Source of the DNA: Nitrospirota bacterium
GTDB lineage: Bacteria; Nitrospirota; Thermodesulfovibrionia; Thermodesulfovibrionales; JdFR-86
Direction of reading: 5' to 3'
DNA: 47,161 bases
Assembly (NCBI GenBank): GCA_016207905.1
Contig: JACQZC010000057.1
Location: 1-47,161, forward strand
Position 1 is the first letter of the stretch. The number at the start of each line of letters is the position of its first letter. The position numbers were made by a program, and so were the translations under genes. Positions 1-47,161 of this stretch are shown here, one piece after another. The notes under the pieces are model-generated. The model searched no databases. It was not told where the DNA came from and saw nothing but the letters and a program-made list of their open reading frames with translations.

Positions 1-6
1 CTTCAT
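1..6 (-). CDS. 5' end of an unidentified gene leaving the window
   Basis: On the minus strand an AGGAGGTG Shine-Dalgarno (complement of 11-18) is followed seven bases later by ATG AAG at 6-1, a textbook translation start. Only two codons lie inside the window, so nothing can be said about the product. Its leader is unusually structured (see the leader-peptide and hairpin entry at 10-108). Confidence 0.55.
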
Positions 7-9
7 ATG

Positions 10-108
10 TGCACCTCCTTTAGCCTTAAAAGGCTCTGGGTTTAAAACCCGTAGAAGGATAGCTTAAGCTATCGCTCTGTAATATGGGAGGTGCATTTTC
101 TTTTTCAT
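10..108 (-). promoter_or_regulatory. structured mRNA leader with possible 14-codon leader peptide
   Basis: Read on the minus strand, this leader has four nested elements. The 3' end GGAGGTGCA (complement of 10-18), which is the Shine-Dalgarno of the gene starting at 6, is exactly complementary to TGCACCTCC at the 5' side (complement of 87-95). Between them lie three compact palindromes: 58-73 (perfect, GATAGCTTAAGCTATC), 38-50 (GGGTTT/AAACCC) and 22-35 (AGCCTT/AAGGCT). A short ORF at 108-64, MKKKMHLPYYRAIA, covers the anti-Shine-Dalgarno arm and stops inside the first palindrome. This resembles a translational attenuator. The leader ORF has no clear ribosome binding site, so its translation is inferred. 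Confidence 0.4.
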
Positions 109-112
109 GGTA

Positions 113-170
113 TCATTCTGGCTTGTCCAGAATCCTTCTTAAAGAACGATTCCCGACAAGCGGGAATGAC
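113..170. repeat. 58-bp dispersed palindromic repeat, copy A
   Basis: These 58 bases are identical to the reverse complement of 29552-29609. The unit contains two hairpins: ATTCTGG/CCAGAAT and ATTCCCG/CGGGAAT, each around a five-base loop (CTTGT or ACAAG). It is a REP-like intergenic element. Confidence 0.85.
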
Positions 171-247
171 ACCTTCAGATTTTTCAATCCCTTTACCCCT
201 TTAGAAAATTTCAGTGAAGCGAAGGAGGCTAAAGAAAAGAAGTGGGG

Positions 248-266
248 TTTGGGGCAAAGCCCCAAA
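248..266 (-). terminator. possible terminator of the PilZ response regulator gene
   Basis: An 8-bp stem TTTGGGGC/GCCCCAAA with a three-base loop lies 23 bases past the stop codon of the minus-strand response regulator. On that strand it is followed by a pyrimidine-rich stretch rather than a clean T run, so it is a weak intrinsic terminator at best. Confidence 0.4.
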
Positions 267-288
267 GGGAAGTACCCCTTAAAGGAAT

Positions 289-981
289 TTACACAAAATG
301 ATTGACACTACCCTGCTTTTTCACATATCTTTCTATGACAGATTCGTATTCAGGATTTAAGTTAATGAATCTTGCTCCATAACAGTATAAGCTACTGCCT
401 GTTTTCATTACCCTCACTACCTCGCAGTCAGCCACTATGCGCTCCTCATAAGGCATAAAGAACGAGCATATGACAATATCTCCTTTTGCGAGGGTCTTGT
501 CTGTCTCAATGAGGATACCTGATTTACTTATATCCTGAGATGTGCAGAAAAAAGGCTCGCTTCCGAATCTTCCCTTGATTGCGACCTTGATAAGCACCCT
601 TATGTCTTTTCTTAAAGGGACATCGAGAAGGTTATGAACCTTTTCGAGAAGCTCTTCTCCTTTGAGAGGTCTTGTGATATATGTATTTGCACCACATCTT
701 GCGCATCTTTCTATATCAGATGCTTTTTTGGTGCACACAATTATGATTGAGACCTTCTTAAGTGTCTTATCCTCTCTTATTGCCCTTGAAAGCTCATCCC
801 CTGGCACCTCAGGCATATCGAGGTCAGCTATGATGATGTCCACCTTTTCGGTTTTATGGATTTCTAATGCCTCCCTGCCACTACTTGCAGTGAAGAGCTG
901 AAAATCAGCCCTCGAGAGGATGTTTTTCTCTTGCTCTATAAATGGTCTTAGGTCATCTACTATGAGGATTTTCTTTTTCAT
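289..981 (-). CDS. response regulator with C-terminal PilZ domain
   Basis: A 230-residue cytoplasmic signalling protein. Residues 1-120 form a receiver domain: acidic pair D9-D10 after ILIV, phosphoacceptor Asp about residue 53 in ADLDMP, and a switch region at IIIVCT. The usually invariant Lys before Pro is replaced by Arg (ITRPL), which could weaken phosphorylation. Residues about 130-225 form a PilZ domain with the c-di-GMP signature RKDIR followed by DISKSGI, so binding of c-di-GMP is plausible. No histidine kinase is adjacent. I chose the ATG at 981 rather than the upstream TTG at 1017, because a strong promoter (TTGACA, 17 nt, TAAAAT) overlaps the upstream extension and places the transcription start about at this ATG. 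Confidence 0.88.
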   Translation of the reverse strand: MKKKILIVDDLRPFIEQEKNILSRADFQLFTASSGREALEIHKTEKVDIIIADLDMPEVPGDELSRAIREDKTLKKVSIIIVCTKKASDIERCARCGANTYITRPLKGEELLEKVHNLLDVPLRKDIRVLIKVAIKGRFGSEPFFCTSQDISKSGILIETDKTLAKGDIVICSFFMPYEERIVADCEVVRVMKTGSSLYCYGARFINLNPEYESVIERYVKKQGSVNHFV

Positions 982-988
982 ATAGACA

Positions 989-1017
989 ATTTTATTAGAA
1001 ACCCGTTCTTTTGTCAA
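989..1017 (-). promoter_or_regulatory. sigma-70-type promoter of the response regulator gene
   Basis: On the minus strand TTGACA (1017-1012), a 17-nt spacer and TAAAAT (994-989) form a near-consensus promoter. Only seven bases separate the -10 from the ATG at 981, so the transcript is expected to begin at or next to the start codon (leaderless). Confidence 0.75.
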
Positions 1018-1032
1018 AAAAATGGAGATTAT

Positions 1033-1338
1033 TTAGGCAGGGATAGTCTGTGATAGTTTATCCATATACTCTTGCCACTCTATTGGGAGCATGTATTTCT
1101 TTTTGTTATTACACCCCTTGCATGCAGGCACTATATTGCTCCTGATAGACCTTCCACCTCGGATGAGTGGGACAATGTGCTCCATCGTAAGCTCTGTGGG
1201 CTTAAATGTCACCCTACAGAAATAGCATACACCTGATGAGCGTTTCCTCTTCCACCACTGAGACGCCCTGAGCCGACGGGCAGACTCCTTTTCACGCCTT
1301 ATGTCTTCAGTGCTGACTTCTGAGATGAACCCTCTCAT
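1033..1338 (-). CDS. small HNH endonuclease-like protein
   Basis: A 101-residue protein with an HNH nuclease fold. A first zinc knuckle CYFC is followed by EHIVPL (the core His-Ile region), RGG and SN, then VPACKGCNNKK with the second Cys pair. These are the metal-binding and catalytic elements of the HNH family (compare HNH_4/HNH_5). The N terminus is basic (KESARRLRASQWWKRKR). There is no neighbouring restriction, phage terminase or CRISPR gene, so its substrate is unknown; stand-alone small HNH proteins are common in environmental genomes. The ATG at 1338 lacks a Shine-Dalgarno. A TTGTAT/TATCAT pair with 17-nt spacing lies upstream but is not decisive. Confidence 0.8.
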   Translation of the reverse strand: MRGFISEVSTEDIRREKESARRLRASQWWKRKRSSGVCYFCRVTFKPTELTMEHIVPLIRGGRSIRSNIVPACKGCNNKKKYMLPIEWQEYMDKLSQTIPA

Positions 1339-1455
1339 ATAATCCTATGATAACAGAAAATGATACTACGTAGAAACCAAGAATACAAATCTGAATAAGT
1401 TCAGCATGACATTTTTAAATGCACCCCCCTCATACGAAAAAACCGTGAAAAGCCT

Positions 1456-1809
1456 CTATCTGCTTACTAATCCCTTGATAACATTATAAATTACTGCCAA
1501 TTCGTGAATCTCCATACTCCTCAGCTCGGATGAGATAGCCTCAAGATATTCTTTCTTCTGTTTAGCGATTTGTTTCTTATCCTTGAATATAATATGAGCC
1601 TTAAAATCAAAGAAATCTTTGACATCTACATGAAGAACATTTGCCAGCGACTCAAGGGTTCTGAAAGAAGGCTGTCCAACGCCTCGCTCTATCCTGCTTA
1701 TATACTCCACGCTTAAGCCTGTCTTTTCAGCAATCTTTCCTTGCGTAAGTTTCAACGCCTTCCTGATATGCTTTACCCTTTTGCCTAACTGATTGGTGAG
1801 GCCTTCCAT
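1456..1809 (-). CDS. XRE-family transcriptional regulator
   Basis: A 117-residue Cro/CI-type regulator. The helix-turn-helix lies at about residues 10-62: GKRVKHIRKALKLTQGKIAE, then GLSVEYISRIERG for the turn and recognition helix, then PSFRTLESLANVLHV. The C-terminal 50 residues are charged and helical (IAKQKKEYLEAISSELRSME), probably for dimerisation. I prefer the ATG at 1809 to the GTG at 1815 because AGGAGG (complement of 1815-1820) sits five bases upstream of the ATG and would overlap the GTG. It is transcribed away from the outer-membrane protein gene at 2065 and could regulate it, but no operator is evident. Confidence 0.88.
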   Translation of the reverse strand: MEGLTNQLGKRVKHIRKALKLTQGKIAEKTGLSVEYISRIERGVGQPSFRTLESLANVLHVDVKDFFDFKAHIIFKDKKQIAKQKKEYLEAISSELRSMEIHELAVIYNVIKGLVSR

Positions 1810-1899
1810 GCCCACCTCCTATTACCTTAGTCATACCGAATTATAGAAGGTAGAGGTGGTTAATTAAGAGAAACTGACAATACGATTTTTGTATTTTTC

Positions 1900-1928
1900 T
1901 TGACTTAATAGGTTCGATTATTTATACT
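1900..1928 (+). promoter_or_regulatory. promoter of the outer-membrane barrel gene
   Basis: TTGACT at 1900-1905, a 17-nt spacer and TATACT at 1923-1928 form a good sigma-70-type promoter. The predicted transcript has an approximately 130-nt leader before the ATG at 2065. That leader contains two purine-rich AGGAGG-like tracts (about 1955-1985) that precede no long ORF. Confidence 0.7.
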
Positions 1929-2064
1929 TCTGTAGATTTGAACAACATTACAGCCAGGAGGGAGGTGAGAGAAAAGGGGGAGGTAGATGGTTAAGTGATT
2001 TAAGGGGTATAACTTCGTGGAAACACTTACATTATGCGTTTAAATCCTAAATCAGGAGGGAAAG

Positions 2065-2715
2065 ATGAAAAAGGTTATTATGGCTGTTATTACGATTTTT
2101 ATGGCGATGCTTGTTGCTACATCTGTATATGCACAAGATGCAAAGAGTTATGTTGACTTAAAGTTAGGTGCCTTCTACCCAAATCAGAAAGAGGATGGCT
2201 TAAAGGACTTTGATATAGGACCTAATATTGAGGCTGACCTTGGTTATAAGTTTAACAAAAACCTTGCAGGTGAGATAGGGATAGGTTACATTAGGACAAC
2301 CGCCGAGTTTATATATGACCCAACAACAGGTGAGAAGGAAGAAGACACTGCCTCTGCAATACCCATCACCCTAACTGCAAAAGGCATACTTCCATTAGCA
2401 GGTGATAAGGTTGAGCTTTTTGCAGGTGCAGGACTTGGCTACTACTTTACTAAAGTTGAAGCGGAATATGTTTATCCCCCAAACCCTGTTTTCAATGATA
2501 GTGTCTCAAAGAGTAAAGGTGCTTTTGGCTACCATGTTGTAGGTGGTGCTGACTACAATATTACCAAAACAATTGCCTTGGGCTTTGAGGTAAAATGGTT
2601 TTCAGTAAAGCCTGATTATGGCACAGTAGTATCCGCTGGCGGCAGTTCTCTGGATATAGGAAAAGTTGAAGGTGGAGGTGTAATCACAAATCTTGCCTTA
2701 AAGTATAGGTTTTAG
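2065..2715 (+). CDS. outer-membrane beta-barrel protein (OmpA-like barrel type)
   Basis: A 216-residue secreted protein. Residues 1-23 are a signal peptide (MKKVIMAVITIFMAMLVATS, cleavage after VYA-Q). The rest is a chain of alternating amphipathic strands with Gly/aromatic turns: YVDLKLGAFYPNQ, IEADLGYKF, LAGEIGIGYI, VELFAGAGLGYYF, GYHVVGGADYNI, IALGFEVKWF and a C-terminal strand ITNLALKYRF ending in Phe, the usual signal for barrel insertion. This matches the outer-membrane protein beta-barrel domain (OMP_b-brl, PF13505 type). It is monocistronic with a good AGGAGGG ribosome binding site. The substrate is unknown; such barrels are often structural or small-solute porins. Confidence 0.85.
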   Translation: MKKVIMAVITIFMAMLVATSVYAQDAKSYVDLKLGAFYPNQKEDGLKDFDIGPNIEADLGYKFNKNLAGEIGIGYIRTTAEFIYDPTTGEKEEDTASAIPITLTAKGILPLAGDKVELFAGAGLGYYFTKVEAEYVYPPNPVFNDSVSKSKGAFGYHVVGGADYNITKTIALGFEVKWFSVKPDYGTVVSAGGSSLDIGKVEGGGVITNLALKYRF

Positions 2716-2764
2716 TAAGAGGATGTCTTTCTAACCCTCCTTCAACTGGTGAAGAAAGACTGAA

Positions 2765-2790
2765 GGTGGGCGGGCATATGCCCGCCCACC
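2765..2790. terminator. 26-bp perfect palindrome between convergent genes
   Basis: Thirteen-base arms starting GGTGGGCGGGCAT form a perfect GC-rich palindrome, and an outer GTCTTTCT/AGAAAGAC pair (about 2733-2760) precedes it. It separates the plus-strand barrel gene from the minus-strand DUF5618 gene and may act as a bidirectional terminator or REP element. There is no T run. Confidence 0.5.
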
Positions 2791-2850
2791 GCTTAGAATA
2801 ACTCTCCACTTCACAGTGATTTATGGATTGGTGTAAGGTAGAACGAAAGT

Positions 2851-3228
2851 CTATTTTTCTATCTTCTCTATAAAGACTCTTGCTGATTTGAGGGCAGCTT
2901 TTATCATGTCTACATCTTCCAGCAATCCTCTATAATAACCTGCTATATGCAATTCCTTATATAGTTTCTCAAATTCTTTTGCGAGCTTGCCATTACGCAC
3001 AGTTAAATATTTTTTTATCATCCCCCTGTATCCCTCAACCGATTGTGGCAAGTCCTTTTGGTCTACGCCTCTATTGATTAGATATTCATCAATTGCTTTC
3101 AATATAGCGAGATATGCGGTCCCGCATGCTTCCTGCACATACTTGACATCGGTGTAGGCATTATCCTCAATGTTCGCTGATTTAAGGATCCCCCTTGCAT
3201 TATTTAAATATCTCATGGCCTCTTTCAT
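2851..3228 (-). CDS. DUF5618-like HEPN-type helical protein
   Basis: A 125-residue all-helical protein resembling DUF5618, a HEPN-like family. It opens with MKEAMRYLNNARGILKSA and contains KYVQEACGTAYLAILKAIDEYL, then a YRGMIKKYL segment and HIAGYYRGLLEDVDMIKAALKSA near the C terminus. I do not see a clear R-x4-6-H ribonuclease motif, so a toxin role is not supported. HEPN proteins often pair with a nucleotidyltransferase (MNT); none is adjacent. It lies 70 nt downstream of the DUF507 pair on the same strand and may be the last gene of that operon. Confidence 0.6.
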   Translation of the reverse strand: MKEAMRYLNNARGILKSANIEDNAYTDVKYVQEACGTAYLAILKAIDEYLINRGVDQKDLPQSVEGYRGMIKKYLTVRNGKLAKEFEKLYKELHIAGYYRGLLEDVDMIKAALKSARVFIEKIEK

Positions 3229-3297
3229 ATTTTATTTTACCTCATCTGCATGGATTTTTAAAACCTAATCTACGAGCCTCTGCATTATTTCTCTGCA

Positions 3298-3570
3298 TTA
3301 CCTTCCCTTTTTTATCTCCTCTTCCCTCATGAATTTTTTATAAAGCACCTCCCATTCAGGAGAGCCCTCAGGGAGCTTTCGAGAGAAGGACTCAAGTTTT
3401 CGCCTCACTAACTTATCCATATCCTCGCCTATTTTTAGCTCAGAGGCTATTACATGCTTTATTGCCCTTCTTACATTGCCTTCTTCGTCTTTAAGGGTTA
3501 TAAGGTTTTTATCGAGGAGTCCTTTCAGTAGGACATGCGAGAGGTGGGTGACTTTCTCGGCTTTGAGCAT
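3298..3570 (-). CDS. DUF507 family protein (second copy)
   Basis: A 90-residue protein of the DUF507 family, which is found mainly in thermophilic and anaerobic Gram-negative lineages and has no assigned function. It is acidic and basic by turns, helical, and has no transmembrane segment: AEKVTHLSHVLLKGLLDKNLI, then RAIKHVIASELKIGEDMDKLVRRKL and a C-terminal YKKFMREEEIKK. The ATG at 3570 shares its A with the TGA of the upstream copy, so translation is coupled; a TTG at 3573 is an alternative. Together with the upstream copy it probably forms a heterodimer of tandem paralogues. Confidence 0.75.
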   Translation of the reverse strand: MLKAEKVTHLSHVLLKGLLDKNLITLKDEEGNVRRAIKHVIASELKIGEDMDKLVRRKLESFSRKLPEGSPEWEVLYKKFMREEEIKKGR

Positions 3571-3851
3571 CAAAGCACAATGTCCCTTTCTTTAACGAGC
3601 TTTTGCTTGGTAAGCTCAAAGAGCCTTTTATAGTCGAGCCTTCCCCTGTCTATCTGTGCCTCGTGCTTTTTAAGTAGCTCTCTAACTTCTTCGTTGAGCC
3701 TATCTTCTACCATAAGCTCATTCATTATAATCGCCTCTGTCTCTGAGATAAGGGTTTCCTCCGAGGCACGGGGCTCAATGAGGTCAACATCCATTAGGTG
3801 TAGGACAATCTTTTTTGACATGGTTTTTACCCATGTCTTTGGGATTCTCAT
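3570..3851 (-). CDS. DUF507 family protein (first copy)
   Basis: A 93-residue DUF507 protein, paralogous to the next gene. Both share the layout of an N-terminal helix, then an Asn/Ser-Glu-Leu-hydrophobic-acidic segment (IIMNELMVEDRLNEEVRELL here, IASELKIGEDMDKLVRRKL in the other) and a C-terminal helix (YKRLFELTKQKLVKE). The ATG at 3851 directly follows the rpsR stop codon, with GAGAGG of the rpsR end serving as ribosome binding site. Being translated straight after ribosomal protein S18 suggests a growth-linked or RNA-linked role, but the function is not known. Confidence 0.75.
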   Translation of the reverse strand: MRIPKTWVKTMSKKIVLHLMDVDLIEPRASEETLISETEAIIMNELMVEDRLNEEVRELLKKHEAQIDRGRLDYKRLFELTKQKLVKERDIVL

Positions 3852-4079
3852 TTACCTCTCTACAGGTGACAGTAAGACTGCGCTTCTTGCCCTTTTAATT
3901 GCTTCTGTAAGGGCACGCTGATGTTTTGCGCACACACCTGTCATTCGCCTGGGAAGTATCTTACCTCTTTCGGTAAGAAAGCTTCTCAGGGTTTTTATAT
4001 CCTTGTAGTCGATAAACTCTACTTTTTCGGAGCAGAACCTGCAAAACCTTCTTTTTTGCAGAAATTTTCTTTGCCTCAA
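3852..4079 (-). CDS. rpsR: 30S ribosomal protein S18
   Basis: A 75-residue S18 that binds 16S rRNA beside S6 on the small-subunit platform. Characteristic segments are [43 protein letters not shown] and [16 protein letters not shown]. It is the zinc-type form, with CRFC and a later Cys/His pair. The start is a TTG at 4079, five bases after AGGAGG (complement of 4084-4089). The ATG seen four bases upstream is in another frame and only one base from the Shine-Dalgarno, so it is not the start. It follows ssb in the conserved rpsF-ssb-rpsR order. The usual fourth gene rplI is absent and DUF507 genes follow. Confidence 0.95.
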
Positions 4080-4088
4080 TCATACCTC

Positions 4089-4478
4089 CTAAAATGGCTC
4101 TATATCCGTAATCTCCTCTGGAGGAGTCATATCCGGCTGGGCTGTTGTCTCGGCTGAAGACCTTTTTGAAAGAAATCTTACTGTCTGGGCAACAACCTCG
4201 AATTTGCTTTTTTGCTGTCCTTCGGATTCCCATCTGCGCTCCTGAAGCCTTCCTTCCACGAGCACAGAACTACCCTTGGAGAGGTATTGGCTTACAGACT
4301 CTGCCTGCTTGCCAAACACCACTACATCTATAAAAAGCGTCTCGTCCTTCATGGTATCTGACTGTTTGTATTTTCTGTTTACTGCTATTCTGAATGATGA
4401 AACAGGCGTGCCTTGTGGCGTGTATCTCAGCTCAGGGTCCTTTGTGAGATTCCCTATAAGGATGATTCTATTATACAC
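4089..4478 (-). CDS. ssb: single-stranded DNA-binding protein
   Basis: A 129-residue SSB. The OB fold covers residues 1-105 (IILIGNLTKDPELRYTPQGT, FRIAVNRKY, TLFIDVVVFGKQAE, SSVLVEGRLQERRWE), followed by a short Ser/Thr/Pro-rich linker and the acidic tail EEITDIEPF. That tail replaces the usual DDDIPF and should recruit replication and repair partners. At 129 residues it is shorter than the E. coli protein (178) because the linker is brief. It starts at a GTG (GTG TAT AAT AGA) five bases after the rpsF stop, so it is likely translated by coupling. Confidence 0.95.
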   Translation of the reverse strand: MYNRIILIGNLTKDPELRYTPQGTPVSSFRIAVNRKYKQSDTMKDETLFIDVVVFGKQAESVSQYLSKGSSVLVEGRLQERRWESEGQQKSKFEVVAQTVRFLSKRSSAETTAQPDMTPPEEITDIEPF

Positions 4479-4483
4479 CGGTG

Positions 4484-4843
4484 TTATTGCCCTCCTTCTG
4501 GTGTCACAGGTGCTGTTTCTTTTTCCTTAAGACCTGAAAGTGCGGCATCTGCCTGCTTTTTCTCCAGCCTTATAACCATGAACTTTATAACTGGGTCAAA
4601 GACCTTGTAGTAGTCCTCTAATTTCTTGATAAGAGATGGCGGTGACTTGAATAAAACAAGGACATAAAAGCCTTTGCTGTGCTTGTTTACCTCGTATGCG
4701 AGCTTTCTTCTTCCCAAGAGGTCTGTCTTTAGTATCTCTCCACCAGAGCCTTCTATAAGGTCTTTTATTTTAGAGACCGACTCTGAGATGGCTTCCTCGG
4801 TAAGGGATGCATCTAATATGATGATATTTTCGTAGATATTCAT
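4484..4843 (-). CDS. rpsF: 30S ribosomal protein S6
   Basis: A 119-residue S6, the platform protein that heterodimerises with S18. It begins YENIIILDASLTEEAI, has the GGEILKTDLLGRRKLAYEVNKHSKGFYVLVLF core, and a variable C-terminal tail after VIKFMVIRLEK. It is the first gene of a minus-strand operon rpsF-ssb-rpsR-DUF507-DUF507. The ATG at 4843 is preceded by GAGG (complement of 4849-4852). In many bacteria S6-S18 autoregulates this operon through an mRNA leader; I could not confirm such an element here. Confidence 0.95.
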   Translation of the reverse strand: MNIYENIIILDASLTEEAISESVSKIKDLIEGSGGEILKTDLLGRRKLAYEVNKHSKGFYVLVLFKSPPSLIKKLEDYYKVFDPVIKFMVIRLEKKQADAALSGLKEKETAPVTPEGGQ

Positions 4844-5111
4844 CTAACCTCCTCATGGATTTTCTCCGGGTCTCTTGGACCCTGCCATTTGGCGAAAAGC
4901 CCTTCTATCTTATCCCGAATTCGGGACAAGACAGGAGAGCAAGGAGTTAGATTTTATAACACATTTGAATCGTTAAAATCAAGAAGATTCTAAAACTGTC
5001 CTGCCAAAGTGATAATGTCCTTCAGAATGACACTTTTAGGGTTCAGCATATTGACCATCCTGGTTTCAAACTATTATAATGGTGGCAGATTCAGGGGAAA
5101 AGGAGGTAAAC

Positions 5112-5987
5112 ATGTTTCAGGGCTCTATGGTTGCAATAGTAACGCCTTTTAAGAATGGTAAACTCGATGAGAAGGCATTAGAGAGACTCATAGAATGGCA
5201 CATTAAGGAGGGCACGGATGCCATAATACCATGTGGTACAACAGGGGAGTCTGCGACATTGGATTACGACGAGCACTACAGGGTCATAGAGATAACGGTT
5301 AAGACAGTGGCAGGAAGAATCCCTGTTATTGCAGGCACAGGAGCAAACTCAACTGACGAGGCAATAACCATAACAAAGAAGGCAAGAAACCTTGGGGCAG
5401 ATGGTGCACTGCTTGTGTCTCCTTACTATAACAAGCCCACTCAGGAGGGACTCTACCTGCACTATAAGGCTGTTGCGGACTCGGTAAAAGGCTTTCCTAT
5501 TGTCCTTTATAATGTCCCTGGAAGAACTGCTGTAAATATACTGCCACAGACAGTGGCAAGGCTTGCAGAGATTAAAAACATAGTTGCCATAAAGGAGGCA
5601 ACAGGGGATATGAAACAGGTAAGCGAGCTAATGAGACTCACTCAGGGCAGAATCACAGTGCTATCAGGAGATGACTTTACTACATTTCCGATGTATGCAC
5701 TTGGTGGAAAAGGCTCGATATCCGTGTCTGCAAACATAGCCCCACGGGATTCGGCTCTGATGTGGGATGCATGGCAGAAAGGAGATATCTCTGAGGCAAG
5801 AAGGCTTCATTATAAGATGGAGCCCCTGAACACCTCGATGTTCATAGAGACAAACCCCATACCTGTAAAGACCGGGCTTTCTCTTATGGGTAAAATCAGG
5901 GAGGAATTCAGGCTTCCGCTTTGCAAAATCTCGGATGCAAACAAGGAAAAACTTAAAAAAGTTCTAAAGGACTATGGACTGATTTAG
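5112..5987 (+). CDS. dapA: 4-hydroxy-tetrahydrodipicolinate synthase
   Basis: A 291-residue TIM-barrel enzyme that condenses pyruvate with aspartate semialdehyde in lysine and meso-diaminopimelate synthesis. Visible motifs are GTTGES (about residues 42-47, pyruvate-carboxylate and Thr-Tyr relay), VLYNVPGRT with the relay Tyr near residue 133, and IVAIKEATGD carrying the Schiff-base Lys near residue 161. I place the start at 5112 because AAGGAGG lies seven bases upstream; an in-frame ATG at 5079 would add 11 residues not typical of the family. The pathway partner asd is at 43.3 kb. About 260 bases of intergenic DNA upstream contain a TCCCGAATTCGGGA palindrome (4913-4926) and a CTTCAGAATGAC repeat fragment. 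Confidence 0.95.
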   Translation: MFQGSMVAIVTPFKNGKLDEKALERLIEWHIKEGTDAIIPCGTTGESATLDYDEHYRVIEITVKTVAGRIPVIAGTGANSTDEAITITKKARNLGADGALLVSPYYNKPTQEGLYLHYKAVADSVKGFPIVLYNVPGRTAVNILPQTVARLAEIKNIVAIKEATGDMKQVSELMRLTQGRITVLSGDDFTTFPMYALGGKGSISVSANIAPRDSALMWDAWQKGDISEARRLHYKMEPLNTSMFIETNPIPVKTGLSLMGKIREEFRLPLCKISDANKEKLKKVLKDYGLI

Positions 5988-6022
5988 TTTACATTTCAAC
6001 CTGCAATTGGACATAATAATTC

Positions 6023-6253
6023 ATGCAGTTATACCTAAGAGTTGGCGACAGGGTGAAGCACAAGAGATATAAAACCTGGGGCATGGGAGAGGTAATAGAG
6101 GAGATGCACTCAAGCCTCGATGGAGGCACATGCATTGTGAGGGTCATATTTGAAGACGGCATCGAAAGGTCTTTTCTTAACGACCTTGAAAACACCCTTT
6201 GCTGTCGATATATGGGCTTAATATTTGCAGGAAAAGACCTGCTTAACCTTTAA
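6023..6253 (+). CDS. DUF3553-like small tudor/SH3-fold protein
   Basis: A 76-residue protein whose N-terminal half, LRVGDRVKHKRYKTWGMGEV followed by IVRVIFEDGIERSFLNDLE, matches the DUF3553 pattern. DUF3553 is a small beta-barrel resembling the C-terminal module of UvrD/PcrA helicases, which binds RNA polymerase or nucleic acid. No helicase is fused to it here. The next gene, ogt, starts five bases downstream, so the two are probably co-transcribed, hinting at a DNA-repair or transcription-coupled role. The function itself is not established. The C-terminal CCRYMGLIFAGKDLL is less conserved in appearance. Confidence 0.55.
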   Translation: MQLYLRVGDRVKHKRYKTWGMGEVIEEMHSSLDGGTCIVRVIFEDGIERSFLNDLENTLCCRYMGLIFAGKDLLNL

Positions 6254-6258
6254 AGACA

Positions 6259-6732
6259 ATGAAAGGCTCGTTAGTATTTGAGCGGATTTCAAGTCCAATC
6301 GGTTTTCTCTATGTAGTTTTTTCTGGAAAACACTTAGTTAAGCTCGCATTGGAAAAACCAAAGGGCATAAAGGCTGGAGAAGTCCCGGGCTCATTTAAAG
6401 AGGAACTCATGGCTTATTTCGAAGGAAGGTCAAGGGAGTTTCATCAGGAGATGGTTTTCCTTAGCGGAACCGATTTCGAAAAAAAAGTCTGGCTTACGCT
6501 TAAGGATGTGCCTTATGGACAAACGAGAACATATAAGTGGCTTTCGGAAAAAATAGGCAAGCCCAAAGCCCATAGGGCAGTTGGTCAGGCACTTTCTAAA
6601 AACCCAATATCCATAGTGCTTCCCTGCCACAGGATTATCGACTCAGACGGGCATATCGGAGGCTACTCATCAGGCATTGACATTAAAAGAAGATTGCTTG
6701 AACTGGAGTATTACTATTCAGAGGATATATAA
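6259..6732 (+). CDS. ogt: methylated-DNA-[protein]-cysteine S-methyltransferase
   Basis: A 157-residue suicide DNA-repair protein that takes O6-alkyl groups from guanine onto its own Cys. The C-terminal catalytic domain shows FEKKVWLTLKDVPYGQTRTY (helix-turn-helix and Tyr), RAVGQALSKNPISIVLPCHRII with the acceptor Cys in PCHR, and GGYSSG with the downstream substrate loop. The N-terminal domain is short, as in Ogt/MGMT proteins without the Ada extension. Its last 19 bases overlap the 3' end of the convergent Wzz-like gene, so the two mRNAs are antisense to one another at their ends. Confidence 0.93.
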   Translation: MKGSLVFERISSPIGFLYVVFSGKHLVKLALEKPKGIKAGEVPGSFKEELMAYFEGRSREFHQEMVFLSGTDFEKKVWLTLKDVPYGQTRTYKWLSEKIGKPKAHRAVGQALSKNPISIVLPCHRIIDSDGHIGGYSSGIDIKRRLLELEYYYSEDI

Positions 6733-7853
6733 GCTTTTTTTCCCTGAATATAGTGCATAAGAAATGCAGTGAGGACCGAAAGGATAAAGCCTATAAGTGT
6801 TCCTGTTATAACCATGGATGTCCTTTTGGGCCTTAGCCTGTTTTCAGGAGGTATTGCCTCTTCTATCACCTGTATTACTGCAGAGTCTCTTGCCTCATCG
6901 AGCCTTGCGACTTCGTATTGTTTGAGGAGAATCTCGTAAATCGCCTCGCTGTATTTAAATTCCCTCAGCCTTCTTATATACTCTGTGCCAATAGCAGGTA
7001 TCTTTCCTGCTGGCATGAGGGATTCCGGGTTATGACCACTGCCTTTGGTTTCAAGCTTGTTTAATTCTGCCTTAAGACCCCTTATCTCTTCTTCAATCAT
7101 CTGTATGTCGGGATTATACTGGGTTGCATAAGTTCTCATTACCTTAAGCTCTACTTCTTTTCCTGAAATCCGTGCCCTAAGCTCCGAAACACTGCCTATC
7201 ACTGCGGTTGCCTGCTCATCCATCCTGATTGCACCTGTTTTTTCCTGAAACCCTCTGAGGGACTCCTCTGCCTTTATAAGGCTTTCCTTTGCGGACTTTA
7301 ACTGCTCCTCGAAGAAAAGTCTTCTTTCGCCTGCCTCTGTTACAGCAAGATTAAGTATTAGGCTTTTTAGCTCCTCTACGAATGCATTCGTAAGAGAGGC
7401 AGACATCTTTGGGTCTTTGTGCTCTACGCCAATAGTCAATATTCCGCTTTTTTTATCGTCATAAGTCTTCAGTGCCATAAGAAGGGAATCCCTTGTGGAC
7501 TGAAGGCTCGTTGTCTTATTGCTATGGAGATCGAACCTTTCTATTATTTTGTCGAGGACAGGTCTGCTTTTAAGAAGGGCAGTATAGAGGTCATTTGTTG
7601 TCTTTATGTTTAAGCCCCCAATGGCAATGCCCGGAACACTGCTTAACTGACTTAAAACCTGCGAGGCAGTATTAGGGCTTGTCTGGCCCGAAGGCAGGAG
7701 GAGCTTTGCCTCTGCCTTATATACCTTTGGCATGAGAAGGCTGATGAGGGCAGAAAGTAGGCTGGCTATGAGTGTCATACTGATAATAAGCTTTTTTTGC
7801 TTCAAAGCTACTGTTAGATAGTCAATTAGGCTTATCTCGTCTCCTGCCTGCAC
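6714..7853 (-). CDS. Wzz/Wzc-like polysaccharide chain-length or export co-polymerase
   Basis: A 379-residue inner-membrane protein. A transmembrane segment near residues 20-42 (LIISMTLIASLLSALISLLM) opens a Wzz domain. A periplasmic coiled-coil region follows (about 165-300, with EQLKSAKESLIKAEESLRGFQ), then a PPENRLRPKRTSMVI motif before the second membrane segment near residue 350. The Pro-rich stretch next to that helix is the hallmark of polysaccharide co-polymerases. There is no cytoplasmic Walker tyrosine-kinase domain, unlike full Wzc. The start is a GTG at 7853 with AGAGGG upstream. It is the last of three minus-strand genes (SLBB, Wzi-like, this) that together look like an exopolysaccharide or capsule export machine. 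Confidence 0.85.
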   Translation of the reverse strand: MQAGDEISLIDYLTVALKQKKLIISMTLIASLLSALISLLMPKVYKAEAKLLLPSGQTSPNTASQVLSQLSSVPGIAIGGLNIKTTNDLYTALLKSRPVLDKIIERFDLHSNKTTSLQSTRDSLLMALKTYDDKKSGILTIGVEHKDPKMSASLTNAFVEELKSLILNLAVTEAGERRLFFEEQLKSAKESLIKAEESLRGFQEKTGAIRMDEQATAVIGSVSELRARISGKEVELKVMRTYATQYNPDIQMIEEEIRGLKAELNKLETKGSGHNPESLMPAGKIPAIGTEYIRRLREFKYSEAIYEILLKQYEVARLDEARDSAVIQVIEEAIPPENRLRPKRTSMVITGTLIGFILSVLTAFLMHYIQGKKAYISSE

Positions 7854-7871
7854 ATATCCCTCTAAAAATGC

Positions 7872-9308
7872 CTAAAAATGATAGTTCATCCCTAAGACAA
7901 CCATGCTTATGTTTTCCTTGTTTCCATTCGTGCTTTTTAGCCATGCTGTCCTCAGTCCTGCCTCTATGTCCATATTGCCCTCGATGAGCCTGACTCCCAA
8001 CGATGCCTCATGCTTTGATGCATCGAGGCTGTCTGAAAGATTGTGTCTTTCCCTGTCATATGAGACATAAAACCTGCTCATTGTCTCAGGCATACGATAA
8101 TTCAGCTCGAAGAATATATCTTCTGAGTCTCCTCCCATGTGATGACCAATCGTTCTTCCTTCATATGTATAGCCTGAAGTGTAAACATGGTGGCTATACC
8201 AGACATTTGGAGAGCCCTTGACATGGGTAGTGGCATATTCTGCCCTGAAATCTATATTTTCTATGCTGAGAATTCTTGGTAAGTAAATGCCCCCGAGGTA
8301 TGCCCATTTAGAGGGCAGTCCGTTTGCCTCATCCTCGCCAGCTGCCTCGAGATATATCTGCATAGGTTGCCATCTAAATGGTAAGATAAGTTTTACATCT
8401 CCACCTGCCTTCTGGTCGCCTGCCTCTCTGCCTGCATTGTTTTCTCCCCTACCTATAAAGCTATTAAGCCATGTCTTAGGGGACTCTGACCTGCCTTCAC
8501 CTCCAAGAATGGCTGTCCTTTGAAGCCCAAGCTCAAGATACTGGATGGGCTTAAAATTAAACCTGAGCCCCCATAAGTAAGGCTCTGGAAAGTCCCTTTC
8601 CTTTTCAAGTCTCGATACAAACACTGTAAATCTGAATGGTCCATGTATGAATGGCAGACGAGCTGGTTTGGGGTTTGTAAGCTTGAGCATCTTCACTGGC
8701 TCGGCATTCGTAGAAAGGAGTAAGGCTCCATGGTATCCAGGCCCCCACCACTCAGAGTCCTTTCCAATCTCAAGTTCAAGCCCCAAGAACCCGAAAGTTA
8801 CATATCCCCTCCTAAGCTTAATGCCTGCCTTCTCCGAGGAATATCTTATCTCGGGGTTGGCAAACACAGAAAGCCGACCATACTCTGCCATTCCCGAAAG
8901 CCCAAGCCTCACATTCGTGCCATTTCTATAAGAGTCTCCATCGTTGTTATAGCTCAGTTCTTGGGCATCTCTGTCTGAGTAAATGAGCCTTCCATATGCT
9001 GTGTCAATAGGCTTTAGATATTTCCGAGACCCGACCTCTGCCTTAAATTTCTTCTTAAGGGAGCTAATCACGGCTGATATAAATGGGCTTTTCTTAGCCT
9101 CTGATTTCTCTGCCTCCTTTATAAGCCTTGCCACCTCTTTTTTTGTCATAGGCTTTGTTGTAAGAAGCCCGCTCTTAATAATCCCCTCTGCCTCTAAGAT
9201 TAATAGCAAATCATATGTATCCTCGTCTTGAGAGACATTAGTTCCGTATGCATCCGTAATGAATCCCAATAAGGATATGACAATCAGCCCTTGCCTAAAA
9301 TACGACAA
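7872..9308 (-). CDS. Wzi-like capsule assembly outer-membrane protein
   Basis: A 478-residue outer-membrane protein of the Caps_assemb_Wzi type. After a signal peptide (about 1-22, FITDAYG) there is a helical N-terminal region (LLLILEAEGIIKSGLLTTKP) and then a large barrel: GYVTFGFLGLELEIGKDSEWWGPGYHGALLLSTNAEP, then LPFIHGPFRFTVFVSRLEK, ending in VVLGMNYHF with a terminal Phe. The EWWGPGYHG and NP.PAR.P segments match what I know of this family. In E. coli, Wzi is a lectin that anchors capsule at the surface. Its first 14 bases overlap the upstream SLBB gene, so the two are coupled. Confidence 0.82.
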   Translation of the reverse strand: MSYFRQGLIVISLLGFITDAYGTNVSQDEDTYDLLLILEAEGIIKSGLLTTKPMTKKEVARLIKEAEKSEAKKSPFISAVISSLKKKFKAEVGSRKYLKPIDTAYGRLIYSDRDAQELSYNNDGDSYRNGTNVRLGLSGMAEYGRLSVFANPEIRYSSEKAGIKLRRGYVTFGFLGLELEIGKDSEWWGPGYHGALLLSTNAEPVKMLKLTNPKPARLPFIHGPFRFTVFVSRLEKERDFPEPYLWGLRFNFKPIQYLELGLQRTAILGGEGRSESPKTWLNSFIGRGENNAGREAGDQKAGGDVKLILPFRWQPMQIYLEAAGEDEANGLPSKWAYLGGIYLPRILSIENIDFRAEYATTHVKGSPNVWYSHHVYTSGYTYEGRTIGHHMGGDSEDIFFELNYRMPETMSRFYVSYDRERHNLSDSLDASKHEASLGVRLIEGNMDIEAGLRTAWLKSTNGNKENISMVVLGMNYHF

Positions 9309-11403
9309 TCAGTACTCCTGCTGACACTGCAATCTGATAAAGAATCTGTGTTATGTCCCTTATATTTCTCATCCATGCAATCCTCTGGAGTCTTTCCGGG
9401 ATAACTATCGTATCTCCTGCCTCTATGTCTTCGAAGATACCAAAGAACCCGCCGCCTGGTCTTGTGGCAGTTCCATCTGCCTTTAGAATATATATACTGC
9501 TTTTTTCTGCATTCTTTGTATACCCGCCTGCAAGGCTGATATAATACCTGTAGTCTTTGCCTTTGTCATAGATAAATGCGCTCTGGTTATAAACCGCGCC
9601 CACAACCTGAACAGTCAACGGGTCTCTTGGAACATAGATGGAGTCATCTTCTTCGAGCTCTATATCGTAAGGGGTTTGCATTAGCACATCAGGCTCTGAT
9701 ACTTTAAGGGCAATCCTGCCTTTTGCCTTTATTGTCCTCAGGGCTGAGATAAACCGCATTTTCTGCTCTGCCTCGCTCTGTAGTATTTTAGCCTCATCAG
9801 CAGAAAATGCGGTTGCAACCTGAGAGGTCTCAACAGACAAAAGCTCCCTTTCGAGCCTTTCTGCTATCTCATTAAGCCTTTCTTGCTGAAACTGCTTAAC
9901 GCTCTGCCTTATAAACTCAGTGCCTTTAAGATATGCCTTCTCGGTAAATCCGCCTGCCCTCTTTATAATGGAAGAAAGCCTCTCGCCTTTCCTGATTGTA
10001 TATTCACCCGGAAACCTGACCTCGCCTGCTATGCTTACTGTCTTATAAAGCCCCCATCCAGGGACAGCTCGGATAAAAATATAGTCGTTCATCTCAAGGG
10101 ATAGATCATGCTCCGTGTCGCCCTTAAGTGCCCTTAGAAGGTCAATGACAAACACCTCTATTTGAGGTCCATTAGGGGTGACATTGAGCCTTGTAAGCTC
10201 TGCCTGCTCTGAGGCATAATAAAGCAGTCCGCCTGTTAGGGAGATTACATTGCTTAACCTCGTTACACCCGGAATAATCCCATATTCTCCCTCATTTGCC
10301 ACTGCACCTGTGACAAAGACAGTGTCTTTTGCCTCTGTAACGGAAAACACCTTTATCAAATCCCCGTCCTTAAGGATAAGGTTTTTCTCAGGGTGAGCTT
10401 CTAACCCAATCAGGTCTCCTTCGAGGATGGTTTTGAATTGATGGTCTTTGATCCTTTGAACCTGCACCCTTCCATTAAATGCAACACATATAAGTCCTCC
10501 TGCCATCTCAAGCACATCAGAAAGTCTGCTCTCTGTCTTTATCTCGTATATCGCAGGGTTTCTGACATTTCCCGAGACTGCAACTAATTGTCCGACCACA
10601 GGGATAAAGATTACATCCTCTGGCAGGAGCCTTACATCTTTTGTCTTATCTCCATTTAGAAGAAACTCATACATGTCAAACTCAGAAATGGTTTTTCCTC
10701 CTCTTTTAAGCTCTATCCTTCTCATAGTGCCTGTTTTTGAAGGGCCTCCTGCCTCAAAAAGTGCATTCACAAGGGTTGAAAGGGCTGAAACAGTGTAAGC
10801 CCCTGGCATTCGGGCATTGCCCATAACATAGACCCTTATGGTCCTTAGAGAGCCCATGCTTACATTCATTTGAAACCCTGTGTAGTATTTTGAAAACTCC
10901 TTATAGATAAGCTCTTTTAGCTCATTAAATGTAAGCCCAGTAACACCGAATGTGCCAATCCTTGGCAGGGTAATATTGCCGTCCCTGTCCACAAAGACAC
11001 TCCATAGCCCCTCAACATTACCCCAAACAGCTATCTTTATCTCGTCCCCGATACCTAAAACATAATTAGGGCCAACAGGTACGGTCTCAACTGGTGCAAA
11101 CGAGGAAGGGGGCTTGGCAAAAAGCTTATAGCCAAATTGTCTGAGGTCAGTTGAGATTGTCGATGCGTTCTTGACGCCTGAGATATATTGCTCGAATTGA
11201 GATAGCTCTTCTTCTAACTCTACCACCTCAGGACCTTCTTCCTGCCTCAGGGCTTTACTTTCAGGCTCTAAGGTTGTTTTCTCCTCTGGCATTACTGTGT
11301 TTTGTAGCCCCGAACTAATGGAAATCGTCTTGACCTCTGAAAAAGCAGGCATAAATAACCCTGTTAGAAGTAAAAGACTAATTATGAAGGTTGTCCGTCC
11401 CAT
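9295..11403 (-). CDS. polysaccharide export protein with multiple SLBB domains (Wza-like)
   Basis: A 702-residue secreted protein. It has a signal peptide (residues 1-22, ending MPAFS), an acidic linker, then a Poly_export domain at about 112-190 (YVLGIGDEIKIAVWGNVEGLWSV, then VDRDGNITLPRIGTFGVTG). Several SLBB repeats follow (VYVMGNARMPGAYTV, VAVSGNVRNPAIYEI, VFVTGAVANEGEYGI, VSIAGEVRFPGEYTI, VQVVGAVYNQSAFIY). The C-terminal hydrophobic strand (LYQIAVSAGVLIVVF) may span the outer membrane. No lipobox Cys is visible, unlike E. coli Wza. It is first in the export operon, behind the strong promoter at 11429-11456. Confidence 0.9.
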   Translation of the reverse strand: MGRTTFIISLLLLTGLFMPAFSEVKTISISSGLQNTVMPEEKTTLEPESKALRQEEGPEVVELEEELSQFEQYISGVKNASTISTDLRQFGYKLFAKPPSSFAPVETVPVGPNYVLGIGDEIKIAVWGNVEGLWSVFVDRDGNITLPRIGTFGVTGLTFNELKELIYKEFSKYYTGFQMNVSMGSLRTIRVYVMGNARMPGAYTVSALSTLVNALFEAGGPSKTGTMRRIELKRGGKTISEFDMYEFLLNGDKTKDVRLLPEDVIFIPVVGQLVAVSGNVRNPAIYEIKTESRLSDVLEMAGGLICVAFNGRVQVQRIKDHQFKTILEGDLIGLEAHPEKNLILKDGDLIKVFSVTEAKDTVFVTGAVANEGEYGIIPGVTRLSNVISLTGGLLYYASEQAELTRLNVTPNGPQIEVFVIDLLRALKGDTEHDLSLEMNDYIFIRAVPGWGLYKTVSIAGEVRFPGEYTIRKGERLSSIIKRAGGFTEKAYLKGTEFIRQSVKQFQQERLNEIAERLERELLSVETSQVATAFSADEAKILQSEAEQKMRFISALRTIKAKGRIALKVSEPDVLMQTPYDIELEEDDSIYVPRDPLTVQVVGAVYNQSAFIYDKGKDYRYYISLAGGYTKNAEKSSIYILKADGTATRPGGGFFGIFEDIEAGDTIVIPERLQRIAWMRNIRDITQILYQIAVSAGVLIVVF

Positions 11404-11428
11404 ATAGCAACTTTTGGTTTTGTTAGTG

Positions 11429-11456
11429 ATTATACCACAACTTGAAGGCGTGTCAA
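11429..11456 (-). promoter_or_regulatory. near-consensus promoter of the polysaccharide export operon
   Basis: On the minus strand TTGACA (11456-11451), a 16-nt spacer and TATAAT (11434-11429) are both perfect hexamers. The predicted transcript starts near 11422, giving a leader of about 20 bases to the ATG at 11403 with no recognisable Shine-Dalgarno. Confidence 0.85.
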
Positions 11457-11523
11457 CTGGAAAATAACTGGTTTTTATGTTATCATAATAAATATCTTTA
11501 ACTGCTTTTCAGTCGGAGGTACG

Positions 11524-12646
11524 ATGCTTAAAGGAGAAATAAAAGAAGCCCTCTTTTTGCTTGGACAAAGGATAGGGTCCCTGAGAGGTTATCTTTGATG
11601 TCGAGAAGCTCAAAGAGGAGATAGCCTCTATAGATAAAGAGCTTTCTAAAGAAAGCTCCTGGTCAAGCCTTGAAAAGCTACGCAGACTTAAAACACAAAA
11701 GGCATCCAAAGAGGACATTTTACTGCCATTTTTCGCTCTGACAGAGAGGTTTTCCTACCTTTCCTCTACCTTAGATGTGCTTGAGGAAGAAGGCGGCGAG
11801 GTGTTCCTCGAGGAAATAGAAAGGGGGGTTTTAGGGCTCAGCCGCTCTGTAGAGGACCTTGAGCTCCGTCACCTGCTTCAAGGAGAGTTTGACAGAAACA
11901 ATGCCATTATCACGATTCACCCAGGTGCAGGTGGCACCGAGAGTCAGGACTGGGCACAAATGCTTATGCGCATGTATCTCAGATGGGCAGAAATGCATGG
12001 TTATGAGACTACTATCATTGACCTCCTGCCTGGGGAGGAAGCAGGAATTAAAAGCGTTACCATGACTGTTAAAGGCACCTATGCCTATGGATATCTGAAA
12101 GGTGAAAAAGGTGTGCATAGATTAGTCAGAATATCTCCTTTTGATGCAAATAAAAGAAGACATACTTCCTTTTCCGCAGTTCTTATCTACCCTGAAATCG
12201 AAGACGAAATACAGGTTGGTATAAAAGAAGACGACCTGAAGATTGACACATTCAGGGCATCTGGTGCTGGAGGACAACATGTAAATAAGACCTCTTCTGC
12301 CGTAAGAATCACTCACATCCCTACAGGTATAGTCGTCTCTTGTCAGAACGAGCGCTCACAGCATAGAAACAAAGAGGTTGCCTTGAAAATTCTTAGGGCA
12401 AGACTTTATGATATGGGACTTAAGGAGAAGGAGAGAAAACTTGATGAGACAATGGGTAATAAGAAAGGCATTGCATGGGGCAGTCAGATTCGCTCCTATG
12501 TGATCCAGCCTTATAGACTCGTTAAGGACCATAAAACAGGAATGGAAATAGGCAATGTGGATGCCGTGTTAGATGGAAAAATTGATATATTTATAAATGA
12601 AGCACTTAAAATTCGTAAGGATAAAGTCTCTCTACTAACTCTTTAA
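11524..12646 (+). CDS. prfB: peptide chain release factor 2, programmed +1 frameshift
   Basis: RF2 reads UGA and UAA and triggers peptide release. Codons 1-24 run from ATG 11524 to CTT 11593-11595, followed by an in-frame TGA at 11596-11598. Skipping T11596 puts the ribosome in the frame that stays open to 12646, giving a 373-residue product whose junction reads LRGYLDVEK, as in E. coli LRGYLDYD. An AGAGGT anti-Shine-Dalgarno-like element sits three bases before CTT, as in the known autoregulatory site. Downstream are the recognition motif SPF (ISPFDANKRRHTSFSAV) and the catalytic GGQ (12269-12277, SGAGGQHVNKTSSAVRITH). It is divergent from the polysaccharide operon and precedes dnaA. Confidence 0.95.
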
Positions 12647-12903
12647 TATATATAAAAAGTGTTAGAAGTAGTAGTAATAGTTGATAATGTGAAAAAATGC
12701 AGATTTACTATAAAAGATACAGTATTGCCATGTTTGTAAATGTGTTTACTCTTAATCGAGTAATGAACATAGAAGGACCAAAAGTAGAATATTAAAAAGA
12801 TACTGACAAAAACAACCGCATTTACTTATAATAAGCAGTAGGGAAAAATTTACTATAAGGGGAAATCCCAACATCTGTTGGGAAATTGTTGGTAATTTTA
12901 TAA
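12647..12903 (+). other. AT-rich region upstream of dnaA, possible origin or dnaA control region
   Basis: This 257-base gap is strongly AT-rich. It contains a TAG/AGT trinucleotide run at 12667-12680, the 11-mer ATTTACTATAA at 12703-12713 and again near 12848-12858, and an 8-bp hairpin TCCCAACA/TGTTGGGA at 12866-12883. No perfect DnaA box TTATCCACA is present. The best matches, TGTGAAAAA at 12689 and TGTTGGTAA at 12887, each differ at two positions. An origin is therefore only a possibility. A TTGATA at 12681 with TACTAT 19 bases later is a weak promoter candidate. Confidence 0.4.
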
Positions 12904-14235
12904 ATGGAAATCGAAAAGCTCTGGGAAAAAAGTCTTTCGGAAATAGAAAGTAAGGTTGGCGGGAGCATATTTGAGCTCTGGTTTAAATCCTCAAAACTTA
13001 CACAACTCAAGGAAGGACAGGTCACGGTTGAGGTTCCAAACAGATTTTTTAAGGAGTGGATAGAGGACTATCATCCTTCGGTAATAGCCGAGACACTGAC
13101 AGGGATTCTCGGCAAACAGGTGACTGTAAAATACAAGGTTGCCGAAAAACAGGTGAGCGAGATAAAGAGGCTCGATGCAAGGCTCGAAAGCAGAAGGACA
13201 AGACTTGCAAGTAAGGGAATCTATTTAAACCCTAAATACACCTTTGATAACTTTGTCGTAGGACCATCTAATCAGTTTGCCGGAGCCGCTGCAAAGGCCG
13301 TCTCTGAGTCCCCCGGGACAGTGTATAATCCGCTTTTTATTTATGGAGGCGTTGGTCAAGGAAAGACCCATCTTTTGAGTGCAATCGGAAACTTCGTTGT
13401 AGACAGAAAACAGGACTTCAATATCCTTTATGTCTCCACAGACCAGTTCATAAGCGAGGTCGTCTCTGCCTTCAGGGTGGGAAAAACAGAAGACCTAAAG
13501 AGTAAATACAGAAGCCTTGACCTTTTCCTAATGGACGATGTCCAGCTAATGGAGAATAAGACCGCAACGCAGGAAGAGCTTTTTCACACCCTGAATGTGC
13601 TTTATGAAAGACAGAAACAGATTGTGCTTTCAAGCGACAGACCTCCAAAGGAGATAAAATCCATGACAGACAGACTGCGCTCAAGATTCGGCATGGGGCT
13701 TATTGCAGACATCCAGCCCCCTGAGCTCGAGACAAAGATTGCAATAATCCACAAAAAAGCAGAGGCAGACAAGCTGACCCTGCCAGGGGATGTTGCGCAT
13801 TTCCTTGCCACAAAGATAAAGTCCAACATCAGGGACATAGAGGGATGCCTTATCAGGCTCGGCGCCCACTCCGCACTTACAGGAAAACCCATAGACATGG
13901 CAACTACAAAGACGCTCCTTAGGGATGTCATTGCAGAGGATGAAAGGGCACTCACCGTGGAGACCGTCCTTAAGACAGTGGCTGAGTATTTCGGTCTTAA
14001 GCCAAACGATATGAAGGCGAAGAAAAGGACAAAGGACATTGCATCGCCAAGACAGGTAGCCATGTACCTGAGCAGAGAGCTCACGGATGCCTCCCTAAGC
14101 GAGATAGGCAAGGGCTTTGGCGGAAAAGACCATGCAACCGTTATTTATGCGTGCAAGCAGATCGAAGGCAGAAAAACTGTGGATGAGAACTTTAACAGGC
14201 TGATCGAAAACTTTATAAATAAACTAAAGCCATAG
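12904..14235 (+). CDS. dnaA: chromosomal replication initiator protein DnaA
   Basis: A 443-residue AAA+ initiator that binds and melts the origin. Domain I covers about 1-80 (ESKVGGSIFELWFKSSKLTQ, then EVPNRFFKEWIEDYH). The linker is short and domain III starts at NPKYTFDNFVVGPSNQFAGAAA. Walker A is GGVGQGKTH (148-156) and Walker B LDLFLMDDVQ. Domain IV carries SLSEIGKGFGGKDHATVIYA, where the usual GGRDHTTV signature reads GGKDHATV. No Shine-Dalgarno precedes the ATG at 12904; a hairpin ends 20 bases before it and may control translation. dnaN follows after eight bases. Confidence 0.97.
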   Translation: MEIEKLWEKSLSEIESKVGGSIFELWFKSSKLTQLKEGQVTVEVPNRFFKEWIEDYHPSVIAETLTGILGKQVTVKYKVAEKQVSEIKRLDARLESRRTRLASKGIYLNPKYTFDNFVVGPSNQFAGAAAKAVSESPGTVYNPLFIYGGVGQGKTHLLSAIGNFVVDRKQDFNILYVSTDQFISEVVSAFRVGKTEDLKSKYRSLDLFLMDDVQLMENKTATQEELFHTLNVLYERQKQIVLSSDRPPKEIKSMTDRLRSRFGMGLIADIQPPELETKIAIIHKKAEADKLTLPGDVAHFLATKIKSNIRDIEGCLIRLGAHSALTGKPIDMATTKTLLRDVIAEDERALTVETVLKTVAEYFGLKPNDMKAKKRTKDIASPRQVAMYLSRELTDASLSEIGKGFGGKDHATVIYACKQIEGRKTVDENFNRLIENFINKLKP

Positions 14236-14243
14236 GAGGGAAT

Positions 14244-15338
14244 ATGAAACTAACGGTTCCAAAACAAGAGCTTCTCGAAAAACTCTCGGATATTCAGAAT
14301 GTAGTGGAAAAGCGAAATACAATGCCAATCCTGAGCCATTTTCTTTTAGAGGCAAAAAAGACAAAAGGCTCTTATATCATGGCAACCGACTTAGAGACTG
14401 CCATAAAAGAGCCAATTGCCCTAAGCGTCGAAAAAGAAGGCAGGCTCTCTATACCAGCAAGAAAGCTCTTTGAAATCGTAAGGGAGGTCGACGGAGACAT
14501 CTCCATAGAGTCAGAGGATGGCAACTGGATAAGGGTCAAGGCAGGAACTTCAAACTTCCGTCTCGCATGCCTTCCTCCTGAGGATTTCCCCGAATGGCCA
14601 AAGATGGAATCAGGAGAGGAGCTTCAAATAGAGGCAAAGATGCTTTCCGAGATGATAGAAAAGACCATATATGCGGCAGGCGAATCGGACACCCGATATA
14701 CCCTCAATGGCATCCTATTTCACATCCACGAAGGCACATTTACGGCTGTAGGCACGGATGGACACAGGATGGCTGTGCTCAGTAAAGAAACAACCCCGGT
14801 TAAAGAGGAGAAAAATGCCATAGTGCCCAGAAAAGCCGCAGGTGAACTAAGAAAGTTCCTTGACAAAGACGGAGCTGTGTCAGTCACCATTGGGAAGAAC
14901 CATGTCCTTTTTAAAGTAGGAGAGATTACCTTCCTTGCACGCCTGATAGAGGGCACTTATCCAAACTATACCAAGGTCGTCCCGACTGAAAACGAAAAGA
15001 AGCTCCTAATCGATAAAGAGGCTGTTATAAAGGCACTAAGAAGGGTTGCAATAATGAGCAGGGAAAGAAGCTCTGCCGTAAAGGCGGACATCTCAAAAGG
15101 CATGCTGACCCTTACAACCTCCAATCCAGACTTAGGCGAGGCATCCGATGAGGTCAATATTGACTATAAGGGCGAGGACTTGACCATCGGGTTTAATGCA
15201 AGATACCTGCTCGATGCTTTGTCTGCTATCTCGACCGATAAGGCTGTCTTTGAGCTTCATGACCAGCTAAGCCCAACCCTATTAAAGGAAGAGGGCTCCG
15301 AGGCATATAAGTGCGTTGTCATGCCTATGAGGCTATAG
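14244..15338 (+). CDS. dnaN: DNA polymerase III beta sliding clamp
   Basis: A 364-residue processivity clamp made of three similar domains. Typical segments include LLEKLSDIQNVVEKRNTMPILSHF at the N terminus, FRLACLPPEDFPEWP, YTLNGILFHIHEGTFTAVGTDGHRMAV in the middle domain, LIEGTYPNYTKVVPTE, and the C-terminal CVVMPMRL, which ends with the standard VMPMRL. The start at 14244 has GGAGGG six bases upstream and follows dnaA closely, so the two form an operon. recF, commonly next in the dnaA-dnaN-recF-gyrB order, is missing and a toxin-antitoxin pair takes its place. Confidence 0.97.
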   Translation: MKLTVPKQELLEKLSDIQNVVEKRNTMPILSHFLLEAKKTKGSYIMATDLETAIKEPIALSVEKEGRLSIPARKLFEIVREVDGDISIESEDGNWIRVKAGTSNFRLACLPPEDFPEWPKMESGEELQIEAKMLSEMIEKTIYAAGESDTRYTLNGILFHIHEGTFTAVGTDGHRMAVLSKETTPVKEEKNAIVPRKAAGELRKFLDKDGAVSVTIGKNHVLFKVGEITFLARLIEGTYPNYTKVVPTENEKKLLIDKEAVIKALRRVAIMSRERSSAVKADISKGMLTLTTSNPDLGEASDEVNIDYKGEDLTIGFNARYLLDALSAISTDKAVFELHDQLSPTLLKEEGSEAYKCVVMPMRL

Positions 15339-15386
15339 GAAGCTGTGCTAGAATTCTTTTAAGAAACCATAAAAGGAGGCAAAATC

Positions 15387-15602
15387 ATGCCTACAGTCAC
15401 AGAAGATAAAAAGGTAAGCGATATGACTGTCAAAGAGCTTAAGGCACTTATAAAAGATGCTGTCCTTGAAACACTTGACCCTGATTATGGGCTTGAGCTA
15501 AGACCTGAAATCATTGAGGAACTAAAGGAGTCAATAAGGCAGAAAGAGCGGGGCGAGGGAATCCCCCTTGAGAAAGTTAAAAAGCAATTAGGGCTTAAGT
15601 GA
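15387..15602 (+). CDS. antitoxin of a type II toxin-antitoxin pair
   Basis: A 71-residue acidic protein just upstream of a RelE/ParE-type toxin. It is helical (DMTVKELKALIKDAVLETL), with a central acidic helix PEIIEELKESIRQKERGEG and a C-terminal IPLEKVKKQLGLK, the layout of small RelB/ParD-like antitoxins. In such proteins the N terminus binds DNA and the C terminus wraps the toxin. It has a strong AAGGAGG ribosome binding site and ends three bases before the toxin start. No DNA-binding motif is obvious, so autoregulation is inferred from the family. Confidence 0.75.
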   Translation: MPTVTEDKKVSDMTVKELKALIKDAVLETLDPDYGLELRPEIIEELKESIRQKERGEGIPLEKVKKQLGLK

Positions 15603-15605
15603 TTC

Positions 15606-15863
15606 ATGTATCGTGTAATCATCCTGCCTATTGCCCTAAAAGACCTATCTAAACTTGACAAAGCCGTAGCCCAGAGAGTTTCAGATAAACTTACATGGCT
15701 TCAAGAAAACATTGAGGCTATCAATCTCCTACCGCTTGCAGGAACTTTTTCCGGCTTTTATAAACTCAAAATTGGCGACTATCGGGTCATCTATGAAATC
15801 AGCCATAAGGAAAAGGTTATTACAGTTCACAAAACAGGGCATAGGAGAGAGATTTATAGATAG
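15606..15863 (+). CDS. RelE/ParE-family toxin
   Basis: An 85-residue protein with the RelE/ParE fold: MYRVIILPIALKDLSKLDKAV, a helical hairpin (VSDKLTWLQENIEAI), then the strands LAGTFSGFYKLKIGDYRVIYEI and VITVHKTGHRREIYR. The G-D-Y-R-V-I-Y motif and the basic H-R-R-E-I-Y-R end match the mRNA-interferase subgroup with conserved Arg and Tyr near the C terminus. Some members instead inhibit gyrase, which is interesting because gyrB follows 75 bases later. The mode of action cannot be told from sequence alone. Confidence 0.8.
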   Translation: MYRVIILPIALKDLSKLDKAVAQRVSDKLTWLQENIEAINLLPLAGTFSGFYKLKIGDYRVIYEISHKEKVITVHKTGHRREIYR

Positions 15864-15893
15864 CGTCTCTTAGCTACAATGCCCTTCTAATGA

Positions 15894-18341
<2,448 letters not shown>

Positions 18342-18351
18342 AAGAAATCCC

Positions 18352-19188
18352 CTACATAGTTACCTTGAAAGGCGAAGGGATGAATGTTACGACGAATATA
18401 AAAAGCGAAAGCCATCCAAGGAATCTCCTTTTAGGGTCAAGCCTCTGCTCCCAATGCATTACAGCAGGATGCCTTAAGCCCAATATGACCATTAAGACTG
18501 CCCAGATGCTCCAGCCTTCCCAAGAAAAGAAGCCTAAGACTGCAAGGACAAGCACAAGGCTCACTGAAAGATGCCTGTGAAACCTGCCAAGAAATGCAAA
18601 GGCAATATGTCCCCCATCGAGCTGACCAATTGGAATAAGGTTTAAGGAAGTTACAAAAAGCCCAATCCAGCCTGCAAAGGCAACTGGATGTAAAAGTATC
18701 TCATACCCTTCAGCCGGCACACCAACAACTGCATTAGACAGTGCCTTAAACAGCATTGAATCCCCAAGGCTTAATGTGACATCCATTGGTCTCATAATCA
18801 CTTCCGAGCTATGAAGTCCAATAATGCTTGCAACCACTGACACGACAAACCCTACTACTGGGCCCGATGCACCTATATCTATAAGTGCTTGTCTTGTTTC
18901 TATAGGGGAACGCATCTTTATGAATGCCCCAAATGTCCCTATCGGAGAAAACGGAAAGGGTATGAAATAAGGAAGGGTTGCCTTTATGCGGTGCATCCTT
19001 CCTGCAAAATAATGGCTTAGCTCATGGCTCAAAAGTATTGCCATCAGGGTAAATGAAAACGGGATACCCTCAGAAATCCTCCACGGCTCTTTAAGGGGGT
19101 TTACACCCTTTTGCAGAGCACCTGCTAATGTGGTAGTAAGAAATGTCAGAAGGAAAAGCAAAACATGTAGATATGGAATCCTTTTCAT
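18352..19188 (-). CDS. M50-family (site-2 protease-like) membrane metalloprotease
   Basis: A 278-residue multi-pass protease that cuts substrates within the membrane. The zinc ligands are in LLSHELSHYFAG (HExxH) and a third ligand region in NLIPIGQLDGGH. The GPVVGFVVSVVAS and FPFSPIGTFGAFI segments are also typical of the site-2 protease family. Hydrophobic helices recur at about residues 7-25, 50-70, 115-140, 185-205 and 225-260. There is no PDZ domain, so it is a minimal form. I chose the ATG at 19188 because it overlaps the metG TGA as ATGA and has GAGGA upstream. It is the last gene of the holB-ricT-metG operon. Confidence 0.88.
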   Translation of the reverse strand: MKRIPYLHVLLFLLTFLTTTLAGALQKGVNPLKEPWRISEGIPFSFTLMAILLSHELSHYFAGRMHRIKATLPYFIPFPFSPIGTFGAFIKMRSPIETRQALIDIGASGPVVGFVVSVVASIIGLHSSEVIMRPMDVTLSLGDSMLFKALSNAVVGVPAEGYEILLHPVAFAGWIGLFVTSLNLIPIGQLDGGHIAFAFLGRFHRHLSVSLVLVLAVLGFFSWEGWSIWAVLMVILGLRHPAVMHWEQRLDPKRRFLGWLSLFIFVVTFIPSPFKVTM

Positions 19189-20762
19189 ATTATCCTCGGA
19201 AATAGATGTCTGCCTTTCTGAACCCTTTTTTTGCTCAGTAGAAATGCTCCCCACTTTAAGATTCCATTGGGGTTTTCAGATACGGTCTTTTCAATGGCAT
19301 CTTCGATTCCCAACTGTCTCCATATCTCATCTCCTGTTTCAGGCATAAATGGATAAAGATAAATGGCTATAAGCCTTAAGGATTCGGCTAAGTGATAAAG
19401 TATGTTAGAAAGGGTTCCTTCGTCTTTTTCCTTCCATGGCGAAGAGTCCTCTATGTATTTGTTTACATCGTTGATAAAAGTCCAAAGATATATAAGAGCA
19501 TTATGGAAATCAAGCCCTTTAAAAAACAGGTCATTATTATATTCAAAGGTATGAAGACTCCCTGTTGAATGAGGGTCACGAAACCTCGGCTGAAGATACC
19601 CTTCAAGGTCGGGTCTATCTTTACTATTTGTAGGTGGAGGGATTACACCCTCCCTGTATTTTTCAATCATAGTAAGTGTTCTACTTAAAAGGTTTCCTAA
19701 GTCATTTGCTAAGTCAGTGTTTATTCTTTTTATGAGTGCATCTTCAGAGAAGTCTCCATCTAAGCCAAACGGAACCTCCCTAAATAGAAAATATCTAAGG
19801 CTGTCAGCACCATATTTATCTATCATCTCATTAGGGTCTATGACATTTCCAATGGATTTTGACATTTTCCTACCTTTAACAGTCCACCAGCCATGGCTAA
19901 ATATGGTTTTTGGAAGGGAAAACTCAAGTGCCATGAGCATCGTTGACCAGTAAACAGCATGGGTTGTGAGTATATCTTTTCCAATAATGTGTATGGTGTT
20001 TGAGTCTTCCCAGAAATCTCCATCCTTTAGGTCATTGGGCAGAAGGTATGTTCCTGCGGAATAATAATTAAGAAGTGCATCGAACCAGACATAGGTTACA
20101 TAGCTCTTATCGAATGGAAGAGGTATTCCCCACGAAAGCCTGCTGATTGGCCTTGAGATACAGAGGTCTCCAAGGGACTGGCTTTTCAGAAACCCCAGAA
20201 CCTCGTTTCTTCTTGTCTCAGGCATTATGTATGAGGGGTTTTCTTTTATATGTTCTATCAGTTTTTCCCGATACTTAGACATGAGGAAGAAATAGTTTTC
20301 CTCTTCTATGTGCTCGACTGCCCGAAAGCAGTCAGGGCATTTTCCGTCAATTAGGTCTTTGTCTGTCCAGAACCTCTCATCAGGCGTGCAATACCAGCCC
20401 GAATAAGCCCTTTTAACTATCTCACCCTTATCATATAGCCTTTGGAGCACCTCCCGAACGACCTTTTTATGCTCAGGGTCGGTCGTCCTTATAAAAGCAG
20501 AATTCGATATGTTACACCTTCTCCAGAGGACTTTAAAATTTTCAACCATAATGTCTGCATGCCCTTTTGGGGTTCTTTGTTTTTCCTTTGCGGCAATCTC
20601 CACCTTCTGTCCGTGCTCATCCACACCTGTAAGGAAAAAGACTTTTCTTCCTCTGAGTCTTTGGTAGCGGGCAAGTATATCTCCTGCAATTGTGCTATAG
20701 GCATGTCCTATGTGGGGCAGGTCATTCACATAGTAAATCGGAGTGGTAATAAAGGATTTCAT
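19185..20762 (-). CDS. metG: methionyl-tRNA synthetase
   Basis: A 525-residue class I synthetase charging initiator and elongator tRNA-Met. It begins FITTPIYYVNDLPHIGHAYS with the HIGH motif, has GVDEHGQKVEIAA, a zinc knuckle region CTPDERFWT then CPDCFR, and the KMSKS loop in GRKMSKSIGNVIDP. The length fits the short form lacking the C-terminal tRNA-binding/dimerisation domain. I start it at ATG 20762, since an upstream extension in the same frame reads through the ricT stop region and is not conserved. It follows ricT by 16 bases and overlaps the M50 gene by four. Confidence 0.96.
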   Translation of the reverse strand: MKSFITTPIYYVNDLPHIGHAYSTIAGDILARYQRLRGRKVFFLTGVDEHGQKVEIAAKEKQRTPKGHADIMVENFKVLWRRCNISNSAFIRTTDPEHKKVVREVLQRLYDKGEIVKRAYSGWYCTPDERFWTDKDLIDGKCPDCFRAVEHIEEENYFFLMSKYREKLIEHIKENPSYIMPETRRNEVLGFLKSQSLGDLCISRPISRLSWGIPLPFDKSYVTYVWFDALLNYYSAGTYLLPNDLKDGDFWEDSNTIHIIGKDILTTHAVYWSTMLMALEFSLPKTIFSHGWWTVKGRKMSKSIGNVIDPNEMIDKYGADSLRYFLFREVPFGLDGDFSEDALIKRINTDLANDLGNLLSRTLTMIEKYREGVIPPPTNSKDRPDLEGYLQPRFRDPHSTGSLHTFEYNNDLFFKGLDFHNALIYLWTFINDVNKYIEDSSPWKEKDEGTLSNILYHLAESLRLIAIYLYPFMPETGDEIWRQLGIEDAIEKTVSENPNGILKWGAFLLSKKRVQKGRHLFPRII

Positions 20763-20778
20763 ATGTGTTTGAAGTCTT

Positions 20779-21444
20779 TCAGGAAGTCTTTTGAGCAGGT
20801 TCTGCCTTGCCCTCTCCGGTTTCCAACTCATAGCCAAGACAGCACATGAGTCTTCCGCATGCACCCGAGAGCTTGGCTGTGTTCAAGACAAGCTCCTGCT
20901 GTTTTGCCATCTTTATCGAGATTGGCTCAAAAGAGGTAAGAAAGCTTCTACAGCAAAGCTCTCTGCCACAGATGCCTAAGTTTCCTATGAGCCTTGCCTC
21001 ATCTCTAACGCCAATTTGTCTTAGCTCTATCCTTGCCTTGAACTTTGCGGCAAGGTCTTTTACGAGCTCCCTGAAGTCTATTCTTGAGTCTGCTACAAAA
21101 TAAAATATGATGCGTTTTTTATCCAATGTAACATCAGTGCACACAAGCTTCATAGGAAGCCCTCTTGCCATAACCCTTTCGAGGTAAAAAAGCCTTGCCT
21201 CCTCCTTTAGAGAGGCGTTTTCTCTTTCCTGAGCCATGTCCTCCTCTGTTGCCTTTCTTACTACAGGCTTAAGGGGTTTCTGTATCGGCTCATCCTTATG
21301 CCCTTTATAGACAACCCTTCCGATGCTTACCCCTAAGTCTGAGTCAACGACAACGAGGTCAGCCTTTTGGAGCTCAATCCCATTAGCTTCAAAATCGTAT
21401 GTCTTACCGCATTTATGAAATCTTACACTAACAACATCAGGCAT
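20779..21444 (-). CDS. ricT: PSP1-domain protein RicT (YaaT)
   Basis: A 221-residue PSP1-family protein. In Bacillus it belongs to the RicAFT complex that stimulates RNase Y-dependent mRNA maturation and carries iron-sulfur clusters. Conserved parts are ADLVVVDSDLGVSIGRV, RVMARGLPMKLVCTDVTLDKKRIIFYF, FRELVKDLAAKFKARIELRQIGVRDEA, then the Cys-rich segments GICGRELCCRSFL and SGACGRLMCCLGYE that probably bind the cluster. The holB-ricT-metG order is a common conserved neighbourhood. Its start overlaps the holB end by eight bases. RicA and RicF are not in the window. Confidence 0.92.
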   Translation of the reverse strand: MPDVVSVRFHKCGKTYDFEANGIELQKADLVVVDSDLGVSIGRVVYKGHKDEPIQKPLKPVVRKATEEDMAQERENASLKEEARLFYLERVMARGLPMKLVCTDVTLDKKRIIFYFVADSRIDFRELVKDLAAKFKARIELRQIGVRDEARLIGNLGICGRELCCRSFLTSFEPISIKMAKQQELVLNTAKLSGACGRLMCCLGYELETGEGKAEPAQKTS

Positions 21445-22474
21445 TTACCTTTGACCCCCTTAAAACCGAACCCACATAGTTCCATGTTATCGCCTTATTC
21501 AGGTTGAATCTGACATAGCCTCTTACACCAAGAAGTTTCCTGTAACACTCTATTATAACCACAGTGTCAGTCTTACTGCACAGGTTTTTTATAGCCTCTG
21601 CCATATCCCTGTTTATGAGGGCATCTACGGAGGCTGTTATTTTAAATACCGCCATATCCCTGAGAACCGTCAATGCAGTGTCAAGCCACTGCTCGATATC
21701 TGCCCTGTCTTTCCAGAGAGCCTTGCTTTGAGGTGTAAGGATTGCCTTTAACAGTTCCATAAACCTGTCTCTGCCTTTTATCAGGTCATCCGAGACAGCT
21801 AATCCGGGTCTTCCCATAGAAAGCCTGACCAGTTGGTCAACCACCTCCGAAGAACGGCTCTTTCTTCCGGTCCTTATGACATCTCTTGAGTTCTCAGGGC
21901 TAAGGGGCTTGAAATTTATGCGCATACACCGTGACCTTATGGTCTCAAGAAGACTATTGGGGCTCGATGTAATCAGTATGATAACGCTATCAAGAGGTGG
22001 CTCCTCAAGGCTCTTAAGGAATGCGTTTGAGGCAGATAGATTCATTGCATGGGCATCGTCAACGATAACAACCTTTGTTTTTGCCTCAAACGATTTAAGA
22101 GAAAGAACCTCTTCTTCGATTCGCCTTATCTCGGAAACCTTTATCTCATATGACCTCTTCTGAGAGGAGCCTTGCACTTCTTTTTCCACTCCTGCCCAGT
22201 CTTCTGTTTCACCTTGCTCAGGGCCAATAATAGAGAAATCAGGATGTATATTGGAATCTATCTTTCTACACGAGGAGCACTTATCGCATGCATCCAATGA
22301 GTCATGATAGGCATTCTTACAATTAAGTGCTTTTGCAAAGTTCACTGCTATGAGCTTTTTCCCGATGCCTTCTTCTCCTGCAAAAAGATATGAAGATGAG
22401 ACCCTGCCTGTTTTCAATGCATGCCTGAGCATATCAATCTGTCTTTCATGACCTTTAACATCCTTCAATGCCAT
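21437..22474 (-). CDS. holB: DNA polymerase III delta-prime subunit
   Basis: A 345-residue AAA+ clamp-loader subunit. Visible are KGHERQIDMLRHALKTGRVSSSYLFAGEEGIGKK (P-loop-like GEEGIGKK), the four-Cys zinc module CDKCSSC plus an earlier Cys, VVIVDDAHAMNLSASNAFLKSLEEPP (Walker B replaced by DDAH) and the arginine-finger-type SRC motif in ETIRSRCMRINF. These are the standard features of the delta-prime/DnaX family. It heads the holB-ricT-metG-M50 operon. The ATG at 22474 is only five bases past a TATAAT -10 and no Shine-Dalgarno precedes it, so the mRNA is probably leaderless. Confidence 0.92.
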   Translation of the reverse strand: MALKDVKGHERQIDMLRHALKTGRVSSSYLFAGEEGIGKKLIAVNFAKALNCKNAYHDSLDACDKCSSCRKIDSNIHPDFSIIGPEQGETEDWAGVEKEVQGSSQKRSYEIKVSEIRRIEEEVLSLKSFEAKTKVVIVDDAHAMNLSASNAFLKSLEEPPLDSVIILITSSPNSLLETIRSRCMRINFKPLSPENSRDVIRTGRKSRSSEVVDQLVRLSMGRPGLAVSDDLIKGRDRFMELLKAILTPQSKALWKDRADIEQWLDTALTVLRDMAVFKITASVDALINRDMAEAIKNLCSKTDTVVIIECYRKLLGVRGYVRFNLNKAITWNYVGSVLRGSKVNA

Positions 22475-22479
22475 ACTGA

Positions 22480-22509
22480 ATTATAACCATCAGGGAGGAT
22501 TCTTTACAA
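22480..22509 (-). promoter_or_regulatory. promoter of the holB operon
   Basis: On the minus strand TTGTAA (22509-22504), an 18-nt spacer and a perfect TATAAT (22485-22480) precede the holB ATG by five bases, so transcription should start at or just beside the start codon. Confidence 0.6.
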
Positions 22510-22522
22510 GGTAGGTGTATGG

Positions 22523-22753
22523 GTTCAGGACATATGAGACAAGTTATATCCCCCTCACCCTAACCCTCTCCCGCAAGGGGAGAGGGAATAGAAGGGGAGA
22601 TTTGGGAAAGGGGTGGGTAAAAAGGGGAAGGGGGGGTAAACTGAGATTCTGAAACAAGTTCAGAATGACAGACCCTGTTTATCCCCTCCCTTGATGGGAG
22701 GGGTTAGGGGAGGGTGATTTAATTGACGCATTCAGTCTCATATGTATCTGAAC
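22523..22753. repeat. composite inverted-repeat element between holB and mutS
   Basis: The outer arms GTTCAGGACATATGAGAC (22523-22540) and its near-reverse complement at 22735-22753 differ by one substitution and one inserted base. Inside them lie two inverted copies of a C-rich repeat (about 22551-22587 containing CCCTCACCCTAACCCTCTCC, and about 22683-22718 in opposite orientation). In the middle is an ATTCTGAA-ACAAG-TTCAGAAT hairpin (22652-22672). This fills most of the 354-base gap between the divergent holB and mutS genes. It looks like a small non-coding mobile element or a nest of REP units. Confidence 0.7.
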
Positions 22754-22828
22754 TTATTCATAGCCTAATATTAAATCTCTTTTTAGGAAGGCTTGAAAAA
22801 TCTCACTCAATAATGTTTTAGTATTTTT

Positions 22829-25408
22829 ATGTCAGAACTTACCCCTTTAATGAAGCAATATCAGGACATCAAGAAAAAATATGCCGATGCCATCTTACTT
22901 TTCAGGCTTGGGGATTTCTATGAGATGTTCGGAGAGGATGCAAGGACTGCCTCAAAGGTTCTCCAGATAGCCCTGACAACGAGGGAAAAGGGTAAGGAGG
23001 AGCCTATGCCAATGTGTGGCGTTCCTTATTTTGCCGCAGACTCCTATATAACAAAGCTCATAAAAGCAGGGCATAAGGTTGCAGTATGCGAGCAGGTAGA
23101 AGACCCTAAAGATGCAAAGGGCATAGTTCAAAGAGAGGTGGTCAGGGTCATAACCCCAGGCACACATACACCTGAAAGCCCAAAAGAAAATAACTATATC
23201 ATGAGCTTCATGCCCGAGGCTAAAAAACACTGCATAGCCCTTGTGGATGTCTCAACAGGAGAGTTTATAATATACGAAACCCTTAAGCCCATCGAGGATG
23301 AGATTGCGAGGGTTGAGCCAAAAGAGATAATTTACCCTGAAAGTCTGAAGGATAATCTCCATTACTCGGAGACCCTGAAAGAGCACTTTAGCACCCCCAT
23401 AGAGGATTGGAGATTCGATTACGAGGAGGCATATAGATGTCTCCTCAGATACTTCAAGGTAGCATCGTTGGAAGGATATGGGTGTGAGGGCATGACAGGG
23501 TGCATCTCATCGGCAGGTGCACTTTTAAGCTACATAGAGGAGATAGAGAAGGTCAGTTCGAACCTCAAGAGGATTTCCCTGAGAAGCGAAAGCTCCACGA
23601 TGTTTCTCGATGCCTCCACACAGAGGAATCTCGAACTCCTAAGGAACCTGAAGGGTGAGAAGGCAGAAGGCAGTCTTCTCTGGGCACTGGATGAGACACT
23701 TACGCCAATGGGCGGAAGGTTTCTAAGAGCCGCCTTACTTAACCCCCTTACAGATGTCAGGCTGATAAGGAAAAGGCTGAATGCAGTCAGGCATCTTGTG
23801 GAGGACTACTCGCTTGCCGAGACACTGAGAAACAGCCTGAGAAAGGTTCAGGACATAGAAAGGCTCGAAAGAAAGGTCTCTATGTCAACTGCAAACCCCA
23901 GAGACCTGATTGCCCTTAAAACCTCCATTTCGCATCTTCCGCATATCAAAAAAGCCACTTTATCTTCGGCAGACGATTATCTAAGGGAGCTATCAGAGGG
24001 TATCTCGGAACTGCCAGAGGTCATAGATCTCATCCAGAAAGGCATCGTAGAGCACCCGCCACTTGGTCTCAAAGAAGGTGGAATTATAAAAGACGGATTC
24101 AGTAAAGAGGTCGATGAGCTTAGGGCAGCCTCCAGAAGCGGAAAAAACTATATTGCCTCTTTAGAGGCAGAAGAAAGGCAAAAAACAGGCATATCCTCAC
24201 TCAAGGTCGGCTATAACAGGATATTTGGCTACTACATAGAAGTCACAAATGCAAACCTCGAGCAGGTGCCTGAAAGATACATAAGAAAGCAGACTCTCGT
24301 TAGCGGAGAAAGGTTCATCACCCCGGAGGTTAAGGAGTTCGAATCAAAGGTCATAGGAGCAGAGGAAAAACTAAAGGCACTCGAATACCATGTATTTGGA
24401 GAGATTCTCGAGAGTATTAGGGAGCATTCGGAGCGTATCTTAAGCTCTGCCAGAAGTCTTTCTATAGTGGATTTCCTTCTTTCTTTGGCTGTAGTTGCAA
24501 AAAGGCATAACTATGTAATGCCTCATGTGGATGAAGGCACAGGCATAAAGATTTTAGAGGGAAGGCATCCTGTCTTAGAGAGGCTTCCAACGAAAGAAAG
24601 GTTTATATCGAACAGCGTTTATCTGGACAGTAAGACCCAGAGACTGCTCATAATAACGGGGCCAAATATGGCAGGGAAATCCACATACATAAGGCAGATA
24701 GCACTCATAGCCCTTATGTCGCAAATAGGCAGTTTTGTTCCTGCGGATGAGGCAGACATCGGAGTTGTGGACAGAGTCTTTACGAGAATCGGTGCATCGG
24801 ATTTCCTTATAAAGGGACAGAGCACATTTATGGTGGAGATGATAGAGACCGCAAACATCTTAAACAATGCAACCGAGCGAAGCCTTATCCTTCTTGACGA
24901 GATAGGAAGAGGGACAAGCACATTTGACGGCATAAGCATTGCATGGGCAACTGCAGAATATATCGTTAGGCATATAATGGCAAGAACGCTTTTTGCGACC
25001 CATTATAACGAGCTTACAGAGCTTCCCCTTTCAGTGGATGCAGTTAAAAACCTCAATGTCGCAGTCAAGGAATGGGGCGAAGAGATTATATTTCTAAGAA
25101 AGATAGAAGAAGGCCCGGCTGATAAAAGCTATGGCATCCATGTTGCAAGGCTCGCAGGCATGCCTGAGGAGATTGTGCACAGGGCAAAGGATGTCCTGAT
25201 GAGCCTCGAGCAAGAAACCTTAGCAACTACAGGCATGCCAAGACTTCAAAGGGGCAAAGGGAAGGCACAAGGACAGCTCAACCTCTTCATTGGGGCACAA
25301 GATGTCCTCGTCTTGGACCTAAAAAACATGGATATCGAAGGCATCCTCCCTGAGGATGCAGTTCGAAAGCTCAAGGAGCTGAAGGAAAAGGCAGGTCTTA
25401 TTCCTTGA
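22829..25408 (+). CDS. mutS: DNA mismatch repair protein MutS
   Basis: An 859-residue mismatch-binding ATPase. The N-terminal mismatch-reading loop is present (ILLFRLGDFYEMFGEDA, with the Phe-x-Glu of MutS1). Further on are the connector and lever (EGSLLWALDETLTPMGGRFL), the clamp, and the ATPase with TGPNMAGKSTYIRQ (Walker A), LILLDEIGRGTSTFDG (Walker B) and FATHYNEL. The C-terminal region (QGQLNLF, EGILPEDAVRKLKELKEKAG) matches the standard tail. The ATG at 22829 has no Shine-Dalgarno; a TAGTAT lies four bases upstream. mutL is not adjacent. Its TGA overlaps the -35 box of the gcvH promoter. Confidence 0.97.
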   Translation: MSELTPLMKQYQDIKKKYADAILLFRLGDFYEMFGEDARTASKVLQIALTTREKGKEEPMPMCGVPYFAADSYITKLIKAGHKVAVCEQVEDPKDAKGIVQREVVRVITPGTHTPESPKENNYIMSFMPEAKKHCIALVDVSTGEFIIYETLKPIEDEIARVEPKEIIYPESLKDNLHYSETLKEHFSTPIEDWRFDYEEAYRCLLRYFKVASLEGYGCEGMTGCISSAGALLSYIEEIEKVSSNLKRISLRSESSTMFLDASTQRNLELLRNLKGEKAEGSLLWALDETLTPMGGRFLRAALLNPLTDVRLIRKRLNAVRHLVEDYSLAETLRNSLRKVQDIERLERKVSMSTANPRDLIALKTSISHLPHIKKATLSSADDYLRELSEGISELPEVIDLIQKGIVEHPPLGLKEGGIIKDGFSKEVDELRAASRSGKNYIASLEAEERQKTGISSLKVGYNRIFGYYIEVTNANLEQVPERYIRKQTLVSGERFITPEVKEFESKVIGAEEKLKALEYHVFGEILESIREHSERILSSARSLSIVDFLLSLAVVAKRHNYVMPHVDEGTGIKILEGRHPVLERLPTKERFISNSVYLDSKTQRLLIITGPNMAGKSTYIRQIALIALMSQIGSFVPADEADIGVVDRVFTRIGASDFLIKGQSTFMVEMIETANILNNATERSLILLDEIGRGTSTFDGISIAWATAEYIVRHIMARTLFATHYNELTELPLSVDAVKNLNVAVKEWGEEIIFLRKIEEGPADKSYGIHVARLAGMPEEIVHRAKDVLMSLEQETLATTGMPRLQRGKGKAQGQLNLFIGAQDVLVLDLKNMDIEGILPEDAVRKLKELKEKAGLIP

Positions 25409-25433
25409 CAAAAATAAAAACCTATGATATGAA
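25405..25433 (+). promoter_or_regulatory. promoter of the gcvH-lpdA operon
   Basis: TTGACA (25405-25410) overlapping the mutS stop, a 17-nt spacer and TATGAA (25428-25433) make a plausible promoter about 74 bases upstream of the gcvH ATG. Confidence 0.5.
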
Positions 25434-25506
25434 ATTCAAACAGCTTAGCTAAATAACTAATGCTTGCTCTAAAGCAGGATAAAATTTAACAGGAGGTGAG
25501 ATAAAA

Positions 25507-25893
25507 ATGAACCCTGAGAATCTAAGGTACCACAGAGAGCACACATGGGTTAAGGTCTCCGGTAAAAAGGCGACCATAGGCATAACCAATTATGCTCAGG
25601 AGGCGTTGGGCGATATAGTCTATATAGACCTGCCTGAGACAGACTCCACAGTCGAGCAAAACACAGAGGTCTCTGAGATAGAATCCACAAAGGCAACATC
25701 CTCTGTTATATCCCCTGTATCAGGAACGGTCATAGAGGTCAATGAGGACCTCTCTGAGTCCCCAGAGATAATAAACGAGGACCCTTATGGAAAAGGCTGG
25801 ATTGCGGTTATCGAGATGTCCTCGGACTCGGAGGTGGATGACCTTATGGATTCAGGAGAATACGAGAAGTTCATAGAAGAGGAGGCAAAGTGA
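25507..25893 (+). CDS. gcvH: glycine cleavage system H protein (lipoyl carrier)
   Basis: A 128-residue lipoyl protein that shuttles the aminomethyl group in glycine cleavage, or serves as a lipoate scaffold. It has the H-protein opening LRYHREHTWVKV, the GDIVYIDLPETDSTVEQNTE strand region and the lipoylation site ESTKATSSV with Lys near residue 62, followed by SPVSGTVIEVNEDLSESPE and the C-terminal GKGWIAVIEM. AGGAGGTGAG provides a strong ribosome binding site. gcvT and gcvP are not in the window, so the partner could instead be the adjacent lpdA alone. Its stop overlaps the lpdA start as GTGA. Confidence 0.93.
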   Translation: MNPENLRYHREHTWVKVSGKKATIGITNYAQEALGDIVYIDLPETDSTVEQNTEVSEIESTKATSSVISPVSGTVIEVNEDLSESPEIINEDPYGKGWIAVIEMSSDSEVDDLMDSGEYEKFIEEEAK

Positions 25894-27275
25894 GGCTTGT
25901 CATAATCGGAGCAGGCCCAGGCGGATATGTCTCGGCTATTAAGTCAGCACAGTTAGGTGCAAGTGTTACCATAATAGAGGACACAGAGGTCGGTGGAACA
26001 TGTCTGAACCGAGGGTGCATTCCAACAAAGGCACTTCTTGCCTCTACCGAGGCATATCAGAAGGCAAGGGGTATACAAGACTTTGGCATAGAGCTTAAGG
26101 GCGAGCTTGTGCCTGACATAAAAAAAATAATAGAAAGAAAAAACAAGGTCGTAAGCACTCAGGTAAAAGGCATAAGAGGACTTTTTAAAAGCTATGGCAT
26201 AAACCTTATCGAGGGTAAGGGGATGCTCAAAAGCCCTGATGTGGTAGATGTCCAAAAGAAAGACGGCTCAACCCTCGTAGTAGAGGCAGATAAGATTATT
26301 ATTGCTACGGGCTCAAGACCTGCAAAGCTTCCTCTTTTTCCATTTGACGGAAAAAGAATCCTTTCAAGCGACGATGCCCTGAACCTGACCGACCTCCCAA
26401 AGAGCCTTATAATCGTTGGTGCAGGTGCCATAGGATGCGAATTTGCCTGTATATTCAGCGCACTCGGCGTAGAGGTAACAATGATAGAAATGCTTCCGCG
26501 TGCCGTCTCGACAGAGGACATAGAAATCTCAGAGCTTTTCGAAAGAGAACTTAAGAAAAAAAAGATAAGGCTCATGACTAATGTCAGCGTAGAGAATGTC
26601 GTAGGAAAGGAAGACGGTATCCATGCCACGCTCTCAAACGGCACATCCGTTTCTGCCGAAAAAATATTAGTCTCCATAGGCAGGGCATTAAACACAGAAA
26701 GGCTCGGCATAGAGGCAGTAGGTATAAAGAAAGGACCTAAAGGCGAGATAACGGTCAATGAAAAAATGGAGACCAATATCAGCGGGATATACGCAATCGG
26801 AGATGTAACAGGCAGGGTGCTCCTTGCCCATGTGGCATCCAAAGGAGGCATTGTCTCTGCAATAAATGCCTGCGAGATGGAGGCATTCATGGACTACTCT
26901 GTTATACCTGCCGCTATATTCACATCTCCAGAGATAGCATCCGTAGGGCTCAGGGAATTTCAGGCAGTAGAAAAAGGCATTAAGACAGTAACAGGCCACT
27001 TCCAGTTCAGGGCATTAGGGAAGGCACATGCAATGGGAGAGATTACTGGGCTTATAAAGCTGATTGCAGAGGAAGCCTCAGACAGGGTTCTTGGAGGGCA
27101 TATCATAGGCCCTCATGCCGCTGACCTCATACATGAAATAGCACTTGCCATAAGGGCAGGGCTAAAGATTAAGGACATTTCAGACACAATCCATGCACAC
27201 CCAACACTCTCGGAAGGAGTTATGGAGGCGGCAGAGGATGTCCATGGAACTGCAATTCATCTGCCGAAAAAATAA
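25890..27275 (+). CDS. lpdA: dihydrolipoamide dehydrogenase
   Basis: A 461-residue flavoprotein that reoxidises dihydrolipoyl groups with NAD. It shows the FAD-binding IIGAGPGGYVSAIKSAQLGA, the redox disulfide GGTCLNRGCIPTKAL, the NAD-binding IIVGAGAIGCEFACIFSALG, YAIGDVTGRVLLAHVAS, and the catalytic H-x4-E in HAHPTLSEGVMEAAE. It starts with a GTG overlapping the gcvH stop (GTGA), so the pair is translationally coupled. The next gene, an unknown protein, begins three bases after its stop, showing a three-gene operon. Confidence 0.95.
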   Translation: MRLVIIGAGPGGYVSAIKSAQLGASVTIIEDTEVGGTCLNRGCIPTKALLASTEAYQKARGIQDFGIELKGELVPDIKKIIERKNKVVSTQVKGIRGLFKSYGINLIEGKGMLKSPDVVDVQKKDGSTLVVEADKIIIATGSRPAKLPLFPFDGKRILSSDDALNLTDLPKSLIIVGAGAIGCEFACIFSALGVEVTMIEMLPRAVSTEDIEISELFERELKKKKIRLMTNVSVENVVGKEDGIHATLSNGTSVSAEKILVSIGRALNTERLGIEAVGIKKGPKGEITVNEKMETNISGIYAIGDVTGRVLLAHVASKGGIVSAINACEMEAFMDYSVIPAAIFTSPEIASVGLREFQAVEKGIKTVTGHFQFRALGKAHAMGEITGLIKLIAEEASDRVLGGHIIGPHAADLIHEIALAIRAGLKIKDISDTIHAHPTLSEGVMEAAEDVHGTAIHLPKK

Positions 27276-27277
27276 AT

Positions 27278-28654
27278 GTGATCGCAAAGAAAGAATCCAA
27301 TTGGGTTACGGTTTCAAGGCAAACCTACAGATACCTGTTCTCTGAATTGGATGTGCTTCTAAGGGCTTTGGATAGATTCTTCAGGCAGTCCAATAAGTCG
27401 TTTTCAAAGGATGTAACCGCAGGTAAAAACTTTCGCAACGAGCTCACCGTAGCCCGTGACACCACACTCAGAATATTAGGTGTATTGGAGGTTGTAATCC
27501 CAGAGAACAAAAAAAATGCATACGGGTTTCAGAAGTTCGCAGAGGCTAAACTCTTTGACGACATGAAAAGGGATTTCTTCACCGTAGAGATATACAAACA
27601 GGACACCCCTGAAAAGGGCCTCTACCTTCTTTATGACTCCTTCATAAACTTGAAGGGCATTATTACCGACCTCCTCAGAAACGAAAACATAACATATGTA
27701 GGCTTTACAAACATAGGCGAGGTCATTGTCAAGAGCATAAGGGACAATGCATTCTTTAACCCATTTATAAAAGACATAAATCCCGAATTCGATACAATAG
27801 AAAACCATAGGATTTCCGAAATCGTCAGAAACATAAATGACAGGAATGTTAAAAAGGCAGTGTCCCTGATATTCGTTCAGCTTTTCAGGTTCCTTAGACA
27901 CTTAGGACATGTGGACATAACTACCCCAAGATATACGGCACTTCACTCATCCCTACTCATAACAATCCTCCTTAGGTTTGAGATCGAGGCATTCAGGAAT
28001 TACATAGAAAGGATTGGCAATAAGCTCGAAGACGAAAGACTGAAGGAAACCCTTCAGTCTCTTTCCTATCAGTTCTCGATGGAGACAAAAAGGGTCTATC
28101 TTCAGGAGCTAAAGGATATATTCGAAAAGAAAGCCCCAAAACAGCTTAGAGGTAAGATTGAAAACAGCCACGGAATATTAAAAAACCTCTCGGAGCAGGC
28201 TATCATCCAGATTGCACAGGTCTTCAGTCCCCTGATAAAAGGCGAGGAGATATTTTCGAGCTTTACCACAAAAATAGAGCAATCCCTTAAGTTAAGAGAA
28301 GATATATATGTGTTTGACCAAATCCTGAGCAGGCTCGAAAAAGAAAAACAGGAGCTTAAAAAAGGAACTGCCATACTTAAATCCCTCAGAAGCTTCATGT
28401 CATATTTCGAGAGCTTTACATTCAGACTTCTCAGGCATGACGACTATGAAGAGTTTTTATCTTTTTTCGAGGAGATACAGAAATTCATGTCTGACACTAT
28501 AACTGCCGAGGAGTTTGAGCGAGCATTGGAGATATGCAGGCACTTTAGGATATTTCTTGAGACGACCCTCAGGCATATAGAAAACAGGGCAGAGCTTCTG
28601 GGAAAGCCATTGGATGTAAAGAAGTCAGGGATGCTGTTAAGCCAGTATGTATAA
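27278..28654 (+). CDS. uncharacterised 458-residue helical protein in the gcvH-lpdA operon
   Basis: I do not recognise this protein. It is long, charged and almost wholly helical with no signal peptide or clear membrane segment. Segments such as RYLFSELDVLLRALDRFFRQSN, LLYDSFINLKGIITDLLRNE, FRNYIERIGNKLEDERLKETL and ILSRLEKEKQELKKGTAILKSL suggest a multi-helix bundle with coiled-coil parts. It starts with GTG at 27278, three bases after the lpdA stop, with no other start in this frame, so it is translated with lpdA. That linkage points to lipoyl or redox metabolism, but no catalytic motif or Cys pair is visible. It ends at 28654 before a repeat-rich gap. Confidence 0.7.
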   Translation: MIAKKESNWVTVSRQTYRYLFSELDVLLRALDRFFRQSNKSFSKDVTAGKNFRNELTVARDTTLRILGVLEVVIPENKKNAYGFQKFAEAKLFDDMKRDFFTVEIYKQDTPEKGLYLLYDSFINLKGIITDLLRNENITYVGFTNIGEVIVKSIRDNAFFNPFIKDINPEFDTIENHRISEIVRNINDRNVKKAVSLIFVQLFRFLRHLGHVDITTPRYTALHSSLLITILLRFEIEAFRNYIERIGNKLEDERLKETLQSLSYQFSMETKRVYLQELKDIFEKKAPKQLRGKIENSHGILKNLSEQAIIQIAQVFSPLIKGEEIFSSFTTKIEQSLKLREDIYVFDQILSRLEKEKQELKKGTAILKSLRSFMSYFESFTFRLLRHDDYEEFLSFFEEIQKFMSDTITAEEFERALEICRHFRIFLETTLRHIENRAELLGKPLDVKKSGMLLSQYV

Positions 28655-28674
28655 GAAAGGTTTTGGATTTTGTC

Positions 28675-28740
28675 ACCCTGAATTTATTTCAGGGTCTAAG
28701 AGATGCTAAACTGAGATGCTGAAACAAGTTCAGCATGACA
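28675..28740. repeat. pair of palindromic repeat units
   Basis: CCCTGAATTTATTTCAGGG (28676-28694) is followed by ATGCTGAA-ACAAG-TTCAGCAT (28716-28736). Related hairpins occur at 22652-22672 and, in part, at 1390-1410. A short start-like sequence with AGGAGG and MKRLFALILIG (28777) follows but soon stops, so it may be a truncated signal-peptide remnant. Confidence 0.65.
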
Positions 28741-28841
28741 GATATGGTGTATGATGACAATTTTAGGAGGGGTTTTATGAAAAGGCTATTTGCATTAATT
28801 TTAATAGGTGAGACATCTCTCTTTAGTAATAGCTCAAGATG

Positions 28842-28850
28842 TGGTATAAT
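28842..28850 (+). promoter_or_regulatory. extended -10 promoter of the DUF4160/DUF2442 pair
   Basis: TGGTATAAT, an extended -10 (TGnTATAAT), ends 26 bases before the DUF4160 ATG. No clear -35 is visible, which is usual for extended -10 promoters. Confidence 0.55.
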
Positions 28851-28876
28851 TCTCAAAAGGCTCAAGTGGTAAAAGT

Positions 28877-29360
<484 letters not shown>

Positions 29361-29468
29361 AGGAGGAGGGTTTTATGAAAAAGATTTTTTTCGCTTATGT
29401 CATTCCAAGCTTGTCTCGGAATCTCAAATGTCTTAACCCTTGCCCTCTCCCACAGAAGCGGGATTTAA

Positions 29469-29510
29469 AACCATAGTTCATTTTTTACTTGACAAAAGGG
29501 GTTAAATCCT
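29469..29510 (+). repeat. promoter-bearing dispersed repeat, copy A
   Basis: The stretch CCATAGTTC-ATTTTTTA-CTTGACAAAAGGGGTTAAATCC is matched on the minus strand at 43181-43142 with a few differences and one indel. Both copies hold TTGACAAAAGGG. They look like fragments of the same element end. Confidence 0.55.
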
Positions 29511-29517
29511 ATACTAT
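29489..29517 (+). promoter_or_regulatory. orphan promoter-like sequence in the pre-eno gap
   Basis: TTGACA (29489-29494), a 17-nt spacer and TACTAT (29512-29517) form a strong promoter match. It is followed directly by ATG (29518), but that reading frame ends after about 21 codons within the palindromic repeat, so the gene it once served appears to be truncated. Confidence 0.5.
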
Positions 29518-29551
29518 ATGACTATAGTTTATAAGAAACTGGGAAAGACAG

Positions 29552-29609
29552 GTCATTCCCGCTTGTCGGGAATCGTTCTTTAAGAAGGATTCTGGACAAG
29601 CCAGAATGA
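29552..29609. repeat. 58-bp dispersed palindromic repeat, copy B
   Basis: Exact reverse complement of 113-170. A third, imperfect hairpin unit (AGCTGGACAAGCCAGG) follows directly, as if units were added in tandem. Confidence 0.85.
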
Positions 29610-29810
29610 CAAGCTGGACAAGCCAGGATGATGGAAGGGGTGCAGAATGACGGGGATTAATGTTAATTATTAAAGCAAAATTAAAGCAGGAATCATTAAA
29701 AATCAAGGACTTAGCATACCACCACCCCTCCCCTATTAAATTAAAGCAAGGAGGTCTGATAGGACATTTCTAAATTGGCTTGATAATAAGATTTGAGATT
29801 ATATTTTGAA

Positions 29811-29837
29811 CCCCAAAAAATCTGTGATTTTTTGGGG
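29811..29837 (+). promoter_or_regulatory. 12-bp hairpin in the eno leader
   Basis: CCCCAAAAAATC and its exact reverse complement GATTTTTTGGGG flank a TGT loop, 23 bases before the eno ATG and just upstream of its AAAGGAGGAGG ribosome binding site. It could end upstream transcription or affect eno translation; no T run follows on the plus strand. Confidence 0.5.
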
Positions 29838-29860
29838 ACCCGGGTAAAGGAGGAGGCGTT

Positions 29861-31129
29861 ATGGGAGAGATTATAGGAATACATGCAAGAGAGATATTGG
29901 ACTCAAGGGGAAATCCGACTGTTGAGGTAGAGGTTATGCTGGACAGTGGAGCCACAGCCCGAGCAGGTGTGCCATCAGGTGCCTCAGTAGGAAAAAAAGA
30001 AGCACTTGAGCTTAGGGACAAAGACAAAAGATACCACGGGAAAGGCGTAAGGCTTGCAGTCAAAAATGTTATCGATGAGATAGAGCCGAGATTAAGGGGA
30101 AGAGAATCCACTGACCAGCCTTTGATAGACAATCTCCTCATAGAGTTAGATGGCACGGAAAACAAGCAGAGGCTTGGAGCAAATGCAATCTTAGGGGTCT
30201 CTATGGCAGTGTGCAGGGCATCTGCTATGGAGACAGGACTCCCGCTTTATAGATATATAGGAGGCGTAAATGCGAGGGTGCTTCCAGTTCCTATGATGAA
30301 TATCCTTAATGGAGGCGTTCATGCGGCAAATAACTTAGACATTCAGGAATTCATGATAATGCCTGTAAATTTCAAAAGCTTTAGCGAGGCACTCAGGGCA
30401 GGAGTAGAGGTCTTTCATACACTTAAGAGGATTCTCGAAAAATACGGCTATTCCACCTCAGTTGGAGATGAGGGCGGATTCTCTCCTGATTTAAAAAACA
30501 ACGAAGAGGCATTATCCCTGATTCTTAAGGCAATCTCGGAAGCAGGATATGAAAAAGATATCTACATGGCGCTGGATGTTGCGGCATCGGAGTTTTACGA
30601 AAACGGAAAATACAGTTTCGAAGGCAAAAAGCTCTCAAGCAGGGAATTAGTCTCATACTATCAGAGCCTCATCGAGAAATACCCCATATTATCCATAGAA
30701 GATGGTATGTCAGAGGATGACTGGGATGGATGGAGACTCATTGGAAGTGCATTAGGCAAAAAGACACAGATTGTTGGCGACGATGTCTTTGTCACAAACA
30801 CAAACATTATCTCAAAGGCAATCAAGGAGGGGATTGCAAACTCGGTGCTCATAAAGCTTAACCAGATAGGCACACTCACAGAGACATTGGATGCCATAGA
30901 GATGACAAAGACAGCCTCCTACACAGCAGTCATATCCCACCGCTCAGGCGAGACAGAGGACACTACGATTTCAGACCTTTCGGTTGCATGTAACACAGGC
31001 TTTATAAAAACAGGCTCTCTTGCCAGAGGCGAGAGGGTGGCTAAATATAACAGGCTTCTCAGAATAGAGGAAGAACTGTCAGAAAGGGCTATATATAAAA
31101 AAATGTCTGCGTTTTATAATATAATGTAG
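29861..31129 (+). CDS. eno: enolase
   Basis: A 422-residue glycolytic enzyme interconverting 2-phosphoglycerate and phosphoenolpyruvate. It has [34 protein letters not shown] (mobile loop), [30 protein letters not shown] with the catalytic Glu, LDVAASEFY and [14 protein letters not shown] for magnesium, [10 protein letters not shown], and [15 protein letters not shown] with the substrate-binding SHRSGE. The C-terminal tail is short. A very purine-rich AAAGGAGGAGG precedes it. ftsB follows after two bases, as in E. coli and many others. Confidence 0.97.
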
Positions 31130-31131
31130 AA

Positions 31132-31458
31132 ATGACGAACTCGGCTAATCTTCTTAAAAGGCAGGTAAGGCAGGAGCTCAGGAAAAGAAGATATGTGTTT
31201 TATACAGCCGCACTTCTGTTTTTGCTCTATATAGCGGTAAGCTTTATCTTTGGCGAAACAGGCATCCTTAGATTCATGAATCTAAAGCAGAAGGAAACTG
31301 CACTTCAAACAGAGGTAGAGGATATTAAAAGGCAGAATGCAAACCTAAAGGCATCTATCGACTCCTACAAGGAAAACGACTTTTACATGGAAAAGCACGC
31401 AAGAGAAGACTTTAGCCTTTCAAAACCCGACGAATACATTTTCGTTTATGACAAATGA
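31132..31458 (+). CDS. ftsB: FtsB/DivIC-like septum formation initiator
   Basis: A 108-residue single-pass protein of the bacterial divisome. It has a short basic N terminus (RQVRQELRKRRY), one membrane helix at about residues 21-38 (FYTAALLFLLYIAVSFIF), a periplasmic coiled coil (LKQKETALQTEVEDIKRQNANLKASI) and a C-terminal EKHAREDFSLSKPDEYIFVYD, matching the DivIC/FtsB motif YxEkxAREdLgl. FtsB links FtsL and FtsQ and helps activate septal peptidoglycan synthesis. It starts two bases after eno; its last 11 bases overlap the next gene. Confidence 0.88.
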   Translation: MTNSANLLKRQVRQELRKRRYVFYTAALLFLLYIAVSFIFGETGILRFMNLKQKETALQTEVEDIKRQNANLKASIDSYKENDFYMEKHAREDFSLSKPDEYIFVYDK

Positions 31459-33622
31459 CCCATTAAATGTTGCCTTCCTCTGGCACATGCACCAGCCTTA
31501 CTACAAAGACCCTTTTACAGGTTCATACATACTTCCCTGGGTAAGACTTCATGCAGTTAAAGACTATCTGGACATGGTTGAAATCCTAAGCGGATTCCCC
31601 TCGATAAAGCAGACATTCAACCTCGTTCCCTCCCTCCTCGAGCAGATTAAGGATTACTCGGAGGGTAATGTTGTGGAGACATATCTCGATATAGCAGGAA
31701 AAGAGGCAGATTCCCTTACCAATGAGGACAAGGCATTCATGTTAGAGAATTTTTTCTATGCAAACTGGAAGACAATGATAAAGCCATTTCCGAGATACCA
31801 TGAGCTTCTGAGGATGAGAGGTCTCAGGTTTTCAAAAGGAGAGGCGAAAAGCACACTCAGGTATTTCGATAAAAAGGACTTTCTCGACCTTCAGGTGCTG
31901 TTTAACCTTGCATGGATAGACCCGCTTTTTAGGCAGACGGACAAGGAACTATCTGAGATTGTAGATAAAGGCAGTGGTTACACTGGCAATGACAAGGCAG
32001 TTGTTCTTGGAAAGCAGTTTGAGATAATCGGAAAGATACTGCCCAGATACAAGGAGCTATGGGATGCAGGACAGATAGAGCTTTCGACATCAGCATATTA
32101 TCATCCCATACTGCCTCTTCTTCAGGACACTGACGAGGCAAAAAAATCAACTCCTGACATAAGACTTCCGAAAAGAAGGTTTATGCATCCAGAAGATGCA
32201 GTATGGCAGATTAAAAATGCAATGGATTACTTTCAAAGGGTATTTGGCAAAAAGCCCTTTGGCATGTGGCCCCCAGAAGGCTCTGTCTCAGAGTCCGTCT
32301 TAAAGGCAATGAGGAATGAAGGCATCAACTGGACTGCAACTGACGAGGAGGTGCTTGGAATATCTATTTCAAAGCCCATGAGGGACAAGGCAGGGCATAT
32401 AGCAGAGCCGAATATCCTTTATAAGGCATATAGATTTTCAGATGTAAATATCATATTCAGGGACCATGGCTTATCTGACCTCATAGGGTTTGTGTATTCG
32501 AGTTGGAACCCAAGGGATGCCGCAAAGGACTTGATTAAAAATCTCATTGGCATCCAAAAAACCCTTAGAGAAAGCAGTAGGTATATCGTCCCAATAATCT
32601 TAGATGGAGAAAACGCATGGGAATACTACAGAAACGATGGAAGGGACTTCCTTCTTTATCTATATGAAGGCATAGAGAAAGAAGAAAGGCTAAGGACAGT
32701 TACTGTCTCAGAGTATCTCATGGAGCATCCGGATTCAGAGCCCCTCGAAAGACTCCATTCTGGCTCATGGATTTATGCAAACTTCAAGACATGGATAGGA
32801 CATGAGGAGGACAACCTTTCGTGGGATTACCTATTGGAGACAAGGGATAGCCTTTCTGAGTTTCAAAGCCAGCACCCCTCAGAAAACCTCTCTAAGGCAT
32901 GGAGAGCTATATACATTGCAGAAGGAAGCGACTGGAACTGGTGGTATGGAGATGAGCATCTCTCTGAAACCCAAAAGGAATTCGATGAGCTTTATAGGGC
33001 AAACCTCATTAAGGTTTATAGGGAAATCGGGAAAGAGCCACCCTCACACCTCTATATACCAATCCTCAAGGCAGATAGGGCTGTTTTGCCAAAAAAGACC
33101 ATTAGGGGCTTTATCAGCCCTAAAATGGATGGAATAGTTACAAGCTATTTCGAATGGTATCAGTCTGCATCTATGGATGTAGGAAAATCAGGCGGAAGCA
33201 TGCATAAGGCAGAAAGCCTTCTTTCAGAGATACACTATGGCTTTAACCTCGATAACCTCTTCCTCAGATTAGACCCAAAGCTTCCATTCAGGGAGTTCCC
33301 CGAAGGCTCGACCCTAAGTATATTTTTCTTAAAACCAGATGGGTTTAAAGTAGATGTCACACTCACGGATAAATTAGAAGCAGGGCTTTTTGAGAAATCA
33401 GGCGAGATATGGCAGAAAAAGATAGATATAGCGGATGTAGCAATAGATGAGATTTTCGAGATAGGAATACCCTTTTCATCTCTAGATGTAAAGCCCTCAG
33501 ATGAGGTAGCCCTCTCTATCTCTGTGAATAAGGAAGGAGATGAGATAGAAAGATGCCCATGGAGGGGCTATATAAGCCTGATTGCACCTACTGCTGACTT
33601 TGAGGCTATAATGTGGTATTAA
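31448..33622 (+). CDS. glycoside hydrolase family 57 protein
   Basis: A 724-residue retaining glycosidase or transglycosylase of family GH57 (amylopullulanase and branching-enzyme relatives). The N-terminal barrel shows FLWHMHQPYYKDPFTGSYILPWVRLHAVKDY, typical of GH57, QTFNLVPSLLEQI, the nucleophile region GMWPPEGSVSE (Glu near residue 278), and IIFRDHGLSDLIGF with IPIILDGENAWEYY, which matches the GH57 acid-base region. The C-terminal half, about 500-724, has beta strands (PKMDGIVTSYFEWYQS). It has no signal peptide, so it acts in the cytoplasm, probably on glycogen or alpha-glucans. The start overlaps the ftsB gene, making an eno-ftsB-GH57 unit. Confidence 0.9.
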   Translation: MTNDPLNVAFLWHMHQPYYKDPFTGSYILPWVRLHAVKDYLDMVEILSGFPSIKQTFNLVPSLLEQIKDYSEGNVVETYLDIAGKEADSLTNEDKAFMLENFFYANWKTMIKPFPRYHELLRMRGLRFSKGEAKSTLRYFDKKDFLDLQVLFNLAWIDPLFRQTDKELSEIVDKGSGYTGNDKAVVLGKQFEIIGKILPRYKELWDAGQIELSTSAYYHPILPLLQDTDEAKKSTPDIRLPKRRFMHPEDAVWQIKNAMDYFQRVFGKKPFGMWPPEGSVSESVLKAMRNEGINWTATDEEVLGISISKPMRDKAGHIAEPNILYKAYRFSDVNIIFRDHGLSDLIGFVYSSWNPRDAAKDLIKNLIGIQKTLRESSRYIVPIILDGENAWEYYRNDGRDFLLYLYEGIEKEERLRTVTVSEYLMEHPDSEPLERLHSGSWIYANFKTWIGHEEDNLSWDYLLETRDSLSEFQSQHPSENLSKAWRAIYIAEGSDWNWWYGDEHLSETQKEFDELYRANLIKVYREIGKEPPSHLYIPILKADRAVLPKKTIRGFISPKMDGIVTSYFEWYQSASMDVGKSGGSMHKAESLLSEIHYGFNLDNLFLRLDPKLPFREFPEGSTLSIFFLKPDGFKVDVTLTDKLEAGLFEKSGEIWQKKIDIADVAIDEIFEIGIPFSSLDVKPSDEVALSISVNKEGDEIERCPWRGYISLIAPTADFEAIMWY

Positions 33623-34663
33623 TTAGATGATACCTGAATTTTTGGAGCCTATTACGCTTAGCTGGCCACATGCTGCCATTATGTCTTTGCCTTTGCTTTT
33701 TCTTATGAGTGCTGTAAGCCCTGAGCTAATCAGGATATCCTGAAACTTGAGGGTAGATTCATCTGATGGTCTTTTAAACTCGCACCCATCGTACTCATTA
33801 AATGGTATGAGATTGACCTTCGATGGAATTCCCTTAATCAGTCTTACGAGCCTTTTTGCATCGTCCTCTTTATTGTTTATTCCATCTAAAAGAACATATT
33901 CAAATGTAATCCTTCTTCTTTTTTGAAGGGAATAGCTCCTGCATGCACCAATCAAGGCTTTAATCGGGTATTTTCTATTAACAGGCATTATAAAATCCCT
34001 GACCTTATCGGTAGTTGCATTAAGGGACACCGCAAGGTTTACATGAGGAGCCGTCTCTGAGAGTTTTAGTATTTTTGGAACTATGCCTGCGGTTGAAAGG
34101 GTTATCTTTCTTGTAGGGAAATGCATAAGCTCGGTTAGCCTGAAAAGTGCCTCTATCACCTCGGTAAAGTTCATAAGAGGTTCTCCCATTCCCATAAGCA
34201 CAATATTGGTTATTTGGCTTTCAGGAGAAAGCCTTCTTGCCGATATAACCTGCTCTATTATTTCAAATGCCCTTAGATTTCTCTTTAGCCCCATCCTTCC
34301 TGTCAGACAGAACCTGCATGCCAGGGCACAGCCTACCTGTGATGAGATGCAGAGCGTAAGGCGGTCCTCATCGGGAATTAAAACGCTTTCAACCTTATTT
34401 CCATCTTCTAATCCAAAGAGAAATTTCTTTGTGCCGTCCCGAGATACCCTTGTTTCGATAAGCTCAAGACTGCTTAGATATGAGAGCTCATCGAGCCTTA
34501 GCCTTAGGTCTTTGGAAAGGTCTGTCATCTCATCAATCCTACTTGCCGATTTTACATAAATCCACCTGAGTATCTGACCTGCCCTGTAATCAGGCAGTCC
34601 AAGCTCACTTACAAATTCCTTTATCTCGTTTGAGCTTAATGCCCTTAGATTGACTTTATCCAT
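33623..34663 (-). CDS. rlmN: dual-specificity 23S rRNA/tRNA adenosine C2 methyltransferase
   Basis: A 346-residue radical-SAM enzyme that methylates C2 of adenosine in 23S rRNA A2503 and certain tRNAs. An N-terminal helical domain has EFVSELGLPDYRAGQILRWIY. The radical SAM motif is CALACRFCLTGRMG (C-x3-C-x2-C), with MGMGEPLMNF, ITLSTAGIVPKI and VNLAVSLNATTDKVRDFIMPVN downstream. The acceptor Cys near the end sits in MAACGQLS. The ATG at 34663 follows TATAAT by five bases, so a leaderless mRNA is likely. It is convergent with the GH57 gene and divergent from the SurA-like gene. Confidence 0.95.
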   Translation of the reverse strand: MDKVNLRALSSNEIKEFVSELGLPDYRAGQILRWIYVKSASRIDEMTDLSKDLRLRLDELSYLSSLELIETRVSRDGTKKFLFGLEDGNKVESVLIPDEDRLTLCISSQVGCALACRFCLTGRMGLKRNLRAFEIIEQVISARRLSPESQITNIVLMGMGEPLMNFTEVIEALFRLTELMHFPTRKITLSTAGIVPKILKLSETAPHVNLAVSLNATTDKVRDFIMPVNRKYPIKALIGACRSYSLQKRRRITFEYVLLDGINNKEDDAKRLVRLIKGIPSKVNLIPFNEYDGCEFKRPSDESTLKFQDILISSGLTALIRKSKGKDIMAACGQLSVIGSKNSGII

Positions 34664-34676
34664 GTTTTATTATAAC
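34650..34676. promoter_or_regulatory. overlapping divergent promoters of rlmN and the SurA-like gene
   Basis: The minus-strand TATAAT (34674-34669) lies five bases before the rlmN ATG. On the plus strand TTGACT (34650-34655) and TATAAC (34671-34676) use the same AT bases with a 15-base spacer toward the gene at 34687. The two -10 boxes overlap, so the promoters probably compete. Confidence 0.45.
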
Positions 34677-34686
34677 TTTTCAAAGG

Positions 34687-35181
34687 ATGCTTAAGATAAA
34701 AGGTATCTTAGTTTTAGCAATGCTATTTGTGACTCTGCCTCTTCAGGCAGAGGTCATCGAAAGGGTCTCTGCATTTATAGACGATGAGGCAATAACCTTG
34801 AGCGAGCTCGAGGATGCTTACCGAAAGACAGTAAAACTAAAACCCGATATAAGCTATGAGGAGGTCTTAAACACCTTGATTAACAGGTCACTGATTCTCA
34901 TGGATGCAAGGAGGCTTAGGCTTGAGGCAGAAAGCGATGAGGCTGTTATAGAGCAGTATATCGACCTCAAGGTCAGGGCATTCGTAAACATATCCGAGAA
35001 TGAGATAGAGGATTTTTTTAATAAAAACAAGGCAGAATTTAAGGGGCTAAAACTTAAGGATGTTAGAGAAAAGATTGAGGTTTATCTTGAGGAAAAGGAA
35101 GTAAACGAGAAACTGAAAAGCCAGATTGAGAAATTAAAAGAAGGTGTCTATATAAAGATAATCTACTATCCTGTCCAATAG
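34687..35181 (+). CDS. short SurA-N-like periplasmic chaperone
   Basis: A 164-residue secreted protein. A signal peptide (about residues 1-20, ILVLAMLFVTLPLQA) precedes the SurA N-terminal chaperone motif EVIERVSAFIDDEAITLSELEDAY, then LNTLINRSLILMDARRLRLEA and DLKVRAFVNISENEIEDFFNKNKAEF, ending with a long helix. No parvulin (PPIase) domain is present, whereas SurA usually has one or two, so this is a chaperone-only or degenerate form. It probably binds unfolded outer-membrane proteins in the periplasm. It is divergent from rlmN; the two share a promoter region of only 23 bases. Confidence 0.75.
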   Translation: MLKIKGILVLAMLFVTLPLQAEVIERVSAFIDDEAITLSELEDAYRKTVKLKPDISYEEVLNTLINRSLILMDARRLRLEAESDEAVIEQYIDLKVRAFVNISENEIEDFFNKNKAEFKGLKLKDVREKIEVYLEEKEVNEKLKSQIEKLKEGVYIKIIYYPVQ

Positions 35182-35184
35182 ATA

Positions 35185-35508
35185 TTACTTATCCTCAATC
35201 TTTCTAAAAAAGCAGGTCCTATTGCCTGTATGACATGCACCTGAGCCATTCTGGATGACCTTTACGAGGAGTGTGTCCTCATCACAGTCATAAAGGACCT
35301 CTTTTACCTCTTGCAAATTGCCTGAGGTCTCGCCCTTTTTCCAGTATTTCTTTCTTGAGCGTGACCAGAAGTGTGTGTACCCTGTTTTAAGAGTCATCTC
35401 GAGGGCGGTTCTGTCCATATAGGCGACCATCAGGACCTCGCCTGTATTTACCTCCTGTATTACAGCAGGGATAAGACCTTTTTCGTCATATTTAAGCTCA
35501 GGCAGCAT
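35185..35508 (-). CDS. hisI: phosphoribosyl-AMP cyclohydrolase
   Basis: A 107-residue monofunctional HisI, third step in histidine synthesis, opening the adenine ring of PR-AMP. Characteristic parts are LIPAVIQEVNTGEVLMVAYMDRTALEMTL, HFWSRSRKKYWKKGETSGN, the magnesium-binding YDCDEDTLLVKV (alternating Asp) and the zinc Cys residues in GACHTGNRTCFFR. The frame is open far upstream, but the conserved protein begins at ATG 35508; there is no Shine-Dalgarno, and a TAAAAT at 35521-35516 is seven bases upstream. HisE is not fused. It is convergent with the SurA-like gene, three bases apart. Confidence 0.92.
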   Translation of the reverse strand: MLPELKYDEKGLIPAVIQEVNTGEVLMVAYMDRTALEMTLKTGYTHFWSRSRKKYWKKGETSGNLQEVKEVLYDCDEDTLLVKVIQNGSGACHTGNRTCFFRKIEDK

Positions 35509-35563
35509 TTTAATTATTTTACATAAAATACCCCTTTTAATCCATTTTTTAGAATCTTCTCTA

Positions 35564-35588
35564 TCAAGCCAAAGTAGAAATGTCCTAT
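35564..35588. repeat. 25-nt dispersed repeat, copy A
   Basis: TCAAGCCAAAGTAGAAATGT plus CCTAT is matched at 43080-43104 with two mismatches. It lies in the 186-base gap between hisI and the cyclic-nucleotide-binding protein gene and may be a fragment of a mobile element. Confidence 0.5.
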
Positions 35589-35694
35589 CGTATAAAAAAT
35601 CGTTGCCATCTCCTTTTCCACCTTTTCTTGTCATTGCGAGTCCATCCTTTAAAGCTTTTGTCAAGTAAAAGATAGCCTCCTGTTGAAAAATTAC

Positions 35695-36129
35695 ATGAAA
35701 ACGAATATAGTATTTCCTATGTGGCGGGAAAAGGACATAGTAAGGGCTTTTAAGAAAGGCGACACTATCATCGGGGAAGGCGACCCAGGTAGGGAGATGT
35801 TCATAATCCAGTCTGGCTCTGTTGATGTTTTTAAGGGAGAAGGGGAAGGTAGAATTCATCTTGCCACACTTCAAAGGGGTGATTTCTTTGGGGAGATGTC
35901 CATACTTGAGAATGTCAGAAGGTCTGCCACTGTCATAGCACGAGAGGAAACAAGCCTTCTGGTGCTGAATGCAGGGAATTTCCTTGTAAAGATAAGGAAA
36001 GACCCAACATTTGCCTTTAGCTTAATGCAGAGGATGAGTAATAGAATCAGGGTTCTCAATGAAAAACTCTCAGCACAGAAGGATGCCGAATCAGCAAAGA
36101 CAGTGGAAATGGCAGAGTATTTAAAATAA
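35695..36129 (+). CDS. stand-alone cyclic-nucleotide-binding domain protein
   Basis: A 144-residue cytoplasmic protein made of a single cNMP-binding domain. The jelly roll reads FKKGDTIIGEGDPGREMFIIQSGSVDVFKGE, then LATLQRGDFFGEMSILENVRRSATVIA, which contains the phosphate-binding cassette Gly-Glu and Arg-Ser-Ala residues typical of cAMP-type sites. The C-terminal helix MQRMSNRIRVLNEKL matches the C helix, but no helix-turn-helix follows, so it is not a CRP-type DNA binder. It is the first gene of the operon ending with an RND transporter that carries a second such domain. The start is ATG 35695 or the in-frame TTG 35683; neither has a good ribosome binding site. Confidence 0.82.
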   Translation: MKTNIVFPMWREKDIVRAFKKGDTIIGEGDPGREMFIIQSGSVDVFKGEGEGRIHLATLQRGDFFGEMSILENVRRSATVIAREETSLLVLNAGNFLVKIRKDPTFAFSLMQRMSNRIRVLNEKLSAQKDAESAKTVEMAEYLK

Positions 36130-36150
36130 AAAATTATTTTCGGGGTGCAG

Positions 36151-36927
36151 ATGGGCAGATTTAATACCTTAGTAGAGGAAGAGCATCTTTATATCATCTC
36201 GGACCTTCATTTAGGGAATCCCTCTTTTATTCAGGGAGGAGGATTTAGCTCTTTCCTCAAGCACATCTCAGGTAAGGATGTAAACCTCTGCATCAACGGA
36301 GATGGGCTTGACCTTCTTCAGATATCGTTTCCGAAATTAATGCTCGTTTTCCCTGATGTTCTGGAGGCACTACGGGGCTTTTTAAACTCAGGCAGTAACA
36401 AAATCTACTACATAGTTGGAAACCACGACATATACCTCGAGGGATTTCTCGAGGACTCCGGGATTTTTAATGTAGTGCCATTCCTCGATGTTGTCTCAGG
36501 TAAAAGGCGCATCCATATAGAGCATGGACACCTCTATGACCGCTTCTTTCTTTATCATCCAGAGATTTACATACAGCTGACGAAGTTTTTCGGACTCCTT
36601 TTAAGGGCAGCACCAGGGCTTTTCCGTGTCTGGGATAAGGCACTTCTTGCCTTTTCCTCCATTTTAGCAAAAAAGCAGGATGTTGGCTTGTTTGACAGGC
36701 GCTCCTCTATCGAGGCCGCAGAGGATATTCTCAAAAGAGGCTTTGATGTGGTTGTCTTTGGTCATACCCACAGGTTTGGCATATACGATTCAGGACAAAA
36801 TAGAAAGTACTTCAATACAGGAAGCTGGATTGGCAAGATAGGCCATTATGTAGAGATTGATAGCAACCTCAATCAGGAGAAAATACCCAAGAAGGCACGC
36901 AGAAAAAAGGCATTAAAGACTTCTTAA
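36151..36927 (+). CDS. LpxH-like metallophosphoesterase
   Basis: A 258-residue calcineurin-type phosphoesterase. Metal-binding motifs are in order: SDLHLG (DxH), INGDGLDLL (GDxxD), IVGNHDIYL (GNHD), HIEHGHLYDRF and VVFGHTHRFGIYD (GHTH), then YFNTGSWIG. This order resembles UDP-2,3-diacylglucosamine pyrophosphatase (LpxH/LpxH2), a lipid A enzyme, but other substrates including lipids or cyclic nucleotides are possible. The C terminus is a basic tail (KKARRKKALKTS). The start is ATG 36151 or GTG 36145, with CGGGGTG just upstream. In that tail the heptamer A_AAA_AAG (36903-36909) lies in the zero frame, and a -1 shift there leads into the beta-barrel frame. Confidence 0.8.
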   Translation: MGRFNTLVEEEHLYIISDLHLGNPSFIQGGGFSSFLKHISGKDVNLCINGDGLDLLQISFPKLMLVFPDVLEALRGFLNSGSNKIYYIVGNHDIYLEGFLEDSGIFNVVPFLDVVSGKRRIHIEHGHLYDRFFLYHPEIYIQLTKFFGLLLRAAPGLFRVWDKALLAFSSILAKKQDVGLFDRRSSIEAAEDILKRGFDVVVFGHTHRFGIYDSGQNRKYFNTGSWIGKIGHYVEIDSNLNQEKIPKKARRKKALKTS

Positions 36928-38153
36928 AGGAAAATATAAAAGGCACTGCCGAATACAAATTCTTTGGGCAATTCCATAAGGTCAGACAGGACAAAAAACA
37001 ATATCTCCATGAGTTGCTCCTCAATTTAGACCTGAAATACCCTTTGGGCAAGGGGAAAAGCATTGTTTTAAAGCCTTTATTCAGAGGAGACAACAGGCAC
37101 TTTACACAGGGCGTGGTTGACACGGCAAAGGAAGCAGATGAGCGAAGATATTATGTGAATTTCAAAGAGGCATATATAGCATTTCGTGGTGAGCAGGCAG
37201 ATTTTTATTTAGGCAAAAGGCTTTACTCCTGGGGCAAGGCAGAGGGCTTTAATCCCACTGACAACATAAACCCTTATGACTTTATGGATTTTCTTGACAG
37301 GGAAAAGCTTGGAGTCTTCTCAGCCTCGGTTGAATATGCCATTGGAGAGTCCACTGTCGAGGTTGTGCTGATACCTCTTTTCACTCCGTCACGACTGCCT
37401 GAGCAAAACAACAGGTGGGCAGGCAATGTAGAAGACCAGGTGACCATCACAACAGTGTCCCAGCTTCCTCAGGCAGATTTGAGGGGAAGGGAGGTTCCAG
37501 CCAACACCCTCGAAAACACTCAGATGGCAGGAAGGCTTAAGACAACCATTTCAGGCTGGGACTTTGCATTGAGCATCTACCATGGCATGGACAGCATACC
37601 TGCGGCAGAAGAAGAGGTCATAGCAGGGACAACATACTATACCCCCAAATTCAACCCCATAAACGAGTACGGCTTTGCAACTGCCACGACATTTGACAAG
37701 TTAGAGCTTCATGCAGAGGTATCCCACAGGGACACACTTCACGGAAACGACGACGATTTCATTGCCTATATAGCAGGTGGAAGTTATAGCTGGGATGAGC
37801 TTGGAGAGCTTATCGAGAAACTGAGCCTTTATTTCGAGTACGCAGGCGAAGGGATAACACTTGGAAAGAGAAATCCAAATCGGCATAGCTCATCCTCCTA
37901 CAGCAGGCCATTCAAAAACTCTGTGCTTGGAAGTCTGGTCTTTAAATTTAATGAGGATGCCGAGTTTCAGCTCGGAGGCTCATATAACATCTCCGACGAT
38001 GACTACTACATACAGCCAAAGGCAACTTACAAGTTTTCAGACAAGCTTAAGTTGAAGGCTGGCTTTGACATCCTCAGGGGCGACAGGGAGACATTCTGGG
38101 GCAAGTGGAGGAAAAACGACCGCTTCTTTGCGCATCTTATATGGCATTTTTAA
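36858..38153 (+). pseudogene. DUF1302-like outer-membrane beta-barrel protein lacking start and signal peptide
   Basis: The conserved frame opens after a TAG near 36855 and runs to 38153. Homologous-looking sequence begins before any usable start: GTAEYKFFGQFHKVRQDKKQ, then DLKYPLGKGKSIVLKPLFRG. The first ATG/GTG/TTG-type start is TTG 37014, which would yield 379 residues beginning in the middle of a strand and with no signal peptide. Later sequence has the DUF1302 hallmark FYLGKRLYSWGKAEGFNPTD and barrel strands ending ...FFAHLIWHF. An outer-membrane protein without a signal peptide should not be exported, so it is either truncated, frameshifted, or made as a -1 frameshift fusion from the upstream phosphoesterase. 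Confidence 0.7.
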
Positions 38154-38198
38154 GACTGTTGATATATAATCTTTAGAATTTCCAATGAGGGGGTTTGT

Positions 38199-39002
38199 AT
38201 GAAAAAGCCATCAGGAAGTCTGTTCATGGGTTTATGGATATTTGCCTTTTCTTTAGCCATTGTCTTAGCACCTACAGTTTCTTCCGCAATGACTGGAAAA
38301 GAGATTATGGAAAAGCAGAAACAGATCCAGCAGGCAAACGACGAAAAAGAGGTCCTTTCCATGAAGCTCATAGACAAAAAAGGCAATGTAAAGGAAAGAG
38401 AGGTTGTCAGATATTCCATGAAGACTGCCTCTACAGTCAACAAGATAATGATGATATTCAACAAGCCCTCTGACATCAAAGGCACAGGGCTTCTTACATG
38501 GGAGCAAAAAGGCAGAGATGATGACCAGTGGCTTTACCTTCCAGAGCTTGGAAAGGAAAAACGCATTGCCTCTGGAGGTAAAAAGAACAAGTTTATGGGC
38601 ACTGACTTTGCCTTCGAGGACCTCCGTCCCGAAAACCTCTCGACACATGAGTATAACCTTACTGCAAGCGAGACAATCGAAGGAAAGGACTGCTATGTAA
38701 TAGAGGCTATCCCAATAGGGAAGGAAGAAAAGGAAAGCGGATACTCAAAGCGAAAGTTCTGGATCAGAAAGGACATCTTCTTTACGGTAAAGGTAGAATA
38801 TTATGACAAAAAAGGAAAACATATAAAGACACAGGAAAACAAAAACCCGAAGAATGTCAGTGGCTCTGTCTGGAGAAGCGATGAGATAGTAATGGAAGAC
38901 CATGAGGAAAACCACAAGACTACATTAGCTGTCCAGTCAAGGGAAGTAAACAAAGGACTGAAGGAAGACTTCTTCAGCCTAAGACAACTGATGTCGCAAT
39001 AG
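38199..39002 (+). CDS. outer-membrane lipoprotein-sorting (LolA-like) protein
   Basis: A 267-residue secreted protein of the LolA_like family (PF17131 type). A signal peptide at about residues 1-30 (LWIFAFSLAIVLAPTVSSA) is followed by the typical beta-sandwich: SMKLIDKKGNVKEREVVRYS, MMIFNKPSDIKGTGLLTWEQ, DDQWLYLPELGKEKRIASGGKKNKFMGTDFAFEDL, GKDCYVIEAIP, and FWIRKDIFFTVKVEYYDKKGK. These periplasmic proteins bind a hydrophobic ligand and are nearly always encoded beside MMPL/RND transporters and a beta-barrel, as here. It likely carries lipid or lipoprotein between the RND pump and the outer membrane. Good AGGGGG-like ribosome binding site. Confidence 0.85.
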   Translation: MKKPSGSLFMGLWIFAFSLAIVLAPTVSSAMTGKEIMEKQKQIQQANDEKEVLSMKLIDKKGNVKEREVVRYSMKTASTVNKIMMIFNKPSDIKGTGLLTWEQKGRDDDQWLYLPELGKEKRIASGGKKNKFMGTDFAFEDLRPENLSTHEYNLTASETIEGKDCYVIEAIPIGKEEKESGYSKRKFWIRKDIFFTVKVEYYDKKGKHIKTQENKNPKNVSGSVWRSDEIVMEDHEENHKTTLAVQSREVNKGLKEDFFSLRQLMSQ

Positions 39003-39075
39003 GTAGAGGCTATAGCGGATTTTATTTAACTCAACAATGAATGCAGGGGCAATGCCCCTCTAAGGAGGAGTCCTT

Positions 39076-41805
39076 ATGACAAAATTCATGAACTGGGTAG
39101 TCAGGCATCCAATCATATCGGTAGTTGTCCTTTTCATAGTCCTTGCAGTTCTTTCAGTGAAGATTCTGACTATCGAGATAGATTCCTCTGCAGAGGGCCT
39201 TATGGCAGAGGGAGACCCAGAAAGACTTTATTACGAAAGCGTTAAGGAAAAGTTCGGCTCTGACACACTTACAGTAATCGTGGTAGAAGGGAAAAACGGC
39301 AAGGATGTCTTTGAACAAGAGACCCTGAGCCTCGTTGAAACCCTTACCGATAAGGTAGTAGAAATAGACGGCGTAACGAACATCCAGAGCCTGACAACAG
39401 TCAATAAGATTAAAGGCGAAGGAGATTTCCTCAATACAGATAAATTAATCGAAGAGATTCCCTCTGACCCCGAGGGACTCCGTCAAATCAAGGAAGATGC
39501 CCAAAGAAACGATGTATTCCTTAAAAACCTTATATCGAAAGACTCAAAGATTACAGGCATCAATATATTTACCGAGAGAAAGCCTGATGACAAAAAGTTC
39601 AATGAGAGATTCTCTGCAGAGCTTGATAGGCTTATTTCCAAGCACAAAGGAGACTACAGGGTCTATCAGATAGGAAACCCCATGACAAAGGTCTCTTTCA
39701 GCTCCAATATACAGAAAGACCAGCAGACACTCATCCCGTGGTCAGTAGCATTCCTTATATTTCTTTTACTTATAACCCTCAGGAGCTCGACTGCGGCAAT
39801 GCTTCCAATCATTACGGGCGGATTGAGCATCCTTGCCACATTGGGGTTTATGACCCTCATAGGGTATCCGATAAATGTAATCACTGCCATTGTCCCAGCG
39901 CTCCTTATAGCAATAGGCTGTACAGAGGACATTCACATGATATCGGAGTACTTTACAGGCTTAAGGGAAGGAAAAAACAAAAAGGATGCAATCATATACA
40001 TGGCAACGAAGTGCGGGCTTCCAATACTTCTTACCTCTGCTACGACTGTTTTAGGATTTAGCTCTCTGGCATTCAACAAGATTACGATTCTCAAGCAGTT
40101 TGGAATCGTTGCCTCGTTTGGACTTTCGATTAACTTCATTATCTCCATTATTGTGATCCCGAGTTTTCTTCAGTTTATGCCTGTGCCCAAGGTATTTAAG
40201 AAAGAAAAACCTAAGAAATCAAGAAGGTATATAGATGCATTTACAGACTGGTTCATCAGGCTTAATACGAAACACAGGCGCCTTATCGTTGTCGGGATTT
40301 TGGCAATAGTTGCCGTTGCCGTAGCAGGCTGGTTCAGGCTTAAGGTTAATACGGATTTTATCAGCTATTTTAAGGAGGGCTCTTTAATAAGACAGCGGGT
40401 TGATAGCATCCATAATGACCTCTCAGGGGCATTGAGCTTTAACATCGTTGTGGAGACAGGAAAAGAAGATGCAGTCAAAGACCCATCTGTCCTTAAGCAG
40501 ATTGCCGGGCTTCAGGAGTATATGGATGGCATGGGAAAATTCGACAAAAGCATTTCTTTGTCAGACTACATAAGGGTGATGAACAAGGAGATGAATGCCG
40601 GGAAAAAGGAGATGCAGGTCATCCCTGATTCAAAAAACCTTATTGCCCAGTACCTGCTCCTTATGGCAGAGGAAGATACAAAAAGCTATGTGGATTCGGA
40701 TTATTCGACTGCAAATATTCTTGTCAGGCACAATATCACAAGCTCTGCGGAACTTACAAAGTATATAGATGAGATTCAAGGGTACATTGCAAAGAACTTC
40801 TCTAAGGACCTGTCGGTGAGGTTTACAGGAGAAGGGGTTTTGATTAACAATGCGGCAGACTATATGGCAAAAGGTCAGGCGACATCTCTCATCTCTTCGC
40901 TCTTAACTATCTTTGCAATCATGGCATTCCTGTTCATGTCAATAAGGGCAGGGGTAATCTCTATGATTCCCAATATGGTGCCTATAATACTTAATTTTGG
41001 AATTATGGGCTGGTTCGGGATTCCCCTTAATACAGGCACATGCATGGTAGCCGCAATTGCATTGGGCATTGCGGTCGATGATACAACCCATTTCATGGCA
41101 CGGTATTACGGAGAGCTGAAAAAAACGAATGACCAGAAACAGGCAATACTTGATTCCTTAAGAGGCGAAGGAGAGCCTGTTCTTTTGTCCTCAATAGCAC
41201 TTGCAGCAGGCTTTGCAATCTTAGGGCTTTCGGAGTTTAATCCAACGATTCAGTTCGGGCTTCTTTCAGCAGTGGTAATGCTTATCGGATATGTATCGGA
41301 GATGCTCATTACCCCGCTTCTTCTTGAGTCGGTCCAGCTTGTAACGCTCTGGGATTTCCTCCGCGTGAAGCTTAAAAAAGACATCACAAAGATTAGCCCG
41401 ATATTTGTAAATCTAAGTAAGTCCGAGGCTAAAAAGGTTATCCTTCTTGGAAGCATCCGCTCTGCATCCAATGGGGAATACATTATCCGTCAGGGAGAGG
41501 CAGGCACAGAGATGTATATGATTATAACAGGCTCTGTTAAGGCAACTGTCGAGGCCGAAGGCAAAGGCAAAGAGCTTGGAACACTCAAGGAAGGAGATAT
41601 TGTAGGAGAAATGGCATTCGTAGGTGGTGGCACACGCTCTGCCAATATCATTTCGCTTGACGAAACAGAGCTTTTAAAGATTGACTATAAGTCCCTCGAA
41701 AGGGTAAGAAAAAGATTCCCTAAGATAGCTGCAAAGCTCTTTATGAACATCTCACATATCCTTAGCGACAGGTTGAGGGCACAGAATGTTTTAGGGACAG
41801 GTTAG
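39076..41805 (+). CDS. RND/MMPL transporter fused to a cyclic-nucleotide-binding domain
   Basis: A 909-residue inner-membrane pump. It has the RND/MMPL plan: one N-terminal helix (VRHPIISVVVLFIVLAVLSV), a periplasmic loop, a helix block about 220-370 (ITAIVPALLIAIGCTEDIHMISEY, with the acidic GCTEDIHM motif), a second loop and a second block about 610-760 with AIALGIAVDDTTHFMARYYGE (GIAVDDTTH). Residues from about 765 to the end form a cytoplasmic cNMP domain: YIIRQGEAGTEMYMIITGSV, GDIVGEMAFVGGGTRSANI (Gly-Glu and Arg-Ser-Ala cassette). This suggests gating of transport by a cyclic nucleotide, which is inference. It closes the operon; an AAGGAGG site precedes it. Confidence 0.9.
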   Translation: MTKFMNWVVRHPIISVVVLFIVLAVLSVKILTIEIDSSAEGLMAEGDPERLYYESVKEKFGSDTLTVIVVEGKNGKDVFEQETLSLVETLTDKVVEIDGVTNIQSLTTVNKIKGEGDFLNTDKLIEEIPSDPEGLRQIKEDAQRNDVFLKNLISKDSKITGINIFTERKPDDKKFNERFSAELDRLISKHKGDYRVYQIGNPMTKVSFSSNIQKDQQTLIPWSVAFLIFLLLITLRSSTAAMLPIITGGLSILATLGFMTLIGYPINVITAIVPALLIAIGCTEDIHMISEYFTGLREGKNKKDAIIYMATKCGLPILLTSATTVLGFSSLAFNKITILKQFGIVASFGLSINFIISIIVIPSFLQFMPVPKVFKKEKPKKSRRYIDAFTDWFIRLNTKHRRLIVVGILAIVAVAVAGWFRLKVNTDFISYFKEGSLIRQRVDSIHNDLSGALSFNIVVETGKEDAVKDPSVLKQIAGLQEYMDGMGKFDKSISLSDYIRVMNKEMNAGKKEMQVIPDSKNLIAQYLLLMAEEDTKSYVDSDYSTANILVRHNITSSAELTKYIDEIQGYIAKNFSKDLSVRFTGEGVLINNAADYMAKGQATSLISSLLTIFAIMAFLFMSIRAGVISMIPNMVPIILNFGIMGWFGIPLNTGTCMVAAIALGIAVDDTTHFMARYYGELKKTNDQKQAILDSLRGEGEPVLLSSIALAAGFAILGLSEFNPTIQFGLLSAVVMLIGYVSEMLITPLLLESVQLVTLWDFLRVKLKKDITKISPIFVNLSKSEAKKVILLGSIRSASNGEYIIRQGEAGTEMYMIITGSVKATVEAEGKGKELGTLKEGDIVGEMAFVGGGTRSANIISLDETELLKIDYKSLERVRKRFPKIAAKLFMNISHILSDRLRAQNVLGTG

Positions 41806-41806
41806 G

Positions 41807-43018
41807 TTAATCCAATCTGTAGCATCTGTTACACCTTATACACTCCGAGATGAGGGGGTTTGGCTTATTTGCCATAGGGCAGTCCTTTGTGCTTATGTAG
41901 CCTTTATCTTTCCTTGAAAGAACTCCTGTAAGTGCAGAGACAGGGCAGAGATACCTGCACCAGAGCCTCTTTACACGAAGGCTTAGAAGAAGGCTTATTC
42001 CGACCAGAGACCATGTAAGGATATTTCCATGAAAGGAAAAAAGCGTGACATATGTCTCATAGTTTCCAAACTCAGGCCTGCCAGTTACAAAAACCGAAAC
42101 AATAATAAGCCATAGAAGAAGATATTTGGTATTCCTCCATCTGTCATCTATCTTAGGAGGTATTTCCCATTTTCTTAAAGGCAATCTGCCTATAAACTCC
42201 GATATTGCACCGAATGGGCAGAGCCATCCGCAATAAAACCTGCCTGCAATCAATATAGAAAACAGACTGCTTATAACTATTGCATACCAGAGGGTATCAG
42301 TAGATGTCCTTAAAAGGAGAAGGTTAAATACATGCAAGATAGAAAAGGGACTCGAAAGATATATCCCTATGACTACAATGCTTAGGATAAGGCTTAAATC
42401 CCTCAGCCTAAGAAGCCTATTAGAGAGTCTTGTGATGAAATATGAGCCGAGGGAAAGGAGGAAAAGCACAAGGTATATAATCCATTTTATGTTGGTGCCC
42501 TTAGGCTTCACCTCTTCTATGACCTCTATGCCCATGACAGAGGAGGCAATAGCCCTCGATGATTTCCTTACAGCACTAAGGAGGGCAGAGACGCTTACAG
42601 TTGCCCTGCTTATGCCCATGATGTCTTTGTCTTCCTCAAACGGGTCGTTTATGTCCTTTCCTAAGAATTGCCCTAAGAACTCAGGTGTCTCCATGCTATG
42701 CACATAATTAGGGGTCTCTTTATGCTCAAGGAGCTTTATGCCGTAAATCTTCCCTTCGGGGCTAAGTGAAACGAGAACCTTTATAGGTCCTGCATAGCCT
42801 CTTATGGATGGCATGACATCGTATGTGTTGAATGCGATAATGCCTTCCCTTGAAGGATAATAAGTATCTTCCTTTTTGAGGAACTCTGTATCAGGCGAAA
42901 CCTCTTTCAGGTAAAGAGATTCATCCACCTTCTGCTCGGGCGAGATTTTCTTAATCGCATACCCAGAAAAGAGGGATAGGAGAAATACTATAAGGAGCGT
43001 GAGCCTTCTCCCTTTCAT
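41807..43018 (-). CDS. FMN-binding and 4Fe-4S (NosR/NirI-like) membrane protein
   Basis: A 403-residue membrane redox protein. An N-terminal helix is followed by a periplasmic FMN-binding domain (PIKVLVSLSPEGKIYGIKLLEH, then DIMGISRATVSVSALLSAVR, where the S/T-rich motif is the kind that covalently binds FMN via a Thr). Several transmembrane helices and NapH-like ferredoxin motifs follow: CGWLCPFGAISEF, CRYLCPVSALTGV, and a final CIRCNRC. This is the NosR/NirI/RnfG-type layout, electron transfer across the membrane. Neither nos nor nir genes are in the window. The ATG at 43018 is seven bases after TATAAT (43031-43026), suggesting a leaderless mRNA. It is convergent with the RND gene, one base apart. 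Confidence 0.88.
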   Translation of the reverse strand: MKGRRLTLLIVFLLSLFSGYAIKKISPEQKVDESLYLKEVSPDTEFLKKEDTYYPSREGIIAFNTYDVMPSIRGYAGPIKVLVSLSPEGKIYGIKLLEHKETPNYVHSMETPEFLGQFLGKDINDPFEEDKDIMGISRATVSVSALLSAVRKSSRAIASSVMGIEVIEEVKPKGTNIKWIIYLVLFLLSLGSYFITRLSNRLLRLRDLSLILSIVVIGIYLSSPFSILHVFNLLLLRTSTDTLWYAIVISSLFSILIAGRFYCGWLCPFGAISEFIGRLPLRKWEIPPKIDDRWRNTKYLLLWLIIVSVFVTGRPEFGNYETYVTLFSFHGNILTWSLVGISLLLSLRVKRLWCRYLCPVSALTGVLSRKDKGYISTKDCPMANKPNPLISECIRCNRCYRLD

Positions 43019-43025
43019 AGGGAAG

Positions 43026-43031
43026 ATTATA
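43026..43031 (-). promoter_or_regulatory. -10 element of the FMN/4Fe-4S membrane protein gene
   Basis: A perfect TATAAT on the minus strand ends seven bases before the ATG at 43018. A GGAGGT lies upstream of it, but 14 bases from the ATG, too far for normal initiation. No good -35 is seen. Confidence 0.45.
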
Positions 43032-43079
43032 ACCTCCTTTGGATTGCTATTTCTACAGACAAGGGCAAAATTCAGCTTG

Positions 43080-43104
43080 TCAAGCCAAAATACAAATGTC
43101 CTAT
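43080..43104. repeat. 25-nt dispersed repeat, copy B
   Basis: Twenty-three of 25 bases match 35564-35588. It sits about 40 bases from the promoter-bearing repeat at 43142-43181, which suggests that both are pieces of one decayed element. Confidence 0.5.
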
Positions 43105-43141
43105 TTTGTTATTTAGTGGTTTCTGACTACCTCTTTATTCC

Positions 43142-43181
43142 GCTTAAATCCCTTTTGTCAAGGAAAAAAGAACTATGGTTT
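43142..43181 (-). repeat. promoter-bearing dispersed repeat, copy B
   Basis: On the minus strand CCATAGTTC, a T run, CTTGACAAAAGGG and TTTAAG line up with 29469-29510 with a few substitutions and one indel. The TTGACA box is retained but no matching -10 follows here. Confidence 0.5.
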
Positions 43182-43316
43182 ATACAGCTTTGTCATTCCC
43201 CCTTTTTCATAGATGACAGGAGGCTGAATATAGGATTAAAAGGTAAGAAGGGCTGATTTACAGGATGTAGAGGGTTTATGTTATATTAAAATAAAATTTC
43301 TTAAGGAGAAGGATTT

Positions 43317-44336
43317 ATGCTCAAGCACAAAGCAAGTTATATAGTTTCCGTTGTTGGTGCAACAGGTGCAGTTGGAAACGAGATGATAACTTGTCTTGAG
43401 TCCAGGAAATTTCCGATTGAAAGGCTTCTGCTTTTTGCCTCGGAGCGCTCAGAGGGCTTAAAGATTAATTTTCGTGGGCACGAAATCCCTGTAGAGACCA
43501 TTAATGAGGACTCTTTCAAGGGCATAGATATTGCGCTTTTTTCAGCAGGCGGGGAGCGCTCTAAGCTCTGGGCTCCTATCGCCGCTAACTCAGGCTGTGT
43601 TGTCATTGACAATTCAAGCCAGTGGAGGATGGACCCAAATGTTCCGCTTGTTGTCCCTGAGGTCAACAGCCATGACCTCAAGTGGCATAAGGGCATAATT
43701 GCAAACCCCAACTGCTCCACCATACAGATGGTCGTTGTGCTTAAGCCCATACACGATGCAGGAAGGATAAAAAGGGTTGTGGTCACGACATTTCAGTCTG
43801 TCTCGGGCACTGGCAAAAAGGCAATGGATGAGCTCCTCGAGCAGACAAAAGACATCCTCGGCTTTAAGCCTGTCAGGTGCAATGTCTATCCCCATCAGAT
43901 TGCATTCAACATCCTGCCTCACATAGACAAGTTCCTTCCTAATGGCTATACAAAAGAAGAGATGAAGATGGTCAATGAGACAAGAAAGATAATGGGCGAC
44001 GAAACTATAAAGGTGACTGCAACCACTGTAAGGGTGCCTGTGTTTAGATGTCATTCGGAGAGCTTAAACATAGAGACCCAAAAGAAGCTCACCCCGGATG
44101 AGGTGAGGGCAATTCTTTCAAGGGCATCTGGTGTTGTGGTTTATGATGCGCCCGAAAAAAATATTTACCCCATTCCTGTTGATGTTGCAGGTAAAGACGA
44201 AACCTATGTAGGAAGAATTCGGCAGGACGACTCCATACCTAATGGCATAAACATGTGGATAGTTGCGGATAACCTAAGAAAAGGTGCTGCACTTAATGCA
44301 GTTCAGATCGCAGAAAAACTCATTGAATTGGCTTAA
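43317..44336 (+). CDS. asd: aspartate-semialdehyde dehydrogenase
   Basis: A 339-residue enzyme reducing aspartyl phosphate to aspartate semialdehyde, the precursor for lysine, diaminopimelate, threonine and methionine. It has the NADP fold SVVGATGAVGNEMI, FSAGGERSKLWAPIAANSGCVVIDNSSQWRMD, VVPEVNSHDL, the catalytic NPNCSTIQMVV with Cys, TTFQSVSGTGKKAMDEL, and VRVPVFRCHSESLNI carrying the acid-base His. Its product is the substrate of dapA, at 5.1 kb in this window. It has a clean AAGGAGAAGG ribosome binding site and no operon partner on either side. Confidence 0.96.
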   Translation: MLKHKASYIVSVVGATGAVGNEMITCLESRKFPIERLLLFASERSEGLKINFRGHEIPVETINEDSFKGIDIALFSAGGERSKLWAPIAANSGCVVIDNSSQWRMDPNVPLVVPEVNSHDLKWHKGIIANPNCSTIQMVVVLKPIHDAGRIKRVVVTTFQSVSGTGKKAMDELLEQTKDILGFKPVRCNVYPHQIAFNILPHIDKFLPNGYTKEEMKMVNETRKIMGDETIKVTATTVRVPVFRCHSESLNIETQKKLTPDEVRAILSRASGVVVYDAPEKNIYPIPVDVAGKDETYVGRIRQDDSIPNGINMWIVADNLRKGAALNAVQIAEKLIELA

Positions 44337-44339
44337 TTC

Positions 44340-44369
44340 TTGCTATTTAAATAAATGGTTCTATATAAT
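44340..44369 (+). promoter_or_regulatory. promoter of the lipoprotein-vorB operon
   Basis: TTGCTA (44340-44345), an 18-nt spacer and a perfect TATAAT (44364-44369) lie about 35 bases upstream of the lipoprotein ATG. Confidence 0.6.
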
Positions 44370-44374
44370 ATTAA

Positions 44375-44393
44375 TATATAACATTGTTATATA
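44375..44393. promoter_or_regulatory. operator-like inverted repeat at the transcription start
   Basis: TATATAAC and its exact reverse complement GTTATATA flank an ATT centre, just downstream of the -10 box where transcription should begin. The place and symmetry suit a repressor binding site; it could also be chance in AT-rich DNA. Confidence 0.4.
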
Positions 44394-44404
44394 ACATAGG
44401 TATT

Positions 44405-45397
44405 ATGAGACTTTTAACCCGAAAGAAGGTAGCTTTTTTTCTGCGCGGAAAGACACTATTGTGTGTGATAGCACTCTGTTTTATTTGTGCCTGTGCCACA
44501 AAAATCCCGGTTGTTATTCAGAAAGACATCGAGGTAATAAGGCATCCCTTACAGGTATCAGAGGATGAAAAATCCGTATCCATACTAAAGGCAATCGAGG
44601 AAAGAAACAGGACAATAGAGGACGACCCATCGTGGATTAAAAACTCCTATACAGGTCTCAATATTAGAAGTCTTCGCACTATTGCAGAAAAGGAGTATTC
44701 CGAGTATAAGAAATATCTAGATAACGGCACTGTTTATATCATAGTTCATCCTGCCTATTATCCATTCTTTCAGCATAAGAAGTTTGCGGATGAGGATGGG
44801 GAGTTCTCGAAGGGAAATGTAGTTGAGAGGCTCCTTTCAATCCCTGCCCAGAATCTAATCTTCTCTGTGCTTCAGGCTCAGGAAAGACGCATGAGGGATT
44901 TCCTTGAATATAAATCCACAGAGGAAAAGCTGATTATCATTATTCTGCCCCGAAACTACCAGAAGTACTCGGGTTATATCTATAAAAGCGGCCCTGATGA
45001 GTATACCCGTTACCTGAACGAAGTAACTAATGAATCCGAGTCCGTCTTTTATCTGGATTCAAGGACCTCAACGAGAGGCTATCTGAAGGAAGACGATACT
45101 ATCAAACTGGTAGAATTCCTTGCGGCAATCAATGCAAAAAAGGTTCTTATAGGCGGTGGCTATGTAGGCAGGTGCCTTGAGGACTTTTATGTGGATTTTT
45201 CGGAGACATACGGCACAGATTCATTGTATATGGTTCCTGAACTGTCCGATATATCTCCAAAGGAATTAAACGGCCATCTGGCAGTTAGCCTGCTTAAGCC
45301 TGATGGCACAATAGATATACTAACTGCAACAGAGAACTTAAAAAGCAACATATACGGTGCACAGGACATTCGGCCCAATGTCATGAACCTTCAATGA
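44405..45397 (+). CDS. uncharacterised lipoprotein
   Basis: A 330-residue protein I do not recognise. Residues 1-29 form a lipoprotein signal (GKTLLCVIALCFICA) with the modified Cys at position 30 (ICA-C lipobox). The mature part begins with ATKIPVVIQKDIEVIRHP and is alpha/beta in look: TVYIIVHPAYYPFF, EEKLIIIILPRNYQKY, SVFYLDSRTSTRGYL, AKKVLIGGGYVGRCLEDFYVDF and a C-terminal AVSLLKPDGTIDIL. The IIIVHP and VLIGGGYVGRC stretches suggest a Rossmann-like core. I use ATG 44405, as an upstream ATG 44384 would lie next to the predicted transcription start and spoil the signal peptide. Its TGA overlaps the vorB ATG (ATGA). Confidence 0.65.
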   Translation: MRLLTRKKVAFFLRGKTLLCVIALCFICACATKIPVVIQKDIEVIRHPLQVSEDEKSVSILKAIEERNRTIEDDPSWIKNSYTGLNIRSLRTIAEKEYSEYKKYLDNGTVYIIVHPAYYPFFQHKKFADEDGEFSKGNVVERLLSIPAQNLIFSVLQAQERRMRDFLEYKSTEEKLIIIILPRNYQKYSGYIYKSGPDEYTRYLNEVTNESESVFYLDSRTSTRGYLKEDDTIKLVEFLAAINAKKVLIGGGYVGRCLEDFYVDFSETYGTDSLYMVPELSDISPKELNGHLAVSLLKPDGTIDILTATENLKSNIYGAQDIRPNVMNLQ

Positions 45398-46443
45398 AAA
45401 AGGTTCTGATGAAGGGCAACGAGGCAGTGGCAGAGTCGGCAATTCAGGCAGGCTGTCGTTTTTACGCAGGTTATCCAATAACCCCCCAGAACGAGATTCC
45501 AGAATACATGTCATGGCGTATGCAGGATGTAGGAGGTACATTTATTCAGGCAGAAAGCGAGATTTCGGCAATAAACATGGTTTACGGTGCATCATCGGCA
45601 GGGCAAAGGGCAATGACCTCCTCAAGCAGTCCGGGTATAAGCCTCAAGCAAGAAGGAATCTCCTTTCTTGCTTCTGCCGAACTACCTGCGGTCATCGTGA
45701 ACATGCAAAGAGGCGGCCCAGGGCTTGGAAATATATCAGGCAGTCAGGCAGATTACTTTCAGGCTGTAAAAGGCGGAGGGCATGGAGATTACAAGTGCCT
45801 CGTTTATGCACCTTACAGCGTTCAGGAACTCTGGGACCTTACAATGCTTGCCTTTGACAGGGCAGACCTCTATAGAAACCCCGTCATAATCCTTTCAGAC
45901 GGAATCATGGGACAGACAATGGAGCCCCTGTTTCAAACCCCTTATGAGAAGCCTTCACTACCTGAAAAAACATGGGCATTAAGGGGTGCAAAAGGCAGGG
46001 CACCAAATGTCATAAAAACCCTTTATATGGCAGAAGGAGAGCTTGAGGAAAAAAACATGGCAAGGCAAGCTAAATATAAAAAAATAAAAGAAAACGAGGT
46101 CTTGTTCGAGGAACTGCAAACAGACGATGCGGACATTATTGTGGTTGCCTTTGGAGTGTCTGCAAGACTTGCCCTGCCTGCACAAAGAAAACTCAGAAAA
46201 GAGGGCATTAAAATTGGGCTTTTCAGACCAATAACGCTTTTCCCATTTCCAGAGAAACAGATAAGCAGTCTTGCAAAAAGGGTCAAGAGGTTCGTAGTAG
46301 TAGAGTTGAATGCAGGACAGATGGTTGAGGATGTGAGGCAATATGTTTGTGGAAAGGCAGAGGTAGTGCTTTATGGAAGGCCTGGAGGCTCCATAGTGAC
46401 TGCCGAAGAGGTATACGAGAAGCTAAAAGAAATAACCTCTTAA
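45394..46443 (+). CDS. vorB: 2-oxoacid:ferredoxin oxidoreductase alpha subunit (VorB-like)
   Basis: A 349-residue subunit of the ferredoxin-linked oxidoreductases that act on 2-oxoisovalerate and similar acids. It shows the start KVLMKGNEAVAESAIQAGCRFYAGYPITPQNEIPEYMS, FIQAESEISAINMVYGASSAGQRAMTSSSSPGISLKQEG, VIVNMQRGGPGLGNISGSQADY, and a C-terminal domain with AFGVSARLALPAQRKL and VVELNAGQMVEDVRQYV. The family works with TPP-binding beta and gamma subunits and often a ferredoxin delta subunit, none of which is downstream. It is coupled to the lipoprotein gene by an ATGA overlap. Confidence 0.92.
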   Translation: MKKVLMKGNEAVAESAIQAGCRFYAGYPITPQNEIPEYMSWRMQDVGGTFIQAESEISAINMVYGASSAGQRAMTSSSSPGISLKQEGISFLASAELPAVIVNMQRGGPGLGNISGSQADYFQAVKGGGHGDYKCLVYAPYSVQELWDLTMLAFDRADLYRNPVIILSDGIMGQTMEPLFQTPYEKPSLPEKTWALRGAKGRAPNVIKTLYMAEGELEEKNMARQAKYKKIKENEVLFEELQTDDADIIVVAFGVSARLALPAQRKLRKEGIKIGLFRPITLFPFPEKQISSLAKRVKRFVVVELNAGQMVEDVRQYVCGKAEVVLYGRPGGSIVTAEEVYEKLKEITS

Positions 46444-46524
46444 ACCGCTTTGGAAAAATAAAAACAGTTTAAAATTGCCGATAGAAATCCTCTCAACCGT
46501 GATACAAAAATGTTAAATTAATCT

Positions 46525-46980
46525 ATGAGTAGGATTTCTGTTTTGGTTAGCAAGCCTATCATTCACCTGTGCCTCATAGCCCTCATTGGCATTCTTTCAT
46601 ACTCAAATACATTTAATTCACCTTTTCAATGGGATGAGAAAAGTTTTATAGCGAAAAACCCTATCGTTAAAGACCTTTCCTATTTCCTTGAGCCATCAAA
46701 GGCAAAGGGATTTGAATACTATGGTGCCTTCAAAGGCAGATTCATTGGCTACCTCACATTTGCACTAAATTACAAACTGCATGGACTCGATGTCACTGGC
46801 TATCATGTATTCAATATATCAATTCATATCCTTAATGCCATGCTTGTGTATTTTCTTGTAGCATTGACTTTCAGAACTCCTTATCTAAGTAATCCCCCTT
46901 CATCCCCCTTTAATAAAGGGGGAAAAGAGGGGGTGCAACCTGCTAACATAGGTAACAGATTAACCTACGGACATGGGTAA
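46525..46980 (+). pseudogene. TMTC-like membrane glycosyltransferase gene truncated by repeat and IS
   Basis: The first 123 residues look like the N terminus of a TPR-linked GT-C glycosyltransferase: LCLIALIGILSYSNTFNSPFQWDEKSFIAKNP, with the Asp-Glu of the GT-C first loop, then YYGAFKGRFIGYLTFALNYKLHGLDVTGYHVFNISIHILNAMLVYFLVAL. After RTPYL the frame enters a palindromic repeat (SNPPSSPFNKGG, 46891-46933) and then the end of an IS element, stopping at 46980. Full-length members have several more membrane helices and TPR repeats, so the gene is disrupted. No Shine-Dalgarno precedes the ATG. Confidence 0.75.
46891..46933. repeat. palindromic GC-rich repeat inside the glycosyltransferase gene
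   Basis: CCCCCTTT/AAAGGGGG (46904-46922) with an AAT loop forms the core, flanked by a second C-rich and G-rich pair. In the gene's frame it encodes SNPPSSPFNKGGKEG, a form often seen where such repeats insert into coding regions. Confidence 0.7.
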
Positions 46981-47161
46981 CAGTATAATGGCAGAGCAAG
47001 GAGGTATTGCGATGTCATGAAGAGAGGTGAGACCTATGGACGAGAGAGTGAGTTTGATTTCGGACTGGCTTAAAGGTTGTTTCACAATCACAGAGCTTTC
47101 GGTTACTTACGGTGTCAGCCGCAAGACGGTCTATAAGTGGATCAACCGGTATGACACTGAT
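46941..47161 (+). mobile_element. left end of an IS481-type insertion sequence
   Basis: The element seems to start with TG at about 46941 (TGCTAACATAGGTAACAG) and contains a second GGTAACAG at 46976-46983. No target-site duplication can be checked because the right end is outside the window. The transposase gene starts at 47036. Confidence 0.6.
47036..47161 (+). CDS. IS481-family transposase, N-terminal fragment
   Basis: Forty-two codons are visible from ATG 47036 to the window end: MDERVSLISDWLKGCFTITE, then SVTYGVSRKTVYKWINRYD. This is the N-terminal helix-turn-helix of IS481/IS3-like transposases, whose ISRKTxYKWIxRY signature is clear. The DDE catalytic core should lie beyond the window. 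GAGAGGTGAG upstream serves as ribosome binding site. Confidence 0.85.
   Translation, partial: MDERVSLISDWLKGCFTITELSVTYGVSRKTVYKWINRYDTD

Follow-up and report, generated by a model that had tools for sequence, protein, structure and literature searches.

RND pumps are usually thought to be controlled through gene expression. A characterized relative of the locus described here is the AmeABCD system of Castellaniella defragrans, which exports monoterpenes by means of a HAE3 pump together with a barrel of the DUF1302 type and a LolA-superfamily protein assigned to DUF1329 (PMC6394551). Uptake is also a possible direction, since long-chain alkane induces a marine MMPL/LolA-like protein 42-fold (PMC6304351). 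The MMPL fold can be acted on from the cytosol, as MmpL5 is reported to bind an acyl carrier protein that is cytosolic and separate from the pump (PMC12346298). An open-access literature search, which cannot prove that none was ever described, returned no fusion of an MMPL pump to a cyclic-nucleotide-binding (cNMP) domain, and the only transporter–kinase fusions found in the open-access literature were of the SLC5 type.

The DNA analyzed here (the window) is a stretch of 47,161 nucleotides from a Nitrospirota genome assembled to 2.03 Mb in 98 contigs. ORF calls and Pfam matches placed five co-directional frames on the forward strand at 35683–41805, as had been claimed from the sequence alone, in the order cNMP domain, metallophosphoesterase, barrel, LolA-like protein and MMPL–cNMP pump. 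The intergenic gaps, counted where both gene ends are clear, are about 21, 45 and 73 nt. No AmeC-like second periplasmic partner is encoded between or adjoining the five frames, and scans for promoters and terminators gave counts near chance. In the relative G036 the five genes follow one another as they do in the window, with 59–73% identity per protein, and all five frames are conserved against it, with pN (0.16–0.24) far below pS. Since synonymous change between the two is saturated, the gene order has been kept over a long divergence, and the five-gene set, though rare, is old.

The first gene (35683–36129, 148 aa from TTG 35683) encodes a stand-alone cNMP-binding protein, 61% identical to its G036 ortholog. 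Its sole Pfam match is PF00027 (E 7.5e-24, 84 bits against a cut-off of 27.5), in agreement with the earlier claim that it has no helix-turn-helix. Such a protein is not in itself unusual, because the window genome holds seven PF00027 matches, two of them at this locus, and several of the other five also come without a DNA-binding domain. The second gene (36145–36927) encodes a calcineurin-like metallophosphoesterase (PF00149, E 5.9e-10). The likeliest starts of the two genes are ATG 35695 and ATG 36151, both near the point where the G036 alignment begins. The sequence-only reading had called the phosphoesterase LpxH-like; the metallophosphoesterase domain is indeed present, but the label is loose, as the protein is distant from LpxH. 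Its nearest solved relative is an LpxH (E 2.4e-4), and its scores lie so far under the NCBIfam cut-offs (PRK05340, 33.2 against 134 bits; TIGR01854, 21 against 190 bits) that identity with LpxH was ruled out. No CpdA model matched either, though a CpdA-type cAMP phosphodiesterase may still be an alternative. The stand-alone protein is perhaps a second cAMP reader, and its neighbor perhaps a phosphate-ester hydrolase.

The barrel frame (36864–38153, forward strand) comprises 429 codons with a terminal aromatic residue, Phe, and is assembled without a start codon or signal peptide. The TTG at 37014 is a mechanically assigned start that does not mark the true N-terminus: the reading frame extends back to 36864, with no ATG, GTG or TTG up to 37014, and the residues encoded in this interval align with the mature N-terminus of the G036 barrel. 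In G036, the barrel gene has its own start, opens with a signal peptide (MERSEHVRHHKNFSVALIFSILFFISAICAYAQ) and overlaps the phosphoesterase gene where the latter ends; about 100 nt present at this junction are missing from the window. Export of the barrel would be impossible in its assembled form. Apart from this the frame is intact and under purifying selection relative to G036 (pN 0.24, pS 0.76), so the loss is either a deletion that happened recently or a fault of assembly. In the window, the barrel gene is joined out of frame to the end of the phosphoesterase gene (36864–36930). A slippery heptamer, A_AAA_AAG (36903–36909), lies in the phosphoesterase frame just before the junction, where a −1 shift would enter the barrel frame. 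We rejected a programmed frameshift of this kind, since the joined protein would lack a signal peptide and in G036 the two genes are separate; loss or mis-assembly of the ~100 nt is likelier, and the heptamer is probably incidental. A search for a second intact barrel copy in the genome found only a 24%-identical paralog.

The predicted structure of the window's barrel protein (mean pLDDT 68, moderate confidence) matches porins and AlgE in fold, consistent with an outer-membrane barrel, but the proposed likeness to DUF1302 is weak: the window protein has no Pfam hit, and 1 of 11 family members matches DUF1302 (PF06980). The next gene (38199–39002, forward strand) encodes a 267-aa periplasmic protein with a signal peptide and matches to LolA_like PF17131 (E 8.6e-58) and DUF1329 (E 2.9e-10), so that its description as LolA-like stands. 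Its solved relatives are 9tp6, 3bk5 and 4z48.

The last gene (39076–41805, forward strand) encodes, in one frame of 909 aa, an MMPL/HAE3-type RND transporter that ends in a second cNMP domain, as had been read from the sequence. MMPL (PF03176) matches in two stretches (E 2.4e-43, 148.8 bits against a cut-off of 20.5) and is followed at residues 795–879 (41458–41712) by PF00027 (E 1.9e-20, 73.1 bits against 27.5). The HAE3 model TIGR00921 scores 250.5 bits against a cut-off of 351.9, which puts the pump close to but outside the curated HAE3 subfamily; the HpnN model TIGR03480 (108 against 752 bits) and the MmpL3 model both score far under their cut-offs. The acidic pair in TM10, Asp668-Asp669, is invariant in one alignment, and almost every pump in the sample has it. 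The acidic residue of TM4 is absent from many plain pumps too, so its loss was rejected as a mark of sensor-only proteins. In the predicted structure (model m3061b96e5458, mean pLDDT 80, moderate confidence), the core matches MmpL4/5, HpnN and NPC1, and a beta-roll and C-helix are placed after the last TM helix; the cNMP binding loop is the least confident part (pLDDT <50). The cNMP profile matches the corresponding domains of PKA, PKG, SthK and CRP. The G036 fusion (L029, contig C52, 5162–5812) has its MMPL region split over two contigs, with residues ~689–844 absent in frame. This gap of about 156 codons, near a contig end, covers the last TM helices and the first half of the cNMP domain, and is probably an assembly fault.

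Both cNMP domains of the locus keep the Gly-Glu and Arg-Ser-Ala residues that the sequence-only reading had ascribed to them. By alignment, these lie at 35890–35895 and 35920–35928 in the stand-alone protein and at 41605–41610 (Gly844-Glu845) and 41635–41643 (Arg854-Ser855-Ala856) in the pump. Across 38 fusion cNMP domains drawn from three phyla, Gly-Glu and Arg are present in 38/38, the position following Arg holds Ser or Thr in 35 and the one after it Ala in 37; one relative, L144, has lost the cassette. The window genome also encodes three class III cyclases (L119, L120 and L121, on contigs C36, C77 and C85), whose active-site Lys and Asp we take, by inspection, to be adenine-type and whose Asn and Arg we take to be catalytic. 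These cyclases are membrane-anchored, with long N-terminal extracytoplasmic regions. The conserved cassette and the three adenylate-type cyclases together make cAMP the likeliest ligand; the fusion domain plausibly binds cAMP, and cGMP may be an alternative. A different view is that the C-terminal domain is structural, serves oligomerization or has a ligand that is not a cyclic nucleotide, and that the pump is a constitutive, AmeABCD-like exporter. Plain pumps of the same fold do work without a cNMP domain (AmeABCD, PMC6394551), a plain MMPL paralog is encoded in the window genome itself, and the residue after the cassette Arg varies between Ser, Thr and Gly. However, invariance of Gly-Glu and Arg over three phyla exceeds structural need, and cyclases are present, and we consider this view distinctly unlikely.

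MMPL–cNMP fusions occur in 10 of 396 genomes of the window's phylum, Nitrospirota; eight of these are complete or almost so, one is divided between contigs and one has a broken frame. LolA and barrel genes adjoin the fusion in all ten, and also in several genomes of the phylum of a Desulfosarcina MAG, where at least 24 of 395 genomes carry verified cNMP-bearing fusions (a lower bound, owing to the E-value limit). Among 27 distinct fusions with a cNMP domain only, 15 lie next to both a LolA and a barrel gene and 2 next to LolA only; about one third of these loci are without LolA and barrel neighbors. The Verrucomicrobiota MAG OFTM167 (G401) has three separate MMPL–cNMP fusions (L062, L163 and L164), one adjoining a LolA gene and one an ABC1/UbiB-type kinase gene. 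On contig C12 of G381 (L115/L038), an MMPL–cNMP protein is encoded in two overlapping frames near residue 700, a frame break or assembly error.

The core of the locus is LolA, barrel and MMPL–cNMP, and it recurs across Nitrospirota and the Desulfosarcina-MAG phylum. A plain version of this grouping recurs beside many MMPL genes, with AmeABCD as its characterized relative, so that its earlier description as an envelope-transport grouping is well founded; the fusion of a nucleotide sensor to the pump is likewise real and recurrent, with the binding residues kept. The same cannot be said of the five genes as a set. That they are rarely together is a condition which the sequence-only reading had itself named as refuting it, and by it the five-gene operon largely fails, while the three-gene core with its fused sensor stands: the stand-alone cNMP and phosphoesterase genes join a fusion operon only in the window and G036. 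Orthologs of the phosphoesterase were found in these 2 of the 396 Nitrospirota genomes, and among the fusion loci examined the gene stands beside no other fusion. Being limited to two genomes, the pair is not part of the core but a local addition. This distribution, the barrel without signal peptide here, the truncated MMPL in G036 and the five other cNMP domains in the genome would all fit mostly chance adjacency around an ordinary transporter in a decaying locus. The five-gene order kept in G036 over a long divergence and the wide recurrence of the three-gene core argue against this, and we regard it as very improbable.

A tree of 132 MMPL cores, built by a quick method (LG+G4, no bootstrap), contains a branch (SH-aLRT 99) that separates every fusion from 88 plain pumps; the only member of the fusion clade scored as having no C-terminal module is the broken-frame copy. 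The C-termini in this clade are cNMP, cNMP followed by GGDEF (PF00990), or HisKA with HATPase_c, the last two being carried by one subclade. The MMPL–histidine kinase (MMPL-HK) fusions (L129, L130, L141, L142, L143 and L057) have complete HisKA and HATPase_c domains and an intact H-box in 6/6 cases; the GGDEF motif is degenerate in 11/11. By starred branches, at least three changes on the tree are required to account for the kinase label alone, which indicates repeated exchange of the C-terminal module. Four genomes of the Desulfosarcina-MAG phylum have pumps almost identical to Nitrospirota families f2 and f12, which suggests horizontal transfer. The fusions belong to one apparently undescribed branch of pumps with different signaling parts on the same end, and they suggest a pump that is switched by, or reports to, an intracellular signal.

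Of 17 distinct loci with cNMP-GGDEF or MMPL-HK genes, 11 have these genes beside or inside [NiFe]-hydrogenase gene clusters (survey labels L055, L057, L129, L130, L134–L138, L165, L166 and L178–L181); a locus whose flanks were short and gave no match was counted as negative. The neighbors match PF00374, PF14720, PF01750 and HypF, covering structural genes and maturation protease. Hydrogenase neighbors were absent from the cNMP-only loci (about 20) and from the plain-pump loci of at least 7 kb (39). All of these numbers rest on searches that started from fusion proteins, so the sample is not a random one. Two genomes have the MMPL-HK gene immediately upstream of a second pair of small and large hydrogenase subunits, and in both a histidine kinase gene follows, with PAS domains confirmed in L166. 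This arrangement presumably resembles that of H2-sensing regulatory hydrogenases.

Such sisters make signaling from pump to cell a serious alternative to the gating that had been proposed from the sequence, as they show an output module in the place of the cNMP domain, and the kinase-bearing members would report inward if their kinases are active. The transporter core would then sense cargo, membrane state or proton-motive force, and the fusion would be a receptor or pump-receptor in which the cyclic nucleotide tunes the response or is sensed jointly. The replacement of cNMP by intact HisKA and HATPase_c within one clade, with several exchanges on the tree, and the hydrogenase neighborhoods fit this explanation, and the SLC5–kinase fusions CbrA and CrbS offer a precedent (PMC5715377). 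Against it, the cNMP-only members keep transport partners (17/27 with LolA), whereas the kinase and GGDEF members do not keep LolA and barrel. To our knowledge, moreover, a cNMP domain is the input module in every well-studied case. We judge this explanation to be possible though rather unlikely.

The fold matches of the pump core, the solved relatives of the LolA-like protein and the likeness to AmeABCD favor cAMP-controlled transport of hydrophobic cargo, to which we give an even chance. The MMPL/HAE3-type pump would be driven by protons and would move a hydrophobic cargo, probably a lipid or similar, together with the LolA-like periplasmic carrier and the outer-membrane barrel. The cell's own class III cyclases would make cAMP, and the cytosolic C-terminal cNMP domain would control the pump allosterically according to its level. 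It counts against this reading that both five-gene loci are damaged as assembled, as do the kinase-bearing sisters, the third or so of cNMP-only loci without LolA and barrel neighbors, the lost cassette of L144 and the low confidence of the modeled binding loop. A clade whose cytosolic signaling domains are conserved and interchangeable would mean that a second messenger directly controls envelope transport of lipids or hydrophobes, or that pumps double as sensors. More broadly, it is a shade short of an even bet that this RND/MMPL branch evolved as signal-coupled pumps, with cNMP, pseudo-GGDEF and kinase modules exchanged on the cytosolic end; its members would be the first second-messenger-gated RND pumps, and the hydrogenase-linked ones would be RND-based sensors comparable to CbrA and CrbS. 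Because some members carry a histidine kinase, the coupling of pump and signal could be tested by phosphorylation as well as by ligand binding.

Compared with known systems, the locus is most like AmeABCD in joining, within a single cassette, a HAE3/MMPL pump, an outer-membrane barrel (of the DUF1302 family in AmeABCD) and a periplasmic protein of the LolA superfamily with a DUF1329 match. It differs in that AmeD has 787 aa, with no C-terminal cNMP domain described (PMC6394551), against 909 aa with such a domain in the window pump; in addition, the locus has no counterpart of AmeC, the fourth component of AmeABCD, and the barrel of the locus is only weakly DUF1302-like. The hopanoid transporter HpnN and mycobacterial MmpL3/4/5 share the RND fold, by structure comparison, and carry lipid or hydrophobic cargo of the kind predicted for the window pump, but unlike it they are without a cNMP domain. 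SthK resembles the pump in placing a cytosolic cNMP domain C-terminal to a membrane domain, and both SthK and CRP-type profiles match; yet SthK is an ion channel whereas the pump is of a proton-coupled transporter type, and unlike CRP it has no DNA-binding domain. CbrA and CrbS, in which an SLC5 transporter core is joined to a histidine kinase as cytosolic signaling module, parallel the MMPL-HK sisters, but belong to an unrelated transporter superfamily, and the window protein carries a cNMP domain and no kinase.
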